A stretch of DNA of 64,000 nt from Lentihominibacter hominis. GTDB taxonomy: Bacteria; Bacillota; Clostridia; Peptostreptococcales; Anaerovoracaceae. The first letter of the stretch is position 1. Every line of letters starts with the position of its first letter. Under the pieces are notes generated by a model. That model saw only the letters and a program-made list of their open reading frames with translations. It ran no database searches and was not told the DNA's origin. The DNA lies in assembly GCF_014385065.1 (NCBI RefSeq), contig NZ_JACRTA010000001.1, positions 496,001 to 560,000 of the forward strand, read 5' to 3'. Made by a program: the position numbers and the translations under genes. Below, piece by piece: positions 1-64,000 of the stretch.

Positions 1-1057
1 AAAATCTTGAAAGATCACTGATATCTATACCGCATTTTCTGAGGTCTAACCACAAAAGATAAGTCGCTTCCGGAACTTTACATATAGCTCCATGAATGTT
101 TTTTCTTATAAAATCCACTGCGAAACGAAAATTACCGTCAAGATAGGATTTCAGTTCATCAAGCCACGGTCCTCCCTTTTTGTATGCAGCAAGGTTTGCT
201 TCAAGAGAAAGAGGATTCACCAAACCGCCGAGTTTATCACTTCTGACAAATTTTCTTCTCAAGCGGTCATCCCTTATAATTATATTTGAAAACATCATTC
301 CTGCTATATTGAAAGTCTTGCTTGCCGCCATACAGGTAATGAGTTTCCCGTACTGCGGCATTATCTTCCCCATGGGTATATGATGTATATCCCTTCTCGT
401 AAGGTCACAGTGTATCTCATCTGAAATTATCCAAAGATCGTTTTTCTCAACTATCTCTCCTATTTTTCGAGCCTCTTTGTCAGACCATACCCTTCCGGTA
501 GGATTATGAGGATTGCACCATATCACCAGTTTTACCTTTGGATCTGCAGCCTTCTTTGCAAAATCATCCACGTCCGCAAAAAAATCGCCATCTTTATTCA
601 ACATATCAGAACTTACGAATTCACGATTGTTATATCTACATGCATGCTTGAAAAACCCATAAGCAGGAGTAAGAAACAACACCTTTTCATCGGGCTGTGT
701 GATATTTCCTACCAATTCATAAAGAGCCGGTACTATTCCCGGAGAGAAAACCAGCTGTTCAGCGGGGAAACTCCAGTCATATTTAACTGAGCACCACCTT
801 GCAAAAGTATCACGATACTCTGCTCCGAAAACACCTGTATATCCAAATATCCTCTTGTTTACCCGATCTCTTATTGCCTGACAAATCTCAGGAGCTACTG
901 CAAACTCCATATCGGCCACCCACATCCTTATCATTTCTTCATCAGGAACCGGGAGTATTATATCAGGATCTTCAGGAAATATATATGATCTGAAACCTTC
1001 CACATTCTCACAGCTTGTATTCCTTCTGTCGATAATCTCGTCAAAATCGTATTTCAT
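1..1057 (-). CDS. MalY/PatB-type C-S lyase (PLP aminotransferase fold), C-terminus cut off by window edge
   Basis: Reading the minus strand from the ATG at 1057 gives an open frame of about 352 residues that runs off the left end. It is a fold-type I PLP enzyme of the MalY/PatB group: it has NPHNPTGR near residue 182, SDEIHCDL near 212 and the PLP lysine in ASKTFNIAG near 247, the form typical of cystathionine beta-lyase/PatB. The family cleaves cystathionine or cysteine conjugates to a thiol, pyruvate and ammonia. It lies downstream of cysteine synthase on the same strand with a spacer of about 50 bp, so the two are probably cotranscribed. Substrate (cystathionine, cysteine or conjugates) cannot be told from sequence. 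Confidence 0.88.
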   Translation of the reverse strand, partial: MKYDFDEIIDRRNTSCENVEGFRSYIFPEDPDIILPVPDEEMIRMWVADMEFAVAPEICQAIRDRVNKRIFGYTGVFGAEYRDTFARWCSVKYDWSFPAEQLVFSPGIVPALYELVGNITQPDEKVLFLTPAYGFFKHACRYNNREFVSSDMLNKDGDFFADVDDFAKKAADPKVKLVIWCNPHNPTGRVWSDKEARKIGEIVEKNDLWIISDEIHCDLTRRDIHHIPMGKIMPQYGKLITCMAASKTFNIAGMMFSNIIIRDDRLRRKFVRSDKLGGLVNPLSLEANLAAYKKGGPWLDELKSYLDGNFRFAVDFIRKNIHGAICKVPEATYLLWLDLRKCGIDISDLSRF

Positions 1058-1109
1058 CGCGGCCTCCAAACCAATTCAAGACAATATATTACATATTCGA
1101 TCCTACCAA

Positions 1110-2036
1110 CTAACCAAACAGCGGCGTTGAAAAATATCTCTCAGCCGTATCAGGAAGCACTGTTACCACAGTTTTACCCTTGCCCAGTTTCCTTGCCAGT
1201 TTTATGGCAGCCGCTACATTAGTGCCGCTTGATATTCCGCACATAATGCCCTCCTTTGATGCCAGATCCTTTGATGTTTTTATAGCTTCCCCATCTTTTA
1301 CTATACAGATATCATCATATATTTTCTGATTCAGTATCTCCGGTATCACACCGTCTCCTATGCCCATCTGAAGATGAGTTCCTATGGAGCCCCCTGAAAG
1401 TATAGCTGCATGTTCGGGCTCCACTGCCCAGATCTCTATATCAGGATTTTCTTCTTTGAGCCTCTCACCGATTCCTGTGATGGTTCCTCCTGTTCCTATT
1501 CCCGAGCAGAATCCATGTATCGGTCCGTCCACTTGTTTTAAGATTTCCTCAGCCGTCTGATTCCTCTGTATCTGTGGATTAGCAGGATTTTCAAACTGCT
1601 GTGGCACAAACACTCTCGGATCTTGCCGCTGCATCCTCAACGCAGTTTGAAGACATTCTTCTATACATTCACCGATATTGCCTGCATCATGCACAAGAAT
1701 CACCTCGGCTCCATAATGAGCCACAAGCTTTCGCCTTTCCTCACTTACTGAATCAGGCATTATTATTTTCGTCTCATATCCTCTTACAGCCCCTACAAGC
1801 GCAAGCCCTATGCCCTGATTACCGCTGGTAGGCTCTACTATTACCGTATCCTTATTTATGAGACCCTTTTTCTCGGCATCCCGTATCATGTTATAAGCTG
1901 TTCTCGTCTTTATAGAGCCTCCTACATTGAGGCCTTCAAATTTAACAAGTATCTGAGCGCCTTCTTTATCTCCCATATGCCCGAGTTTTATTATAGGTGT
2001 ATTCCCCATTGCTTCTAAAATATTGTTATAAATCAT
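1110..2036 (-). CDS. cysK: Cysteine synthase (O-acetylserine sulfhydrylase family)
   Basis: This 308-residue protein is a normal-length fold-type II PLP enzyme that replaces the acetate of O-acetylserine with sulfide to make cysteine. The PLP lysine is Lys43 in GGSIKTRTA, where CysK proteins more often have GGSVKDR. The substrate loop TSGNQGIG is at 70-77 (TSGNTGIG in most CysK), the phosphate-binding loop GIGTGGTITG lies near 180, and GISSGTN near the C-terminus. The changed KTR and GNQ positions could mean a different acceptor, such as O-phosphoserine, or a different sulfur donor. It is divergent from the desulfurase/sulfur-carrier operon and upstream of a MalY-like lyase, placing it in a sulfur amino acid neighbourhood. 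Confidence 0.92.
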   Translation of the reverse strand: MIYNNILEAMGNTPIIKLGHMGDKEGAQILVKFEGLNVGGSIKTRTAYNMIRDAEKKGLINKDTVIVEPTSGNQGIGLALVGAVRGYETKIIMPDSVSEERRKLVAHYGAEVILVHDAGNIGECIEECLQTALRMQRQDPRVFVPQQFENPANPQIQRNQTAEEILKQVDGPIHGFCSGIGTGGTITGIGERLKEENPDIEIWAVEPEHAAILSGGSIGTHLQMGIGDGVIPEILNQKIYDDICIVKDGEAIKTSKDLASKEGIMCGISSGTNVAAAIKLARKLGKGKTVVTVLPDTAERYFSTPLFG

Positions 2037-2281
2037 CGTGTTCTCCCCTCTGACGTTTTATTATATCAAATAGGAGTGACTTTTGCCATAAAAACCATTC
2101 TCACGTATTTTATACCGGTCATTATTTTAATATTTTTCTCGTTACAGTAAACAAGTTATGTGTTAAAATAAAATATAATTCAGAATAAAGTCGGCTTTGC
2201 CGATTATTTTGGCTATAAGCTTTGTTATATTCAGTTAATATCACAAATCGATATTTTATAAATAATAAAGGAAGGCAAATT
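2037..2281. promoter_or_regulatory. Divergent spacer between cysK and the desulfurase operon
   Basis: This AT-rich spacer must hold promoters for both directions. On the plus strand TATAAT at 2174-2179 is a good -10 candidate, but its -35 is weak. A short hairpin (TCGGC, TTT loop, GCCGA, 2191-2203) followed by a T-rich run sits in what would be the 5' leader of the desulfurase operon. No T-box or S-box was recognised. The ribosome binding site AAGGAAGG lies just before the ATG at 2282. Confidence 0.4.
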
Positions 2282-3427
2282 ATGATTTATTTAGATTATG
2301 CAGCAACATCCGGAAAAAAGCCGATGACAGTATACTCCGCTGTCAATGACGCATTAATAAATGCTTCAGGCAATCCCGGAAGATCCGGTCACAAGATCTC
2401 CTTGGCTGCAGGAGATATAGTAGCGGAAACAAGATTTCTGTGCAGCCGCCTGTTTCATGCAGAGAATCCTGAATCTATCATATTCTGCTTCAACGCGACA
2501 GATGCTCTAAACCTTGCCATACAAGGCTCTGTAACAAAAGGGGATCACATTATCACATCCTCTCTGGAGCACAACTCGGTTGCCAGACCTCTCGAGCACT
2601 TAAAAGATGCGGGAGTCGAAGTAACCAAAATAAAAGCATCCCTCGAAACAGGTGTTAATCCTGACGATGTGGCCGCTGCAATAAAAGAAAATACTAAACT
2701 GGCAGTATTCACTCATATTTCAAATGTAACAGGAACAATCAATGATATTGCTGCCATCGGGAAAATATGCAGACAGCAGGGGATATTATTTCTCGTAGAC
2801 GCTTCTCAGTCCGCGGGGGCTTTAAAAATAGATGTACAGGAAATGAACATAGATATGCTGGCATTTCCCGGACACAAATGTCTTTACGGCCCCCAGGGAA
2901 CCGGAGGTCTTTATATAAAGCCGGGCATAGAACTGAAAACTTTAAAACAGGGAGGAACAGGGAGCCGATCAGAAATGCTTCACCAGCCTGACGACAGACC
3001 CGATAAATATGAAAGCGGTACATTAAATGTTCCCGGAATAGCAGGTCTTGGAGCCGGTATAAAATTTATCATAGATGAAGGAATTGACAAAATACATGCA
3101 CGTGACAAAGAACTGACGGATATGCTTATAAACGGCCTCATAAAACTACCCGGCGTAAATATCTACAGTCCATTGAACCATGATCGAGGGCCTGTAGTAT
3201 CTATAACCATAGATGGCTTTGAATCACAGGATGTCTCCATTTACCTCGATCAGGTATTCAATATAGCAACAAGAAGCGGTCTTCACTGTGCTCCCGATGC
3301 TCACAAGACCATAGGAACGCTTGATACAGGAGGAACTGTTCGCATCAGCCCGGGATATTTTACTGATGACGAAGAAATCGAAGCTTGCATAGAAAGCATC
3401 GGTATTATAAGCAGAGGTGAATTATAA
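2282..3427 (+). CDS. Cysteine desulfurase family protein (class V aminotransferase fold)
   Basis: The 381-residue product starts at ATG 2282 (MIYLDYAATSG), which has a Shine-Dalgarno; an upstream in-frame extension to 2222 lacks family similarity. The fold is NifS/SufS-like: N-terminal LDYAATS, EHNSVARPL, VDASQSAG, and the PLP lysine in FPGHKCLYGPQG near 217. A C-terminal RSGLHCAPDAH carries the cysteine expected to hold the persulfide. The sequence most resembles the group often found beside selenium or sulfur-carrier genes (TIGR01977-like), a family impression not tested here. The next gene, an E1-like activating enzyme, starts one base after its stop, so sulfur transfer to the encoded ThiS-like carrier is the likely role. 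Confidence 0.9.
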   Translation: MIYLDYAATSGKKPMTVYSAVNDALINASGNPGRSGHKISLAAGDIVAETRFLCSRLFHAENPESIIFCFNATDALNLAIQGSVTKGDHIITSSLEHNSVARPLEHLKDAGVEVTKIKASLETGVNPDDVAAAIKENTKLAVFTHISNVTGTINDIAAIGKICRQQGILFLVDASQSAGALKIDVQEMNIDMLAFPGHKCLYGPQGTGGLYIKPGIELKTLKQGGTGSRSEMLHQPDDRPDKYESGTLNVPGIAGLGAGIKFIIDEGIDKIHARDKELTDMLINGLIKLPGVNIYSPLNHDRGPVVSITIDGFESQDVSIYLDQVFNIATRSGLHCAPDAHKTIGTLDTGGTVRISPGYFTDDEEIEACIESIGIISRGEL

Positions 3428-3428
3428 A

Positions 3429-4463
3429 ATGGATAACAGCAATACTATATCACGATATGTAAGACAAGAGATCTTTGCCGGTCTCGGAAAAAAAGGTCAG
3501 GAAAAAATAAAAAAAGCCCGTGTAGCTATCATAGAAATGAGTTCAATAGGCGCTGCTGTTGCCAATAATCTCGCCAGAGCCGGTGTCGGATACATACGGC
3601 TTATAGACGGAGATTATATAGAAACAGCAGAACTTCAAAGACAGACGATATTCACTGAAAAAGAAGCCGAAGACGAAACTCCCAAGGCTATTGCAGCTTC
3701 TGAATATCTCAGATCCGTCAATTCCGAAATCACTATAGATCCGGTTATCACAGATATAAACAGCGGAACAATAGATAATCTCATAGAAGATGTAGATCTT
3801 ATAGTTGACGCCACAGACAGCATGGAGGTTCGACTCCTTCTCAATGAAGCCTGCCACCATCTTAAAAAGCCATGGATATACGGAGGTACTTTGGCGTCAT
3901 CCGGTATGACTATGAATATCCTGCCCGGCAGCAATCAGCCATGTCTGAAATGTTTTCTCGGCGAAGAAGAATACTCTCCCGGAGAGCAGCCTACATGTGC
4001 TACGGTAGGTATACTCAATTCTGCGGCAAGTATGGTTGCCGCTCTTCAATCAGCTGAGGTGCTTAAGCTCCTTACAGGTTCAGATGCTGTACGCCATGAT
4101 CTGGTGTCTTTTGATGTATGGGAAAACTATTTTGAATATATTCCGGTAGACAAAGATCCCGACTGTCCTGTCTGCGGTAAAAAGGACTATGCCTTCTACG
4201 GCAAAGTCACAGGATCACAGACAGCTACAATGTGCGGAAAAGATTCTGTACAGGTGATCCCTAAAAAAGAAGGCGAAATCAGTTTTGAAAAATACGCTGA
4301 AAAACTCAGTTCTCAGGGAACTGTAAAATATACAAAATATACACTTGATTTCAATGATGGAAATATAGAAATAAAATTATTTAAAAACGGCAGGGCCATC
4401 ATAAAACATGTAAGCGATGAAAAGCGCGCTAAGGCCGTATATGCCGAATATATAGGACTTTAA
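3429..4463 (+). CDS. ThiF/MoeB/HesA-family E1-like sulfur-carrier activating enzyme
   Basis: The 344-residue protein is an E1-like adenylyltransferase. Seen features are DGDYIETAELQRQ (the D..NLxRQ motif), DATDSMEVR, two zinc-binding CxxC pairs (CLKC near 180 and CPVC near 249) and a candidate catalytic cysteine in TCATVG. About 90 C-terminal residues form an extra domain, as in some bacterial ThiF proteins. The usual GxGGxG nucleotide loop reads EMSSIG, an unusual loss of glycines. ATG 3429 is preferred over an upstream GTG because GAGGTGA, inside the end of the desulfurase gene, is well placed. The partner carrier gene follows after 14 bp. Confidence 0.88.
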   Translation: MDNSNTISRYVRQEIFAGLGKKGQEKIKKARVAIIEMSSIGAAVANNLARAGVGYIRLIDGDYIETAELQRQTIFTEKEAEDETPKAIAASEYLRSVNSEITIDPVITDINSGTIDNLIEDVDLIVDATDSMEVRLLLNEACHHLKKPWIYGGTLASSGMTMNILPGSNQPCLKCFLGEEEYSPGEQPTCATVGILNSAASMVAALQSAEVLKLLTGSDAVRHDLVSFDVWENYFEYIPVDKDPDCPVCGKKDYAFYGKVTGSQTATMCGKDSVQVIPKKEGEISFEKYAEKLSSQGTVKYTKYTLDFNDGNIEIKLFKNGRAIIKHVSDEKRAKAVYAEYIGL

Positions 4464-4477
4464 AAGGAGGGGTGACA

Positions 4478-4672
4478 ATGAAAGTAATATTAAATCAAAA
4501 AGAAACTGAACTAAGCGACGGTATGAGTATCGCTGATCTGATGAAAGAACAGAAAATGAGCCGTGCCATGGTCAAGGTCAATGACGTACGTATCCGACCG
4601 GCAGACTACGAAGCCACCATAGTCTGCGATGGAGACAAAGTTGTACTCAGAAGAGTAGTCGCAGGCGGCTGA
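4478..4672 (+). CDS. ThiS/MoaD-like small sulfur carrier protein
   Basis: A 64-residue beta-grasp protein that ends in VVAGG, the exposed di-glycine that E1-like enzymes adenylate and convert to a thiocarboxylate. Start ATG 4478 follows a strong AAGGAGGGG; a GTG six bases upstream is less likely. Its length and LSDGMSIADLM segment fit ThiS, but no thiG, thiH or moaE lies in this window, so thiamine or molybdopterin synthesis cannot be assumed. With a desulfurase and E1 directly upstream and cysteine synthase divergent, it could supply sulfur for cysteine synthesis (as CysO does in Mycobacterium), for thiamine or for tRNA thiolation. The carrier call is firm; the pathway is inference. Confidence 0.88.
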   Translation: MKVILNQKETELSDGMSIADLMKEQKMSRAMVKVNDVRIRPADYEATIVCDGDKVVLRRVVAGG

Positions 4673-4743
4673 TAATAGAATAATTTCAATCCTGAAGGGA
4701 ACAATAACTGAAACAAATTTTTTTAAAAAGTGAGATATATCAC

Positions 4744-5595
4744 ATGAATGAGTATTTCTGCGGGTGGTATTTCAAATGTCAGTCTGATTCCGAAACTCTT
4801 GCTGTCATTGCCGCCAGTCACAAATCAAAAATTAAACGGTACTGTTCTCTTCAGGTCATTACTGATGAAGCTTCATTTATAGCAAAATTCCCCTATAAAT
4901 ATATACAACATCAAAAATCAAATCTTCACATTAATATCTCAAAAAACTATCTTGGTGAAAACGGGATGACCTTTGATACAGTCTCACCTGATCTTGAAAT
5001 ATCCGGCAATATAATATTCGGAGACCTGACTCCCATAAAATATGATATAATGGGACCTTTTTGCTATGTCCCTTTTATGGAATGCCGCCATAGCGTAGTG
5101 AGCATGAAACATACCGTTAACGGAAATATCTACCTAAACGGCCGCCGATATGATTTCATTAATGCTAAAGGATATATTGAAGGAGACCGCGGACGTTCTT
5201 TTCCAAAAGAATATGCCTGGACACAATGCTGTTTTGAAAGCGGTTCCCTTATGCTCAGTGTTGCATCTATACCTTTGGGAAATTATGAATTCACAGGTAT
5301 CATTGCTGTTATTCACTTAAACGGAAAAGAATATCGTTTAGCCACCTATCTCGGCGCCAAAGCATCAAAAATAAAAAACGGAGAAATCATAATAACTCAA
5401 AGAAACATGACATTCTCCGCAAAGCTGCTTGATAAAAATTCACATCCTCTCTCAGCTCCCTCCTGCGGTCTGATGAACAGAACAATCCACGAAAGCGCTT
5501 CATGCAGAGCATACTATTATTTTCAAAAAAACGGACACACTCTTTTGAATTTTGAAACCTCTAAAGCCTCATTCGAATACGAATATTCTATCTGA
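4744..5595 (+). CDS. Tocopherol-cyclase-like family protein of unknown function
   Basis: This 283-residue protein begins with a GWYFKCQ segment and has a central GYIEGDRGRSFPKEYAWTQ block with MGPFCYVPFMECRH before it, patterns I associate with the tocopherol cyclase-like family (lipocalin-like beta barrel) found in many Firmicutes, which do not make tocopherol. No signal peptide or membrane segment is evident. It is 71 bp downstream of the sulfur carrier gene and ends at a strong terminator, so it may be the last gene of that operon. Enzymatic function in bacteria is unknown to me; a lipid- or isoprenoid-binding role is only a guess. Confidence 0.7.
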   Translation: MNEYFCGWYFKCQSDSETLAVIAASHKSKIKRYCSLQVITDEASFIAKFPYKYIQHQKSNLHINISKNYLGENGMTFDTVSPDLEISGNIIFGDLTPIKYDIMGPFCYVPFMECRHSVVSMKHTVNGNIYLNGRRYDFINAKGYIEGDRGRSFPKEYAWTQCCFESGSLMLSVASIPLGNYEFTGIIAVIHLNGKEYRLATYLGAKASKIKNGEIIITQRNMTFSAKLLDKNSHPLSAPSCGLMNRTIHESASCRAYYYFQKNGHTLLNFETSKASFEYEYSI

Positions 5596-5627
5596 AAACG
5601 CTGTTTCATAATATGAAACAGCGTTTT
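5595..5627 (+). terminator. Intrinsic terminator after the sulfur-carrier operon
   Basis: A near-perfect inverted repeat, AAAACGCTGTTTCAT and its complement with a tiny loop, is followed by TTTTT. It starts at the stop codon of the tocopherol-cyclase-like gene. Confidence 0.9.
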
Positions 5628-5648
5628 TGTATTGTAAAACCGCTGCTA

Positions 5649-5677
5649 TTGACTAAAAAAGTTTTCGGAACTATCAT
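5649..5677 (+). promoter_or_regulatory. Sigma-A-like promoter for the FIST/ALDH operon
   Basis: TTGACT (5649-5654) and TATCAT (5672-5677) are separated by exactly 17 bp, 70 bp upstream of the FIST start codon and just after a terminator. Confidence 0.7.
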
Positions 5678-5746
5678 AACTTCAGAAAATAAAACAGTAT
5701 TCTTTTTAAAGATACAAATAAAATTATAATCAAGGAGGAAATCAAA

Positions 5747-6913
5747 ATGTTAAATGTAAAAACAGGAAAAAGCATTAACCCAAATGCAGCAGCAGCAGGT
5801 AAAGAAGCGGCAGCGCAGGTAAAAGCAGACCTCTCAGATATGAAAGTGGCATTCGTATACAGCGGAGTGCAATATAATCAGAAAGAATTATTAAAAGCTA
5901 TATCAGATGAACTTCCGGGGGTACCTCTCATCGGGAATACATCTTTCACAGGAGTAGTTACACCGGAAGGTTTTATCTCGGGAGATGACGGTTTCGTCGG
6001 AATCATGTCTATGTCAGACAAAGATCTTACAGTAGGTGTCGCAGGAATGCCTAAAGAAGGAACTGCCAGAGAAACAGGACATAAACTTGCCGAAAAAGCA
6101 TTAAAAGCGGCAGGCAAAACTGAAGCTCCCGCTTATTTCTATATGTCGGCGCCTTCCGGTGAAGAGGAATATTATCTAAAAGGAATCACAGAAGTCATCG
6201 GCCGTGTTCCTTTCTTCGGGGGTACAGCAGCCGACAATACTATAACAGGCGAATGGCTTCTTTATACCGATGAAATGGTTACTGCTGAAGGAGTTTCCGT
6301 TGCTTTCTTCTATACTGATAAACCTTTTGCCAATAAGTTTACCGGCGCATATAACGAAACTGATAAAGCCGGAGTAATCACGAAAATATGTGGAGACAGA
6401 ACTCTGGCAGAGATCGATGGAAAACCGGCATTGGATCAATATCGTGAATGGACAGGAGCCAGCGCCGAAGATGTAGCCGGCGGAAATCTTCTTTCTTACG
6501 CAATATGCCATCCTCTGGCAGTCAAAGACCGTCTGGGAGATCTTGCAGCCATCAGACATCCTATGAATGGAAATGACGACGGCTCAATGGCTATAGGAAA
6601 TAATCTTGCAGTAGGAACAGCAGTAGTCCTGATGGAAGCGACAGTTGATGAAATCATCGAATCCGTAGGAAAAACTCTGGAAGATCTAAAGAAAAAAATG
6701 AACGGTTCTATCGCCGCACTCCATCTGGTTCACTGCGGAGGACGAAGAGCCGGCATAGACAGCAGGATCAATGAAGTATACGATCAGGTGAAAGCTCATG
6801 CAGATGGAATTCCGTTCATCATGGAATTCACCTTTGGTGAATATGGTTATGAAGATGACGGCAATAACACATGCGGAGGGCTGATGTTATCCTTCACTGC
6901 CTTTGGAAAATAA
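5747..6913 (+). CDS. FIST N- and C-domain protein
   Basis: The 388-residue protein has the two-part FIST architecture: an N-terminal half with VAFVYSGVQYNQKELLKAI and PLIGNTSFTGVVT, and a C-terminal half with LHLVHCGGRRAG and a final FGEYG...GNNTCGGLML segment. FIST domains are proposed sensory modules that bind small ligands such as amino acids; no output domain is fused here. Start 5747 follows AAGGAGGAAATC. It is followed after 45 bp by an aldehyde dehydrogenase with its own ribosome binding site, so the two are likely cotranscribed. No membrane segment is seen. The family call is good, the ligand unknown. Confidence 0.88.
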   Translation: MLNVKTGKSINPNAAAAGKEAAAQVKADLSDMKVAFVYSGVQYNQKELLKAISDELPGVPLIGNTSFTGVVTPEGFISGDDGFVGIMSMSDKDLTVGVAGMPKEGTARETGHKLAEKALKAAGKTEAPAYFYMSAPSGEEEYYLKGITEVIGRVPFFGGTAADNTITGEWLLYTDEMVTAEGVSVAFFYTDKPFANKFTGAYNETDKAGVITKICGDRTLAEIDGKPALDQYREWTGASAEDVAGGNLLSYAICHPLAVKDRLGDLAAIRHPMNGNDDGSMAIGNNLAVGTAVVLMEATVDEIIESVGKTLEDLKKKMNGSIAALHLVHCGGRRAGIDSRINEVYDQVKAHADGIPFIMEFTFGEYGYEDDGNNTCGGLMLSFTAFGK

Positions 6914-6958
6914 GCATTCTCAGAAAAAATCAACAGATAATTGAAAGGAGAAATCAAC

Positions 6959-8392
6959 ATGAAAATGATCATAAACGGTAAAAAAGCAGACAGTCTGAGC
7001 GGAGCAACTTTTGACGTTATTGCACCTGCTACAGGTGAAGTCATCGACACAGTTCCTAAAGCTACGGCAGAAGATGTTGAAAAAGCTGTATCAGCAGCTG
7101 TCATAGGACAAAAGATCTGGGCTGAAGTCCCTATCTCAAAAAGAGCTGACGTTCTTTACAGGTTTCTTGATATAGTCAAAGCAAACGAGGAATCTCTGGC
7201 TCAAACACTGTGCGCTGAAAACGGTAAGCCTATAACAGAGGCGCGTGCCGAAATCGGCAATATACAGATAGGCTTCTCAGGATTTATTGAACATGCTAAA
7301 CACTATTACGGAAAAATAATTCCTGCAGGTACAGAACCCGGACAGGATAAACATATCCAGCTTGTAACAAGAGAACCTATAGGTGTCATCGCTTGCATAA
7401 TTCCATTTAATTTCCCTTGCGATCTTTATGACCAGAAAGTAGCTCCGGCTCTTATGATGGGAAACGCCGCAATAGTATTGCCTTCATCCGATAATCCGCT
7501 TACCCTTATGAGACTTACAGAAATGCTGGTGGAAGCCGGTGTTCCTGACGGAGTCATCCAGTGCGTCACAGCTCCGGGTGCAGTAAAGAGTATAGCAGTA
7601 GCTGACCCAAGGGTACATCTCGTTACACTTACAGGCAGTACAGAAGTAGGCATCTCAACAGCTGAATTAGCTGCAAAAACTCTTACCCATACGGCTCTTG
7701 AACTTGGCGGAAACGATGCTTTCATACTGCTTGATGACGGTGATGTCGACCTTGCTGTCGAAGAAATGATCTGGGGCAGAATGTACAACACAGGGCAAGT
7801 ATGCTGTGCAAGCAAAAGATTCCTTGTTCACAATTCATTGAAAGACGAATTCGCCAAAAAAGCAGTAGAAAGAATCAAACAGCTTAAAGTTGGCGACCCT
7901 AAAGATGAAAATACCCAGATAGCATGCCTTATCAGCGAAAAAGCTGCCATTAAAGTCGAGAAAGAAGTCAATAAAACTGTGGAACAAGGCGGTAAAATAA
8001 TCTTAGGAGGTAAGAGAAACGGAGCCTTTTATGAACCTACAGTTATTGTAGATGTACCTAAAACAGCAGATGTCGCAAAAGATATGGAAATCTTCGGGCC
8101 TGTAGTTCCTATCATAGGTTTTGACAGTGATGAAGAAGCTATAGAAATAGCCAATAGTTCTATATTCGGCCTCTCCAGCTGCGTATTCTCATCAGACCAA
8201 AAACGTGCCTTCAATATAGCTAAAGCTATGGAATCAGGCGGCGCAGTTATAAACGGAGCAAGTTTCTTCAGGTCATTCGAGATGCCATTTGGAGGTTGGA
8301 AACACAGCGGCATAGGGACAGAAGGTGTTATGTCCACATTTGATGAAATGACGAGAGTAAAGAACATTGTTCTCAAGAATATAGTAGACTGA
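6959..8392 (+). CDS. NAD(P)-dependent aldehyde dehydrogenase (succinate-semialdehyde/lactaldehyde dehydrogenase type)
   Basis: The 477-residue protein is a full-length ALDH oxidising an aldehyde to its acid. It shows FNFPCDL near the cofactor entry, the Rossmann TGSTEVG, the general base Glu in LELGGND (about residue 248) and the nucleophile Cys in GQVCCA (about 282), then EIFGPVVPI and PFGGWKHSGIG. Start ATG 6959 follows GAAAGGAG; a TTG 18 bases upstream would swallow the ribosome binding site. It shares an operon with a FIST protein and lies near an iron-dependent alcohol dehydrogenase, suggesting disposal or use of a small aldehyde. The exact substrate is not decidable. Confidence 0.9.
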   Translation: MKMIINGKKADSLSGATFDVIAPATGEVIDTVPKATAEDVEKAVSAAVIGQKIWAEVPISKRADVLYRFLDIVKANEESLAQTLCAENGKPITEARAEIGNIQIGFSGFIEHAKHYYGKIIPAGTEPGQDKHIQLVTREPIGVIACIIPFNFPCDLYDQKVAPALMMGNAAIVLPSSDNPLTLMRLTEMLVEAGVPDGVIQCVTAPGAVKSIAVADPRVHLVTLTGSTEVGISTAELAAKTLTHTALELGGNDAFILLDDGDVDLAVEEMIWGRMYNTGQVCCASKRFLVHNSLKDEFAKKAVERIKQLKVGDPKDENTQIACLISEKAAIKVEKEVNKTVEQGGKIILGGKRNGAFYEPTVIVDVPKTADVAKDMEIFGPVVPIIGFDSDEEAIEIANSSIFGLSSCVFSSDQKRAFNIAKAMESGGAVINGASFFRSFEMPFGGWKHSGIGTEGVMSTFDEMTRVKNIVLKNIVD

Positions 8393-8407
8393 TTTGCAAC
8401 AATCACA

Positions 8408-8457
8408 AAATAATAAAAGAGAGGAGGTCAGATGACTTCCTCTCTTTTATTATTTTA
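8408..8457. terminator. Bidirectional terminator between ALDH and iclR
   Basis: A long inverted repeat built on AAAAGAGAGGAGGTCA and TGACTTCCTCTCTTTT, flanked by A- and T-runs, can terminate transcription from both converging genes. It slightly overlaps the IclR stop. Confidence 0.9.
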
Positions 8458-9216
8458 TCCCAAATACCCCATTTTTTCAGAAATACCTCCTGCTGCTTTG
8501 ACCATATATTCAGCTACTTCTTGAATTCGATCATCTGTAAGCACATGTTTATCACCGCTGGCACTTACTGCTGCTATTATTTCGCCTCTGTAATCATATA
8601 TGGGTGCTCCTATGCACCTATGCCCCATTTCATACTCTTCATCTGATATCGCCCAGCCCTGTCTTCGAACTTTTGCAATCTCATTGCGAAGGTTTCCCAT
8701 ATCTGAAATCGTATTGGGAGTGAATTTTATAAAACTGCAGTCAGCCATCACATCGTTGAGCTGCTCATTTGAATAATTGGAAAGCAAACATTTTCCAATA
8801 GCAGAACAATATGCGCTGACTTTTGTTCCTATTTGAAAATATAACCTTGCCGAAGCAACATTCATCTTTTCAAGATAAACAACTTTATTCCCGTCAAGAA
8901 CCCCGAGAAAAGCTGCCATCCCCAGATGTGTGCTTATCTCTGCCACATATGGCCTTGCCTCCGTCTGCAGCTCCAGATCATTTATATAATAACTGACATT
9001 TTCTATAAGTTTTTCACCCAGTTTATAATTGCCATCTTCCATTTTATCAAGGTAATTACGATTCAGCAAAGTCATTATCAGCCTGTAAACAGTACTTTTA
9101 TGAAGTCCTGTTATTGCCGCGATCTCTGTAAGACTTTTTCCTTCCTGTGCTGAAGCCACTGTTTCTATTATATCCAGCGCTCTTTCCACTGACTGCACAC
9201 CTTTATCATCTGCCAT
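8455..9216 (-). CDS. IclR-family transcriptional regulator
   Basis: The 253-residue protein has an N-terminal winged helix (SVERALDIIETVASAQEGKSLTEIA, then GLHKSTVYRLIMTL) and a C-terminal IclR effector domain with SAIGKCLL and the typical YRGEIIAAVSASG. IclR proteins regulate small catabolic operons in response to acids or aldehydes. It is downstream of the SDR on the same strand but has its own promoter-like TATAAT upstream, and converges on the ALDH gene. The neighbouring ALDH, SDR, M24 peptidase and alcohol dehydrogenase genes are plausible targets; this is inferred from position only. Confidence 0.92.
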   Translation of the reverse strand: MADDKGVQSVERALDIIETVASAQEGKSLTEIAAITGLHKSTVYRLIMTLLNRNYLDKMEDGNYKLGEKLIENVSYYINDLELQTEARPYVAEISTHLGMAAFLGVLDGNKVVYLEKMNVASARLYFQIGTKVSAYCSAIGKCLLSNYSNEQLNDVMADCSFIKFTPNTISDMGNLRNEIAKVRRQGWAISDEEYEMGHRCIGAPIYDYRGEIIAAVSASGDKHVLTDDRIQEVAEYMVKAAGGISEKMGYLG

Positions 9217-9240
9217 CCGATATACCTCCCTTTAAAAGGT

Positions 9241-9268
9241 ATTATATCAGTAAATTAGTCCAGTTGCA
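9241..9268 (-). promoter_or_regulatory. Promoter-like site upstream of iclR
   Basis: On the minus strand TGCAAC and TATAAT are spaced by 16 bp, followed by GGGAGG just before the start codon. The -10 is perfect and the -35 weak, leaving room for regulation. Confidence 0.5.
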
Positions 9269-9302
9269 CTTAGTTTTTTTGTCACTTTTTTCATGATAAT
9301 TA

Positions 9303-10103
9303 TCAATAGTAAAACTGAGGTGCTCCCTTGTATTCCTGTATCGTATTGCCTCCGTCTACGACAAACTCCTGACCTGTTATATAAGAAGCCCTTTCAGAAC
9401 ATAAAAATACTATCATGGACGCTACTTCTTCGGCAGTACCGCTTCTCTTCATAGGCGTATTAAATCCTCCCTGATACTCTCCTTCCGTCTGAGAAGATGT
9501 TTGTATCCATCCGGGAAGAACATTGTTTATTGTAACATTACACGCTCCGGTTTCTATGGCGATAGCTTTGCTCATTCCGATTATAGCGGCCTTTGCCGCT
9601 GAATAGGAGGCTTCCCCTGGATTGCTCACAAGAGGTCCTGTCACCGAAGAAGTATTGACAATCCTTCCATATCTATTCTTCTTCATATAAGGCAATACCT
9701 CTTTTGTTACATTAAAAGGTATATCGAGATTTCTCGATATATCCCTGTCCCAACTCTCATATGAAATATCCTCAAAATGGTCGAATTCTTCTTCACGAAC
9801 TCCGGTTTGCACCATCCCTGCATTATTTACAAGAACATCTATTTTCCCATGTTGTTTTATGATATAAGATATAAGATTTCTAACGGCAGTCCTGTCCATC
9901 AGATCAGCCACCATACCTTTAGCATCTATACCCATATTCGTCAGTTCTGCCTGTCGCTTTATGATACGGTCTGTAGTGGATACTATTATTACCTTTCCGC
10001 CAAGCTCTCCTAATAATTTCGCAGTCCAAAACCCTATTCCGTTATCACTGCCCGCTCCTGTAACAAGGCATACTTTTCCGTTAAATTCTATAAACTGCTT
10101 CAT
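9303..10103 (-). CDS. Short-chain dehydrogenase/reductase
   Basis: The 266-residue protein is a classical SDR: cofactor motif TGAGSDNGIG near 16-25, NNAG near 92, catalytic Ser in TSSVTG and the YSAAK tetrad motif near 166-170, and a C-terminal ITGQEFVVDGG. These enzymes oxidise or reduce alcohols and ketones with NAD(P). A small insertion in the glycine motif (SD before NGIG) is slightly unusual. It sits 12 bp downstream of the M24 peptidase gene on the same strand, so they probably share a transcript. Substrate is unknown. Confidence 0.9.
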   Translation of the reverse strand: MKQFIEFNGKVCLVTGAGSDNGIGFWTAKLLGELGGKVIIVSTTDRIIKRQAELTNMGIDAKGMVADLMDRTAVRNLISYIIKQHGKIDVLVNNAGMVQTGVREEEFDHFEDISYESWDRDISRNLDIPFNVTKEVLPYMKKNRYGRIVNTSSVTGPLVSNPGEASYSAAKAAIIGMSKAIAIETGACNVTINNVLPGWIQTSSQTEGEYQGGFNTPMKRSGTAEEVASMIVFLCSERASYITGQEFVVDGGNTIQEYKGAPQFYY

Positions 10104-10115
10104 ATAAAATACCTC

Positions 10116-11822
10116 CTATATATCTTTGCACTGTCGTTTCAGCCACACCCTCTCAGGCTCATCAAGCAGCGGAGACAACGTTTCCTCCACGAAAGCATGA
10201 TAACGATTTATATATCGTATTTCATCTTCCGTAAGCATAGAAATATCTATAGCATCCCGCTCATATGGGCATAAAGTTATCGTTTCAAAAACATATTTTC
10301 CGTCTTTTTCTATACAGAGAAGCTCATTTTCAATCCGGATACCGTATTCTCCTTCTAAATAAACCCCCGGCTCATCACTTGTTATCATTCCCGGTATTAT
10401 ATGACTTTCGGCTGACCTTGGGCTGATATTATTAGGACCTTCATGAACCGACAGCATATGCCCCACACCATGACCTGTTCCATGTTTAAAATCAAGCCCT
10501 ACTTCTCTTAGAGGTTTTCTTGCCAACAGATCCAGATCGGCTCCTGTAGTGTCCTCTGTAAACTGAGCTGTTGCAAGCGCTATATGCCCCTTCAGCACAG
10601 CTGTATAATTTCTTTTACGCTCATCATCCACATTTCCCAGAGCTATGGTCCTTGTAATATCTGTCGTTCCGTCTTCATACTGACCTCCGGAATCAATCAA
10701 AATAAAACCACCTTCCCGTAAAACGGCGTTGCTTTCTTCAGTGGCAGAATAATGAATAACAGCTCCATGCTCCTCATATCCCGCTATCGTGTCAAAACTC
10801 AAATCATAAGCCCCCTGTTCCCTTCTCAGCTTCTCAAGTTTATCTGCCAGAGAAATCTCAGTAATTTTTTCTGTACCTATACTGTTTTTAAGCCAATAAA
10901 GAAATCTGATCATGACTGCTCCATCTCTGATATGAGCATTTTTTGTAGCACTTATTTCGTTTTTATTTTTAACAGCTTTAAGTCTTTCTACAGGGCTTTT
11001 TCGTAAAATACGTTCAACAGAAGAATGAAAACATTTACTGACTGCATAAGATACAGAATCCTCATCAAGAATAACAGCACAGTTTCGCAGCTTTTCCATA
11101 TCGCTGAATACGTCCTTATATGGTCTGACACCCTTTTCAGATGACATAATATATTCTTCGTCCATGACATAAAGAGTCTCACTGTTTTTTGAAATAAGCG
11201 CAAACGCATAAAATACCGGAGTATGCTCAATATCACGTCCCCGCAAATTATAAAGCCATGCAATATCCTCCAGACGGCTTACCAGAAAAAAATCAGAACT
11301 TCCCATCTGCTCTCTCACTCGCACAAGCTTAGATTCAGATGATTCCCCTGTAACTTCCGGCGGCAGACTGTATATCTTTGACGGTACAACATCCGGTCTG
11401 TCTTCCCAGATTTCCTCCACAAGATCTATATCATAAACTATATTGTAATTTCCCTCAAGGCTTTCTCCCAGCTTACTGCTTACTATTCTCCCGTCAAATC
11501 CCACGACACTTCCCGAAGGCATCTGAGACAGATATTCACAAATACTTGGCACACCTCTTTCTCCTATTGCCATTAAGGTTATGCCACTGCCTTCAAGCTG
11601 CTGACGAGCCTGCAGAAAATATCTGCCGTCTGTCCACATACCGGCAAAATCCTGTTTTACTATCAAAGTTCCTGCAGAACCCGTAAATCCGGATATATAT
11701 TCTCTGCATTTAAAATAATCATTGACATATTCAGAGCCATGATAATCTGTCGTTGGTATTATATAGATATCTATGCCTCTTTCTTTCATCTTTCTTCTCA
11801 AAGCTGTAAGTTGTTTTCGCAT
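10116..11822 (-). CDS. Long-form Xaa-Pro aminopeptidase (M24B metallopeptidase)
   Basis: At 568 residues this matches the long, eukaryotic-like Xaa-Pro aminopeptidase with two creatinase-like N-terminal domains, a C-terminal pita-bread M24 domain and a short C-terminal extension. Dinuclear metal ligands are visible: the aspartates in LIDSGGQYEDGTTDITRT, the histidine in HGTGHGVGHM and SVHEGP, and the glutamates in DEPGVY and GIRIENE. It removes N-terminal residues preceding proline in the cytoplasm. It is the first gene of a minus-strand run with an SDR and IclR, divergent from the iron alcohol dehydrogenase. No signal peptide. Confidence 0.93.
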   Translation of the reverse strand: MRKQLTALRRKMKERGIDIYIIPTTDYHGSEYVNDYFKCREYISGFTGSAGTLIVKQDFAGMWTDGRYFLQARQQLEGSGITLMAIGERGVPSICEYLSQMPSGSVVGFDGRIVSSKLGESLEGNYNIVYDIDLVEEIWEDRPDVVPSKIYSLPPEVTGESSESKLVRVREQMGSSDFFLVSRLEDIAWLYNLRGRDIEHTPVFYAFALISKNSETLYVMDEEYIMSSEKGVRPYKDVFSDMEKLRNCAVILDEDSVSYAVSKCFHSSVERILRKSPVERLKAVKNKNEISATKNAHIRDGAVMIRFLYWLKNSIGTEKITEISLADKLEKLRREQGAYDLSFDTIAGYEEHGAVIHYSATEESNAVLREGGFILIDSGGQYEDGTTDITRTIALGNVDDERKRNYTAVLKGHIALATAQFTEDTTGADLDLLARKPLREVGLDFKHGTGHGVGHMLSVHEGPNNISPRSAESHIIPGMITSDEPGVYLEGEYGIRIENELLCIEKDGKYVFETITLCPYERDAIDISMLTEDEIRYINRYHAFVEETLSPLLDEPERVWLKRQCKDI

Positions 11823-11913
11823 AAGCTATTATTCCTTTCTGCATATGGGTATGTTATCATAGTTTTACCCTAATTCCAACGGTTTATATTCACTTCATAG
11901 GCTAATAGAATTA

Positions 11914-11942
11914 TTGACTTCTCTTCAATTTGGACTTAAAAT
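11914..11942 (+). promoter_or_regulatory. Sigma-A-like promoter for the iron alcohol dehydrogenase
   Basis: TTGACT (11914-11919) and TAAAAT (11937-11942) are 17 bp apart, 45 bp before the start codon. Confidence 0.7.
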
Positions 11943-11986
11943 GTATGTATTAATTAACAAATATAAAAGAAACGGAGGATTTATCA

Positions 11987-13135
11987 ATGTCAAACAGAAT
12001 AATGCTAAATCAGACATCTTATCATGGCAGCGGTGCCGTAAATGAAATAGCTGCCGAAGTAAAGTCACGAGGCTTCAAAAAGGCCTTAATCTGTTCAGGC
12101 CCTCATGTGGCTAAATCAGATTCCGCTGCTAAAATCAAAGAACTCCTGGATGATAATAATTTACCGTATGAAATCTTTTGTGAAATAAAAGCAAATCCTA
12201 CTATAGAAAATGTCAAGAAAGGTGTCGAAGCCTTTAAAGCTGCGGAAGCTGATTACATCATCGCTCTGGGAGGGGGTTCTCCCATTGATACAGCAAAGGC
12301 CATCGGCATCATCATTAACAATCCCGAGTTTGCAGATGTCAGAAGTCTGGAAGGTGTAGCCCCTACAAAAAATCCTTGTGTACCTATCATTGCTATACCG
12401 ACTACTGCCGGTACAGCTGCAGAAGTCACTATCAACTACGTTATAACAGATGTCGAAAAGAAACGCAAATTTGTATGTGTAGATCCTCACGATATACCTA
12501 TCATAGCTATCGTCGATCCGGACATGATGCGTTCTATGCCAAAAGGACTCACTGCCGCTACAGGAATGGATGCTCTCACACACGCCATTGAAGGCTACAC
12601 TACCAAAGGAGCCTGGGAAATGAGTGATATGTTTCATCTCAAAGCCATTGAGCTTATTTCCAGATCGCTCAGAGGAGCAGTGGAAAACACAGATGAAGGG
12701 CGTGAAGGAATGGCCCTTGGAGAGTATATCGCAGGAATGGGTTTCTCCAACGTAGGACTTGGAATTGCTCATTCTATGGCTCATACCCTCGGAGCTGTCT
12801 ATGATACACCTCACGGAGTAGCCTGCGCTATGATGCTGCCCATCGTAATGGAATACAATCAAGAATGTACAGGTGAAAAATACCGCGAAATCGCTCGCGC
12901 CATGGGTGTGGAAAATGTTGACAATATGACATCGGATCAATACCGCAAAGCTGCTATCGAGGCTGTTCGCCATTTGTCAGAAGATGTAGGTATCCCTGCA
13001 AAACTGGAAGCCCTTAAAGAAGAGGATCTTCCTATGCTGGCCGAATCTGCAAAAGCTGACGCATGTGCCCCCGGCAATCCCAAAGATGCTGATATAGAAG
13101 ATTTTAAAACACTGTTCAGAAAAATAATGAATTAA
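11987..13135 (+). CDS. Iron-containing alcohol dehydrogenase (FucO/lactaldehyde reductase-like)
   Basis: The 382-residue protein is a group III alcohol dehydrogenase. GGGSPIDTAKAIG near 95 binds NAD, PTTAGTAAEVT follows, and the Fe2+ ligands are visible as the Asp in IVDPDMM, His in MDALTHAIEGY and histidines in GIAHSMAHTLGA and DTPHGVACA. The C-terminal half resembles FucO lactaldehyde reductase more than butanol dehydrogenases. It would interconvert a small aldehyde and alcohol with NAD(H). Its own promoter and terminator make it monocistronic. Together with the nearby ALDH it could balance redox by dismutating an aldehyde; that link is inference. Confidence 0.92.
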   Translation: MSNRIMLNQTSYHGSGAVNEIAAEVKSRGFKKALICSGPHVAKSDSAAKIKELLDDNNLPYEIFCEIKANPTIENVKKGVEAFKAAEADYIIALGGGSPIDTAKAIGIIINNPEFADVRSLEGVAPTKNPCVPIIAIPTTAGTAAEVTINYVITDVEKKRKFVCVDPHDIPIIAIVDPDMMRSMPKGLTAATGMDALTHAIEGYTTKGAWEMSDMFHLKAIELISRSLRGAVENTDEGREGMALGEYIAGMGFSNVGLGIAHSMAHTLGAVYDTPHGVACAMMLPIVMEYNQECTGEKYREIARAMGVENVDNMTSDQYRKAAIEAVRHLSEDVGIPAKLEALKEEDLPMLAESAKADACAPGNPKDADIEDFKTLFRKIMN

Positions 13136-13138
13136 TTC

Positions 13139-13173
13139 ATAAAAAGCTGCCGTAAAATACGGCAGCTTTTTTT
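13139..13173. terminator. Bidirectional terminator between alcohol dehydrogenase and GNAT genes
   Basis: AAAAAGCTGCCGTA, three-base loop and its perfect complement followed by a run of T; it serves the convergent genes on both sides. Confidence 0.93.
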
Positions 13174-13182
13174 ATTCCTATA

Positions 13183-13653
13183 TCAACTTCCCATTTCCCT
13201 AAGAGATTCTCCTGACAATCTGTATACCGTCCAGTCTTCCAGAGGCTGTGCGCCCACAGATAGATAGAAATCTATACTCGGTTGATTCCAGTCAAGGCAG
13301 CTCCAGTCCAGCCTCCCACACCCTCTTTTTAGGGCTGTGGATGCCAGCTCTTTCAGCAATGCCTTCCCATATCCTTTTCCTCTGTATTTAGGCATTATAT
13401 ATAAATCCTCGAGATAGATTCCCGCTCTTCCGAGAAACGTTGAGAAATTATGAAAAAACAATGCAAACCCTACGTCTTTCCCATCTTCAACAGCTAATAT
13501 AACTTCCGCTTTTTTCTTATCAAAAATCCACTCTTCAAGAAGCTCTGCTGTTGCAACCACCTGATCAGACAAATTCTCATATTCTGCCAGTTCATGAATA
13601 AACTTCAGGATCAGCTCTGTATCTTTTCTCTCTGCATAACGAAACTCTAACAT
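13183..13653 (-). CDS. GNAT N-acetyltransferase (SSAT/thialysine acetyltransferase-like)
   Basis: The 156-residue protein is one GNAT domain with the acetyl-CoA loop RGKGYG near 91-96 inside LYIMPKYRGKGYGKALL, and a WNQPSIDFYLSVGA motif typical of the spermidine/spermine and thialysine acetyltransferase branch. It would transfer acetyl from acetyl-CoA to a primary amine such as a polyamine or thialysine. It is the last of four tightly spaced minus-strand genes (NYN, helicase, M18, GNAT), 21 bp after the M18 peptidase. Substrate assignment is tentative. Confidence 0.85.
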   Translation of the reverse strand: MLEFRYAERKDTELILKFIHELAEYENLSDQVVATAELLEEWIFDKKKAEVILAVEDGKDVGFALFFHNFSTFLGRAGIYLEDLYIMPKYRGKGYGKALLKELASTALKRGCGRLDWSCLDWNQPSIDFYLSVGAQPLEDWTVYRLSGESLREMGS

Positions 13654-13674
13654 ATATTTTCCTCCATCAATTCT

Positions 13675-15012
13675 TCATCGGTTTTTATTATATATAAACT
13701 GAGCCTTATCTCTTTCTATTCGTATATCAGTATCATAAAATCGGGTCAATGCCTCTATCGCATATTGTGTATCCAGCGTACCGGCAGTTTCGTAACTGGA
13801 ATGCATAGCCAACTGCGCCAGCCCCATATCCACTGCATTGACACTGACCTGAATATTTGACAAATTCCCCAGAGTCGAACCTCCCGCACTGTCGCTGCGA
13901 TTTGCAAATGACTGTACAGGTACACCGGCTGCATGACAGATATCAGAAAATACTGCGCGGCTGAAGGCATCTGTCGTATATTTCTGATTAGCGCTTTCCT
14001 TGATTACGACACCCTTGTTTATAAAAACACAATTCACAGGATCTGTCTTTTCCGGATGATTGGGATGTACGGCATGCGCATTGTCACAACTTACAAGAAA
14101 TGATCCTGCAACAGCCTTATAATAATCCTCCTGCGACCTACCTTCCGAAGAACTGATCCTCCAAAGCACATCATGCAAAAAGGTAGACATGGCTCCCTGT
14201 TTAGTATTGGATCCCACCTCTTCATTGTCAAAACAGCAGTATACACTTACAGTCTCATCATTTGATGAATTTAGGAATGCTTTCAGAGATGCAAAGGCAC
14301 ACTGTAGATCATCCAGTTTCGGAGCAGAAACAAACTCATCTTTGTATCCCCAGATAGCAGGACTCTGTCGATTTACTAAAAACAAATCTTTTGCCAGCAT
14401 ATCTTCCTTTTTCACGCCCAGCTCTTCTGCAACCATCACATCAAAATCACCTTTTCCAAGACCTCCTGCCGAAAACAACGGGCAAAGATCCACTTGCCTG
14501 TTATACTTATATCCTGTATTTATCTCTCTGTTAAAATGAATCGCAACATTTGGTATCAGCAAAACATCCTTATCAATATACACCAGCCTTGAAGAAATTT
14601 CATTTTTCTCCTTTACCATCACACGCCCGGCCAGACCAAGAGGTCTGTCAAACCATGAGCTGTCTATCATTCCTCCATAGGCCTCAACATCCAGCTTCAA
14701 ATATCCACCGCTACTCTCAAGCTCGGGTATATTTTTAACTTTGAAAGCAGGCGAATCACTATGAGAAGCACAGATTTGAAAATGATTCTCCTCTTTGCTG
14801 ACGCCTTTTCCTATCTTAAATGCAATTACACTCGATTGATTCCGTACTGTATAATACATCCCACCCTTTTCAAGCTCCCAATGTGTACTCTCGGGAAGAT
14901 ATTCAAAGCCTTCTTCATCAAGATAACTTTCTATCGTACTGACAGAATGAAACATGCTGGGGCTTTTCCTTATAAAATTCATCATTTCATTTGTCGTCTC
15001 AATATATTTCAT
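13675..15012 (-). CDS. M18-family aminopeptidase (aspartyl aminopeptidase-like)
   Basis: The 445-residue length and motifs match M18: the first metal histidine in CASHSDSPAFKVK, the bridging Asp in KLDDLQCAF, the acidic pair in CFDNEEVGS, a later Asp/His in VSCDNAHAVHPNH and the terminal metal histidine in QLAMHSSYETAG. M18 enzymes are cytoplasmic, dodecameric tetrahedral zinc peptidases removing N-terminal Asp, Glu or neutral residues. The stop is 21 bp before the GNAT gene and the start 12 bp after the helicase gene, so it is cotranscribed with a nucleic-acid-processing pair, an odd partnership for a housekeeping peptidase. Confidence 0.93.
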   Translation of the reverse strand: MKYIETTNEMMNFIRKSPSMFHSVSTIESYLDEEGFEYLPESTHWELEKGGMYYTVRNQSSVIAFKIGKGVSKEENHFQICASHSDSPAFKVKNIPELESSGGYLKLDVEAYGGMIDSSWFDRPLGLAGRVMVKEKNEISSRLVYIDKDVLLIPNVAIHFNREINTGYKYNRQVDLCPLFSAGGLGKGDFDVMVAEELGVKKEDMLAKDLFLVNRQSPAIWGYKDEFVSAPKLDDLQCAFASLKAFLNSSNDETVSVYCCFDNEEVGSNTKQGAMSTFLHDVLWRISSSEGRSQEDYYKAVAGSFLVSCDNAHAVHPNHPEKTDPVNCVFINKGVVIKESANQKYTTDAFSRAVFSDICHAAGVPVQSFANRSDSAGGSTLGNLSNIQVSVNAVDMGLAQLAMHSSYETAGTLDTQYAIEALTRFYDTDIRIERDKAQFIYNKNR

Positions 15013-15024
15013 CTATTCCTCCTG

Positions 15025-17946
15025 CTAATCTTCTACGATATATTCATATATATCTTCCCTCACCGGATCACTGAGTATGTACGTTATCTCAAAAGCTTCA
15101 TCACCACTCTTTTCCAGTATCACCTGTTTAGGCTCGCCCGCCGCCTCTATCTCACCTAAGAAATAAAATTCCTTTGCCTCTTTATCGTTTTTATTTTTTC
15201 TCACAAACAAATATATCCTGTTTCCCAGATCCTCACGTGTTCTCTTATAAATATGATCTGCATCGGAAGATGTAACTCTTCTGGGATGTTTTGAAAATGC
15301 GATCAGTTCTTTATTAGATAGAAAACAATGTTCATATGAAACCTGTCCATGTTCTTTTTCATAATTGATAAATACCGGCATAGTCTTCGTTTTTCTCTCA
15401 TAAAAATATCCGCCTACATTAAGGGGGTTCATTTGATTTTCCCAGTTCAGCATACGACATATATCTTCATAAGTATATTTCTGATAGAGCTGCATATTAG
15501 TATCTTTATATCTTCGGGAAAAATATTCTTTATATCTTGAAAGACCAAATTCAATAATTTCCTCTATCATATTTCTAAAATTTTTGCTTGCCAGCATCTG
15601 TTTAAAAGACTCTGAGGACTGCCATATTCCGTCATCAGATATTTCAAGGAAACTGCAGCCGTCAAAATTTTCTCTTTCTTTAGGCATTAAAAAATCAAGG
15701 GTCAAATTTCTTAAAACTGATATTTCTTCTTCATCCGAAACTTCTATATCATAATTCTTCTTCATATTCTTGCGAAAAGACCTTAGCAAATCTCTGCAGC
15801 CTATCACAATGCATCTAAGCATCTCCAGCTCATGAGGCCTCTTCCCTTTCGCTAATTTCTTTGATATATATTCAATAGACAAGACTTCTTCTTCGGATAA
15901 AATAATGGAATAATTCTTATCATCACATTTTCTCAAAAACGTATAATATGATCCGAAGAGCTTACTGTCAAATATCTTTGTCACATCAACCGAACCATAT
16001 GTGTCAAAATCCAGCAACGAAGGAATTCGGCCCAATCTGTACTTCAGTTCCCTATATGCTTCTCTGATAAGTCTCACATCATTTGTCCTCGCTTTATCTA
16101 TAGATTCATATATACGCTTTTTCGATATTCTATCAAAATGTATGCTGGAACTTCCCGGTATGATTCGTGTTCCCGACGAAACATACCTTCTTATAGTGTC
16201 CTTATTATAACTGCGATCTCCGGACAAAGCTATAGGTATCATGAAATTATTCCTATAATTTCCAATAAAGTCCAAAACCACCACAAACTCTTTGTCACGA
16301 CTCTTACGCAACCCCCTTCCCAGCTGTTGGACAAATATTATAGGAGACTGTGTCGGTCTCAACATTATTATCTGATTTATCTCAGGAATATCAACACCTT
16401 CGTTAAAAATATCCACAGTAAAAATATAATCAAGCGCGTCTCTTCTCGTATCGTCCACAAGCCTTTCTATAGCTCTCTCGCGGACTTTCTGACTGTCTTC
16501 CCCTGACAGATCCAGCGTATGGAAACCTCTGCGGTTAAACTTCTGCGAAAGTATTCGTGATTCCTCTCTGCTGCTGCAAAAAACCAAGCCTCTCACCCTA
16601 TTTCCGCTGTATCCGTAATACTCGGCCTTTTCAATTATATGCTCCACTCTATCATCAGTTACAAGTCTGCTGAAGTCTCTAAGTCTCGTATCATCGTCAA
16701 ATGTTTCTGCTCCGATACTCAGCTCACTTATCCCAAAATAATGAAAAGGGCACAGCAATTTTTCCTCAAGAGCCTGAGCGAGCCTTATCTCATAGACTAT
16801 GTTATGATCAAACAAACTAAATATATCAAATCCATCAGTGCGTTCGGGGCTGGCTGTCATCCCCAAATAAAGTGATGGTTGGAAATAATCCATAATTTTG
16901 CGGTGCATACCGGCTCCGGCGCGATGCACCTCATCCATGACAATGACATCAAACTCATCACGCTTAAATCTGGTCAGTACGTTGTCTTTTGACATAGTCT
17001 GAACAGTAGCAAACAGCATATCCTTTCCATATTCCTTCTGTGATCCTGACAGAATCCCAAAAGATCTTCCCTTTCCCATAACATTTTCATAACTGCTCTT
17101 AGCTTGTTTTGCAATTTGTTCTCTATGTACTAAAAAAAGCGCCTTCTTAGGATTGAGCCGGCGAAGTGCGAATGCCGACGCATATGTCTTGCCTGTTCCT
17201 GTAGCCGATATGAGCAGCGCTCTCTTCTCTCCTCGATCTATCAGACTGTCCAGATTTCTCATAAACGCGAGCTGCATTGAATTTGGCTTAAGATAATGTT
17301 TATCAAAAGTACTGATTTTCTGAGCAAGACTGTTGACACGCCTCTGTTCATCATATATTTTACTGTATGTATCTATCCAAGTTTCCAGAGGCCGTGCTTT
17401 CTCCCATAAATATTGAAGTTCTGCACCCATAGTGCGAACAAACTCGCCATTGCCTGTGGCAATAATCTTCGTGTTCCACTCTCTGTTTACGGAAAGAGCA
17501 TGCATCGTCATATTTGAACTTCCGACAATTATCTTATATATGTCTCCCTCACGAAACATATAACCCTTTGTATGAAATCCGGGAGTTCTCTCATCAACAC
17601 AGTACATCCTGACGCTTATATTATCCAATCCGTCCAATTTTTTCAGAGCCTCAGGTTCACTGAAATTCAAATAGTTTGTAGTAAGTATACGCCCTTTTAC
17701 TCCGCAGGACTCCAGATCCTTTAACGTCTGCAGAAGAGGAGTAACGCCTCCTAAAGTTATAAAAGCAACACTGATAAAGAACTCATCACAATGTCTCAAT
17801 TCTTGCTCCAGCGATGCTATCACTTTGCGGCCTTTTCTGTAGTCATTAGAGATAAACTGAGGTCTGTAGCTTAATTCCGAGTTTGTACTGTAATCTATAA
17901 ATGCAGTCTGAAAACCATCCTGTATCTGCTGAAGTTTTTTATCCAT
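15025..17946 (-). CDS. PLD-nuclease-like / DEAD-DEAH superfamily 2 helicase / DUF3427 protein
   Basis: The 973-residue protein has three parts. Residues 30-190 form a phospholipase D-like domain with one HTK motif (His125, Lys127) and GSSNMT. Residues 220-560 are an SF2 helicase with Walker A ATGTGKT (248-254), DEVH (338-341), TASPERTD near 362 and QQLGRGLRKS. The C-terminal third resembles DUF3427, with NPLNVGGYFYER and VSYEHCFLS. Such proteins are predicted ATP-dependent DNA translocase-nucleases and occur scattered in accessory and defence loci. It is 13 bp downstream of a NYN/OST-HTH gene. Architecture is clear; a defence role is inference. Confidence 0.9.
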   Translation of the reverse strand: MDKKLQQIQDGFQTAFIDYSTNSELSYRPQFISNDYRKGRKVIASLEQELRHCDEFFISVAFITLGGVTPLLQTLKDLESCGVKGRILTTNYLNFSEPEALKKLDGLDNISVRMYCVDERTPGFHTKGYMFREGDIYKIIVGSSNMTMHALSVNREWNTKIIATGNGEFVRTMGAELQYLWEKARPLETWIDTYSKIYDEQRRVNSLAQKISTFDKHYLKPNSMQLAFMRNLDSLIDRGEKRALLISATGTGKTYASAFALRRLNPKKALFLVHREQIAKQAKSSYENVMGKGRSFGILSGSQKEYGKDMLFATVQTMSKDNVLTRFKRDEFDVIVMDEVHRAGAGMHRKIMDYFQPSLYLGMTASPERTDGFDIFSLFDHNIVYEIRLAQALEEKLLCPFHYFGISELSIGAETFDDDTRLRDFSRLVTDDRVEHIIEKAEYYGYSGNRVRGLVFCSSREESRILSQKFNRRGFHTLDLSGEDSQKVRERAIERLVDDTRRDALDYIFTVDIFNEGVDIPEINQIIMLRPTQSPIIFVQQLGRGLRKSRDKEFVVVLDFIGNYRNNFMIPIALSGDRSYNKDTIRRYVSSGTRIIPGSSSIHFDRISKKRIYESIDKARTNDVRLIREAYRELKYRLGRIPSLLDFDTYGSVDVTKIFDSKLFGSYYTFLRKCDDKNYSIILSEEEVLSIEYISKKLAKGKRPHELEMLRCIVIGCRDLLRSFRKNMKKNYDIEVSDEEEISVLRNLTLDFLMPKERENFDGCSFLEISDDGIWQSSESFKQMLASKNFRNMIEEIIEFGLSRYKEYFSRRYKDTNMQLYQKYTYEDICRMLNWENQMNPLNVGGYFYERKTKTMPVFINYEKEHGQVSYEHCFLSNKELIAFSKHPRRVTSSDADHIYKRTREDLGNRIYLFVRKNKNDKEAKEFYFLGEIEAAGEPKQVILEKSGDEAFEITYILSDPVREDIYEYIVED

Positions 17947-17959
17947 AGCAATTATCCTA

Positions 17960-18727
17960 TTATCTGCATCTGTAAGAAAAAATTATTACTTTCCCCTTGC
18001 CCGGAGACCGCCTCATCTCATACTTTCCGGGAAAGGCCTCTATCAGTTTAGACAGTTTGATATATCCAAAAGTACGCACATCAAAATCCGGCTTTACCCT
18101 CTTTATATATTGCCCCGCTGCGCTTATATTGACGTATCCTTCATCATCCTGATATTTATCCGAGGCTATCCTGAGCAAGTGATGAATCTCACTTATGTTT
18201 TCCTTTTCCTCCTCACACTTTTCAGGTACAGAAACTCCTTTTCTCGGTTTCTTTTCAGCGCCATCATTCTCATCATCCGGATCTTCAACATCCTCACTGA
18301 GGTTCTCCAAAAAAATAAATTCATCACAGCTGTTTCTGAATGCCTCTGGAGTCTTCTTTTCTCCCACGCCCATGACATAAACCCCTGACTCGTGCAGATT
18401 TATAGCCAATGGCGTATAGTCACTATCACTGGCAACAATCACAAACGCATCATAAATACCTTTATGAAGTAAATTAACCGTATCTATGACCAAAGCCATA
18501 TCAGTCGCATTTTTTCCGGTAACATAATCAAACTGCTGCTCAGCTTTAATAGCCAAACGCTTCAGCTCATTTTCCCAATTTTTCAGGCTTTCCTTTTTCC
18601 AGTTTCCGTATGCTCTTTTTACTACAATACGTCCATGAGTAGAAATCTCCCGTATAACTTCTTCCATTTTCGATAATTGTGTATTATCTGCATCTATCAA
18701 AAGCACAATGCTCTGCAAATTTTCCAT
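17960..18727 (-). CDS. NYN-domain ribonuclease-like protein with C-terminal OST-HTH/LOTUS domain
   Basis: The 255-residue protein opens with a NYN (PIN-like) domain: acidic residues in LLIDADNTQ (Asp12, Asp14), TDMALVIDTVNLL and VASDSDYTPL are the expected metal-binding set. A charged linker near 145-175 precedes a C-terminal OST-HTH-like RNA-binding segment with YVNISAAGQYIKR and FDVRTFGYIKLSKLIEAFP. This NYN plus OST-HTH arrangement is widespread and thought to act on RNA. Start 18727 follows GAGGAAGG. A TATAAT lies about 40 bp upstream (-35 weak). It heads a four-gene run with the helicase gene 13 bp behind it. Confidence 0.9.
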   Translation of the reverse strand: MENLQSIVLLIDADNTQLSKMEEVIREISTHGRIVVKRAYGNWKKESLKNWENELKRLAIKAEQQFDYVTGKNATDMALVIDTVNLLHKGIYDAFVIVASDSDYTPLAINLHESGVYVMGVGEKKTPEAFRNSCDEFIFLENLSEDVEDPDDENDGAEKKPRKGVSVPEKCEEEKENISEIHHLLRIASDKYQDDEGYVNISAAGQYIKRVKPDFDVRTFGYIKLSKLIEAFPGKYEMRRSPGKGKVIIFSYRCR

Positions 18728-18798
18728 ATTAATATTCCTTCCTCGGCAATTCTGCCTGTTTCTATATTATAACACCAACAAGAGTATATTGGAAATCA

Positions 18799-19284
18799 TC
18801 AGTCTTTCCGGTCCGCATGGTTTTGATCACAGTTAAGATCCATTCGCAGATATATCATATCTATAAGCTTTATTCCGTCCTCATAAATGTCATGATCATA
18901 ATTATCAACAAAAAAATTTTTTACAGAGTGTGATCTTTTAAAGCCGCACTTTTCATAAAAAGGTATTGTCAGAGGAGTTTCTCCCGTTCCTACTTGCAAT
19001 ATACGGAAATTTTTTTTATACCTGTCTTTGATGAACTCTATCATCCGCCGTCCGTATCCGCTCCTCTGGCTTTTCGGATCAACTGCGATATTCTTTATCT
19101 CAAGTATTCCTTTACCTTCATCGGTGACAACACAAACTGCTTTTATTCCATTATCAAACAAACCATACATCATCCCCCGCTGAAGATACTTATCAATCAT
19201 AGTTTCCTGCTCATCAGCAAGAAAAAGCAGATCCATATATTTATTTTTATTCTCGATTATTTCTGTTATCTGCAGATGACTCAT
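18799..19284 (-). CDS. GNAT N-acetyltransferase
   Basis: A 161-residue single GNAT domain: the beta4 strand ILEIKNIAVDPKSQ leads into the acetyl-CoA loop QRSGYGRRM near 92-100, and PFYEKCGFKRSHSVKNFF marks the end of the fold. The late NYDHDIYEDG segment is shared with several Firmicutes acetyltransferases of unassigned substrate. It is monocistronic-looking, lying upstream of the NYN operon on the same strand with a 71-bp spacer that contains the next promoter. Confidence 0.87.
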   Translation of the reverse strand: MSHLQITEIIENKNKYMDLLFLADEQETMIDKYLQRGMMYGLFDNGIKAVCVVTDEGKGILEIKNIAVDPKSQRSGYGRRMIEFIKDRYKKNFRILQVGTGETPLTIPFYEKCGFKRSHSVKNFFVDNYDHDIYEDGIKLIDMIYLRMDLNCDQNHADRKD

Positions 19285-19371
19285 CGCTCAAAATCCTCCG
19301 TAAAAATATATCGTCATTATATAATTTTATCATAAATTTTTATTTAACTGTACCCTAAGCAGTTTGCACAA

Positions 19372-19406
19372 AAAAATCACCGTACTTAGTAAATACGGTG
19401 ATTTTT
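19372..19406 (-). terminator. Terminator after the surface-protein gene
   Basis: AAAAATCACCGTA, nine-base loop and exact complement ending in T-run; just downstream of the stop codon at 19420 on the minus strand. Confidence 0.9.
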
Positions 19407-19419
19407 AATCTATATACTG

Positions 19420-21073
19420 CTATTTCTCCCTTCTCTTCCTTCCGTAAAAGATAAGAATTGCTGTTCCGCATAAAGCTGCCGCCATAACTGACAGCCAGAA
19501 TATCATATTACTGTCATCGCCTGTTTTGATTTCCTGATTTCCGTCTCCAGGCTTATCTGTTTCCCCTCCCGGCGACTGATCCGAAACCCATTTAGCATAA
19601 AGTTTCACATCTTTAATAACAGGAGTGCTAAAATCATACGCTTCTGTCATGGCCTCATCAACATACCATCCTTTGAACACATAACCTACTCTCGTTATAC
19701 CGGGCTCTGAAAATGTCTTTCCGCAGATTACGCTGTCTGCAGCGCCATCCTCAAGATCGCCTCCGTTAGTGACATATTCTATTTTATGAATATCATTTTG
19801 AAGCTGCGCATATATGGGATCTGCTTCAAGATCACCCTTAGTCCCTGTGGCACTGCCTGTTCTGGCTGCTTCTACATGAATATTACCCTCTGCTTTAATA
19901 AACGATTCCTCCGGCTCCTTACTTCCCGGATCAGCCGCATATTCAGCCATATCTTCAGGGATATCAACCTCTGCTTCAAGTTTCATTGACTTAAAATCTT
20001 CATAGAGAAGATCCGGATTTTCTGCCGCTTCAGCTCCATCCAAAACCGTGGTTATAGTAAAACTGTTATCTGCTATATCAGACCTGTTTACTTTAAATGT
20101 ATAAGTACATCTCGTTCCTACATCCGGCTCAAGAACTTTGCCATCTACATACGGTATAAACCCGCCCGTAAATTTCACAGTGATACTGTCGTCATCACCT
20201 TTAAGATGCAGTCTGGAGTCAAGTTTTACATTAAGATCAACATGAGTTATATAACCATTCCCATCAGCATTCTGCTGTTTATTTATCTCATCAGTACGGC
20301 CGAACACCATCTGGGCAACAGTATCATCAAAAGTAAAATTCGCTGTCAAATTCAGGCTGGAACTGTCATCATTTATAGCTCCGGCATGGACACCGATCAC
20401 TTTAGGATTTTCTCTCGAGGTCTCGCCGGTACCGTCCATATCTAAAGATATGGATGATCCTTTAGCCAGATTAGTTATGCTTAAAATCTTTATGTAACTT
20501 ATTGTTTTTACATATAATTCATCAACATCCTCAGGTATAGTCTGACCGTATCTGTACCAAGTACCGCTTCCGTCAGGCATAGTATTGTATGCAAGAAATC
20601 TCTGAAGAGATCCTCCGCCTACACCTATAGTTCCGATGTTTCCGCTATTAGGAGAGGTCTCCTTTCCTTCTGCCTTTATTTCCTGTGCCGGAACAGACTT
20701 AGAATAAGTTTTCGTTATAGTATATGCTTTTTCCTCGCCATCGCCAAAATCTATCTGTCTGTCGGAATCAAGAGTATAAGTGCAATATACGCTTCCATCT
20801 GATACAGTTTTCTTGGATTCCACAGCTTCGTCCTCTTTAAGAGTATTCCCCCAACCGGTAAGCCCGTTGTTTGCTGCATAATCCACTATATATCCTTTAT
20901 TGCTGTTATCTGACTGAGACATATAATAGGTTATTGTCCTGCCCGGTGTGAATTTACCGTTTGTATTATCCGAGCCGTCCGCTGTGTCAGCTGATGCCGT
21001 TAAGGGTATTATACCCCCCCCCTATTGTCATAACTAACAAAAGGAGGCCGGACACGAGTTTCTTTCTTTTCAT
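19420..21073 (-). CDS. Cell-wall surface protein with InlB B-repeat and sortase-like tail; out of frame at a G9 tract (candidate phase-variable gene)
   Basis: The long frame covering 500 residues begins at an internal ATG (20922), but codons upstream continue in the same frame to a nine-base G run (21014-21022 on the plus strand as C). Beyond that run, one frame away, is ATG 21073 with AGGTGG upstream and a signal-peptide start: MKRKK then a leucine/valine-rich stretch. With eight G the two join into a 550-residue protein whose signal peptide ends in LTASAD; with nine the frame stops soon after at TGA. The mature part has beta-rich repeats, an InlB-type repeat (GYVFKGWYVDEA, then LYAKW) near the end, and a tail with IKTGDDSN, a hydrophobic span and RKRREK, resembling a sortase signal lacking the usual proline. 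Function is probably adhesion or surface exposure. Confidence 0.85.
21014..21022. repeat. Nine-base C (G on coding strand) homopolymer, candidate slippage tract
   Basis: A run of nine C falls inside the signal-peptide coding region of the surface-protein gene. It is the longest C/G run I noticed in the window. Loss of one base restores the frame. Tracts of this type in surface genes of other bacteria are hot spots for replication slippage. Confidence 0.8.
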
Positions 21074-21091
21074 TTCTTTCCACCTCATTTC

Positions 21092-21128
21092 GCACACTGT
21101 GCATACATATATTATCTTATATAAGATA
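21092..21128 (-). promoter_or_regulatory. Two palindromes in the surface-protein promoter region
   Basis: GCACACTGTGC (21092-21102) and TATCTTATATAAGATA (21113-21128) are both self-complementary and lie 20-55 bp upstream of the start codon at 21073. The second includes a -10-like TATAAG. They look like regulator binding sites, though AT-rich palindromes can arise by chance. Confidence 0.45.
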
Positions 21129-21272
21129 CCACAGTACTCTGATTTTTTTAGATAATAACCTGAATCAGAGAGTTTGCTCCATGGGGATCATAGTTTCTCA
21201 AACTTTCATACTTTGCAGTTCTTTCAGTGCAAATATTTTTCTGTTCTTAAAGCATATTTATGTTTGTTCACA

Positions 21273-21905
21273 TCATCTTCCAGCCGCCTTAAACTTATCC
21301 ATCTCCTCTTGGAGGCGCTTCAAAAAACCAGCTGCATGAAGACCATCCATCTGTACATGATGAAATTGAAACGACATAGGAAGTATTTTTCTTATGAATT
21401 TTCTTCTGTACTTCCCCCAGATCAAAAAAGGATTATTATAAACTCCAGCATAAATATTCACTGCGCCATCAATACAATACTCCACAAGAGCCGAGGTTCC
21501 TATCACCATAAAATCATCACCCAGCTCATAGGCTTCACCTGTCTTCTGCACTCGTTTTAAAAGCCTTAGATAATCATCACTGAAAGCCTGCAGATCTTCA
21601 TTAAATGGAATATCACATGTGCTGATTTTTCCGTTTTGTGCAGCAATGACTGTACTTATTGCCAGTCTGTCATATTTTATCAGCCTGTCTCCCACAGGAA
21701 GTATATAAAATTCTTCTGTACATGAAGCAGCTTTTCCGATACACCAACACATCAGCATATTAAATTTGTATCCATGCCGGCGACTGTATCTTACAATCCC
21801 TGTGACATCCAAGGTTTTATGAAAAGTTATCATAGGCATCGGTGCACTCATCCACAGTTCAAAAGCCTCTGCACGGCTTGTCTTTTTTACGTCTATTTCC
21901 TTCAC
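21273..21905 (-). CDS. Chloramphenicol acetyltransferase-fold protein (type A CAT-like)
   Basis: At 210 residues with the catalytic HHVQMDG motif near 182-188 and an N-terminal MPMITFHKTLDVT segment, this is a CAT-family trimeric acyltransferase. True CATs acetylate chloramphenicol, but many clostridial members have no proven resistance role, and the canonical motif is HHxxCDG or HHxxxDG, so the call is family level. Translation appears to start at GTG 21905 with AGGAG nine bases upstream. It is a lone gene between a GNAT gene and the surface protein. Confidence 0.85.
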   Translation of the reverse strand: MKEIDVKKTSRAEAFELWMSAPMPMITFHKTLDVTGIVRYSRRHGYKFNMLMCWCIGKAASCTEEFYILPVGDRLIKYDRLAISTVIAAQNGKISTCDIPFNEDLQAFSDDYLRLLKRVQKTGEAYELGDDFMVIGTSALVEYCIDGAVNIYAGVYNNPFLIWGKYRRKFIRKILPMSFQFHHVQMDGLHAAGFLKRLQEEMDKFKAAGR

Positions 21906-22059
21906 TTTAATTACTCCTAAAAAATGCTTCTATTCTTTCTCTGCGCTTTATCAAATACAGTCATAAGTACATGTATATTTGTCACCCATCTGTTTGTCAT
22001 TGAGATAACAGAGCTCTATGCCATCACCTCAAATAAATTCTTTCACTTCAATCTCAAGT

Positions 22060-22524
22060 TCAAACATTCTGCGCCGAACTATTATGAATATACATCCTGC
22101 TCATATCAGAATCATCTTCTCCCTGAACCATGCAGAGAAAATCCCATCCATATCTTTCATAAAACGATGTATGATCTGTAATAAGATACAAAGTTGCAAT
22201 ACCCATTCTGTTCATATCATCACAGATATATGCCAGAAGCTCCCCTGCGATTCCCCTACAGCGGTACTCCTCTTCCACATATAATGCACATATATTGGGC
22301 TTAAGATCTTTGCGGTTATGAAAATCATTTTCTACAACTCCCGCTCCGCCGATTATCTTCCTTCCTTCAACAGCAACATACCACTGCGGAACACTTCTTT
22401 CATTATCAAAACTCTCTTTCATGCTTTCTTCATATGCTTCTTTAGATACGCCCCATTTGCAATGAAACCATTCCGCCCCTTCACATATAAAATCTGTGTG
22501 ATCTCTTATTCTTATGATTTTCAT
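22060..22524 (-). CDS. GNAT N-acetyltransferase
   Basis: The 154-residue product starts at ATG 22524 (MKIIRIRDHTDF), chosen because GGGAG lies at proper spacing; an upstream in-frame start adds only eight unlikely residues. It contains ICALYVEEEYRCRGIAGELLAYI, the acetyl-CoA loop region, and LYLITDHTSFYERYGWDF, where the terminal YERYGW is typical of small-molecule GNATs related to aminoglycoside or tabtoxin acetyltransferases. Substrate is unknown. It is separated by about 160 bp from the histidine kinase gene on the same strand. Confidence 0.85.
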   Translation of the reverse strand: MKIIRIRDHTDFICEGAEWFHCKWGVSKEAYEESMKESFDNERSVPQWYVAVEGRKIIGGAGVVENDFHNRKDLKPNICALYVEEEYRCRGIAGELLAYICDDMNRMGIATLYLITDHTSFYERYGWDFLCMVQGEDDSDMSRMYIHNSSAQNV

Positions 22525-22685
22525 ATTCTTTCTCCCTGCCGCAGCCAATTCAATTTCATATATGAAATAATATACGGCTCTCCTTGCCGTTTAACACCCG
22601 GATCTTTTATAGCCTCTGTCTTATGACAATAAAACTCATCTGCAACAGTATTCCATCGTTACAAACCACCGGACAAGACCATGTT

Positions 22686-23603
22686 CTACTTTACCAGGGA
22701 CTTGTCCGTATATACATCAAATCGTATTTCAATACGAAAAACATTTTCTTCTGCAAATGCTGCTATACTTCCATTCATTCTCTCAGTCAGTTCTTTTGCT
22801 ATTGCAAGACCAAGACCTGCAGACGCACTGCCTCTGGCAGAATCTGCTTTATAAAATCTTGAAAAGATACGCTCCATATCAAGCTGCTCCTGATTTGTCA
22901 TATCGTTTTCACAGCAGAATATATTTTGTTCGCCTTCTTGATACAATGCAAGCCTTATTTTATTTCTTCCGTGTTCCAGCGCATTTTTTATTATATTCTG
23001 GATCACACGCCGTATTGCCTCGGCATTTCCTGAAACAGGCAAATGTCCCTCGAAAAAATCTATCTGAGGATGCATGTCTTTTCCTTCAAATTCATCATAA
23101 AAAGAAAAAACCGTATCAAATACAATTTTCGCAAAATCAACAACCTCCATATCGATTCGGTAATTCTCATTTTGAAGCTTTGTATAGGTGAACAGTTCTT
23201 CCAACATATCTTTCAAACTGGTTATCCTGTTTTGTATAATTGAAATATAGTGGTTTCTTTCATTCTCTTTATCACTCTTTGAAAGAAGCTGAAAATATCC
23301 GTCCATAGATGTAAGCGGAGTTCTGATATCGTGGGATAAATTAGTAATAATCTCTTTCAGATTCTCCTCATTGTGCTGAGAATCTTTTTGTATTCTGCGG
23401 GATATATCTACGATTTCATTTATTCCGTCGGTCAATTCGTTCAACTCGGGAAAAGGTAATTCTGATGTAATCCGCAAATTTGTCTGCTTACTGTTTATAA
23501 AGGTCAGCTGCCTGCATGTCCTCCTGACCTGCCGTCTGTAAGCGGTCAATATCACAGTTGCAGTAATCGCCGCAGCCGTAGCGGCAGCCGCCCATATTAT
23601 CAT
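22686..23603 (-). CDS. Sensor histidine kinase of an ABC-linked two-component system
   Basis: The 305-residue kinase has one N-terminal membrane segment (residues 3-20) and almost no extracellular part, then the H-box LSHDIRTPLTS (His91), N-box IIKNALEHG and G-box SAGLGLAIAKEL. Short intramembrane-type kinases of this kind usually sense antimicrobial peptides through their partner transporter rather than directly. It is the last gene of a run response regulator, ATPase, permease, kinase, beginning 8 bp after the permease. An antimicrobial-peptide resistance role (BcrAB or lantibiotic-immunity type) is inference from context. Confidence 0.9.
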   Translation of the reverse strand: MIIWAAAATAAAITATVILTAYRRQVRRTCRQLTFINSKQTNLRITSELPFPELNELTDGINEIVDISRRIQKDSQHNEENLKEIITNLSHDIRTPLTSMDGYFQLLSKSDKENERNHYISIIQNRITSLKDMLEELFTYTKLQNENYRIDMEVVDFAKIVFDTVFSFYDEFEGKDMHPQIDFFEGHLPVSGNAEAIRRVIQNIIKNALEHGRNKIRLALYQEGEQNIFCCENDMTNQEQLDMERIFSRFYKADSARGSASAGLGLAIAKELTERMNGSIAAFAEENVFRIEIRFDVYTDKSLVK

Positions 23604-23611
23604 ACGTCCTC

Positions 23612-24457
23612 CTACCTGACATCACGTCTTTTTATCACCGTTATAGCAAGAATAACCGCCGCAAAAGCAAATGCTACTCCTACCAAAACACTTCTCATCA
23701 TTTCATCTGAAGATGCTGATATGCCTGTCATAGTTATATTGCCATCCAAAAGATAATTATTAATATCAAATTCCCATACCGGGTTTATATCATATACCAT
23801 CTTATTGACAGCGGAACATATAGGAACCTCCAGACCTGCACAAATCAGTATCCCTGCCGTCATACTAAAAGCTGTGCTGCGAGTCAGTATTGATAAAAAC
23901 ATGATCAGCAATGCAAATCCCAAATGGAGAAGATACTGAACACCAAGGAATTTGCATAAAGATAAAACTGATCCCATATACAGATCACTGCCCCATAATA
24001 TAAATCCCGTTGCCGCCGTAACCAGTGAAAAAACAACTATCATAAAAAAAACTTGAATTGCTATAGCAGTAAATTTGGAAATTATCAAGACTCCCCGGCC
24101 AGGAAACTGTCCTATGATATTCTTAATATATCCGTTTTTCTGTTCAGCATTAGCAAACATAGCTGCAAATATTACACAGAGAATGGAAAGAAGCCCGCTT
24201 TTTATTTCTGAACTTATCAGGCTGCCCACCTCGATTTTTCCTGTCATCCATTCAGGGTCAGGCCAAACAGCTATTCCTATCTGCCTGCCGGATTCCTCTT
24301 CTGTAACTGCATTCACAGGATCACTTTTCATCAATTCTATATCAGAATCTGTCATAACAGCACTAAAAATCGCCAGCGCAATGACAAAAATAAGAATGAT
24401 CCATGTAGATCTTGAATGTATCAGACGATACATATCCATCTTTATTAAATTAAACAT
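23612..24457 (-). CDS. ABC-2 type transporter permease
   Basis: The 281-residue membrane protein starts at ATG 24457 (MFNLIKMDMYRLIHSRSTW), which follows GGAGGTG inside the end of the ATPase gene; the two overlap by 8 bp. It has an N-terminal cytoplasmic helix, a first membrane span (WIILIFVIALAIFSAV), an outside loop of about 60 residues, and five further hydrophobic spans, the usual six-span pattern of BcrB/LanF-like permeases. It pairs with the adjacent ATPase to export or expel a substrate such as a peptide antibiotic. Confidence 0.87.
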   Translation of the reverse strand: MFNLIKMDMYRLIHSRSTWIILIFVIALAIFSAVMTDSDIELMKSDPVNAVTEEESGRQIGIAVWPDPEWMTGKIEVGSLISSEIKSGLLSILCVIFAAMFANAEQKNGYIKNIIGQFPGRGVLIISKFTAIAIQVFFMIVVFSLVTAATGFILWGSDLYMGSVLSLCKFLGVQYLLHLGFALLIMFLSILTRSTAFSMTAGILICAGLEVPICSAVNKMVYDINPVWEFDINNYLLDGNITMTGISASSDEMMRSVLVGVAFAFAAVILAITVIKRRDVR

Positions 24458-25364
24458 ATTCAGCACCTCCAGTCAAATTAAGATAATAATCTTCAAGAGC
24501 CTCATTCTTGACAGTTATCCCCATTGTCTTTACGCCATTTTCGGCTAAAGACATAGTGATATCTCCACTGTCATTCAGTCGCTCAAAAATCTGAATGGTG
24601 CTGGCATCCACGACTTTATAACGTTTGATTCCCATACTTTCAAGGACAGTACAAGCCCTTCCGGTATCATCAGTTTTTAGTTCAATCCTCTCGCTGCATT
24701 TTGCAAGAAGCTCCTCTCTTGTCATTTCCTGAAGCAATACACCGTCATGTATAATCCCATAATTAGTTGCAATTTTTGATAATTCTTCCAGAATATGACT
24801 TGAAATAATAAATGTTATGTTTTTCTCTTTATTCAGTTTCGATAGAGTCTCCCGTATCTCAGCTATCCCCTGTGGATCAAGACCGTTAATAGGTTCGTCT
24901 AAAATAACGATATCCGGATCTCCTACAAGCGCAAGAGCAATACCCAGACGCTGTTTCATTCCAAGTGAAAAATTCCTGATTTTTTTCCGGCCCGTATTTT
25001 CAAGTCCCACTATCCTAAGTAAGTCGTCTATACAGCCTTTCTTCCTCACTCCCATAGCCAGACATTTAAGTTTCAAATTTTCTCTTGCTGACATATTGGG
25101 ATACACACCGGGAGCTTCTATCAGTGTCCCGATGCGGGACATATACGGACTCACATTTTTTCCTGTCTTTCCAAACAGCGTAAAATCTCCTGCTGTAGGT
25201 GATGCCAGACCACTTATTATTTTCAGTATTGTTGTTTTTCCTGCACCATTGCGCCCGATCAATCCGTATATATCTCCCTGTCTGATGTGAATATTCACAG
25301 AATCAACAGCTTTGTGCCTTCCGTATTGTTTCGTTAAACCATTGGTACACAGTAAGTATTCCAT
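24450..25364 (-). CDS. ABC transporter ATP-binding protein (BcrA/lantibiotic-immunity type)
   Basis: The 304-residue protein has Walker A GRNGAGKTT (38-46), the signature NFSLGMKQRLG, Walker B DPDIVILDEPINGLDP and a switch histidine in ISSHILEEL. The extended C-terminal region of about 80 residues is typical for BcrA-like ATPases. It starts at 25364 after AAAGGAGGAG and is translationally coupled to the permease. Gene order behind the response regulator suggests induction by the substrate. Confidence 0.93.
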   Translation of the reverse strand: MEYLLCTNGLTKQYGRHKAVDSVNIHIRQGDIYGLIGRNGAGKTTILKIISGLASPTAGDFTLFGKTGKNVSPYMSRIGTLIEAPGVYPNMSARENLKLKCLAMGVRKKGCIDDLLRIVGLENTGRKKIRNFSLGMKQRLGIALALVGDPDIVILDEPINGLDPQGIAEIRETLSKLNKEKNITFIISSHILEELSKIATNYGIIHDGVLLQEMTREELLAKCSERIELKTDDTGRACTVLESMGIKRYKVVDASTIQIFERLNDSGDITMSLAENGVKTMGITVKNEALEDYYLNLTGGAEYV

Positions 25365-25447
25365 TTAAACTCCTCCTTTGCTTCACATCTTTATTCTACA
25401 GTGAAATCACCAATAAAACGCAAAGCAAAGTTAAAGAAAGTATAAAG

Positions 25448-26125
25448 TTATCTGGCAAGCCTAAAACCTATGCCCCATACAGTTTCGATATATTCTTCTT
25501 CTGTAACTTCTTTAAACTTTTTTCGTATATTACTGATATGCACATTAATGGTTTTATCTTCTCCTATATATACATCTTCCCATGCGTAATCATAAATATC
25601 CTGCTTTGAATACACTCTGCCGGGATGCATGAGCAAAAGTTCAAGAATCTTAAACTCCTGCTTTGTCAAAAATATCTCTTCATTATTTATGTAAGCTTTA
25701 AAGAAAGACGGTTTCAGAAGCAAATTTTTGTATTGCATCTGTTCAGAGTCTCTGTCTTTTTTCTCGGAAAAACGTCGTATCTGAACTCCTGCTCTTGCCA
25801 CCAGTTCCTGAATCTCAAAAGGTTTAGTTATATAATCCTCAGCTCCATCCGTCAAAAGCCCTACCTTACTGTCAAGACTGTCTTTTGAGGAAACCACCAT
25901 AACAGGAATTTTCTGCAGTGTCTTTATCTTAGGCAAAAGCTCCTCACCTGAAATTCCCGGGAGCATCAAATCCATTACTGCCAGATCATAATTTTCTCTT
26001 TCAAGATAAATCAGGGCTTCCGTCCCTGAAAACGCCTGAGTACAATTATACCCTGCCTTCTCGAGAGCCTTTGTTATTATATTATTTATATCCGTATCAT
26101 CTTCAATGACGATAATATTTTTCAT
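25448..26125 (-). CDS. OmpR/PhoB-family response regulator
   Basis: The 225-residue protein has a receiver domain with the acidic pocket EDD (8-10), phospho-acceptor Asp52 in AVMDLMLPG and Lys in YITKPFEI, followed by a C-terminal winged helix with LTKQEFKILELLLMHPGRVYSKQ and NVHISNIRKKF. It is the first gene of the ABC/two-component run, 83 bp ahead of the ATPase, and presumably activates that operon. The cognate kinase is the last gene. Confidence 0.94.
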   Translation of the reverse strand: MKNIIVIEDDTDINNIITKALEKAGYNCTQAFSGTEALIYLERENYDLAVMDLMLPGISGEELLPKIKTLQKIPVMVVSSKDSLDSKVGLLTDGAEDYITKPFEIQELVARAGVQIRRFSEKKDRDSEQMQYKNLLLKPSFFKAYINNEEIFLTKQEFKILELLLMHPGRVYSKQDIYDYAWEDVYIGEDKTINVHISNIRKKFKEVTEEEYIETVWGIGFRLAR

Positions 26126-26211
26126 TGTTCTCCCCTTATGTGCTCAACAAAACAGAACTTTTCCTGATATATATCTTACATAAATATATAAAAATACATC
26201 TATTCGGTATT

Positions 26212-26616
26212 TTAAATTTTTCCAAGAAGAAATTTTTTTAAATCTGCTAAAAACCTCACCTGCTGTTTTTTTAAAAAAGATTTTGCAAATGGCCTCATAA
26301 TACACTTTTTAACTTCTACATACTCTGTAAAATCTATTTCGGTCCCGCCATCCTTAGCAGAAAAAATTCCAACCCAGTGCCCCTTCATATTACTGTTGCT
26401 AATATCAAACTCCCAACGCCTTAATGGGACTGAAACAGTAACGGTAAATTCAGTAGGATAATCATTTTTGTCATATTCAATAAACTGTTTTTCGTTTATC
26501 GTCTCTGTTTTACTTAAATCACTTCGCCATTTAACATAATCCTCAACTGTTGTCACAGCTTCCCAAACTTTCTGAACATCACACCGCATAACAGTCTTTA
26601 TATTCGATATTGCCAT
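26212..26616 (-). CDS. SRPBCC (START-like/polyketide cyclase) family protein
   Basis: The 134-residue protein shows the helix-grip pattern of small SRPBCC proteins: VWEAVTTVEDYVKWRSDL near the N-terminus, FTVTVSVPLRRWEFDI and GTEIDFTEYVEV in the sheet, and a long C-terminal helix. These bind hydrophobic small ligands; no specific ligand can be named. It stands alone between the two-component module and guaA, on the same strand, with ATG 26616. Confidence 0.8.
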   Translation of the reverse strand: MAISNIKTVMRCDVQKVWEAVTTVEDYVKWRSDLSKTETINEKQFIEYDKNDYPTEFTVTVSVPLRRWEFDISNSNMKGHWVGIFSAKDGGTEIDFTEYVEVKKCIMRPFAKSFLKKQQVRFLADLKKFLLGKI

Positions 26617-26757
26617 TTACAAATGCACTCCCTAAAATACAATTTTATCTTAAACTACAAATACTTAAAATTTGAACAAAAAATCTTTAAAAAGTTTCGT
26701 AAAATTTCACAATATATCACATTTTTAAAAATGTCGATGTACGGGTATATAGCTATG

Positions 26758-28326
26758 CTATTCAAACTCTATTGTCCCCGGTGGCTTTCCCGTACAATCG
26801 TACAGAACTCTGTTAACATGCTTTACTTCATTTATGATTCTGGTTGTCACCTTACCTATAACCTCCCACGGAAGCTGAGCTGCCTCTGCCGTCATAAAAT
26901 CACTGGTAAATACTGCTCTTAGAGCCACAGCATAATCGTATGTTCTAAAGTCACCCATGACTCCAACACTCCTCATATTCGTAAGAGCTGCAAAATACTG
27001 TCCGAGAGTTCCCTCCCGTCCGGATTTAGGGATAAGTCCGGCTTCCATAGCTGCCGCAATTTCCTCTCGGTAAATAGCATCCGCATCTTGAACAATTTTT
27101 ACCTTTTCTTCCGTGACTTCTCCCACTATTCTAACACCGAGGCCGGGACCGGGGAATGGCTGACGGAACACCAAATATTCCGGTATCCCTAATGCAAGCC
27201 CCGTTTTCCTAACCTCGTCTTTAAACAGCATCCTGAGAGGTTCTATTATTTCCTTAAATTCCACATGATCCGGAAGCCCTCCTACATTATGATGAGATTT
27301 TATCACAGCAGATTTTCCAAACCCGCTCTCGATAACATCAGGATATATCGTTCCCTGTACAAGAAAATCAACAGCTCCAATCTTTTTTGCCTGTTCCTCA
27401 AAGACTCTGATAAATTCCTCACCTATTATTTTTCTCTTCTCCTCCGGCTCACTGATCCCCGAAAGCCTGTCATAAAATCTCTTCTGAGCATTCACTCTGA
27501 TAAAATTAAGATCGTAGTTTCCTTCAGGTCCAAATACAGCTTCTACTTCATCTCCTTCATTTTTTCTCAGAAGACCGTGATCTACAAAAACACATGTCAA
27601 CTGTTTTCCCACTGCCTTTGAAAGAAGAACAGCCGCAACAGAAGAATCTACTCCACCGGAAAGTGCGCAGAGGACCTTTCCGGAACCCACCTTTCTTCTC
27701 ACAGCCTTTATGGCATCATCTGCAAAAGATCCCATCTCCCAGTCTCCGGAACATCCGCACACATCTTTTACAAAGGCGCTCAACATTTTAGAACCTTCTT
27801 CAGTATGCATCACCTCAGGATGAAGTTGAAGAGCATATATCTTCCTTGCTCTGTTTTCCATCGCCGCTACAGGACACACATCAGTATGAGCAGTTACCGT
27901 AAATCCTTCCGGCGGCATGCTTATATAATCAGTATGGCTCATCCAGCAAACAGTCCTGTCTGATACGTTCCTGAAAAGGCCGCCTTTCTCATCTATAGTT
28001 AACTCTGTCCTTCCGTACTCACTTACAGGAGCAGTTTCCACTCTGCCGCCCAGCTGATGAGCTATGAGCTGGGCCCCATAACAGATTCCGAGAATAGGTA
28101 TTCCCATATCATAAAGCTCCCTTGAATACTGTGGAGAATTATCTCCGTAAACACTGTTCGGCCCTCCTGTAAAAATTATTCCTTTAGGCTTCGCAGCTTT
28201 TATATCTTCAAGACTTATTGTATAAGGATGCACTTCACAATAAACGCTGCATTCCCTTACGCGGCGGGCAATCAGCTGATTATACTGCCCGCCGAAATCC
28301 AAAACTATGATTTTCTCATGTTTCAT
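26758..28326 (-). CDS. guaA: GMP synthase (glutamine-hydrolysing)
   Basis: The 522-residue protein is full length. The N-terminal glutamine amidotransferase has the nucleophile Cys in GICYGAQ near 81 and the His/Glu pair in [14 protein letters not shown]; the synthetase has the PP-loop [12 protein letters not shown] and the C-terminal dimerisation region ending in PPGTIEFE, where the family commonly ends PPATIEWE. It converts XMP, ATP and glutamine to GMP. It follows guaB on the same strand with a terminator between, completing the IMP-to-GMP branch. Confidence 0.97.
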
Positions 28327-28380
28327 ATATAGTATTCCCTTTCAAATTATATCTTTGATATTATATCCTCGCAGTCTAAG

Positions 28381-28407
28381 AAAAAATAGCCGATAACGGC
28401 TATTTTT
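28381..28407 (-). terminator. Hairpin terminator between guaB and guaA
   Basis: AAAAATAGCCG, loop of four, CGGCTATTTTT: a perfect 11-bp stem with T-run, 45 bp after the guaB stop. guaA may therefore be transcribed partly from its own promoter. Confidence 0.85.
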
Positions 28408-28452
28408 CATTATCGGCACAGCCTTAGCCTGTTGCTTCAGCAAAGCCGTTCT

Positions 28453-29961
28453 TTATCTGTTGCTGTTTCCGGAAGTATCTCTGAGGATAACATCATGCGC
28501 TCCGCCCTCTACGATACTCGTAGCTGACACTACAGTAAGTTTTGCATTCTTCTGCAAATCAGGTATAGTAAGAAGCCCGCAGTTGCACATGGTAGATTTT
28601 ACTTTCTGAAGTGACTGCCTTACATTATCACTCAGAGGTCCCGCATACGGTACATATGAGTCCACGCCCTCCTCGAAAGAGAGCTTACTGTCTCCTCCCA
28701 TATCATATCGCTGCCAGTTTCTTGCTCTGTTAGAACCTTCACCCCAGTATTCTTTCACATAACTTCCGTTTATAGTCAGTTTTGCAGTAGGCGACTCATC
28801 AAACCTTGAGAAATACCTTCCAAGCATGATGAAATCAGCTCCCATAGCCAGAGCCAGAGTCATATGATAATCATAAACTATACCTCCGTCCGAACAAATA
28901 GGAACATATACTCCTGTACGTCTAAAATAATCATCTCTAGCCTTTGCTACTTCTATGACAGCTGAAGCCTGTCCTCTTCCAATACCCTTTTGCTCTCTGG
29001 TTATACATATAGAACCGCCGCCGATACCAACTTTTACAAAATCAGCTCCCGCATCTGCAAGATAGTTAAATCCTTCCTTATCAACAACGTTGCCGGCGCC
29101 TATCTTTACACTGTCCCCATACTTTTCACGAACAAAATCCAAAGTCATCTTCTGCCATTCTGTGAATCCTTCTGATGAGTCTATACAAAGCACATCAGCT
29201 CCGGCTTCCACAAGAGCAGGTATCCTTTCCCTGTAATCTCTGGTGTTTACTCCCGCTCCCACCATATATCTCTTATGTCCGTCAAGAAGCTCATCAGGAT
29301 ATGCCTTATGTGTATCATAGTCCTTGCGAAAAACAAAATATGCAAGTCTCTGGTTCTTACCGATTATAGGAAGTGCATTAAGTTTATTATCCCACAATAT
29401 ATCATTGGCTTCGGAAAGCGTTACCCCTTCCTCGGCATATATAAGCTTTTCAAAAGGTGTCATAAAATTACATACCTTCTCATCAAGAGACATTCTGCTT
29501 ATACGATAATCTCTGCTTGTCACCAGTCCTACCATTTTTCCTTCTGCCGTACCGTCCTCGGTTACTGCTGTGGTGGAATGCCCTGTCCTCTCTTTGAGGT
29601 CCAACAGTTCTCTTAAAGTCTGATCCGGTCTGATATTTGCGTCACTTGTGACAAATCCGGCCTTATGAGACTTTACCTTCCGCACCATTTCAGACTGACT
29701 TTCTATGCTCTGGGAGCCAAATATAAATGAAATTCCGCCTTCCTTAGCAAGAGCTATCGCAAGTCTGTCTCCCGAAACCGCCTGCATAATGGCAGATACC
29801 AGGGGTATATTCATTTTTATAGCAGATTCTTCTCCCTTTCTGAATTTGACTACCGGTGTCTTTAAAGAAACATTATCCACCCTGCATTCTTTTGATGAAT
29901 ATCCCGGTACTAAAAGATATTCATTAAATGTTCTGGATGGTTCATCGAAAATATATGCCAT
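28453..29961 (-). CDS. guaB: IMP dehydrogenase
   Basis: The 502-residue enzyme oxidises IMP to XMP with NAD. Seen motifs: N-terminal LVPGYSS (where LTFDDVLLVP is commonest), two CBS domains between about 95 and 220, the catalytic cysteine in [15 protein letters not shown] near 325, and the flap [10 protein letters not shown], where bacterial enzymes often have an Arg-Tyr containing flap. The [11 protein letters not shown] and SICITR versions differ from the commonest bacterial form and recall the longer clostridial/eukaryote-like branch. A promoter lies upstream at about 30000. Confidence 0.95.
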
Positions 29962-29998
29962 AATTACCTCCTGCTTTTAATACAAACTATAATATTAC

Positions 29999-30027
29999 AT
30001 TTTATCTCAAATCAGCACAATTTACAA
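29999..30027 (-). promoter_or_regulatory. Promoter for guaB
   Basis: On the minus strand TTGTAA and TAAAAT are separated by 17 bp, ending about 38 bp upstream of the start codon. No purine riboswitch was recognised in the leader. Confidence 0.55.
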
Positions 30028-30090
30028 TTCAATTCAACAATTATATAAAGGTTTGCAAAAAAAACATATACTCCCATACTCCTCATATGC

Positions 30091-30129
30091 AAAAGCCTCA
30101 GCGTCGGATATATCTCCCGTGCTGAGGCT
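30091..30129 (-). terminator. Terminator after the metK-aspartokinase operon
   Basis: AGCCTCAGC and GCTGAGGCT form a 9-bp stem with an 18-base loop followed by TTTT, directly after the aspartokinase stop. Confidence 0.8.
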
Positions 30130-30139
30130 CTCCCGTTTA

Positions 30140-31456
30140 TTATGATACAAAAGCTTTATATATAGCTCTTATAGCTGTTTCAAAATCCTTGTTTTCTACT
30201 CCTACGATAATATTCATCTCACTGGACCCCTGATCTATCATCCTAATATTAATCTTTTCCTTTGCAAGAGCGTTGAACAACGCTGCTGCAACACCCGGCC
30301 TATATGACATCCCATGTCCCACGGTAGCAATAAGCGCCATATCTTCAAAGACCTCTATTGTATCAGGCTTAAGCTGACGTTCAAACTCTTCAACGATCTC
30401 ATCCAGCTTTCCATCTATTCCGTCGTTATCCAAAACTACAGACAATGTATCTACGCCGCTGGGAATATGCTCGATGGGTACATCGAAATCTTCCAAGATA
30501 GCTGTCATTTTTCTTATAAATCCTCTTTCACTGCTCATTAGATTCTTATACATGGCTATTACAGTAAAATCCTTATAGCCTGCTATTCCCGCTATTATCT
30601 GTCCTTCTTCCAGCTTCGCCGGCTCGGATGTTATTATAGTTCCGGGATCTTCAGGTCTGTTTGTATTCCTTATATTGATAGGAATATTTGCTACCCTTGC
30701 CGGATAAATGGCATCTTCATGAAGCACAGAAGCTCCCATATATGAAAGCTCCCTAAGCTCTTTATATGAAACTGTGCTAATCGGCTTAGGATTCTTCACT
30801 ATCCTCGGATCTGCCATAAGGAATCCGGATACATCTGTCCAGTTCTCATAAACATCAGCGCCAACAGCTCTTGCCACCAATGCTCCTGTAATATCGGAAC
30901 CGCCTCTTGAGAAAGTCTTCACCGTGCTGTCTATCTTCGATCCGTAAAATCCAGGTATAACAGCTGTATCATGATTAGAAAGTTCTTTCTTTATAGCTTT
31001 ATCAGTTAACTCCTCCATGAATCTCCCTTTTTCATCGAATTTAACCATTTTCGCAGAATCCACAAAATCATATCCCAAGTATGCTGCTATCAGCATAGCA
31101 TTGAGATATTCACCTCTGCTGGCTATATAATCTGCACTGGCTCCGGCTTCAAGATTCTTTTTGATTTCTTCAAATTCATAGGAAAGATTAACATCAACGC
31201 CAAGATTTACCTCCACTGCCATGAATCTGTCGCATATCACTTGGAATATCTGCTGATAAGGAATCTTATGTTCTATATGCGTTTTGCAGAGATACAACAA
31301 ATCTGTCACCTTGCTGTCTTCGGAAAATCTTTTCCCCGGCGCCGATACCACCACATATTTTATATCTTCATCATTTTTGATAATCTTGCGTATCTTTTCT
31401 ATCTGCAAAGCGTCTGCTACAGAAGAACCTCCAAACTTTGCGACTTTAACTCCCAT
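30140..31456 (-). CDS. Aspartate kinase
   Basis: The 438-residue protein, starting at ATG 31456 (MGVKVAKFGGSSVAD; AAAGGAG upstream), phosphorylates aspartate, the first step to methionine, threonine and lysine. The kinase has KFGGSSVA, RGEYLNAML, FSRGGSDITGALVA and the C-terminal half has two ACT domains for feedback control (IAMYKNLMSSERGF and IRMIDQGSSEMNI). An upstream start at 31498 would include a poor 14-residue extension. It is 66 bp after metK and shares its SAM-I riboswitch leader, so it is likely repressed by S-adenosylmethionine. Confidence 0.94.
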   Translation of the reverse strand: MGVKVAKFGGSSVADALQIEKIRKIIKNDEDIKYVVVSAPGKRFSEDSKVTDLLYLCKTHIEHKIPYQQIFQVICDRFMAVEVNLGVDVNLSYEFEEIKKNLEAGASADYIASRGEYLNAMLIAAYLGYDFVDSAKMVKFDEKGRFMEELTDKAIKKELSNHDTAVIPGFYGSKIDSTVKTFSRGGSDITGALVARAVGADVYENWTDVSGFLMADPRIVKNPKPISTVSYKELRELSYMGASVLHEDAIYPARVANIPINIRNTNRPEDPGTIITSEPAKLEEGQIIAGIAGYKDFTVIAMYKNLMSSERGFIRKMTAILEDFDVPIEHIPSGVDTLSVVLDNDGIDGKLDEIVEEFERQLKPDTIEVFEDMALIATVGHGMSYRPGVAAALFNALAKEKINIRMIDQGSSEMNIIVGVENKDFETAIRAIYKAFVS

Positions 31457-31522
31457 ATTTTCTAAATCTCCTTTCATATCTCTGATTGCTGAAAGCAATC
31501 ATGCAGGTTACATCGTATCATT

Positions 31523-32725
31523 TTACTTATTTGACAAATCAGCAGCCTTTCTGAGAATTTCTGCCTTATCGGTCTTCTCCCACGGCAAATCTATATCTGT
31601 TCTTCCGAAATGTCCGTAAGCAGCTACCTGCCTGTATATAGGTCTTCTGAGGCCCAGATCTCTGATTATCGCCGCAGGTCTGAGATCAAAATTTTCTTCG
31701 ACTATCTGAGCCAGCTTTTCATCTGAGATCCTGCCTGTTCCAAATGAGTCGACAAGTATAGATACAGGTCTGGCTACACCTATCGCATACGCCAGCTGAA
31801 TCTCGCATTTATCAGCAAGCCCTGCAGCTACCATATTCTTCGCCACATATCTCGCAGCATATGCCGCTGATCTGTCAACTTTCGTAGGATCTTTCCCGCT
31901 GAAAGCCCCTCCTCCGTGACGTGCATAACCTCCGTATGTATCAACGATTAGTTTCCTTCCGGTTAGCCCTGAATCTCCATGAGGTCCGCCGATAACAAAT
32001 CTCCCTGTAGGATTTATGAAATATTTTGTTTGATCATCCAGAAGGCTACTGTCCACCACAGGCTTTACCACATGTTCTATCAGATCTTTTCTTATCCTGG
32101 AAAGCTCCACATCCGGATCATGCTGTGTGGATATCACTATAGTATCTATCCTTTTAACTTTATCATCTTCGTATTCAACTGTTACCTGAGTCTTCCCGTC
32201 AGGCCTCAAATAAGTCAATATACCATCTTTTCTGACATCCGCCAATCTCTTGGAAAGTCTGTGAGCGAGAGATATAGGCATAGGCATCAGCTCAGGTGTT
32301 TCATTACACGCAAACCCAAACATCATTCCCTGATCGCCCGCACCCGTCTCGTCAGACAAATCCGCCTCATCATTAAGCTGCCCCTCTTTATATTCAAGAG
32401 CTTTATCGACTCCCATGGCAATATCGGCAGACTGTTCATCTATAGCTGTAAGAATAGCACACACATTGCCGTCAAACCCATACTCGCAGTGATTATATCC
32501 TATATCACAGATAACTTCTCTGGCCAGTTTCTGAATGTCTATATAACATTCTGTACTTATTTCTCCCATTATCATAGCATATCCTGTATTCACAGTAGTT
32601 TCAGCCGCTACTCTTCCCATAGGGTCTTTTTCCATTATAGCATCTACTATAGCATCGGAAATTTGATCACATATTTTATCCGGATGTCCCTCCGTAACAG
32701 ATTCCGATGTAAATAATTTTTTCAT
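31523..32725 (-). CDS. metK: S-adenosylmethionine synthetase
   Basis: The 400-residue protein makes S-adenosylmethionine from methionine and ATP. It has [12 protein letters not shown] at the N-terminus, [12 protein letters not shown] near 120, and [13 protein letters not shown] and the [16 protein letters not shown] loop. Start ATG 32725 (MKKLFTSES) is best spaced from GGAGG; an ATG three bases upstream is too close. A SAM-I riboswitch and terminator precede it. The first of two genes with an aspartokinase. Confidence 0.97.
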
Positions 32726-32741
32726 CATTACCTCCATAAAG

Positions 32742-32770
32742 AAAAACCTCTTTCAGAATTAGAAAGAGAT
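32742..32770 (-). terminator. Riboswitch expression-platform terminator
   Basis: CTCTTTC and GAAAGAG arms around a 7-base loop, then a T-run on the minus strand, between the SAM-I aptamer and metK. Bases GGAAAGA after the aptamer P1 strand can pair with the first terminator arm as antiterminator. Confidence 0.85.
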
Positions 32771-32787
32771 CGTTTACCGTTTTCTTT

Positions 32788-32896
32788 CCTCATCTTTCAG
32801 ACCGCAATATCTGTAGGATTTAGCACCTTCTGTACTTTAACATACAGGGGTTGCCGGGCTTCACAGGGCCTATTCCCTCCGCCGCTCTTAATAAGG
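32788..32896 (-). ncRNA. SAM-I (S-box) riboswitch
   Basis: On the minus strand the conserved S-box elements appear in order: CTTATTAAGAG, GCGGAGGGA, GGCCC, TGAAGCC, CGGCAACC, then AAGGTGCTAAATCC and a closing GATGAGG that pairs with the first CCTTAT to form P1. It is followed by a terminator. SAM binding should stabilise P1, free the terminator and switch off metK and the downstream aspartokinase. Confidence 0.96.
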
Positions 32897-33053
32897 AATT
32901 ATTTGATTTTCCTTATTAATTATATATCAATTAAATTCTCTGTCAATAGATGGCGCTAACTTTATTTCTCTTGTATTTTTCCCCAAATAAGGTATACTTT
33001 CTGTATCGACCGCATAATTTTTGCAACAGAAAAAAATCAATGAGGTATTTAAT

Positions 33054-34250
33054 TTGAGCAAACCTAAATTAACTGTTATCGAAGGAGGTCTTTCCTCCTC
33101 AATAGAAAAACGGAATAAATACTTTGTCTCTGCCTATGTTACTGATACGCGACTAATGGGTGTCCTTTCAATATATGCAAGATGGAAGATTTCCGATACA
33201 GATCCGGATTCTGATCTGCATCAATTTTTTTATATAGATTGTGAAGAGGCGGGTCTTGAAACTTATAAGAGTATTATAGGCAATGATTTTGAAAAACTGA
33301 ACTATATAGAACAAGCTCTCATAGGTGGATTAGGTGCAAAAAAAATAAGCCTTTCCGAACGCCATCTCCGAGGTCTTATAACATACTACAAGCGATTCAA
33401 TCAGATCCACAGTCTTCCCCTGCCGCCAAATTACGGGGAATACGGCTTTATAACTGAGCCTGAAACTACGCTTACATCCGATGAAATGAAAGCCCTCATG
33501 AATGAAATATGCAGCGAGATTACATCTGATTATCAGGTTATAAATTATTTTCTCATGAGATGCTTCGGCAGAGACCGCCAGGGGGCGACTTACCTTGCCG
33601 ACAAAAGTGTTCCGGTAGATTTATATGATAATTATCACCAAGCTACTTTCTGCAAAAACGTTATTGATGCTGAACGTACTTATGAAGACGATGCCGTCTC
33701 TTATCTCTGCGAATCTCTTATAGAGCAGAACAATAGTTATGAAGTAGTCATTTCAAAAGTAGTGGTAAAAAATCTGAAAGTCGTTTCTTTCAGTAAATGT
33801 TCAGGCTTTGACATCAGCACTGCAGAAGCTGCAATGATGCTGGCAAAGCCTGAATATATAACTGTATATGAAGTTCTTCTTTCCGACGATGATATGGATA
33901 ACAACATAGGAGAACTTACGGTCAATCTTGATACCATAATGTCCACCCACGAAAACGGCAGAATGTTTATGGCATTCAAGAAAAACAACGACCATGTTGA
34001 CGAAAGAGTTTTCCGTCTCAGCAACGATGTCAAAGGAGTATACTTTTTGACTGATTTCGGTCAGCTTATAGTATCCGCATACAGCCTTCCCGACATACGA
34101 TATCTGGAGAACAAACTCAAGGCAAGTCCTCTGGCTCCTTTTTTAATGACCACTGCAAAATATGAATTCAAAGAACCTGTTCTTTTTGAATTTATACAAA
34201 GTGATTTTGAAGACTTTGAGGACTTTCTCAATTTTATAAAGAATGAATAA
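33054..34250 (+). CDS. Protein of unknown function
   Basis: I do not recognise this 398-residue protein. The best start is TTG 33054 (SKPKLTVIEGGL), as GAGGT precedes it; a further TTG at 33021 has no site. It is soluble, with no signal peptide or membrane span, and has a pronounced acidic C-terminus (DFEDFEDFLNFI). Mixed alpha/beta composition, DRQGATYLADKSVPVDLYDNYHQATFC near 190-215 and a C-terminal block with GVYFLTDFGQLIVSAYS. TATACT with an upstream TTGTAT about 16 bp away is a plausible promoter. Its last 17 bp overlap the convergent serine hydrolase gene. Confidence 0.75.
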   Translation: MSKPKLTVIEGGLSSSIEKRNKYFVSAYVTDTRLMGVLSIYARWKISDTDPDSDLHQFFYIDCEEAGLETYKSIIGNDFEKLNYIEQALIGGLGAKKISLSERHLRGLITYYKRFNQIHSLPLPPNYGEYGFITEPETTLTSDEMKALMNEICSEITSDYQVINYFLMRCFGRDRQGATYLADKSVPVDLYDNYHQATFCKNVIDAERTYEDDAVSYLCESLIEQNNSYEVVISKVVVKNLKVVSFSKCSGFDISTAEAAMMLAKPEYITVYEVLLSDDDMDNNIGELTVNLDTIMSTHENGRMFMAFKKNNDHVDERVFRLSNDVKGVYFLTDFGQLIVSAYSLPDIRYLENKLKASPLAPFLMTTAKYEFKEPVLFEFIQSDFEDFEDFLNFIKNE

Positions 34251-35316
34251 GTTCAGCAAACAATGTTTTGCTGATTCTTTTTACCGGAGCGGCAGAGACA
34301 TTGGAAAGTACTGATATCGTCATGTCCAGCTCCGGACACATCCAGAAACTTGCTCTGAAACCGATGTCCGTTCCCTCATGTCCTATCAGATGATATCCTT
34401 CCTGTTCTCTCATAAACCATCCTAAGCCCATCTTTTCTCCATTATTGGGAACAACCGCATACTCTTGCCACATCTTATCATATGTTTCTGACGAGAACGC
34501 CTTTCTGTCAAGATTGAATCTTCCCCATTTAAGCATATCCTCAACGTTGGTAGTAAGCGTAGAGCTCGGAGCGTGCTGCCTGCTGTAAGGATAATACTTC
34601 GCCATTATCAAATTTTTATCTGAATCTCTCTCATGAGGCATAGCCATTCTCAGAGTATCTATATAATCAAGTTCAAGACTTCCTCCGGTTCTTTCTATAG
34701 TAAGAACCGTGGTATTCTCCATTCCCGCAGGTCTAAAGCAGTTTTCCTTTATGAATTCATCAAACAGTTTGCCGGAAACTTCTTCTATAACGGCTCCCAA
34801 AAGCTCATATGCAATACTGCTGTAGATAAAACCTCCCTTACCCGGTTCACAGAGCATTCGTCCTTTCAAAACTTCATCAGAAACTACGTAATTCCTGAGA
34901 GACTCTGCATCTACAACTTTATCTCCCCATTTCCATTCCCAGTCCTCTACCGGAACATCATGCAGCCCCGATATATGACATAACATCTGGTACAGTTTGA
35001 TATCCCTGCATCTCTTGTCATCCATTTCCCAATAAGGCAGCAGATCCACCAGTCTGTCATCAAGATCTATCTTTTTCTCATCTACCAGCTTCATAATACC
35101 CATGGCGGTCATCATTTTAGACGCGGAAGCACAGTGATACACATCGTTTTTATCTATAGGATCTTTCGTTATAAAATTCCTGTATCCCCTGGCGCCGGTA
35201 AATCGTTCATCTCCAATCATAACCCCCAAAGCGACACTTGGTACATCGTAGATTTCCATAGCTTTATCGAGAAAAGCTCCACATAGATCATTCAGTTTTA
35301 ATCCTTCTTTTACCAT
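34234..35316 (-). CDS. Serine hydrolase, beta-lactamase/penicillin-binding-protein-like (first of tandem pair)
   Basis: The 360-residue protein starts at ATG 35316, with AAAGGA upstream, and has no signal peptide, so is probably cytoplasmic. The serine of SxxK is in CASASKMMT (S-A-S-K); the second motif reads YSSIAY, not the canonical YxN; LIGHEGTDIGFR fits the HxG third motif. Members include class C beta-lactamases, D-aminopeptidases and esterases. It is a paralog of the next gene upstream, 101 bp away, sharing many blocks (HAPSSTLT, KMWQEYAV/KMWTERVD). Tail overlaps the unknown plus-strand gene. Confidence 0.87.
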   Translation of the reverse strand: MVKEGLKLNDLCGAFLDKAMEIYDVPSVALGVMIGDERFTGARGYRNFITKDPIDKNDVYHCASASKMMTAMGIMKLVDEKKIDLDDRLVDLLPYWEMDDKRCRDIKLYQMLCHISGLHDVPVEDWEWKWGDKVVDAESLRNYVVSDEVLKGRMLCEPGKGGFIYSSIAYELLGAVIEEVSGKLFDEFIKENCFRPAGMENTTVLTIERTGGSLELDYIDTLRMAMPHERDSDKNLIMAKYYPYSRQHAPSSTLTTNVEDMLKWGRFNLDRKAFSSETYDKMWQEYAVVPNNGEKMGLGWFMREQEGYHLIGHEGTDIGFRASFWMCPELDMTISVLSNVSAAPVKRISKTLFAELIHSL

Positions 35317-35417
35317 TGTAATCAAATTCCTTTCATATGTATATATCCCATCGCCTGCTACAGCGACACGGATTTTCTTTAATGAGCTATTCTATTTTAT
35401 CATATTGTGTCAGACCA

Positions 35418-36485
35418 TCACAATGCTTGGACAACAGCTGAAAAGAAATTTTCACTTACAGGTTCAATTGGAGCCTCTGATGTGTTGGACAAAATCACCA
35501 TAGCTGCATCAAGCTGAGGACACAGCCAGAAACTTGTTCTAAAACCTACATCTCCTCCTTCATGTCCTATAAGGCGAAAACCATCCTGATTTCTGATAAA
35601 CCATCCCATTCCCATTTCGGCACCCTTGTCAGGAGCGTCAACACGTTCAGTCCACATCTTATCATAAGATTCTGCAGATACTGCTTTTTTATCAAGATTG
35701 AATCTTGCCCATCTCAAAAGATCCACTGTATTCGATGTCAAAGTCGAGCTGGGAGCATGCTGTCTCGAATATGGATAAACTGTTTCAAGAACGACAGATC
35801 CGTCAGCTTTCCGTCTGTGAGGCATAGCCATTCCGGCCTTATCTACATTGTCAAGCTCCAAACTACCTGCTGTCCTTTCAAAAGTCAGAAACGTAGTATC
35901 ACCCATTCCTGCAGGTTTAAAAAAATTCTCTGCAATAAATTCCTCAAAACTCTGCCCGGAAAATTCCTGTATTATCAGTCCCAGCAAATCATAGGAAAGA
36001 TCACTATACATAAATTCAAAATCTTCCGGATCACTATTCATAACAACTCTTTTAACTTCATCAGAAATAGCATGCTTCCTAAGAGAATCCTCCCCCTTTT
36101 CCGCTGATTTCCAGTCCAATTCTTCGATATCCTGAAGTCCCGAAATATGACTCAACATATGATGAAGCCTGACTTTTTCACATCGTTTATCAGCGATTGA
36201 CAAATATGGTAATAAATCGACTAATTTATCCTGCAAATCGAGCTTTTTCTGATCTACAAGCTTCATTATTCCTGTCGAAGTAAATGTTTTAGATATAGAC
36301 GCACAGTGAAAAATGTCGTTCGGTTTCATTTTATCCCCGGTGATATAATTTCTGAATCCCCTGGAATCAACAAATATCTCATCTCCTATCATCAATCCCA
36401 TAGCCAGTCCCGCCATATCATTGAGATTCGCAGTATCAAGAACGCCCCTACATATATCCGCAAGTTTTGCGGTTTCTTTTGCCAT
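35418..36485 (-). CDS. Serine hydrolase, beta-lactamase-like (second of tandem pair)
   Basis: The 355-residue paralog of the neighbouring gene has SxxK in CASISKTFT, YSDLSY at the second motif and LIGHEGGDVGFR at the third. Length, lack of signal peptide and shared blocks indicate a recent-to-old tandem duplication. Substrate is unknown; the altered second motif (Tyr-Ser-Asp rather than Tyr-Ser/Ala-Asn) is shared in type with its partner and suggests a hydrolase or esterase rather than a beta-lactamase. Divergent from the aldo/keto reductase gene. Confidence 0.87.
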   Translation of the reverse strand: MAKETAKLADICRGVLDTANLNDMAGLAMGLMIGDEIFVDSRGFRNYITGDKMKPNDIFHCASISKTFTSTGIMKLVDQKKLDLQDKLVDLLPYLSIADKRCEKVRLHHMLSHISGLQDIEELDWKSAEKGEDSLRKHAISDEVKRVVMNSDPEDFEFMYSDLSYDLLGLIIQEFSGQSFEEFIAENFFKPAGMGDTTFLTFERTAGSLELDNVDKAGMAMPHRRKADGSVVLETVYPYSRQHAPSSTLTSNTVDLLRWARFNLDKKAVSAESYDKMWTERVDAPDKGAEMGMGWFIRNQDGFRLIGHEGGDVGFRTSFWLCPQLDAAMVILSNTSEAPIEPVSENFFSAVVQAL

Positions 36486-36588
36486 TGAAATACAACTCCT
36501 TTTTAAGTATAATTATGATATATAATATCATGAAAGTTTGTAATTTCAATGAATTCTTGTTATGAGAAGAATATTTTAGGAGTAAGAA

Positions 36589-37719
36589 ATGAAATACAGA
36601 ACCTTTGCAAAAATAAACGAAAAAGTCTCTCTTCTGGGAATGGGCGCAATGAGGTTTCCTGAAGAAAAAGACGGAAAAGTTGATGAAAACAACGCTGTGT
36701 CTATCATAAGGGCAGCAATTGATTCCGGAATTAACTACATAGACACTGCCTATCCCTATCTCAGCGGACAAAGTGAAGTCATCGTCGGCAAAGCGTTAAA
36801 GAACGGATATAGAGAAAAAGTTCTGATCGCCGATAAAATGCCTATCTGGTTAGCCAAAGATGAAAATCACATGAAAGAAATATTTAATACACAGCTTAAA
36901 CGTCTGGATACTGATTCCATTGATATGTACCTTGTACACAGTGTAAATGTTCCTAACTGGAAGCGTGTAAAAAAGCTTAAACTTATGCCTTTTCTTGAAG
37001 AAATGAAAAAAAAGGGTAAAATAAAACACATTGGCTTCTCTTTTCATGATTCCTATGAGTTCTTCGAGGAAGTTTTGGACGATTATCCTTGGGAATTCTG
37101 TCAAATACAGCTCAACTATATGGATAAAAATATCCAAGCAGGCATCAAGGGTCTGAAACTGGCTGCAGAAAAAGGTATAGGAGTCATCATCATGGAACCT
37201 CTGAAAGGAGGGAGACTTACATCTGCCATACCTCCAGCTGTGCAGAAGCTGTGGGACAGCGCAGAAACAAAAAGAAGCCCTGCAGAATGGGCTTTTAAAT
37301 GGCTGGCAGAGATGCCTGAAGTCACACTTATTCTAAGTGGAATGAGCTCTATGAAGCAGCTCGAGGAGAATATAAGAATAATTACTTCTGATGATCTTAC
37401 CATATTGACTGATGAAGAAAAAAAACTGATCAACAAAGTATCGGATGAATATAACAGACTGATCAAATATTCATGTACGGGTTGCGAATATTGTCTGCCA
37501 TGTCCTCAGAAACTTAATATTCCCGATCTTCTGGAATACTATAATGAATGGAATACTTATGGTCAAAACCCTTCTACAAAAATGGAATATATCGATTGGG
37601 TCGCTAAGGGCCGTCATGCCTCTGACTGTATCGGCTGCAGAAAATGCGAGAAAAAATGTCCTCAGAACCTACCGATTGTTCAGGCATTAAAAGAAGCTTC
37701 CGAGGCATTCGGGATATAG
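36589..37719 (+). CDS. Aldo/keto reductase with C-terminal ferredoxin-like domain
   Basis: The 376-residue protein has an AKR barrel (Asp in NYIDTAYPY, Lys in IADKMP and His in YLVHSVN form the tetrad with the tyrosine of AYPYLSG) followed from about residue 290 by a ferredoxin-like tail with CTGCEYCLPCP and CIGCRKCEKKCP, two candidate [4Fe-4S] clusters. Such fusions occur in anaerobes and may exchange electrons with ferredoxin. Start ATG 36589 follows TAGGAG. Monocistronic with a terminator downstream. Confidence 0.93.
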   Translation: MKYRTFAKINEKVSLLGMGAMRFPEEKDGKVDENNAVSIIRAAIDSGINYIDTAYPYLSGQSEVIVGKALKNGYREKVLIADKMPIWLAKDENHMKEIFNTQLKRLDTDSIDMYLVHSVNVPNWKRVKKLKLMPFLEEMKKKGKIKHIGFSFHDSYEFFEEVLDDYPWEFCQIQLNYMDKNIQAGIKGLKLAAEKGIGVIIMEPLKGGRLTSAIPPAVQKLWDSAETKRSPAEWAFKWLAEMPEVTLILSGMSSMKQLEENIRIITSDDLTILTDEEKKLINKVSDEYNRLIKYSCTGCEYCLPCPQKLNIPDLLEYYNEWNTYGQNPSTKMEYIDWVAKGRHASDCIGCRKCEKKCPQNLPIVQALKEASEAFGI

Positions 37720-37733
37720 GTTATAAAATATAC

Positions 37734-37768
37734 GGCGGATTACTATACAGTTAATTCCGCCCTTTTTT
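37734..37768 (+). terminator. Terminator after aldo/keto reductase
   Basis: GGCGGA and TCCGCC arms around a 16-base loop, then six T. Confidence 0.8.
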
Positions 37769-37795
37769 ATTGCTCTTCCCTATGTTTACATAATT

Positions 37796-37844
37796 AAAAA
37801 TATGTATTCTTTATTACATTTAAAATAAAAAATACATATTTTTT
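37796..37844 (-). terminator. Terminator after the flavodoxin-like gene
   Basis: AAATATGTATT and AATACATATTT arms around an A/T-rich loop, with T-runs on both strands; downstream of the minus-strand gene ending at 37885. Weak stem because all A/T but for two G-C pairs. Confidence 0.6.
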
Positions 37845-37884
37845 CTCATTATCAATAAAAAGTCTTTAAAGGACAAGATTGTTT

Positions 37885-38397
37885 CTAAATATTTCTCCCA
37901 AGCTCCCGACATTTATCAAGAGTCTCCTCAGTCCCATTATCAGGATCACAGACAGCAATCACTCCTCTGTCCTCAAGATCCATGTAATCTAAAATACCAT
38001 TATATTCTCCGATAGCGCCGTCATAAACATCCGGTGACATTGAACTGAGCATCAATGCAGCCTTCGTAGCTACAGGAGGGTGATCAATAGCATAAATACG
38101 CTGAATAGCCGCCTGGATCTGTGCCGTCATAGTAAAATAGTATATCGGCGAGGCAAATACAAGAGCTTCACATTCTTCAAGCTCAGGATATATTTTAATC
38201 ATATCATCCTTTTGGATACACTCTCCATCCCCCTTAGTATGACAATATTCACAAGCAAGACATCCAGCAATCTTCATCTTGCCCACATTTAAAACAGTCA
38301 CTTCATGACCGGCTTCTTCCGCGCCTCCTTTGAAAGCCTCAACCATAGCATTAGTATTCACTTCACGTGGACTTCCCATTAAAACCGTTATTTTCAT
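37885..38397 (-). CDS. NADPH-dependent FMN reductase / flavodoxin-fold iron-sulfur flavoprotein-like
   Basis: The 170-residue protein has the FMN phosphate loop GSPREVNTNAM, the CLACEYCHTKGDGECIQKDDM cysteine-rich segment near 47-67 found in multimeric flavodoxin-like NADPH:FMN reductases, and the flavin-contact SPIYYFTMTAQIQAAIQR. Likely a small cytoplasmic quinone or flavin reductase. Start 38397 is better spaced from GGAGG than an ATG three bases upstream. Lone gene, possibly linked to redox metabolism next door. Confidence 0.88.
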   Translation of the reverse strand: MKITVLMGSPREVNTNAMVEAFKGGAEEAGHEVTVLNVGKMKIAGCLACEYCHTKGDGECIQKDDMIKIYPELEECEALVFASPIYYFTMTAQIQAAIQRIYAIDHPPVATKAALMLSSMSPDVYDGAIGEYNGILDYMDLEDRGVIAVCDPDNGTEETLDKCRELGRNI

Positions 38398-38560
38398 CAT
38401 ATCCTCCTATTTATCAAATTATTATTGATTTTTCATTTTACATCAAAATTTTTTATTTGTCACTATACCTATAACCGGCACATAAAATTTTCACGAACTG
38501 TTCCATATTTCCAAACCATAGACTTTGCTATGTTTTTTTAATAAACATGCTTTATCTGCT

Positions 38561-38596
38561 GTAAAAGAAAACGGCACAGCCGAAGCCGCACCGTTT
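38561..38596 (-). terminator. Terminator after the saccharopine-dehydrogenase-family gene
   Basis: A 12-bp stem (AAACGGTGCGGC with three wobble pairs) closed by a UUCG tetraloop, then T-rich, on the minus strand. Confidence 0.9.
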
Positions 38597-38630
38597 AAAA
38601 ACGATCTTGTACAGTTTTCACTATGTATTT

Positions 38631-39917
38631 TTATTTACCTACTGCATCCAAGAAAGCTTTTTCGTTTAATTCGTCTGCGTATTCTGAATCCATTTCTTTG
38701 ATTCCTGCAGGGAATTCATACTTAGCCAATCTTTCTACGAACGGATCCGGATCGAAATGCTCAGGACCCCAAGCGCCTGCATCGCTCCAGATTCCTTTTG
38801 CGATGAGTTCCATCATGATTACAGGACCTACTGCAGTCTGCGCAACTACTGAGTTAGTAGTATACTTCTTAATGCATTCCTGGTTATCAGCAATCTGATA
38901 CAGATATACTGATCTGTACTTTCCGTCTTTCCATCCGGTTACCCAAGTACCTGCGCAACCCTTACCTGTCATTGTTGTTGTTGCGTCAACAGGGCTAGGG
39001 ATTACTTTGCAGACAAAATCTCTTGGAGTGATCTCGCTGTCTCCTACCTTAATCTTAGTTTTCTTATCTGAAAGACCATATTCAAATAATACCATTAATT
39101 TTCTTCTGAATTCAGCAGGAACACCGTACTTGAATGTTACTCTGTTACAATCAATTTCTCTTGGAACGAGAAGTACTTCTTCGTGCTCTACATTTACTAC
39201 TTCTACGTCGCCGATTCCGCCAGGGAAGTTGAAGATCTCAGGTTCTGAGAACTGTTCCGTACAATACCAGTGACCTTCAGGATGTTCTTCGTCTTTTTCC
39301 CAGATTACAGGAGGCTGCAAGCATTCCTCGATAGTTGTCCATACTGAAAAACCAAAGTCTGAATCAGTATTCCCATAGTTATCTCCATCTCTTACATCAA
39401 CTCTGTCTATCTTATCGAATAAATGCTTATCTGCATACTTAGCAAATACGTCAGCCATTCCCGGCTCTACACCTGAACCGCATATAGCGATTTTACCGGA
39501 AGCTTCCCATTCCTTCTGCTTAGCAAACTGATAATCTCCTAATTTGATATTAGCTAATTCATAAGGTTTCTCAGGATGTTCTGTACCTAATGTCATAGCA
39601 CAGTCAAGATAACCGATCTTTGCTTCTAAGCAAGTATCGAAAATAGTTTCATTCATTCTTGGATCACAAGCATTCATAGCGAAATCAATGTCATGCTCAG
39701 CAACTACTGATTTAATGCTGTCAGCATCCATTGCATTGATCTGTGCAGGAACAAACTTTCCTCCGCCGCAGATCTCGTTGGCTACTTTCTTTGCTCTCTC
39801 AACGTCATAGTCAGCAACTACAACCTTCTCAGCCCAATCAGCCTCTGCTCCCTGTCTTGCAATAATCTTAGCTGCAGACGTACCAACTCCGCCTGCACCA
39901 ATGATAAGTAATTTCAT
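38631..39917 (-). CDS. Saccharopine dehydrogenase family protein (carboxynorspermidine/lysine dehydrogenase-like)
   Basis: The 428-residue protein begins with a Rossmann motif, LLIIGAGGVGTSAA, and has the family blocks NACDPRMNETIFDTC and GYLDCAM, followed by a long saccharopine-reductase-like C-terminal domain (MTGKGCAGTWVTGWKDGKYRSVYLY). This family covers saccharopine reductase, carboxynorspermidine synthase and related dehydrogenases acting on amino acids or polyamines. It is 225 bp downstream of an AraC regulator and has a small palindrome next to its ribosome binding site. Exact reaction is uncertain; lysine or diamine metabolism is plausible. Confidence 0.88.
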   Translation of the reverse strand: MKLLIIGAGGVGTSAAKIIARQGAEADWAEKVVVADYDVERAKKVANEICGGGKFVPAQINAMDADSIKSVVAEHDIDFAMNACDPRMNETIFDTCLEAKIGYLDCAMTLGTEHPEKPYELANIKLGDYQFAKQKEWEASGKIAICGSGVEPGMADVFAKYADKHLFDKIDRVDVRDGDNYGNTDSDFGFSVWTTIEECLQPPVIWEKDEEHPEGHWYCTEQFSEPEIFNFPGGIGDVEVVNVEHEEVLLVPREIDCNRVTFKYGVPAEFRRKLMVLFEYGLSDKKTKIKVGDSEITPRDFVCKVIPSPVDATTTMTGKGCAGTWVTGWKDGKYRSVYLYQIADNQECIKKYTTNSVVAQTAVGPVIMMELIAKGIWSDAGAWGPEHFDPDPFVERLAKYEFPAGIKEMDSEYADELNEKAFLDAVGK

Positions 39918-39934
39918 CTTTTTACCTCCATTTT

Positions 39935-39954
39935 AATATTGTCTAAACAATAAT
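39935..39954 (-). promoter_or_regulatory. Palindrome in the leader of the saccharopine-dehydrogenase-family gene
   Basis: AATATTGT, CTAA, ACAATAAT: two 8-base arms matching at seven positions, about 18 bp upstream of the start codon and next to the AGG ribosome binding site. Could be an operator. Confidence 0.4.
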
Positions 39955-40142
39955 TTTCACTTTAATATGATGTATTATATTAATACTATCCTTTTTATCA
40001 GAAAATTTCAACAACACCTTTGTTCTAAAAGACGTATAAAGTTGCGTTTTTGCTCAAAGAGTGACAGCTATTCGATATGCATGCAATATACTCCATCCTG
40101 CTAAAGCAACCTTCCTTTTAACAACTGGTTAGAATCCTATAT

Positions 40143-41678
40143 CTATACTCTGTCAATAAGTATAAGCTCTGCTCCAATACCATCAAATATCGTTCTGACA
40201 CTTAATGCATCCGAACTTATATAATTGCCCGTACTAACTTTAGCCTCGGAAGAAAGCTTGTTTATAAGATTATCTCTTACACTTCGCTTTGTTTTTGTAT
40301 TAGTCTCTCCGCTAATCTTAGCAAGCAGGTGCTCTCTCTCAAGACGATATCTTATTATTCGAAAATTACCTGAAAGCCCTGTACATCTGACTAAAAACTC
40401 TATTTCGTTTTCATAATTACGTACAATTCTCAGTAAATCTTCCTTATTCATGATTTTCCTGAGGTTTCTGCCGGCATTTTCATCAAAATTATACACAAGG
40501 ATACTTAGGCTGTTAAGTGCCCCCGGATATTTACATTTAGTCGAAACTATATAATTTTCTCCGGAAGTTATTATCCCCTCGCTCATCTCCATGAATTTTC
40601 TATATGGCTCTGCCAGCACTTTATTAACATCTCTTTCCATTATTTCTGACATCACAGGAGGCTTCTTTTCAATTTCCGCATAATCATCATATATGTCTAT
40701 ATCTATGATAACAGGTTTAATCTTAAGCTTGTCAGCATAATCAGCATAGATACCCTTCACTTGTTTTCTTATAGCACTCTCTATTTGAGCAGGCGTAGCG
40801 AGAGTGTACTGTGCAGCAATATCACGGCTTATTATCTTTCCTATATACTTTTTTCTGTACTCCAGAGGATGCATACCAAACCACTGTTCAAAATGTTTTA
40901 TGTAATATCTCACGGCAGAAAATCCGGTTTCCTCTGCTATGGCTCCTATTTTTTTATTCGTTCCCAAAAGCAGTCGTTCAGACTCCTCTACTCTTATATA
41001 ACTAAGCAAGTCCTGAAAACTCAATCCTGTAGCTTCTTTTATTATATGAGAAAGATAATAAATGCTCAGGTGTTCTCTATCTGCAATCTCACTGAGTGTC
41101 AGCTTTCTCGTATAATTATCATACATATAATCAGTAATTCTGTTGAGTCTTCCTGCAAGGATTTTATTTCCTTTATTTTTCAGTTCATTTTTAAAGCGGC
41201 CGTTTTCCATGACAAAGTACTGAAAATCTGAGAGCAGACATGCTATGAGATTATGAGTACTCTCTATTACTTTGTGTTCATAGCCATATCCTTTCTGAAG
41301 TATCTCCATCATTATCTTGGCAAGCAGTGTCCTCAATACCTCTAAGCTTTCATCACTATCATCCTCTATATCTGTAACAAAAAAATTATTCTTTAGATTG
41401 TCATAATATCTTGAAAAATACGCCAGATCCATCTGAAACATCATTACGATATTGTCTTCTTCCGTCTTTTGAAAACTGTGCATCTCTCTGTCATTCAGGA
41501 TAAAAATATCACCTTGCTTAAGTGTATAGGTATAATATCCATTTCTAAGAATTACGCTCCCTTCCAGAACATAAACCACCTCCATATCATCATGAAAATG
41601 GATAGGGTATTCATCGATACTGGCAGTTACTACATTGATCGGCAGCTCATCTTTGTAAATAATTTTTTCTTTCAACAT
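40143..41678 (-). CDS. AraC-family regulator with N-terminal cupin and extended C-terminal domain
   Basis: The 511-residue protein has an N-terminal cupin (FHDDMEVVYVLEGSVILR, then YTLKQGDIFIL), two AraC helix-turn-helix motifs at about 190-285 (LTLSEIADREHLSIYYLSHI and KIGAIAEETGFSAVRYY) and a further 220 residues. That tail ends in LSILVYNF, GNFRIIRYRLEREH-like strands that faintly recall the end of GH39-fused AraC proteins, without a visible sugar-hydrolase core. Effector unknown. It is upstream of the saccharopine-dehydrogenase-family gene on the same strand and may regulate it. The start ATG 41678 lies beside the DnaA-box-rich spacer. Confidence 0.87.
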   Translation of the reverse strand: MLKEKIIYKDELPINVVTASIDEYPIHFHDDMEVVYVLEGSVILRNGYYTYTLKQGDIFILNDREMHSFQKTEEDNIVMMFQMDLAYFSRYYDNLKNNFFVTDIEDDSDESLEVLRTLLAKIMMEILQKGYGYEHKVIESTHNLIACLLSDFQYFVMENGRFKNELKNKGNKILAGRLNRITDYMYDNYTRKLTLSEIADREHLSIYYLSHIIKEATGLSFQDLLSYIRVEESERLLLGTNKKIGAIAEETGFSAVRYYIKHFEQWFGMHPLEYRKKYIGKIISRDIAAQYTLATPAQIESAIRKQVKGIYADYADKLKIKPVIIDIDIYDDYAEIEKKPPVMSEIMERDVNKVLAEPYRKFMEMSEGIITSGENYIVSTKCKYPGALNSLSILVYNFDENAGRNLRKIMNKEDLLRIVRNYENEIEFLVRCTGLSGNFRIIRYRLEREHLLAKISGETNTKTKRSVRDNLINKLSSEAKVSTGNYISSDALSVRTIFDGIGAELILIDRV

Positions 41679-41980
41679 TTTTACTCCTACCTTTACATTA
41701 AGTTTTATGTCAACCTATGTTCTTTTTATCCTCGACAACTTTCAACAACCAATTAGCTTTTAAAATATCAGCTTTTCAGAAGTTATCCACAGTTTTTTAT
41801 AGATTGTATACGATTTTATCCAAAAGATGCTGTGGATAATTATTTTTTATATTTCCCCCATTTTTCAACGTTTATATCTGTCAAGTACCTTTTTTCAGCC
41901 AAAGTTATCCACAATTTTGTTCTTTTTATTTAACTATAAATAAAAACCTTTAAAATTCAACACTTTTACTGCTTAACATA
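41679..41980. other. AT-rich spacer with DnaA-box cluster
   Basis: This 302-bp spacer, between cwlD and the AraC gene, holds three perfect DnaA boxes TTATCCACA: 41783-41791 (plus), 41831-41839 (minus), 41905-41913 (plus), plus TTATCCAAA at 41816-41824, one mismatch. The DNA is rich in A/T runs. Three perfect 9-mers within 131 bp is far more than chance predicts (a 9-mer and its complement recur about once per 130 kb of random DNA). There is no dnaA or dnaN gene, so it may be an auxiliary DnaA-binding locus rather than the origin. No other gene seen. Confidence 0.7.
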
Positions 41981-42697
41981 TTATCTTGAACTCAAATATT
42001 CACAAATACAATCACTTAGATTCTCAGAGATTTTTATCTGGAATTTTTTGTTTTTTAAGTTTCCGGCATCTTCAGGATTAGATAAAAAACCGCATTCGAC
42101 TATTACTATCGGACCGGTTATATTTTTTAGCAAAAACACATCGCCTTTACCAAGCTCAGTTCTCTTTTTGTCTGTATTTATTTCATTATTAAACTTACTC
42201 TGGATTATTTCAGCAGCCTTCTTGCTTGCCTCAACTGCTTCTTCACTTCCATAAGACGGATAAAAAACCTGCGCTCCCTTAACAGAGCTGTCCTGCGTAA
42301 AACTGTTCAGATGTATGCTTACTGTCAAATCAGCCTTCGAATCATCTATTATACGCTTTCTTTCCTTCATATCCTGTGTTTTAAGACTTCTTATGGTACC
42401 TTCCTGAGATTCATCATACAGCCCTTCATCCTTATACCGGGTCATTATTACTTTTACACCCTCACCTTCAAGCTGTTTTTTCACTTGTTCTGCAATAGAT
42501 AGATTAATATCTTTTTCACTGGTTCCGTCGCTGCTTTGTGCACCGCCATCCATTCCTCCATGCCCCGGATCCAAAACAACCACCGGCTTCTCTGCTTTTT
42601 TCCATACATATGAAGCCATTTCATTACGGCCGGGAATGCACAATACTGTACACACCAATACGAACGTCGCTAAAATATAAATACCTTTGCTCTTCAT
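41981..42697 (-). CDS. cwlD: N-acetylmuramoyl-L-alanine amidase (CwlD-like)
   Basis: The 238-residue protein has an N-terminal signal/membrane segment (MKSKGIYILATFVLVCTVLC) followed by an Amidase_3 domain with the zinc ligands His in LDPGHGG, Glu in SEKDINL and His in VSIHLNSF and the catalytic Glu in VIVECGFLSN. It cleaves the amide between muramic acid and the stem peptide outside the cell. The length and start resemble CwlD, which makes muramic-delta-lactam in spore cortex, so a sporulation role is possible but unproven. ATG 42697 follows GAGGTG; an upstream start adds six residues. Confidence 0.88.
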   Translation of the reverse strand: MKSKGIYILATFVLVCTVLCIPGRNEMASYVWKKAEKPVVVLDPGHGGMDGGAQSSDGTSEKDINLSIAEQVKKQLEGEGVKVIMTRYKDEGLYDESQEGTIRSLKTQDMKERKRIIDDSKADLTVSIHLNSFTQDSSVKGAQVFYPSYGSEEAVEASKKAAEIIQSKFNNEINTDKKRTELGKGDVFLLKNITGPIVIVECGFLSNPEDAGNLKNKKFQIKISENLSDCICEYLSSR

Positions 42698-42884
42698 CTC
42701 ACACCTCGCAAACATCCTTACTGGATTTTATTAAAACGAGGCTGCCTTTATTACAGCAAATTAATTATCTTGTATTTATTATAAAACACTTTTTAAAATT
42801 TTAACAGCATTTATTTGACTTTTTTGCCGCCGAAATATAAACTTCTATTGATATACTTGCTATTTCACAGGGGGTAGATATAAA

Positions 42885-44174
42885 ATGAAAACAACAAAAT
42901 TATACCAACAGAACAGATACATCAAAAATTGGAATACTGTTATAACATCAGTAGAAAGATCCGAAAACAATATCAAAGACTTTCTCATTACACTGAAAAG
43001 CACAGCTTTTTTCCCGGAAGGCGGAGGTCAAAGCTGTGATACAGGTCATATAAACGGTTATGTTGTTACAGATGTCCAAGAATATAAAGGAAATATATAT
43101 CATACTGTAAAAACAGTTTCCCCGGATCAGTCTCTGTCCGAAATAATGACTCCCGGGACTGCCGTATCATGTTCTATAGATTGGGAACGGAGATTTGATA
43201 ATATGCAGAGGCATTGCGGAGAACATATACTTTCCGGAATATTTCACAGTATGTTTGGAGGAGTCAACAAAGGATTCCATATGGGCCACGATCATATGAC
43301 TATAGATATTTCCCTTGAAGAAAAGCCTGAAATAACAGAAATAACATTTGAAGATGCTATAAGAGCAGAACTTGAAGCCAATAAAGTCATCTGGTCAGAT
43401 GCGCCCGTGACTGTTCTGAAATTCGACTCCAGAAAAGATGCAGAAAAGCTGCCTTTGCGAAAGGCTCTTGCTTTTGATGAGGACATTTCCATCGTATGTA
43501 TAGGCTCTGCTGAAAACGTTTCAGACTGTGTCGCCTGCTGCGGAACTCACCCTGACACCGCAGGTCAAGTAGGTTTGATAAAGGTATATAAAGTAGAAAA
43601 ATATAAAGGTATGTTCAGAATATATTTTGAAGCCGGACAAAGGGCTTTAATGGATTATAATATAAAACACCATATCCTCAGCGATCTTTCAAATAAATAC
43701 TCTTCTTCTATAGAAGACTTTCCCAAAAAGCTTAAAGCGCAAGAAGAAAAATCTGTCGATATAAAAAATGAGCTTTTTCATTTAAAAAAAGCTTTCATAG
43801 AAGAGCAGTGCGGCAAACTGGATGAAATCCTCCGCAAGACACATGCTTCAGAGCCCAGCTCTGAGATAATAGTATATACACTTCCACAACTTTCCACAGA
43901 TGATGTTTTCATTATGGCGAAAAAATATATAAATAAAAGCAAAAATCTAATCCTTCTTTACTCACAAAAGGATACATCATATATCCTCATTTCTGATGGA
44001 ATCGTAAATTGCAGCCTTCTTGTAAAAGAATTCGCTCATGAATGCGGAGGGAAAGGAGGCGGAAACAGTTCTTCTGCCAGAGCTATATTCAATTCTTTCC
44101 AAGACGCAGAAATATTTGCAGAAAAGATCAGACAAAATTACAGAAAAATAAATGGAGAAAAACATGAACGATAG
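42885..44174 (+). CDS. Alanyl-tRNA editing protein (AlaX type with DHHA1-like C-terminus)
   Basis: The 429-residue protein resembles the editing half of alanyl-tRNA synthetase. FFPEGGGQSCDTG near 44-54, HCGEH (His110, His114) and CCGTH (Cys218, His222) supply the zinc site that hydrolyses Ser- or Gly-tRNA(Ala). A coiled helix from about 280 leads to a C-terminal DHHA1-like region with ECGGKGGGNSSSARA. It is overlapped by the following MATE gene (start inside its last codons) and so translationally coupled. The pairing may be chance or coregulated. No promoter was assigned, but the gene is divergent from cwlD. Confidence 0.93.
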   Translation: MKTTKLYQQNRYIKNWNTVITSVERSENNIKDFLITLKSTAFFPEGGGQSCDTGHINGYVVTDVQEYKGNIYHTVKTVSPDQSLSEIMTPGTAVSCSIDWERRFDNMQRHCGEHILSGIFHSMFGGVNKGFHMGHDHMTIDISLEEKPEITEITFEDAIRAELEANKVIWSDAPVTVLKFDSRKDAEKLPLRKALAFDEDISIVCIGSAENVSDCVACCGTHPDTAGQVGLIKVYKVEKYKGMFRIYFEAGQRALMDYNIKHHILSDLSNKYSSSIEDFPKKLKAQEEKSVDIKNELFHLKKAFIEEQCGKLDEILRKTHASEPSSEIIVYTLPQLSTDDVFIMAKKYINKSKNLILLYSQKDTSYILISDGIVNCSLLVKEFAHECGGKGGGNSSSARAIFNSFQDAEIFAEKIRQNYRKINGEKHER

Positions 44175-45495
44175 CTTTATGAAAGAAAAACCTATTTTAC
44201 CGCTGTTTATTTCCATGGCGTTGCCCATGGTCATCTCAATGCTTGTAAATTCTCTGTACAATATAGTCGATAGCTTTTTTGTAGCACAGATCAACGAACA
44301 GGCTATGACTGCTCTATCTCTTGTCTATCCCGTACAAAATCTAATAAATGCTGTAGCCATAGGGTACGGGGTAGGAATAAGTGCGGTGATTTCTATATTT
44401 CTGGGAGAGGAAAACCATGAAAAAGCCAATATCACAGCCACTCAAGGATTGCTCTTTGCAATAATACACGGTTTTACCATCACTATACTGAGTATAGCTG
44501 TCATGCCTGCTTTTCTGAATGTATTTACCAATGATGAAACTGTAATTGAATACGGAACACAATACTCCGTCATAGTGTTTTCCTTTTCTACAGTTATCAT
44601 GGCAGGACTCTCATTTGAAAAAATTTTTCAGTCTGTAGGAAAAATGAAAGTTACCATGATCGGTCTGTTATGCGGATGTATCTCCAATATCATACTTGAC
44701 CCACTGTTGATCTGGGGTATAGGTATCTTTCCTGAAATGGGTATCTCGGGGGCTGCGCTGGCAACAGGTATAGGGCAAGTCATTACTCTGCTTATATATC
44801 TTGTAATCTACAAAATCCGACCGCTTCCTGTTAAAATAAAGCGGCCATATTTATCTCCAGATAAGCAAATAATTCTCAGGCTCTATGGGATTGGTGTACC
44901 TGCCATACTCAACTTAGCCCTTCCGTCCCTTCTTATCTCATGCCTCAACTCAATACTGTCAGCATATTCACAAAGCTATGTGCTTATTCTTGGTGTTTAC
45001 TATAAACTGCAAACATTTATTTATCTTCCCGCCAACGGAATAGTACAGGGCATGCGGCCTCTTATCGGTTACAATTTCGGAGCCGGAGAATTCCACAGAG
45101 TAAAAAGAATATATAGCACAGCTCTGTGTATGAGCTGCGGTATGATGGTCCTCGGAACAGTAGTATGTCTCGTCGCTCCCGAACAGCTGATGAGCCTTTT
45201 TACTCACAATCAAGAAACTGTTTTATATGGAAAAACAGCTCTCCGTATAATAAGCGCAGGTTTTATAGTATCTGCTATATCGGTAACTTCCTCAGGCGCC
45301 CTCGAGGGTCTTGGCAAAGGGATTCAATCTCTTGTCATATCTCTGTTCAGGTATGTGATAATCATTCTTCCTTGCGCATATATTCTCTGTTTTTTTACCG
45401 GACCTACAGGAGTATGGACAGCTTTCGCCATAACGGAGATAACAACAGGTATTATATCTATTGTCATATATAAAAAAGCAGTCAGATTAAAATAA
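44164..45495 (+). CDS. MATE-family multidrug/Na+ antiporter
   Basis: The 443-residue membrane protein has twelve hydrophobic segments and the repeated MATE hallmark: ALPMVISMLVNSLYNIVDSFFVAQ in the first half and ILNLALPSLLISCLNSILS in the second, with QGMRPLIGYNFGAGEFHRV before the later spans. MATE proteins expel cationic compounds using H+ or Na+. Start ATG 44164 is best spaced from GGAG; an ATG 12 bases upstream lacks a site. It overlaps the AlaX gene by 11 bp and is followed by a terminator. Confidence 0.93.
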   Translation: MNDSFMKEKPILPLFISMALPMVISMLVNSLYNIVDSFFVAQINEQAMTALSLVYPVQNLINAVAIGYGVGISAVISIFLGEENHEKANITATQGLLFAIIHGFTITILSIAVMPAFLNVFTNDETVIEYGTQYSVIVFSFSTVIMAGLSFEKIFQSVGKMKVTMIGLLCGCISNIILDPLLIWGIGIFPEMGISGAALATGIGQVITLLIYLVIYKIRPLPVKIKRPYLSPDKQIILRLYGIGVPAILNLALPSLLISCLNSILSAYSQSYVLILGVYYKLQTFIYLPANGIVQGMRPLIGYNFGAGEFHRVKRIYSTALCMSCGMMVLGTVVCLVAPEQLMSLFTHNQETVLYGKTALRIISAGFIVSAISVTSSGALEGLGKGIQSLVISLFRYVIIILPCAYILCFFTGPTGVWTAFAITEITTGIISIVIYKKAVRLK

Positions 45496-45508
45496 TCTGA
45501 CCGCTTTT
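45474..45508 (+). terminator. Terminator overlapping the MATE stop codon
   Basis: AAAAAGCAGTCAGATTA and its near-perfect complement (one mismatch) followed by TTTTT; the first arm lies within the last codons of the MATE gene. Also usable from the opposite strand. Confidence 0.85.
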
Positions 45509-45525
45509 TATATTTCACTGTAAAT

Positions 45526-47016
45526 TTACTGTATATATATGGTCACATATCTTGCTCCCCAGCTTATACACTGACTCTGAGTATCCATATATATATCTAT
45601 GGTATTTCCCTTTATATTGCCGCCTGTATCCTCTGCACGTCTGGCTCCGACTCCTTCAATATACACATTTGATCCCAAAGGTATAACACTTGGATCCACT
45701 GCGATCTCTCCGACTCTCGCTCTGGTTCCCATAGCAGTTCTTCCTCCGCCGGTATAGGCATAAGCTTTGACTACAAGTTTTCGGCTGTAAGACTTACCGT
45801 CAAAACTTATTCTCGTTCCCTTCGCTATAACTTTATCTACAGCAGCAGTTACTGCAGTTCTCGAGATTTCCTTACGTGATGATTCCACTCCGTCTATATA
45901 AGTAACGCTGTACGTAACACTGTCTTTCCCTTCACTGCCTTCCGTTACCACTTTAGTTTTGCCTTCATCCAGAGAACTGTCATTCTTCTCCACAGTCTCA
46001 AAAGGAACAGTCTCCTCAACAATTTCCTCTTTGATAACAACTCTCTGCACGACAATTTCCATATCTTTAGTCAGCATAGAATCCATAGAAGGTGTGACAA
46101 TATCTTCTGCGCCTACCTTCACTCCGGCTTCCTTCAAAGCTTCATCTACAGTATTGGTAAGAGTTTTATATGATTTCGTCTCACCATCTGCCGTGACTTT
46201 AAAATCCGTGGCATGATCTATCTCTATCTCCATACCATCATGTATAAAAGCTGTAAGCGGCTCTGATATATAATCTTTATCATGAAACTCTATATCCTCT
46301 TTTTCCAGAAATGTCTCTACTGTATGAGCTTTACTTGAAAAAGTAAAATCTTCACCGTTTATTGTAGCATTTACTTCCCTGGGTATCATTGTCGTATATA
46401 TGAACACAACAGAAAGAAGTATAAAAAACGATGCTGCTATAGATCCCTGAAATAAATACTTCCTATAAAAAGGTGACTTTTTTTCACCCTGATTTTCCTC
46501 TCCTGTATCACAGGATAAGAGCTCATTCTCATCTTCCGGCAGCTCCGATTCTATCTCCGCAGCTTCGGTGCATACCCATACATTCTCTTCACCTTCAATC
46601 TCGTAATTACTTTCTTCCGCTTCGTCAATAGTTTCCTCTGTAATATCCGAAACATCAGCAATCTCAATTTTATCAGAAGACTTATCACATATCTCAACTT
46701 TTTTAGTTTCTTCAGACTTTATCGAAATCTCAGCATTATCAGCCTCTTCATCATAAGTTTCTTCTATGTATCTTTCCTCACCGCCGGCATCAGCCTCTGA
46801 TACAGCGATACGGCAAACTTCATCCCTTATATCCTCCGCATCATCTTGCACTCCAATTTCCAACTTATCCGTTATATCTACTGTAAGTTTCTGTTCTGTA
46901 TCTGTTTCATCAATTACGGCTTCAGCAAATACTTCATCTATGTCTAATCTGTCGTTAGTATGTATACGGACGTTTTTCTCTTCTTTTTCAAATACATCCC
47001 TGATATTTATTTTCAT
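45526..47016 (-). CDS. YabE-like G5/DUF348/3D-domain cell-wall protein
   Basis: The 496-residue protein has an unusual acidic N-terminal stretch of about 185 residues, presumably cytoplasmic, one membrane span at 189-211, two DUF348 (ubiquitin-like) repeats at about 215-325, a G5 domain at 330-405 and a C-terminal 3D domain (AYAYTGGGRTAMG and DTGGNIKGNTIDIYMDT) with the three aspartates. 3D-domain proteins are lytic-transglycosylase-like peptidoglycan enzymes (YabE, YocH, Rpf relatives) used in growth or resuscitation. The long acidic head is uncommon. It is convergent with the MATE gene. Confidence 0.92.
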   Translation of the reverse strand: MKINIRDVFEKEEKNVRIHTNDRLDIDEVFAEAVIDETDTEQKLTVDITDKLEIGVQDDAEDIRDEVCRIAVSEADAGGEERYIEETYDEEADNAEISIKSEETKKVEICDKSSDKIEIADVSDITEETIDEAEESNYEIEGEENVWVCTEAAEIESELPEDENELLSCDTGEENQGEKKSPFYRKYLFQGSIAASFFILLSVVFIYTTMIPREVNATINGEDFTFSSKAHTVETFLEKEDIEFHDKDYISEPLTAFIHDGMEIEIDHATDFKVTADGETKSYKTLTNTVDEALKEAGVKVGAEDIVTPSMDSMLTKDMEIVVQRVVIKEEIVEETVPFETVEKNDSSLDEGKTKVVTEGSEGKDSVTYSVTYIDGVESSRKEISRTAVTAAVDKVIAKGTRISFDGKSYSRKLVVKAYAYTGGGRTAMGTRARVGEIAVDPSVIPLGSNVYIEGVGARRAEDTGGNIKGNTIDIYMDTQSQCISWGARYVTIYIQ

Positions 47017-47074
47017 ACTATTCCCCCAACATAAATTTTATACGTATATATACATATGAATTTCATTGTAACAA

Positions 47075-47127
47075 AAAAAGAGCATTTGTCAAGTTTTGCG
47101 GCAACTTAACCTGTTAATGCTCTTTTT
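47075..47127 (-). terminator. Terminator after the PepV-like gene
   Basis: AAAAAGAGCATT and AATGCTCTTTTT arms with an internal AAGTT/AACTT stem, T-run on the minus strand. It lies between the peptidase stop and the YabE-like start. Confidence 0.85.
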
Positions 47128-47202
47128 CACTTCCATTTATTTGAATATTTATGAATAAAAATTTATTTTATTCTATATTATACCTAAATCACCTTTTTCT
47201 TC

Positions 47203-48627
47203 TTAATCAAGCTCTGATAATCTGTAAATAGCTTCAGCATATATCTTCGTAAGTTTCATCATATTCTCTACCGAAATCTTCTCATTTTTCTGATGCATCA
47301 AATCAGGATCACCGGGAAACTGCGCTCCGAAAGCAATGGTATTCTTCACAGCTCTCGCATAAGTTCCTCCGCCTATAACCAAGGGTTTTCTTCCATCACC
47401 CGTATATCTTCTGTAGATATCCACCAAAGTAATAACCAGCGGATCGTCATCCGGTACATATATAGGCTCCTGATGCTTTCCTTTTACTATTCCCAGATCA
47501 TAACCATCAAGAACTGCCATGATGCCTTCATATATCTGCTTATCATTGAAAGTAACAGGATATCTCACATTTATAGTAAGCTGGGCAGTTTTCCTGTCAG
47601 CTTCTATCATACCCACATTAAAAATAAGTTTACCTGAAGGTTCGTCTTCAAAGCCACAGCCTATACGTTCCCCATGAAAATCATATCCAATACACTTATT
47701 ATAAAAATTTATAAAATCATTAATGCTCTCATTGGCAAAATTAAGCTGACCAAGGAATTCCATCATTATAGAAATAGCATTTTTACCCTGCTGCGGTTTT
47801 GCACCGTGAGCAGATACCCCACGTGTTGTTATTTCAAAACTTTTCCCCGCTCCCTTACAATTTATCTTGCAATCTCTTTTATCACGAAACTCTGCAACCT
47901 TCTGTTTTATTTTATCATACCCTGCTCCCGAACTGTCATACAAGACCGCCCGCGCAAAATCTGCCACAGAGTTTGCTGCCGTCCCGCCTTTAACAGAACT
48001 AAGCTCAAGGCCCTTTTCTCCAAAACTGTCAAACTTTTTAACTATATCAAAAACGATAATACCCATCTCGCCATGAATAGCAGGAAAATCCCCGTCAGGA
48101 GTAAAACCCATATCAGGCACACTGTGCACATGACTAAGATAATACTCCATACCATCCCAGTTAGTCTCCTCATCAAGCCCAAGTATAAGCCTTATAGTCC
48201 TTTTCGGTTTATACCCACATTCTTTCAAAGCTTTCATAGCATAAAAAGAAGCTATTACCGGTCCTTTATCATCTGTAGCTCCCCTTCCGCAGATATAACC
48301 GTCTGTTATCTCTCCTCCATAAGGATCAAAATCCCATCCATCGCCTTCCGGCACAACATCAAGATGTCCTATTACTCCAACTATACCTTCATCTGTACCA
48401 TCGAAATCTATATGCCCGCCGTAATTATCAGCATTATAGACCCCAAAACCTTCTTTTTCTGCCATATCAAGCATATACTTAAAAGCCTCATGAACTTTTT
48501 CCCCAAAAGGTTTATCTCCTGACGCATCTGATACCACACTTGGTATAGATATAAGATCAGACAGAGACATGAACATCTCTGTCTGATTTTTATTTATTTT
48601 TTCACCGACATTCTTTAACAGTGTCAT
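47203..48627 (-). CDS. M20-family dipeptidase (PepV-like)
   Basis: The 474-residue enzyme is a full-length M20 (DapE/ArgE/PepV) zinc peptidase. Metal ligands: His in VIGHLDVVPEGDGWD, the Asp in GRGATDDKGP and Glu in LGLDEETNWDG; the lid domain lies between about 180 and 320 and a final histidine in GDPDLMHQKNE. PepV cleaves dipeptides in the cytoplasm, fitting peptide fermentation. It starts 3 bp after the NFU gene stop, so they are cotranscribed. Confidence 0.93.
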   Translation of the reverse strand: MTLLKNVGEKINKNQTEMFMSLSDLISIPSVVSDASGDKPFGEKVHEAFKYMLDMAEKEGFGVYNADNYGGHIDFDGTDEGIVGVIGHLDVVPEGDGWDFDPYGGEITDGYICGRGATDDKGPVIASFYAMKALKECGYKPKRTIRLILGLDEETNWDGMEYYLSHVHSVPDMGFTPDGDFPAIHGEMGIIVFDIVKKFDSFGEKGLELSSVKGGTAANSVADFARAVLYDSSGAGYDKIKQKVAEFRDKRDCKINCKGAGKSFEITTRGVSAHGAKPQQGKNAISIMMEFLGQLNFANESINDFINFYNKCIGYDFHGERIGCGFEDEPSGKLIFNVGMIEADRKTAQLTINVRYPVTFNDKQIYEGIMAVLDGYDLGIVKGKHQEPIYVPDDDPLVITLVDIYRRYTGDGRKPLVIGGGTYARAVKNTIAFGAQFPGDPDLMHQKNEKISVENMMKLTKIYAEAIYRLSELD

Positions 48628-48630
48628 ATT

Positions 48631-48855
48631 TTACAGTACCGCCTCTACTCCTGCAATTTCAGGATAACTTTCTTTTAATATTTTTTCAACTACTCCCTTT
48701 ATGGTCATCTGTGCGCCCGGGCATCCTGCACAATGTCCCTGCAGCCTTACCTTTACTACATTATCGTCAGTATACTCTACAAATTCGATATCTCCGCCGT
48801 CTCTCTGAAGAAAAGGTCTTATTTGATCTAAAGCATCTTTAATTTTCTGTTCCAT
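48631..48855 (-). CDS. NFU-type Fe-S scaffold protein
   Basis: A 74-residue NifU C-terminal domain: the paired cysteines of GHCAGCPGAQ (Cys42, Cys45) bind a [4Fe-4S] cluster for delivery to client proteins. Full length for stand-alone NFU proteins. Start at 48855, followed directly by the dipeptidase gene. Iron-sulfur delivery is likely important in an anaerobe with many Fe-S enzymes. Confidence 0.95.
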   Translation of the reverse strand: MEQKIKDALDQIRPFLQRDGGDIEFVEYTDDNVVKVRLQGHCAGCPGAQMTIKGVVEKILKESYPEIAGVEAVL

Positions 48856-48962
48856 TTTAACTCTCCTTTATTGTTCATAATAACGCCGGAAACCCGGCGA
48901 AGCTGACTTTTTTATTATTCACATATCTAAACAATATATGACACTCTCTTTCATTATTCCTT

Positions 48963-50168
48963 CTATAGCGGCTCCATCGTATATAAAGAAATAATCTCGT
49001 CATTCTTCCACGTACTTATATATGCAGTTTTTATCGGATCTCCGCTTGTATTAAAAGTTATCGTCCCCGATGCGCCCTGAAATTCATTTTGGCTTTTAAG
49101 AATTTCTTTTATCTCTTCACCCGTCGCATCGTCATCCGCTTTATCTATAGCATCAAGGGCTATGACATAAGCATCATATCCAAGGGCTACCGAATCTTCA
49201 GGAACACTGTCTTCACCATATTTCTCATGATAAGCTTTCAAAAACTTTTCCGCCTCTTTATTTACTGTTTCTTCTGCTGAATAAAAATTTACAAAAGCAG
49301 TATTTGTCTCTGTAGCGGCCCCCTTCGTAAGAGATTTAAATTTCTTGTCGCTCCATTCCTTATCGCCGAGAAACATAACCTCTATCCCCATCTTATTAGC
49401 CTGCTTTATTATATTAGCACAGTCCGTGACATCTCCCGGAAGCAGAACACTTTTTACGCCTGACTTTTCTACAGCTTCCAACTGTTTCTCAAAATTTTTA
49501 GCCCCGGGTTTATAGTCTTCATATACTGTTATAGCATCTTCATTATCCGTCTCGGCTTTTATTCTGTCAGTAAAGGCCGTTGCCATGGCCATAGCCGCAT
49601 CATCACCCTCAGGCAACAACACACCGGCTGTAACTTCCTTTTTTTGCTCCAACACATATCTGGCAAGAATATCTCCCTGATTTGAATCCACATAACAAAC
49701 TCTGAAATAATAATCGTTATTACTGGTAACCAGCGGGTTAGTATTTGTCACAGCAATAGCCGGTATCTTAGCATCTCTTATGTAATCGCCGGCCACCATA
49801 GAATACACGCTTCCATAACTGCCCAATATAACAGTAGGCTTTTTCAATATCAGTTCCTTAATGGCTGTCTCTGCCGCATTGATATCCGAAGCGTTATCCG
49901 CATATTCAAGCTCTACAAATTTTCCGTTTACAGTAGGATACATCTCGTGAGCCAGTTCTATACCCTTGACCTCAAGTTCTCCATGTTGGCTGTCAACTCC
50001 AGTTATAGGTTCATATACTCCGATCTGAATCGTCGCCTTATTATCTTCAGGCTTATCTATAAAGGCCGCCTTAAAATTATCAAACGTCGTACATCCGGCA
50101 AAAACTGTTACAGATAAAATCATTAGTAAAATTATTGCTGTCACTTTATATATTTTCACGGTATTCAC
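48963..50168 (-). CDS. LivJ-like ABC substrate-binding lipoprotein (branched-chain amino acid type)
   Basis: The 401-residue protein begins with a lipoprotein signal, hydrophobic core to VFAGC near residue 26, followed by a Leu/Ile/Val-binding (type I periplasmic) fold: IQIGVYEPITGVDSQHG, AVTNTNPLV, then AYVIALDAIDKA near 340. It would bind an amino acid or peptide outside the membrane. The permease and ATPase genes are not adjacent, so its transporter lies elsewhere or it has a sensing role. It has a minus-strand promoter opposite rubrerythrin. Confidence 0.9.
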   Translation of the reverse strand: MNTVKIYKVTAIILLMILSVTVFAGCTTFDNFKAAFIDKPEDNKATIQIGVYEPITGVDSQHGELEVKGIELAHEMYPTVNGKFVELEYADNASDINAAETAIKELILKKPTVILGSYGSVYSMVAGDYIRDAKIPAIAVTNTNPLVTSNNDYYFRVCYVDSNQGDILARYVLEQKKEVTAGVLLPEGDDAAMAMATAFTDRIKAETDNEDAITVYEDYKPGAKNFEKQLEAVEKSGVKSVLLPGDVTDCANIIKQANKMGIEVMFLGDKEWSDKKFKSLTKGAATETNTAFVNFYSAEETVNKEAEKFLKAYHEKYGEDSVPEDSVALGYDAYVIALDAIDKADDDATGEEIKEILKSQNEFQGASGTITFNTSGDPIKTAYISTWKNDEIISLYTMEPL

Positions 50169-50277
50169 CTTTCCACACTATTACTGTCCATGATTATTAG
50201 TTATTATAACACGACGTCTCTATCTAGGTAAAGTGTAAAGCTGGTGTACTTTTTTTGCATTATTTTAGCAAAAAGTA

Positions 50278-50306
50278 TTGCATTCTTTACCAAAATAGTA
50301 TATTAT
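50278..50306 (+). promoter_or_regulatory. Sigma-A-like promoter for rubrerythrin
   Basis: TTGCAT (50278-50283) and TATTAT (50301-50306), 17-bp spacing, 57 bp before the start codon. Confidence 0.7.
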
Positions 50307-50363
50307 ACAAGAACAGCAAATGAAAATAATAATTAATTGAAAAATCAAAAGGAGGAGATCAAT

Positions 50364-50906
50364 ATGAAATGGGTATGTTCAGTATGCGGTTACACTCATG
50401 AAGGACCTGAACCACCGGAGAAATGTCCACAGTGCGGAGTTCCTGCGGATAAATTTAATGCAGTTGAAGACGGAGAAATTGAATTCGTCGATGATCACGT
50501 AGTAGGTGTAGCGCAGGGTGTTGATCCGGAGATCATCCAGGGATTAAGGGATAATTTTAACGGCGAATGTTCAGAAGTAGGTATGTATCTTGCTATGGCA
50601 CGAGTAGCTCACAGAGAGGGTTATCCTGAGATCGGACTCTATTGGGAAAAGGCGGCATGGGAAGAAGCCGAACACGCTGCCAAGTTTGCAGAGCTCTTAG
50701 GAGAAGTGGTAACCGATTCCACTAAGAAAAACCTTGAAATGAGAGTTGATGCGGAAGCAGGCGCTTGTGCCGGAAAGAAAGAGCTTGCAACAAAAGCTAA
50801 ACAGCAAAATCTGGATGCCATCCACGACACTGTTCATGAAATGGCCAAGGATGAGGCAAGACACGGCAGAGCATTTCAGGGACTACTTAAGAGATATTTC
50901 GGTTAG
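50364..50906 (+). CDS. Reverse rubrerythrin / NADH peroxidase (N-terminal rubredoxin, C-terminal diiron)
   Basis: The 180-residue protein starts at ATG 50364 ([20 protein letters not shown] upstream). Cys5, Cys8, Cys21 and Cys24 form an N-terminal rubredoxin iron site, followed by a ferritin-like diiron domain with E..H motifs such as [10 protein letters not shown] and [10 protein letters not shown]. The rubredoxin-first order marks the reverse rubrerythrins of anaerobes, which reduce hydrogen peroxide and oxygen. Monocistronic, with its own promoter and terminator. Confidence 0.95.
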
Positions 50907-50936
50907 TATACAACATCTTCATAATTTACAACATAA

Positions 50937-50973
50937 AAAAGAAGCTGTCCCTTATTACAGGTCAGCTTCTTTT
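50937..50973. terminator. Terminator between rubrerythrin and glnQ-like gene
   Basis: AAAAGAAGCTG and CAGCTTCTTTT arms around a 15-base loop; A- and T-runs serve both convergent genes. Confidence 0.85.
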
Positions 50974-50976
50974 GCT

Positions 50977-51699
50977 TTACAGAACTTTACTTAAAAAGCT
51001 CTGAGTTCTCTCATTTTTAGGATTATTGAAAAGTTCCTCAGGAGTCCCTTGTTCCATTATAACTCCCTGGTCTATAAATAAAACTCTATCTGCAACCTCT
51101 CTGGCAAAACCCATCTCATGAGTAACAATAACCATAGTCATACCGTTTTCTGCCAGAGCTTTCATAACATTAAGTACTTCTCCCACCATTTCAGGATCCA
51201 GAGCTGAAGTAGGTTCATCGAACAGCATAACTTCCGGTTCCATAGCCAGAGCTCTTGCTATAGCTACTCTTTGCTTCTGTCCCCCCGAAAGAGATGCTGG
51301 ATATGCATCAGCCTTATCCGACAGGCCAACCATTTCAAGAATTCTCCTGGCACTGTTCTCAGCCGCTGATCTACTGATACCTTTAACCTTAACAGGCGCA
51401 AGCGTTACATTATCAAGAACAGTCATATGAGGAAACAAATTAAAATTTTGAAATACCATTCCGAGTTTTTCTCTTATCTGATCAATATCTACTCCGGGGA
51501 CATTTATCTTCTCACCATCAATAAAAACTTCACCGCCTGTAGGTTCTTCAAGAAGATTGAGACATCTGAGAAATGTACTTTTTCCGGAACCCGAAGGCCC
51601 TATCACACAAACAACTTCTTTTTCCTTTACAGTTTCACTTATTCCACGAAGAACACGCAATTTTCCAAAAGACTTTTCTAAATTTTTAACTTCTATCAC
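50977..51699 (-). CDS. glnQ: Polar amino acid ABC transporter ATP-binding protein
   Basis: The 240-residue protein has Walker [10 protein letters not shown] (33-41), signature [15 protein letters not shown], Walker [13 protein letters not shown] and the switch His in [10 protein letters not shown]; GlnQ/HisP length and motifs. It energises the adjacent permease for uptake of a polar amino acid. It overlaps the permease by 14 bp. Substrate (glutamine, cystine or other) is not determined. Confidence 0.95.
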
Positions 51700-52360
51700 T
51701 TTGCGCCAGCCTCCTCTCTATGTATGCCACCAATCTTGACAGCGTAAGCGTCATAACCAGGTATACGATGGCAACACCTATATAAGCTTGAAATGACAAA
51801 AACGAAGATGAAGCCCACAAGGTGCCTCTTCTGGTTATCTCAACTATACCGGCCACAGACAAAATCGAAGTTTCCTTTATAAGTGTTACAAACTCGTTTC
51901 CCAGCGCCGGAACTATTATTTTGAATGCCTGAGGAACGATTATATATCTCATAGTTTGTCCGCTGCTCAGCCCTAAAGACCTCGCAGCTTCCGTCTGGCC
52001 TATATCCACAGCCTGAAGACCGCTTCGTATAATCTCTGCCATGTAAGCCGAGCTGTTTACTCCGCACGCTATGAATCCCACTATTATCATATGCTCCCAG
52101 TTAAACTGTATCCCCATAGTGGATTTTATAAGTTGTGGAACGCCATAAGCTAATATCAGAACCTGAACGAGCAAAGGTGTCCCTCTCAAAATATCTACAT
52201 ATATTGTCGCCAATCCTCTGAGTACTTTAAATTTCGACCGTTTTGCTATAGCAACAAAGAGCCCTATTATCAAACCTCCGATTATGGCTACAAACGATAT
52301 GGTGATGGTGACCGGGATACCTCTCGCTGCTACAACTATACCCTGCAAATACTCCGCCAA
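51686..52360 (-). CDS. Polar amino acid ABC transporter permease
   Basis: The 224-residue protein is a HisM/GlnP-type permease with five predicted spans; the start [27 protein letters not shown] and [22 protein letters not shown] (EAA loop) are diagnostic. It forms the membrane channel for the neighbouring ATPase and binding protein. The substrate-binding protein gene upstream is separated by a terminator, which may let it be expressed at a higher level. Confidence 0.95.
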
Positions 52361-52471
52361 GCTAACGCCTCCTTTAAAAGTTAAAAAGCCGGTTCTGCCA
52401 TCTGATTCGGCAGCAGACTTTTTGAAGCTTTGAAAATATCAAAAATGATATCTCCTGTATGATAAAAAAAA

Positions 52472-52503
52472 CGACCTTTGGCTGAACCGACAGCCAAAGG
52501 TCG
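52472..52503 (-). terminator. Attenuating terminator between binding-protein and permease genes
   Basis: A perfect 13-bp stem (CGACCTTTGGCTG and complement) with loop AACCGA and a T-run on the minus strand. Partial read-through would give excess binding protein over permease and ATPase. Confidence 0.9.
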
Positions 52504-52542
52504 ACTGAAAATCCTTTTTATAATTTCCGTTTTACAGCCTTG

Positions 52543-53316
52543 CTATTTATTGAACCATTCATCTACAAGTTCATCAAATGTTCCGTCTTCTTTGATATTT
52601 TTAAGACCTGCATTAATCTTTTCCAAAAGCTCATCATTACCTTTTTGTACCGCAAATCCATAATTTTCAGCATTAAGAGCATCTCCGACCATTTTAATCT
52701 TGTCAGTCTGTTTCTTCATATAAGCCTCTGTTACAGGTTTATCATTAATAACAGCGGCAACATCTCCATTGATAAGCTGCATCATAACTGTGTCAAGACC
52801 ATCTAATATTACAGCTTCCTTTATCTTGCCTTCTTCTTTAAGTTCCTTTACCTTCTCAGCTCCTGTAGTTCCTGTCTGAGCCGCAACCTTCATGTCAGAA
52901 GTAAGATCATCTATACTTTTTATAGTATCATTGTCCACTGTTACAGCAACATATAGCTGAGATTCATAGTATGCATCACTGAAATCCACTTCTTTCTGCC
53001 TTTCAGGATCATCTTTGTTCATACCTGCTGCGACGATATCGATATTCCCGGCTTTCAAAGCAGGCACAAGCCCGTCAAATGACAGATTTTCAAACTCAAC
53101 GTCAAAGCCCTGATCTTCTCCGATAGCTTTTATAAGATCCATATCAAGTCCTACGATATTCTGCTCGTCATCAGTAGTATCAAACGGTGGGAATGTAGGT
53201 TCAGTTCCAACTTTGTATACTACTGTATCTCCGCTCTCCTTATCACTGCCGCCGCATGCTGACAGAGAAAAAGCGAGAACCATAACAAGCAAAACCGCCA
53301 TTATACTTTTTTTCAT
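52543..53316 (-). CDS. Polar amino acid ABC transporter substrate-binding lipoprotein
   Basis: The 257-residue protein has a lipoprotein signal ending LSACGG (cysteine near residue 21) and a type II bilobed binding fold: YKVGTEPTFPPFDTTD, IVGLDMDLIKAIGE and NIDIVAAGMNKDDPER. It captures a polar amino acid (Arg, Gln, Lys or cystine class) outside the membrane. It is the first gene of the operon with permease and ATPase. Ligand cannot be assigned. Confidence 0.94.
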   Translation of the reverse strand: MKKSIMAVLLVMVLAFSLSACGGSDKESGDTVVYKVGTEPTFPPFDTTDDEQNIVGLDMDLIKAIGEDQGFDVEFENLSFDGLVPALKAGNIDIVAAGMNKDDPERQKEVDFSDAYYESQLYVAVTVDNDTIKSIDDLTSDMKVAAQTGTTGAEKVKELKEEGKIKEAVILDGLDTVMMQLINGDVAAVINDKPVTEAYMKKQTDKIKMVGDALNAENYGFAVQKGNDELLEKINAGLKNIKEDGTFDELVDEWFNK

Positions 53317-53427
53317 CTTTAGTTCTCCTTCTACATATTTTTCGTATTATTTACATTACCTTATAATTATACACATATTAAGAATAATATTCAAGAATTA
53401 ATTATATCCGTTTCCCCCGCCTTGATA

Positions 53428-53985
53428 TCACATTGTTTTAAACATATCCCTCATAAATTTCAAAGCATCGGAAAACCCCCTGTGATACGCAGCTTTGCCG
53501 TATTCCGCTCCTTTTTCCGTTTTCATAAACAGCACGTCTTCTATCATCTCCCACTGTTCTGAGGTGAAATTTTCCTTATCTAAACCGCTTACCTTTTCAT
53601 CTGTCTTATCACGATACGTTTTCTCTATATCCGGTTTCTTTTTTCTCTCAGAAATATTTAAAATACTCTCCATATCTCCATCAGAGTGCTTCTTATATCC
53701 CTGATCCATATTCTTATACAGCTGGAATCCAGCCATCACCCCCGACTCAAAATACACATAGTCATGTATCGCCGCAAAATCCGTTATTATGTTGAGAAGC
53801 TCATCATCATTCCTGTCAAGCTCCGGGTACTTACGTTCCAGCTCCAGCAATATATCGTCGTAGGACTCTTCGATCTTGCGGTCATAATTATCTACCATTT
53901 CTCCTCCAGAATCCGTACCGTAAATCAAAAATGCCATCAGATTTTCGATTTTTATCTTTTCAAACAGTCCCTTTAGTTCTGACAT
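53428..53985 (-). CDS. Protein of unknown function, two-copy repeat architecture (DUF6809-like)
   Basis: The 185-residue acidic, soluble protein has no signal peptide or catalytic motif I know. Two similar helical blocks, ITDFAAIHDYVYFESGVMAGFQLY near 66-89 and a later one with GKAAYHRGFSDALKFM near 162-177, suggest internal duplication; the pattern faintly resembles DUF6809 proteins. Start 53985 follows GAGGAGAG. It lies opposite two small XRE-like genes across a spacer and could be regulated by or associated with them. Assignment is uncertain. Confidence 0.6.
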   Translation of the reverse strand: MSELKGLFEKIKIENLMAFLIYGTDSGGEMVDNYDRKIEESYDDILLELERKYPELDRNDDELLNIITDFAAIHDYVYFESGVMAGFQLYKNMDQGYKKHSDGDMESILNISERKKKPDIEKTYRDKTDEKVSGLDKENFTSEQWEMIEDVLFMKTEKGAEYGKAAYHRGFSDALKFMRDMFKTM

Positions 53986-54045
53986 TATCTCTCCTCTTTT
54001 CCGGAAAATTTCCCTATATAATGCAAATGCCGCGGATATCTCATT

Positions 54046-54093
54046 ATACTCGAATATTCATACATTTTCAATATCCGAGCATAAGTTTACAAT
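54046..54093 (+). promoter_or_regulatory. Promoter and operator of the first XRE microregulator
   Basis: TTTTCA (54065-54070), 17 bp, TACAAT (54088-54093). Overlapping it is an inverted repeat ATACTCGAATATT (54046-54058) and AATATCCGAGCAT (54070-54082), matching at 11 of 13 positions. A very similar arrangement lies before the second XRE gene. Confidence 0.65.
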
Positions 54094-54125
54094 TATTTAA
54101 AAGCTACATGGAAAGGGAAACAATT

Positions 54126-54329
54126 ATGATTAGCTATGCTCCACTATTCAAAACCATGTCTGAAAAGAACATGTCTTCTTATGCTCTTTTCAAAAACGGC
54201 TTTTCAAAAGCCACTTATTATTCCATTCAAAAAGGAAACAGTGTCAGTACCAACACCATAAATCAATTATGCAAGATACTGGACTGTTCGGTTTCCGATG
54301 TCATGGAATACATAGATACCGACCAGTGA
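54126..54329 (+). CDS. Small XRE/Cro-type helix-turn-helix protein (first paralog)
   Basis: A 67-residue single-domain DNA-binding protein of the HTH_26 type: residues 5-60 cover helices with KATYYSIQKGNSVSTNTINQL at the recognition helix and LDCSVSDVMEY at the end. About 72% identical to the next gene. Start ATG 54126 follows AAAGGG; a longer frame reading from 53931 would require an unlikely extension. Preceded by a promoter with an inverted repeat that may be its operator. Confidence 0.8.
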   Translation: MISYAPLFKTMSEKNMSSYALFKNGFSKATYYSIQKGNSVSTNTINQLCKILDCSVSDVMEYIDTDQ

Positions 54330-54335
54330 GAATTC

Positions 54336-54394
54336 ATTCGGAATATATGCGTGTATTTTCGTACATGTTTAATTTCCGAGTATACGGTTATAAT
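54336..54394 (+). promoter_or_regulatory. Promoter and operator of the second XRE microregulator
   Basis: TGTTTA (54366-54371), 17 bp, TATAAT (54389-54394). An ATTCGGAAT arm (54336-54344) and ATTTCCGAGT (54372-54381) form an imperfect inverted repeat with the same TCCGAG core as the first XRE promoter; TACAT..TTCAAT..TCCGAG..ATA..G..TTA..AAT is shared over about 35 bp. Confidence 0.65.
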
Positions 54395-54413
54395 AAACTC
54401 ATGAGGTGTATCT

Positions 54414-54635
54414 ATGATTAGTTATAAACCATTATTTAAAACTATGCAAGAAAAAAACGTCAGTTCTTATGAACTTGCAAAACGTGGATTCTCACGTTCC
54501 ACATATTACGCAATAAAACACGGAAAGAGCGTCACAACCAATACGGTATCTCAGTTATGCTCTATTTTGGAATGCGGAGTATCTGATGTGATGGAGTACA
54601 TCGATGAATGTGATGATGACGAGTCTGATAAATAG
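54414..54635 (+). CDS. Small XRE/Cro-type helix-turn-helix protein (second paralog)
   Basis: The 73-residue protein closely matches the first XRE gene over about 64 residues and adds an acidic tail, ECDDDESDK. GAGGTG precedes ATG 54414. Same fold and likely same operator; tandem duplication is inferred. Both are upstream of a symporter/amidohydrolase operon and could regulate it. Confidence 0.8.
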   Translation: MISYKPLFKTMQEKNVSSYELAKRGFSRSTYYAIKHGKSVTTNTVSQLCSILECGVSDVMEYIDECDDDESDK

Positions 54636-54757
54636 ACATATTTTTTTGCTTAATTTATGTGACTTCTTTTTATAATTTCCTAAAGTATTTGAAGTCTCCC
54701 TTTTAAAGTTTTAAAATAAAATTAAAGATATCATTGATTTATAAGGGAGATTCACAG

Positions 54758-54991
54758 ATGAAAGAAAAAAAAATGAAAAACTGGGTCATAGTAAGACCCA
54801 GAAAACCAAAAGAATGGATAATATTCATTCTCATGGTGGGAAGTATTCTTCTCACAATTTCACCTATCGTAAATGTATTTAACAAGCCTATTGTTTTCCT
54901 CGGACTTCCGCTGATGTTCTGGTTAGCTATAGGTGCTCTCATCATTGTCATAATAGTACTCAATATTGCATACAGATGGGGGGTTCATTAA
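54758..54991 (+). CDS. Small two-span membrane protein partnered with the symporter
   Basis: The 77-residue protein starts at ATG 54758 (GGGAG upstream) with a basic N-terminus then two hydrophobic spans (IIFILMVGSILLTI and LMFWLAIGALIIVIIVLN). Its stop directly precedes the symporter ATG. The arrangement recalls small subunits beside PanF-like sodium symporters (YhdT-like). It may stabilise the transporter. Confidence 0.75.
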   Translation: MKEKKMKNWVIVRPRKPKEWIIFILMVGSILLTISPIVNVFNKPIVFLGLPLMFWLAIGALIIVIIVLNIAYRWGVH

Positions 54992-56485
54992 ATGACATTC
55001 ATATCTGCATGGGGACCCTTTATCATCACCATTCTCTATACGATTACAGCCTGTATACTGGGTTATAGCGCCAAAGGAAAACTTGATATGGATAAAATGG
55101 AAAACTGGTCTTCATCAGGAAACACGATGGGGGTTATCGTCATGATTTTCCTTACAGGTGCAGGAAATGTCAGTTCCTATACTTTTCTCGGGGCTCCCGG
55201 CTGGGGATACAGCCGCGGAGTAGCATGTCTTTATGTAGTGGTCTATATGGCATTCATCGTATATGCTTGCTATCTTATGTCTCCCAGAGTTACACGTCTC
55301 GCACTCAAAAGCGGGTACAGAACTCAGGCTGAAGGTATCGGTGCCAGATTCGAATCGCCTTTTTTGCGAATTTTATGCGGCATAGTAGGCGCCTTCGCAG
55401 TTATCGGCAATTCTCTGGTTCAGGTAATAGGCTCCGGAAATATTCTCAACGTAATGAGCCATGGCGCTATACCATTATGGCTGGGAGAGTTGATAATCGT
55501 ATCAGCCATAGCTTTCTATGTTTATAAAAGCGGCCTCAGAGCCATCGGATGGACAAATGTGCTTCAAGGTGTAATGATGTTCTGTCTATCTATATTAGTG
55601 GGGCTTTTTGTCGTATATACAGCGATAGGAAATCTCAATATAGCTGAAGCATTCAAAACGCTGCAGGAGACTTCACCTCAGTATTTAACTTTGCCGGGTG
55701 CCATGAATAATTTTCCTCCCATATACTGGACTACATCAATACTTATAAGTGTCTTCTCCTTCTGGCCCCAATTCTGGGTATGGGCAGCCGGAGCAAAAGA
55801 TGAAGATACTGCCAGAAGACAATATCTATATGTACCTATATTTTATTTTGTTATGATACCTATGATGATCGTAGGTTTGGTATGTGTCTTCGCTTATACG
55901 GAATTCAGCGGTGATTCAACAGATCAAGTAGCCCTGCAATATTGCCTTGACAAGCTTCCCTGGTGGATGGCAGGACTGCTGGGTGCCGGAATACTGGCTG
56001 CATCTCAGTCATCAGCCGAACCACAATTTCATACGAGTACATTTACAATCACTCACGATGTCATAACACCTATTGCAAAACTTTCCCCTGAAAAGGAAGG
56101 ACGACTCCAAAGAAAACTTCTTCTTATAGTCATTTTTTTCATTGCCTTTCCTCTCTCAGTAACTAATCCGGGAGAGCTTGTAAACATACTTCTGGTTTGT
56201 TACGGCTTCATCGGGCAGCTTTTTCCGTGTATGTTAGGTGTACTATGCTGGCCGAGAGCCACAAAAACAGGGGCTATAGCCGGATTAGCGGCAGGCGTGT
56301 TGGTCGTGGCACTTTTTAACATAGTGTGGCCCAATCCACTTTATGTACACGCAGGTATATGGGGCCTCTTAGTAAATCTTCCGGTTTTCATTGTAGTAAG
56401 TTTATTTACAAAGCCTGCTTCAGAGGAGACATTACGTAAATTTTTCCCCGATTACATTATGGATCAGCTTTATGAGGAAGTTTAA
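54992..56485 (+). CDS. Sodium:solute symporter (SSS) family transporter
   Basis: The 497-residue protein has about thirteen hydrophobic spans, an early GYSAKGK segment, GAGNVSSYTFLGAPGWGYSRG near the first substrate helices and AAGAKDEDTARRQYLY. SSS proteins import metabolites such as pantothenate, proline, amino acids or nucleosides with Na+. It is directly behind a small membrane partner and ahead of an amidohydrolase, suggesting the hydrolase acts on the imported compound. Substrate unknown. Confidence 0.9.
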   Translation: MTFISAWGPFIITILYTITACILGYSAKGKLDMDKMENWSSSGNTMGVIVMIFLTGAGNVSSYTFLGAPGWGYSRGVACLYVVVYMAFIVYACYLMSPRVTRLALKSGYRTQAEGIGARFESPFLRILCGIVGAFAVIGNSLVQVIGSGNILNVMSHGAIPLWLGELIIVSAIAFYVYKSGLRAIGWTNVLQGVMMFCLSILVGLFVVYTAIGNLNIAEAFKTLQETSPQYLTLPGAMNNFPPIYWTTSILISVFSFWPQFWVWAAGAKDEDTARRQYLYVPIFYFVMIPMMIVGLVCVFAYTEFSGDSTDQVALQYCLDKLPWWMAGLLGAGILAASQSSAEPQFHTSTFTITHDVITPIAKLSPEKEGRLQRKLLLIVIFFIAFPLSVTNPGELVNILLVCYGFIGQLFPCMLGVLCWPRATKTGAIAGLAAGVLVVALFNIVWPNPLYVHAGIWGLLVNLPVFIVVSLFTKPASEETLRKFFPDYIMDQLYEEV

Positions 56486-56496
56486 GGAGGGATTCA

Positions 56497-58125
56497 ATGA
56501 ACAGATCGCTTTCAATGTATGCAGATATAATACTAAAGAATGGTATTGTGATAACTGTTGATAAACATAATTCGATATGCGAAGCAATAGCTATAAAAAA
56601 TAACAAGATAGTATATATAGGAGATAACTACGAAGTAGAGAAGTGGCATGACAATAATACAAAAGTCATAGATCTTAACGGCCGAGCTCTTCTGCCGGGT
56701 TTTATAGATTCTCATATGCATCTTGGAATGACAGGGCAAAATGCTGCTGTAATCATAGACTGCAACAGTAATAACGTATCCACTATAAAAGGTATACAGG
56801 AAAAAATACATCAAGCTGCCTTAAAAACCCCTAAGGGAAGTTGGATCAAAGCAACTGGATATGAACAAAGTAAACTTGCAGAAGGCAGACATCCTACGAG
56901 AGATGATCTTGATGAAGCTGCCCCTGACCATCCTGTACAACTGACAAGGTGCTGCCTTCATATGGGCGTCTATAACACGCTTGCTCTCAAAGCCGGAGGA
57001 ATAACCGGTCCCGAAATGTTTTCCCCCGGAGAAGTAGTCATAGACGAAAACGGACGAATGACAGGACTTCTTAAAGAAACTGCCTGTACTTATATGTGGG
57101 ATAAGGTAATATATACAAAAGAAGAATACATGAGGTCTTTCAAAGCCGCTAATGATATTCTCTTGAGCTACGGAATTACAAGCATGCACGATGGCAGTTT
57201 CTACGGTGAAGAAACTATCGGACTTTATCAGGAAGCGTGCGAAAAAGGTCTGATAAAAGTGCGTATGTACAATCTGCTCTATCATGCCTACGGCAAAACA
57301 AAAACTATAGAATGGATAAATAAATTCATAGCTACAGGTATCAAAGGCGGTCTTGGCAATGAAGCTTTCAGACTGGGTCACGTTAAAATACTGATAGACG
57401 GAAGTACCAGTGGACCTTCTTGTGCTACTACAAAGCCATACAGTCATAATCCCCATTTAAAGGGAATTCAATTATATACGCAGGAAGAATCAGACGACAT
57501 TATCATCAAAGCGCATAATGCCGGATTCAATGTATCAGCCCATGCAGTAGGAGATGCAGCAGTGAATGTCATACTTACTTCTATAGAGCGGGCAATGGAT
57601 CAAAATCCCCGACCTTGCAGACATAGAATAGAACACTGCGGAATCATCGATGAAAATCTGCTGAAAAGAATAAAAAAAGCCGGCATAGTACCTGTGCCGA
57701 ATCCGGGATTTTTCAACGAAAATGCTGAAATATACATCAAATATTACGGTGATCGTGTAAACTATATGTTTCCGTTAAAATCATATATTGATAACGATAT
57801 CATCGCTGCGCTCGGATCAGATTCTCCCGTAATCAATGCTAACCCTATGATAGGAATATACGGCGCCATGACAAGAGCTGATAAATGCAGCGGTATGATA
57901 GCCGGCGCCGGACAATGCATAGGTATAATGGATGCCATAAGAATGTATACTTATAACGGTGCCTATGCTTCTCTTGAAGAAAACATCAAAGGAAGCCTTG
58001 AACCCGGCAAACTTGCCGATATGGTAGTTTTATCCGAAAATATATTGGAAACCTCTACAGAAAACATCAAATCAATTAAAACAGATATGACCATACTGGA
58101 TGGAAAAATAGTATACGAAAGATAA
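56497..58125 (+). CDS. Amidohydrolase of the YtcJ/AepA type
   Basis: The 542-residue protein is a metal-dependent amidohydrolase: HMH of GFIDSHMHLG, the His pair in SAHAVGDAAVN and HRIEHCGI and the Asp in LGSDSPV are the expected ligands. The early ADIILKNGIVITVDKHNSICEAIAI is typical of YtcJ-like enzymes, which include N-substituted formamide deformylase. It follows the symporter by 11 bp with GGAGG before ATG 56497. Probably hydrolyses an imported amide or related compound. Confidence 0.9.
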   Translation: MNRSLSMYADIILKNGIVITVDKHNSICEAIAIKNNKIVYIGDNYEVEKWHDNNTKVIDLNGRALLPGFIDSHMHLGMTGQNAAVIIDCNSNNVSTIKGIQEKIHQAALKTPKGSWIKATGYEQSKLAEGRHPTRDDLDEAAPDHPVQLTRCCLHMGVYNTLALKAGGITGPEMFSPGEVVIDENGRMTGLLKETACTYMWDKVIYTKEEYMRSFKAANDILLSYGITSMHDGSFYGEETIGLYQEACEKGLIKVRMYNLLYHAYGKTKTIEWINKFIATGIKGGLGNEAFRLGHVKILIDGSTSGPSCATTKPYSHNPHLKGIQLYTQEESDDIIIKAHNAGFNVSAHAVGDAAVNVILTSIERAMDQNPRPCRHRIEHCGIIDENLLKRIKKAGIVPVPNPGFFNENAEIYIKYYGDRVNYMFPLKSYIDNDIIAALGSDSPVINANPMIGIYGAMTRADKCSGMIAGAGQCIGIMDAIRMYTYNGAYASLEENIKGSLEPGKLADMVVLSENILETSTENIKSIKTDMTILDGKIVYER

Positions 58126-58130
58126 ACCAG

Positions 58131-58177
58131 AAAAAAACTGATCTTTCGGAACATTACCGAAAAAGATCAGTTTTTTA
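58131..58177. terminator. Bidirectional terminator between amidohydrolase and transporter genes
   Basis: AAAACTGATCTTTCGG paired with CCGAAAAAGATCAGTTTT (small bulge) with T-runs on both strands. Confidence 0.85.
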
Positions 58178-58222
58178 TTATGCAAAATTATCTATCGTTA
58201 CTTTTCTGATTTTCTTAAGGCT

Positions 58223-59842
58223 TTATGCCTGAATGCTTTCTGTCTTAAGAGGTTTCTGCGTCTTCTTAATAACGACAAGCACGACAACGAGAATCAGAAG
58301 TCCCGCAGGAAGTGATATCCAAGCGCTTCTGGTAAATCCTGCTATTATATATGTAACAAATGAAATAGCTGCTACTGTCATAGCATACGGAAGCTGCGTA
58401 GTAACATGTGCTACATGATTGCATCTGGCTCCGGCACTTGACATGATGGTAGTATCCGAAATAGGCGAACAGTGATCTCCGCATACTGCTCCCGCCATGC
58501 AGGCTGAAATCGAAATAATCATGAGTTGCGGATCATTGCCTTGGAAGACTTCTACAACAATAGGAATAAGTATTCCAAACGTCCCCCATGATGTTCCCGA
58601 TGCAAAGGCAAGAAAACATCCTATGGCGAATATTATAGCCGGCAGTAAATTCATAAATGATCCGGCAGCAGATTCTGTAGCCACTGATACAAACTCGGCA
58701 AGGCCTAAACTGTCTGTCATGGATTTAAGCGTCCATGCCAGCGTAAGTATCAATATAGGCGCTACCATGGCCTTAAATCCTTCAGGAATACAATCCATGC
58801 TCTCTTTGAATCCAAGAACTCCCCTTGCCATATAAACTATAACTATGATTATAAGAGCAAATATACTTCCAAGCGACAATCCTACAGATGCATCACATCC
58901 AGAGAAAGCCTCCACAAAGCCCGTACCGCTGAAAAATCCACCAGTATAAATCATACCCACAACGCATGATATGATCAAAATGATAATAGGAAGAACCAGA
59001 TCTATAACTTTTCCGTCTTTCCTGTGAGACGCTTTATCGGTTGTAAGTGCTTCTGTATCATCAGCTTTCTGTTCCTGTATTTTATCAGCGTACTCTCTCA
59101 TTTTTGCATAGTCAAACTTCATCCCAACAATCAGGAACATCATTGCTATCGTCAAAAGCGCATAAAAATTAAACGGAATTGCCTGAATGAACAGAGTAAA
59201 ACCATTCTCTCCCTCAACAAAGCCTGTCACTGCGGCCGCCCATGATGATATCGGAGCTATGATACACACAGGTGCAGCTGTAGCATCTATAAGATATGCA
59301 AGCTTTGTACGATTTACTCCGTTGGCTTCTGCCAAAGGAGACATTACGCTTCCTACTGTAAGACAGTTAAAATAGTCGTCTACAAATATAAGAATTCCTA
59401 ATACTATAGTAGCAAGCTGAGCTCCTGTTTTCGTTTTTATCCTCTTGCTGGCCCATACGCCAAAAGCTTTCGATCCTCCTGATTTATTGAGGAGAGCGAC
59501 TATAACTCCCAGGATAACAAGGAATACTAATATCCCCACATTATATGCATCTGACAGAGAACCTACTATACCGTCACTGATAACATGTGTCAGCGTTCCC
59601 TCAAAACTTCCGGCATAAAGAACTCCTCCTATAACTACTCCTATAAACAATGAACTGTATACTTCTTTGGTGATAAGTGCAAGCAGTATAGCTGCCACCG
59701 GCGGAACTATCGCCCACGCAGTAGCATACAAAGCAGGTTCCTCTGCCCCTGCCTCTTCTGCAAAAGCAAACATCGGACATATCATTATAAGTGATGTGAC
59801 AAGCATCACTATCCGAGCCGCTCTGTTTCTAAAACTCTCCAT
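58223..59842 (-). CDS. NhaC-superfamily transporter under lysine riboswitch control, probable lysine transporter (LysW-like)
   Basis: The 539-residue protein has an N-terminal hydrophobic signal-like region then about eleven spans, with the NhaC/ArcD-superfamily blocks FVDDYFNCLTVGSVMSPL and ASGTSWGTFGILIPI. Most annotation would call it a Na+/H+ antiporter. A lysine riboswitch and its terminator sit immediately upstream (start codon 59842 follows GGAGG). Members of this superfamily under L-box control were named LysW in comparative genomics work, so lysine uptake is the better inference. Flux direction and cation coupling are untested. Confidence 0.85.
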   Translation of the reverse strand: MESFRNRAARIVMLVTSLIMICPMFAFAEEAGAEEPALYATAWAIVPPVAAILLALITKEVYSSLFIGVVIGGVLYAGSFEGTLTHVISDGIVGSLSDAYNVGILVFLVILGVIVALLNKSGGSKAFGVWASKRIKTKTGAQLATIVLGILIFVDDYFNCLTVGSVMSPLAEANGVNRTKLAYLIDATAAPVCIIAPISSWAAAVTGFVEGENGFTLFIQAIPFNFYALLTIAMMFLIVGMKFDYAKMREYADKIQEQKADDTEALTTDKASHRKDGKVIDLVLPIIILIISCVVGMIYTGGFFSGTGFVEAFSGCDASVGLSLGSIFALIIIVIVYMARGVLGFKESMDCIPEGFKAMVAPILILTLAWTLKSMTDSLGLAEFVSVATESAAGSFMNLLPAIIFAIGCFLAFASGTSWGTFGILIPIVVEVFQGNDPQLMIISISACMAGAVCGDHCSPISDTTIMSSAGARCNHVAHVTTQLPYAMTVAAISFVTYIIAGFTRSAWISLPAGLLILVVVLVVIKKTQKPLKTESIQA

Positions 59843-59884
59843 TTTTTCCTCCAGATATTAGTGCGTTTAATATTATTATTTTAT

Positions 59885-59925
59885 AAAAAATACCATGAAC
59901 ATTGTATTAATCAATATCCATGGTA
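59885..59925 (-). terminator. Lysine-riboswitch expression-platform terminator
   Basis: TACCATG and CATGGTA outer arms with ATTG/CAAT inner pairs and TTTTTT after, on the minus strand, 43 bp upstream of the transporter start codon. Its first arm, CCATGGATA, is exactly complementary to TATCCATGG at the 3' edge of the aptamer, a 9-bp antiterminator. Confidence 0.92.
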
Positions 59926-59951
59926 AAGAAAATCCATTATGGGATCTCCAT

Positions 59952-60116
59952 GGATAGCTCTCCACTTATGTGACAGTCCGCCGCATATTCTGCGGCGGCC
60001 CAGAAGCCAAGGCCGGGGACCAAAACTCCTTCGGCGAAGTTTCCTTTCATTTATCCAATATACCAACTCCCTATGTCAGATCGAAAAAATTACTGATAAA
60101 CTCCGCGCCTCTATCC
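59952..60116 (-). ncRNA. Lysine riboswitch (L-box)
   Basis: On the minus strand the L-box elements appear in order: GGATAG P1 strand, AGAGGCGCGGAG, AGTA, GAAAGGAAACTTCGCCGAAG, CTGGGCCGCC with a matching GCGGCGGACTGTCAC, then GTGGAGAGCTATCC. GGATAG and CTATCC close P1. With lysine bound, P1 stabilises and the following terminator forms, switching off the transporter gene. It starts only 34 bp after rplQ. Confidence 0.95.
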
Positions 60117-60149
60117 TGTTATTTTAAAATTTTATTCTGTCATATATGA

Positions 60150-60491
60150 CTAAACTAATTCCAAGAATGCCATTTCAGCATTGTCTCCCTGTCTGGGTCC
60201 AAGCTTGAGGATTCTTGTGTATCCACCCTGTCTGTCTTCGTACTTCGGTGCGATTTCATCAAACAGTTTAGCTACTACAGTTTCGTCGTATACATATGCC
60301 AACACCTGTCTTCTGGCGTGGAGATCTCCACGCTTAGCAAGTGTTATCATTTTTTCTGCCTGTCTTCTGGCTTCTTTAGCTCTGGTATCGGTAGTTGTTA
60401 TTCTGCCTTCTCTAAAAAGATCAGTTACCAGATTTCTCAACATCGCTTTTCTGTGAGCTGAAGATCTGCCTAATTTTCTATATCCTGGCAT
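60150..60491 (-). CDS. rplQ: Ribosomal protein bL17
   Basis: A 113-residue bL17 with the diagnostic [21 protein letters not shown] at the N-terminus and GGYTRI near the end. Last gene of the map-infA-rpmJ-rpsM-rpsK-rpsD-rpoA-rplQ run. The lysine riboswitch begins shortly downstream, with no convincing terminator between. Confidence 0.98.
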
Positions 60492-60518
60492 CGCTGTATC
60501 CTCCTATATTATTTTATC

Positions 60519-61466
60519 TTATTCGTCACTCTGTCTGAGGCTTAGATCTAATTCTTCAAGTTTATGTTTAACCTCATCCAATGACTTTTTACCCAAGTTT
60601 CTAACCTTCATCATGTCTTCTTCGCTTCTGTGAGTAAGTTCCTCTACAGTATTGATTGCCGCTCTCTTGAGGCAGTTGAAAGAACGAACTGAAAGTTCCA
60701 GCTCCTCGATAGTCATTTCAAGTGCCTTTTCTTTCTGATTTTCTTCCTTTTCAACCATGATTTCCATGCTTTCGGTAGAATCGGTAAGTTCCACAAACAG
60801 ACTTAAATGCTCCTGCATAATCTTTGCGCCTATCGACACTCCTTCACTTGGGGTTATAGAACCATCTGTCCAGATTTCAAGGATCAACTTATCATAGTCG
60901 GTCACCTGTCCCACTCTCGTATTCTCCACCGTGAAGTTTACCTTCTTTACAGGTGTGTAAATCGAGTCTGTAGGTATTACTGATATAGGTGTATTCTCAT
61001 CCTTATTCATATCAGCGGGAACATATCCTCTTCCCCTTGCCAGATTAATCTCCATTATGAGCGTTGCATTCTCTTCAAGCGTAGCGATATGAAGATCCTG
61101 ATTAAAGATTTCCACATCTGAATCCCCCAGAATATCCGCAGCGGTCACTTCTTTAGGTCCTATAGCATTGATGAGAACTCTCTTTGTATTTTCACCGCTA
61201 AGCTTTATTGCAAGCTTTTTGAGATTGAGAATAATTTCAGTAACATCCTCTTTTACTCCCGGAATGGTAGAAAACTCATGAAGAATACCATCGATCTTGA
61301 CCGAAGTAACGGCAACGCCCGGAAGTGAACTCAAAAGAATTCTTCTCAGGCTGTTTCCAAGGGTAGTGCCATAGCCTCTCTCAAGAGGCTCTACTACGAA
61401 TTTTCCATAATTGGAATCTTCGTCTGAAAATATACATTCGATTGTTGGTTTTTCGATTTCTATCAC
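60519..61466 (-). CDS. rpoA: RNA polymerase alpha subunit
   Basis: The 315-residue protein has the N-terminal assembly domain ([23 protein letters not shown]) and the C-terminal DNA-binding domain from about 240 ([28 protein letters not shown]). Between rpsD and rplQ as in other Firmicutes. Confidence 0.98.
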
Positions 61467-61513
61467 TCAAAACCCTCCTTTTCATTCCAAAACTGTAACG
61501 GTCAGTCAATGGA

Positions 61514-62101
61514 TTACTTGGAATACAATTCGACGATTAAGTGTTCTTCTATTGGCGTGTCTATCTGTTCTCTTGTAGGATCAGCGAGAACTGTTCCCTG
61601 CAGCTTTTCTCTGTCAACAGTGAGCCACTGAGGAATCCCTACAGTCATATCCTTGATCTCCTGGAACTTAGGTGAGCTTACGCTCTTTTCCTTAACCTTG
61701 ATCACATCTCCCGCCTTTACCTGATAGGAAGGAATGTTCACTTTTTTACCATTTACCGTGAAGTGACCGTGAACAACCAGCTGTCTTGCTTCTCTTCTGG
61801 TCAATGAAAGTCCCATTCTGTAAACTACATTGTCCAGTCTCTTCTCCAGCATAATCAAAAGGTTTTCACCTGTGATACCCTTTTTCTTTGATGCTTTTTC
61901 AAATGTATTTCTGAACTGTTTTTCCTGAACTCCGTAAACGAATTTTGCTCTCTGCTTCTCGCGAAGCTGAAGGCCGTATTCGCTCATTTTTTTCATGCTT
62001 TTCTGAGGAGCTCTCTTTGACTCCTTAAAAATACCCAAGTGACTTGGATCGATCTGAAGGGATCTGCATCTCTTCAAAATAGGATCTCTGTTTACTGCCA
62101 T
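61514..62101 (-). CDS. rpsD: Ribosomal protein uS4
   Basis: A 195-residue S4 with an S4 RNA-binding domain ([26 protein letters not shown]) near 90-130 and a C-terminal VELYSK. The N-terminus lacks the zinc cysteines typical of some S4 proteins, consistent with the shorter, zinc-free variant found in some Clostridia. rpsD lies inside the operon here. Confidence 0.97.
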
Positions 62102-62121
62102 AATCGTTTTCCTCCCCTCTA

Positions 62122-62520
62122 TTAGACTCTTCTGCGCTTAGGCGGTCTGCATCCATTGTGCGGTATCGGCGTGATATCTTTAATCATCGTGATTTCAAGA
62201 CCTGCAGTCTGAAGAGCTCTAATAGCTGCTTCTCTGCCGGATCCAGGGCCTTTTACATAAACTTCTACTGTCTTTAACCCGTGCTCCATAGCTCCCTTTG
62301 CAGCTTCTTCAGCAGCTGATTGCGCAGCAAACGGAGTTGACTTTCTTGAACCCTTGAAGCCCAGCGAACCTGCGCTCGACCATGAGAGGGCATTTCCTGC
62401 CATATCAGTCAGGGTCACCAATGTATTGTTAAAGGTAGCCTGAATATGAGCCTGGCCTTTTTCAACATTTTTACGTTCTTTTCTTTTCTTTCTAACAGCC
62501 TTTTTTACAGCTTTAGCCAT
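62122..62520 (-). CDS. rpsK: Ribosomal protein uS11
   Basis: The 132-residue S11 has [20 protein letters not shown] and ends with THIP-like region [15 protein letters not shown]. Conserved position between rpsM and rpsD. Confidence 0.98.
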
Positions 62521-62535
62521 ATCAATCTACCTCCT

Positions 62536-62904
62536 TTACTTCTTCTTTCTTCCTACAGTCTTTTTAGGACCTTTTCTTGTTCTGGCGTTTGTCTTGGTCT
62601 TCTGACCCCTTACAGGGAGACCTCTTCTGTGTCTGATCCCTCTGTAACATCCGATCTCCATGAGTCTCTTGATGTTCATATTGACATCTCTTCTGAGATC
62701 ACCTTCCACCATGTAATCGGATTCAATAACTTTTCTGATCTTACCGGCCTCATCTTCTGTGAGATCTTTTACCCTTGTGTCAGGGTTTATTCCGGTCTTT
62801 TCTAAGATTGTTCTTGAAGTCGCCCAGCCTATACCGTAGATATAGGTGAGACCTGCTTCGATTCTTTTTTCGTTTGGTAAGTCTACACCGGCTATACGAG
62901 CCAT
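62536..62904 (-). CDS. rpsM: Ribosomal protein uS13
   Basis: The 122-residue S13 starts [14 protein letters not shown] and has [20 protein letters not shown]. It begins at 62904, after an unusual 231-bp spacer following rpmJ. Possible point of S4 autoregulation. Confidence 0.98.
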
Positions 62905-63135
62905 ATTTTCCTCCTATTCCCATCTTCCGTCACGTATCCACACCGAAGACTTATGTCGGCGGTCGTAATATAAACGGGATGTTCTTTTATGTTACACATA
63001 TATTTATATGGAAAAAATATCTATGCTTATACATAAAATGTATACACAAACTATTTTTTCTATAAACCTTGTTTAGTTAAAAGCCACTGCCTTACAATCA
63101 GGCATTCTTTTAACCCGATAGAAATTCTTTTTCTT
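62905..63135 (-). promoter_or_regulatory. Long leader between rpmJ and rpsM with possible RNA structure
   Basis: This spacer is longer than other gaps of the ribosomal run. On the minus strand a GTTAAAAG/CTTTTAAC stem encloses a GCC/GGC hairpin just after rpmJ, and near rpsM a CCGAC..GTCTTCGG hairpin (about 62940-62965). The intervening DNA is AT-rich and could hold a promoter. A role as S4-binding leader, analogous to the alpha operon of E. coli, is inference. Confidence 0.45.
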
Positions 63136-63484
<349 letters not shown>

Positions 63485-63500
63485 TTTTAACACCTCGCTT

Positions 63501-64000
63501 TTAGTCAGCCAAAGTGAGCAATTCAGGCTCACCATCGGTTATAACCACAGTATTCTCATAATGGGCTGACAGCTTACCGTCCAAAGTAACTACAGTCCAG
63601 TCATTAGAAAGAGTCCTGACATCATATCCGCCTTCGCATATCATAGGCTCGATAGCAAAGACCATACCTTTTGCAAGTCTCGGACCTCTCCCTGCTTTGC
63701 CGTAATTAGGAATCTGCGGTTCTTCATGCATATTCTGTCCCACGCCGTGTCCTACGAAATCCCGTATCACAGAAAATCCTTCGCTTTCTGCTTTAGTCTG
63801 GATTGCATGAGAAATATCTGACAGCCTGCAACCAACCTTGCAAAACTCAAGACCGGAAAAAAAACTGTCTCTCGTTGCATCTATGAGCTTCTGCGCGATA
63901 TCACTTATCTGGCCTACACCATACGTTCTCGCAGCATCGCTGACATATCCTTTATAAGTAGATCCTACATCTACGCTGACGATGTCGCCTTCTTTAATGA
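63501..64000 (-). CDS. map: Methionine aminopeptidase type I, 5' end cut off by window edge
   Basis: The open frame reaches the right edge and reads inwards from about [12 protein letters not shown], giving about 166 C-terminal residues. Metal ligands visible are DVGS and [21 protein letters not shown] and ENTVVITDG. Type I length fits. It removes initiator methionine and is the first gene seen of the infA-rplQ run. The N-terminus lies outside the window. Confidence 0.96.

Follow-up and report, generated by a model that had tools for sequence, protein, structure and literature searches.

A nine-G tract in signal-peptide-like codons as a candidate phase-variation switch of a predicted InlB-repeat surface protein, and related poly-G tracts in its likely bacterial family

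A minus-strand tract of nine G separates the start from the body of a predicted surface-protein gene in the window (the whole stretch of DNA analyzed here, 64,000 nucleotides). This tract is most probably a slipped-strand (phase-variation) switch that toggles display of a predicted sortase-anchored, InlB-repeat protein. Replication slippage would add or remove G at the tract, and signal peptide and body would be joined in one of the three registers alone, whereas the remaining two would yield either a short peptide or a body without signal peptide, lacking an export signal. We infer that switching of the gene is reversible. An on/off switch at this position had been proposed in an earlier note on the same DNA, and the proposal gains support from a homolog whose tract appears to differ in length and from tracts recurring in the family at genes with signal-peptide-like starts. 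The family data suggest a broader repertoire of poly-G contingency, in which this gene stands for the translational branch and the commoner branch varies the -35/-10 spacer of surface-protein promoters.

The tract is the only run of at least seven G or C in the window; under a first-order model, 0.12 runs of at least nine would be expected there, compared with the one G9 seen. It is located within signal-peptide-like codons (Table 1). Read from ATG 21073, the start frame encodes MKRKKLVSGLLLLVMTI followed by glycines, and TGA 20987-20989 terminates it in the window allele after 28 codons. The body frame is open from 21021 to 19423 and begins just after a TAG composed of TA and the first tract G; as this TAG closes the frame, no upstream start reaches the body in the window allele. 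Judged by eye, the n-region and hydrophobic core fall in one frame and the cleavage-like site (...PLTASAD) in another, namely the body frame directly 3′ of the tract. The earlier note had described the ATG and its AGGTGG site as out of frame with the body; its coordinates are right and the frames agree with it. Its frame arithmetic, by which eight G would restore the joining register, holds as well. Coding-form poly-G contingency loci are characterized by a long homopolymer early in the coding region while the rest of the gene is intact, and this arrangement is the one found here. The tract does not class as a promoter-spacer contingency tract: it lies 3′ of the likely start codon, though TATAAT follows it directly, with TTGTTA upstream at a spacer of 21 nt (19 nt with seven G). 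A transcript starting there could not yield an exported protein, and TATAAT is therefore treated as a coincidence or an added role. In the stretch 21005-21022, GGGTATAATACCC forms an imperfect inverted repeat, and this and the TATAAT there would be unexplained if the tract were purely coding.

Table 1 Features of the poly-G locus in window coordinates
Feature	Position	Strand	Remarks
Third-frame ATG, annotated start of P0001	21102..21104	(-)	By eye no Shine-Dalgarno site and no signal peptide
Shine-Dalgarno-like AGGTGG	21080..21085	(-)	6 nt 5′ of ATG 21073; from sequence
Start frame, 28 codons from ATG 21073	20987..21073	(-)	n-region and hydrophobic core, signal-peptide-like
TAG closing the body frame just 5′	21022..21024	(-)	Shares its final base with the tract (first G)
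Poly-G tract, nine G	21014..21022	(-)	Proposed slippage site; from sequence and frames
Body frame, 533 open codons from tract to stop	19420..21021	(-)	Includes cleavage-like region and 500-aa ORF
500-aa ORF from ATG 20922	19420..20922	(-)	Open reading frame
Listeria-Bacteroides (InlB B-type) repeat, PF09479	19591..19788	(-)	Body residues 379-444; E 5.5e-14
Sortase-like tail	19432..19527	(-)	Body residues 466-497; KTGDD, hydrophobic stretch, basic end
Terminator-like hairpin and T run just 3′ of the gene	19368..19404	(-)	AATCACCGTA / TACGGTGATT, 9-nt loop; read from sequence

A single gene makes up the locus, closed off by an intrinsic-terminator-like hairpin; a hairpin listing restricted to loops of up to 8 nt does not include it. 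Its body's own first ATG (20922) is not followed by a signal peptide, and no ribosome site was seen there at normal distance. One InlB-type repeat is present, for which TIGR02543 also scores over its cut-off. The gene had been described as an InlB-repeat, sortase-tailed body; the repeat is well supported, whereas the tail stays below threshold, LPXTG_anchor (TIGR01167) scoring 14.1 bits against a cut-off of 15.9, short of a called sorting signal. For comparison, a similar tail behind another family tract passes at 18.6 (L169) and a further one fails at 13.0 (L243). When the body was compared with 296 family genomes, matches at E 1e-8 were obtained in 36, and among the places listed residues 335-498, the repeat and tail part, were alone covered. 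The first 380 residues have no clear homolog among 49 genus genomes (one of 49, E 0.002), and no relative of the body was confirmed in genome_contigs or viral_contigs. The locus is thus not traceable across species; the ectodomain outside the repeat has no recognizable relative in the Pfam, family, and genus searches. A structure predicted for the body without alignment (mean pLDDT 32) was set aside. Elsewhere in the window, a large PLD-ResIII-helicase-DUF3427 protein adjoins a NYN and OST-HTH/LOTUS protein (Pfam; 15025-18727).

Comparison genomes were chosen via guaB. Among the 80 loci listed, the window copy (28453-29961) is nearest to the one from an uncultured Eubacterium MAG (L001, G001; 93% identity), with a goat-caecum MAG (L002) next at 90%. 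Within the 49-genome genus of G001, two genomes carry guaB at 93%. The window thus likely belongs to the genus or family of G001, judged by this gene. The family set was drawn around G001 and contains G003 (L004, Emergencia sp. SUG182); Emergencia is placed in Anaerovoracaceae, Clostridia, in the NCBI taxonomy.

One near-identical homolog of the body, P0001 (560 aa, from a cluster of 51 member sequences), was present among the matches listed; other matches span at most a quarter of the body (among 120 of 287 matches listed). P0001 and the window body share 495 of 500 residues (99%), and none of the five differences is a stop. The body is open in both, in line with the earlier description of an intact 500-codon frame without decay. 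The extra N-terminus of P0001 (MHSVRNEV...VSYDNRGGIIP), MHSVRNEVERNEKKETRVRPPFVSYDNRGGIIP..., equals the third upstream frame of the window letter for letter up to the tract, and joins the body through R-G-G. Deduced from the protein and assuming unchanged flanks, the P0001 tract would most simply consist of seven G. Tract length thus appears polymorphic, with nine G in the window and a deduced seven in P0001, while the body is intact in both. A fixed tract of nine G with a decaying body, the case the earlier note had named as speaking against a switch, is the opposite of what P0001 shows. The P0001 contig comprises 32,796 bases and is smaller than the window, so that it belongs to a separate assembly; both sequences probably derive from one species. 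As neither a Shine-Dalgarno site nor a signal peptide is seen by eye at its annotated start, the 560-aa form is probably the choice of the gene caller and not the real start. Both alleles compared, that of P0001 by deduction, are out of the joining register.

Across the family, 349 genomes were searched for promoters of the form TTGA, gap, eight G, gap, TANNNT, with the reversed pattern as control. The forward pattern yielded 148 matches in 61 genomes compared with 21 in 16 genomes for the control; these sums were made by hand and include overlapping matches on single tracts, so that tracts are fewer than matches. In many matches the promoter is near-perfect and the G run directly touches the -10 box, as in TTGACAAAAATGTGC-G10-TATAAT in G237. 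In the fetched loci, both boxes flank 81 of 123 tracts, a proportion that is no rate, as the loci were chosen largely for matching. Spacers of 17-20 nt account for 61 of these 81 (mode 19, 31 tracts; 10-28 accepted by the script), 8-10 G are found in 75, and the -10 box abuts the tract in 46. Among fetched loci, TATAAT comes immediately after 19 of 187 runs of at least eight G; for runs of 5-7 G, the figure is no more than 3 of 1188. The next ORF is signal-peptide-like in 48 of 66 cases behind box-flanked tracts compared with 174 of 1554 in the background (Fisher p 2.7e-29), although the rules differed slightly between the two sets (80 aa and any start in the ORF chosen for the former, 150 aa and the initial four starts for the latter); in the remaining 15 of the 81, no ORF 3′ of the tract qualified under the rule used. 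With a single rule for both sets, the counts are 72 of 94 and 181 of 1615 (p 1.4e-44), both spanning every fetched locus including those of the class search. The signal-peptide test is in all cases a home-made rule.

Within the genus, a search for nine G found tracts in 23 of 49 genomes, and stretches from 11 of these 23 provided 46 distinct tracts. Fourteen of the 46, located near contig ends or N, were dropped as likely sequencing artefacts. Among the 32 internal tracts, only eight pass a strict test for promoter-like surroundings; signal-peptide codons contain two (L168, L176). The closest genome by guaB, G001, contributes none of these at nine G and a single promoter match with eight G. 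Runs of G located at the contig ends of G001 (L157, L158, L159, L162) and G322 (L181, L182) are likely two-colour sequencing artefacts and would inflate naive homopolymer counts.

Pfam searches of 20 genes behind family tracts returned InlB-type repeats in six (L235, L240, L243, and L255 over cut-off, L169 and L191 just under). CWB2 cell-wall domains (L223, L226), Cna_B (L257), and Big_2 (L229) were found as well, in addition to a beta-helix protein (L163), a peptidase (L248), a solute-binding protein (L200), an antiporter (L224), a camelysin-type match barely over cut-off (L164), and a sugar epimerase-like protein with poor promoter boxes (L154); two of the 20 gave no Pfam match (L175, L210). 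The 20 also include a receiver-GGDEF-EAL protein, whose boxes are weak (L171, G192:C51), and an AMP-binding enzyme (L165, G269:C79), each with a poly-G run 5′ of it, extending the theme beyond surface proteins. In G160 (L223; G160:C46:27500-42500), five consecutive paralogs with a common signal-peptide start each possess their own poly-G promoter, four with nine G and one with eight; the one of the five tested by Pfam is a CWB2 protein. Such runs of paralogous secreted-protein genes, with promoters composed of TTGACAAATATTTACC, eight or nine G, and TATACT, were seen in L223 and L225 (G187:C34).

Coding-form tracts were searched in the 349 genomes with the pattern GGAG-ATGA-G8, resulting in 32 matches in 21 genomes compared with six control matches (counted by hand, several matches representing one tract). 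Matches in L263, L265, L270, and L281 are ordinary glycine codons within one open frame and were not counted as switches. In L275/L176, L268, L283, L273, L276, and L279, the start frame dies just 3′ of the tract and the long frame continues in another register. L275/L176 combines a signal peptide with a sortase-like tail and L268 is pilin-like; L168, L176/L275, L268, and L283 are independent early-codon tracts in which start frame and long frame differ. A direct comparison is provided by L276 (G226:C42) and L277 (G131:C17), with 9 and 11 G, respectively, flanked by 250 bases of 100% identity 5′ and 350 bases of 99.7% identity 3′. Barring assembly error, this pair would represent a length change in otherwise unchanged DNA. 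Here, as also in L279, the tract follows shortly after an ATG and precedes a 422-codon open frame, whose C-terminus, as we take it, resembles phage tail proteins; the gene is possibly a phase-variable prophage gene. A separate arrangement is seen in L179 (G130:C42:1-6600), where three tandem small genes of about 160-180 codons carry nine or ten G near each 3′ end; slippage there would alter the C-terminus.

A stricter promoter pattern was applied to 391 genomes of the class and gave 35 matches in 17 genomes compared with one in the control; the class draw includes some family genomes, among them G075, which has a match, and rates are not directly comparable with those of the family search owing to the different patterns. 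Of 27 distinct promoters listed, six had no ORF by the rule used, and by eye about 15 of the other 21 ORFs begin with a signal or lipoprotein peptide. The poly-G promoter device is sporadic in Clostridia.

Several alternatives to a genetic switch have to be weighed for the window tract. A sequencing or assembly error, in which case the real tract would preserve the frame and leave the gene permanently expressed, is unlikely. Homopolymers are error-prone, and the part of PMC9187656 available to us warns that annotated G-tract lengths may differ from those in the population. The separate assembly behind P0001 is nevertheless also out of register, by a different deduced length, and errors would not place recurrent family tracts at meaningful sites with promoter spacers of 18-19 nt. 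Moreover, a long G tract in signal-peptide codons stays even if its length is wrong. Two alleles out of register would likewise suit an ordinary pseudogene, a gene on its way out through a fixed frameshift. We regard this as very unlikely, given a 500-codon body that is open in both with five differing residues and no stop, deduced tract lengths that differ between them, and a like arrangement in unrelated family genes.

The tract might instead act, alone or in a second role, as the spacer between TTGTTA and TATAAT, its length tuning transcription as well as, or rather than, the frame. The abutting -10 box, shared with 46 of the 81 family promoters (spacer mode 19), and the preference of TATAAT for runs of at least eight G (19/187 versus 3/1188) are in line with such a promoter. 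However, a transcript from there would contain the body without a start giving a signal peptide, the -35 box matches at just four of six positions, and ATG 21073 is preceded by a good ribosome site and leads into a signal-peptide-like core, which renders a promoter role quite unlikely. Long G runs can also slip during transcription or translation, and one allele could thereby produce some full-length protein by programmed leakiness. The different length deduced for the P0001 tract points to a change at the DNA level, and slippage in expression is thus a highly improbable account. The slipped-strand switch in the signal-peptide codons remains our preferred reading of the window tract.

For the family as a whole, we lean towards a broader view: in the family, with Emergencia as a member, the surface proteome may be under genome-wide poly-G contingency, in which surface, cell-wall, and signalling genes each carry a slot of 8-11 G that serves as consensus-promoter spacer or lies in signal-peptide codons. 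Populations would then be mixtures of shuffled surface states, with the window gene in the translational branch and the device sporadic across the class. Host or phage selection as the pressure behind the switch is our guess. If many commensal Clostridia vary surface proteins by poly-G in promoter spacers and signal peptides, tract length has to be weighed in strain comparisons and in work on selection by host or phage. The same would hold for MAG annotation, where genes may be called in pieces or given wrong starts; P0001 seems to be an example. Poly-G contingency as such is already known, and of greater interest is the breadth of its apparent use across the family. Among the matches listed in a search of open-licence full texts (titles and abstract beginnings), no report dealing with poly-G switching, whether in Anaerovoracaceae or at promoters of surface-protein genes in Clostridia, was found, which fits the earlier remark that poly-G phase variation has been described less often for Clostridia than for Campylobacter or Neisseria.

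Homopolymer slippage as a route to phase variation is textbook knowledge for Campylobacter, Neisseria, and Haemophilus. In Neisseria porA and opc, a homopolymer between the -35 and -10 boxes sets the spacer and hence transcription of the surface protein. These proteobacterial genes resemble the commoner form in the family, whereas the window tract is located 3′ of a start codon. Intragenic G-tract frame switching is described for Neisseria and Mycoplasma agalactiae, and Campylobacter is also named among organisms with contingency genes, in the available part of PMC9187656. The coding G-tracts of these bacteria are alike in conferring phase variation and differ in belonging to other phyla; as far as that part of the source goes, the Neisseria and Mycoplasma cases are glycan or polysaccharide genes, not signal peptides of wall-anchored proteins. 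Within Clostridia, the phase-variation case turned up by the literature search was C. difficile CwpV, a phase-variable cell-wall protein controlled by recombinase-driven inversion of a 195-bp region (PMC2784873, in the part available). CwpV is thus a phase-variable wall protein of the same class, switched by inversion instead of a homopolymer. The closest known case is provided by the sortase-dependent pilus genes bbr_0113 and bbr_1889 of Bifidobacterium breve UCC2003, in which a G-tract splits a secretion-signal ORF from an LPXTG ORF, and in which variable tract lengths, with shifts in mice, have been demonstrated and slippage was measured by deep sequencing (PMC9187656, same part). In both systems, tract length decides, or in the window would decide, whether signal and LPXTG-type body (sub-threshold in the window) of a gut commensal surface protein are joined. 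The B. breve tracts, as presented there, belong to pilus operons with measured slippage, whereas the window holds a single gene, probably of Clostridia, with predicted slippage, in a family that also carries promoter-spacer tracts, a further difference from the B. breve case.
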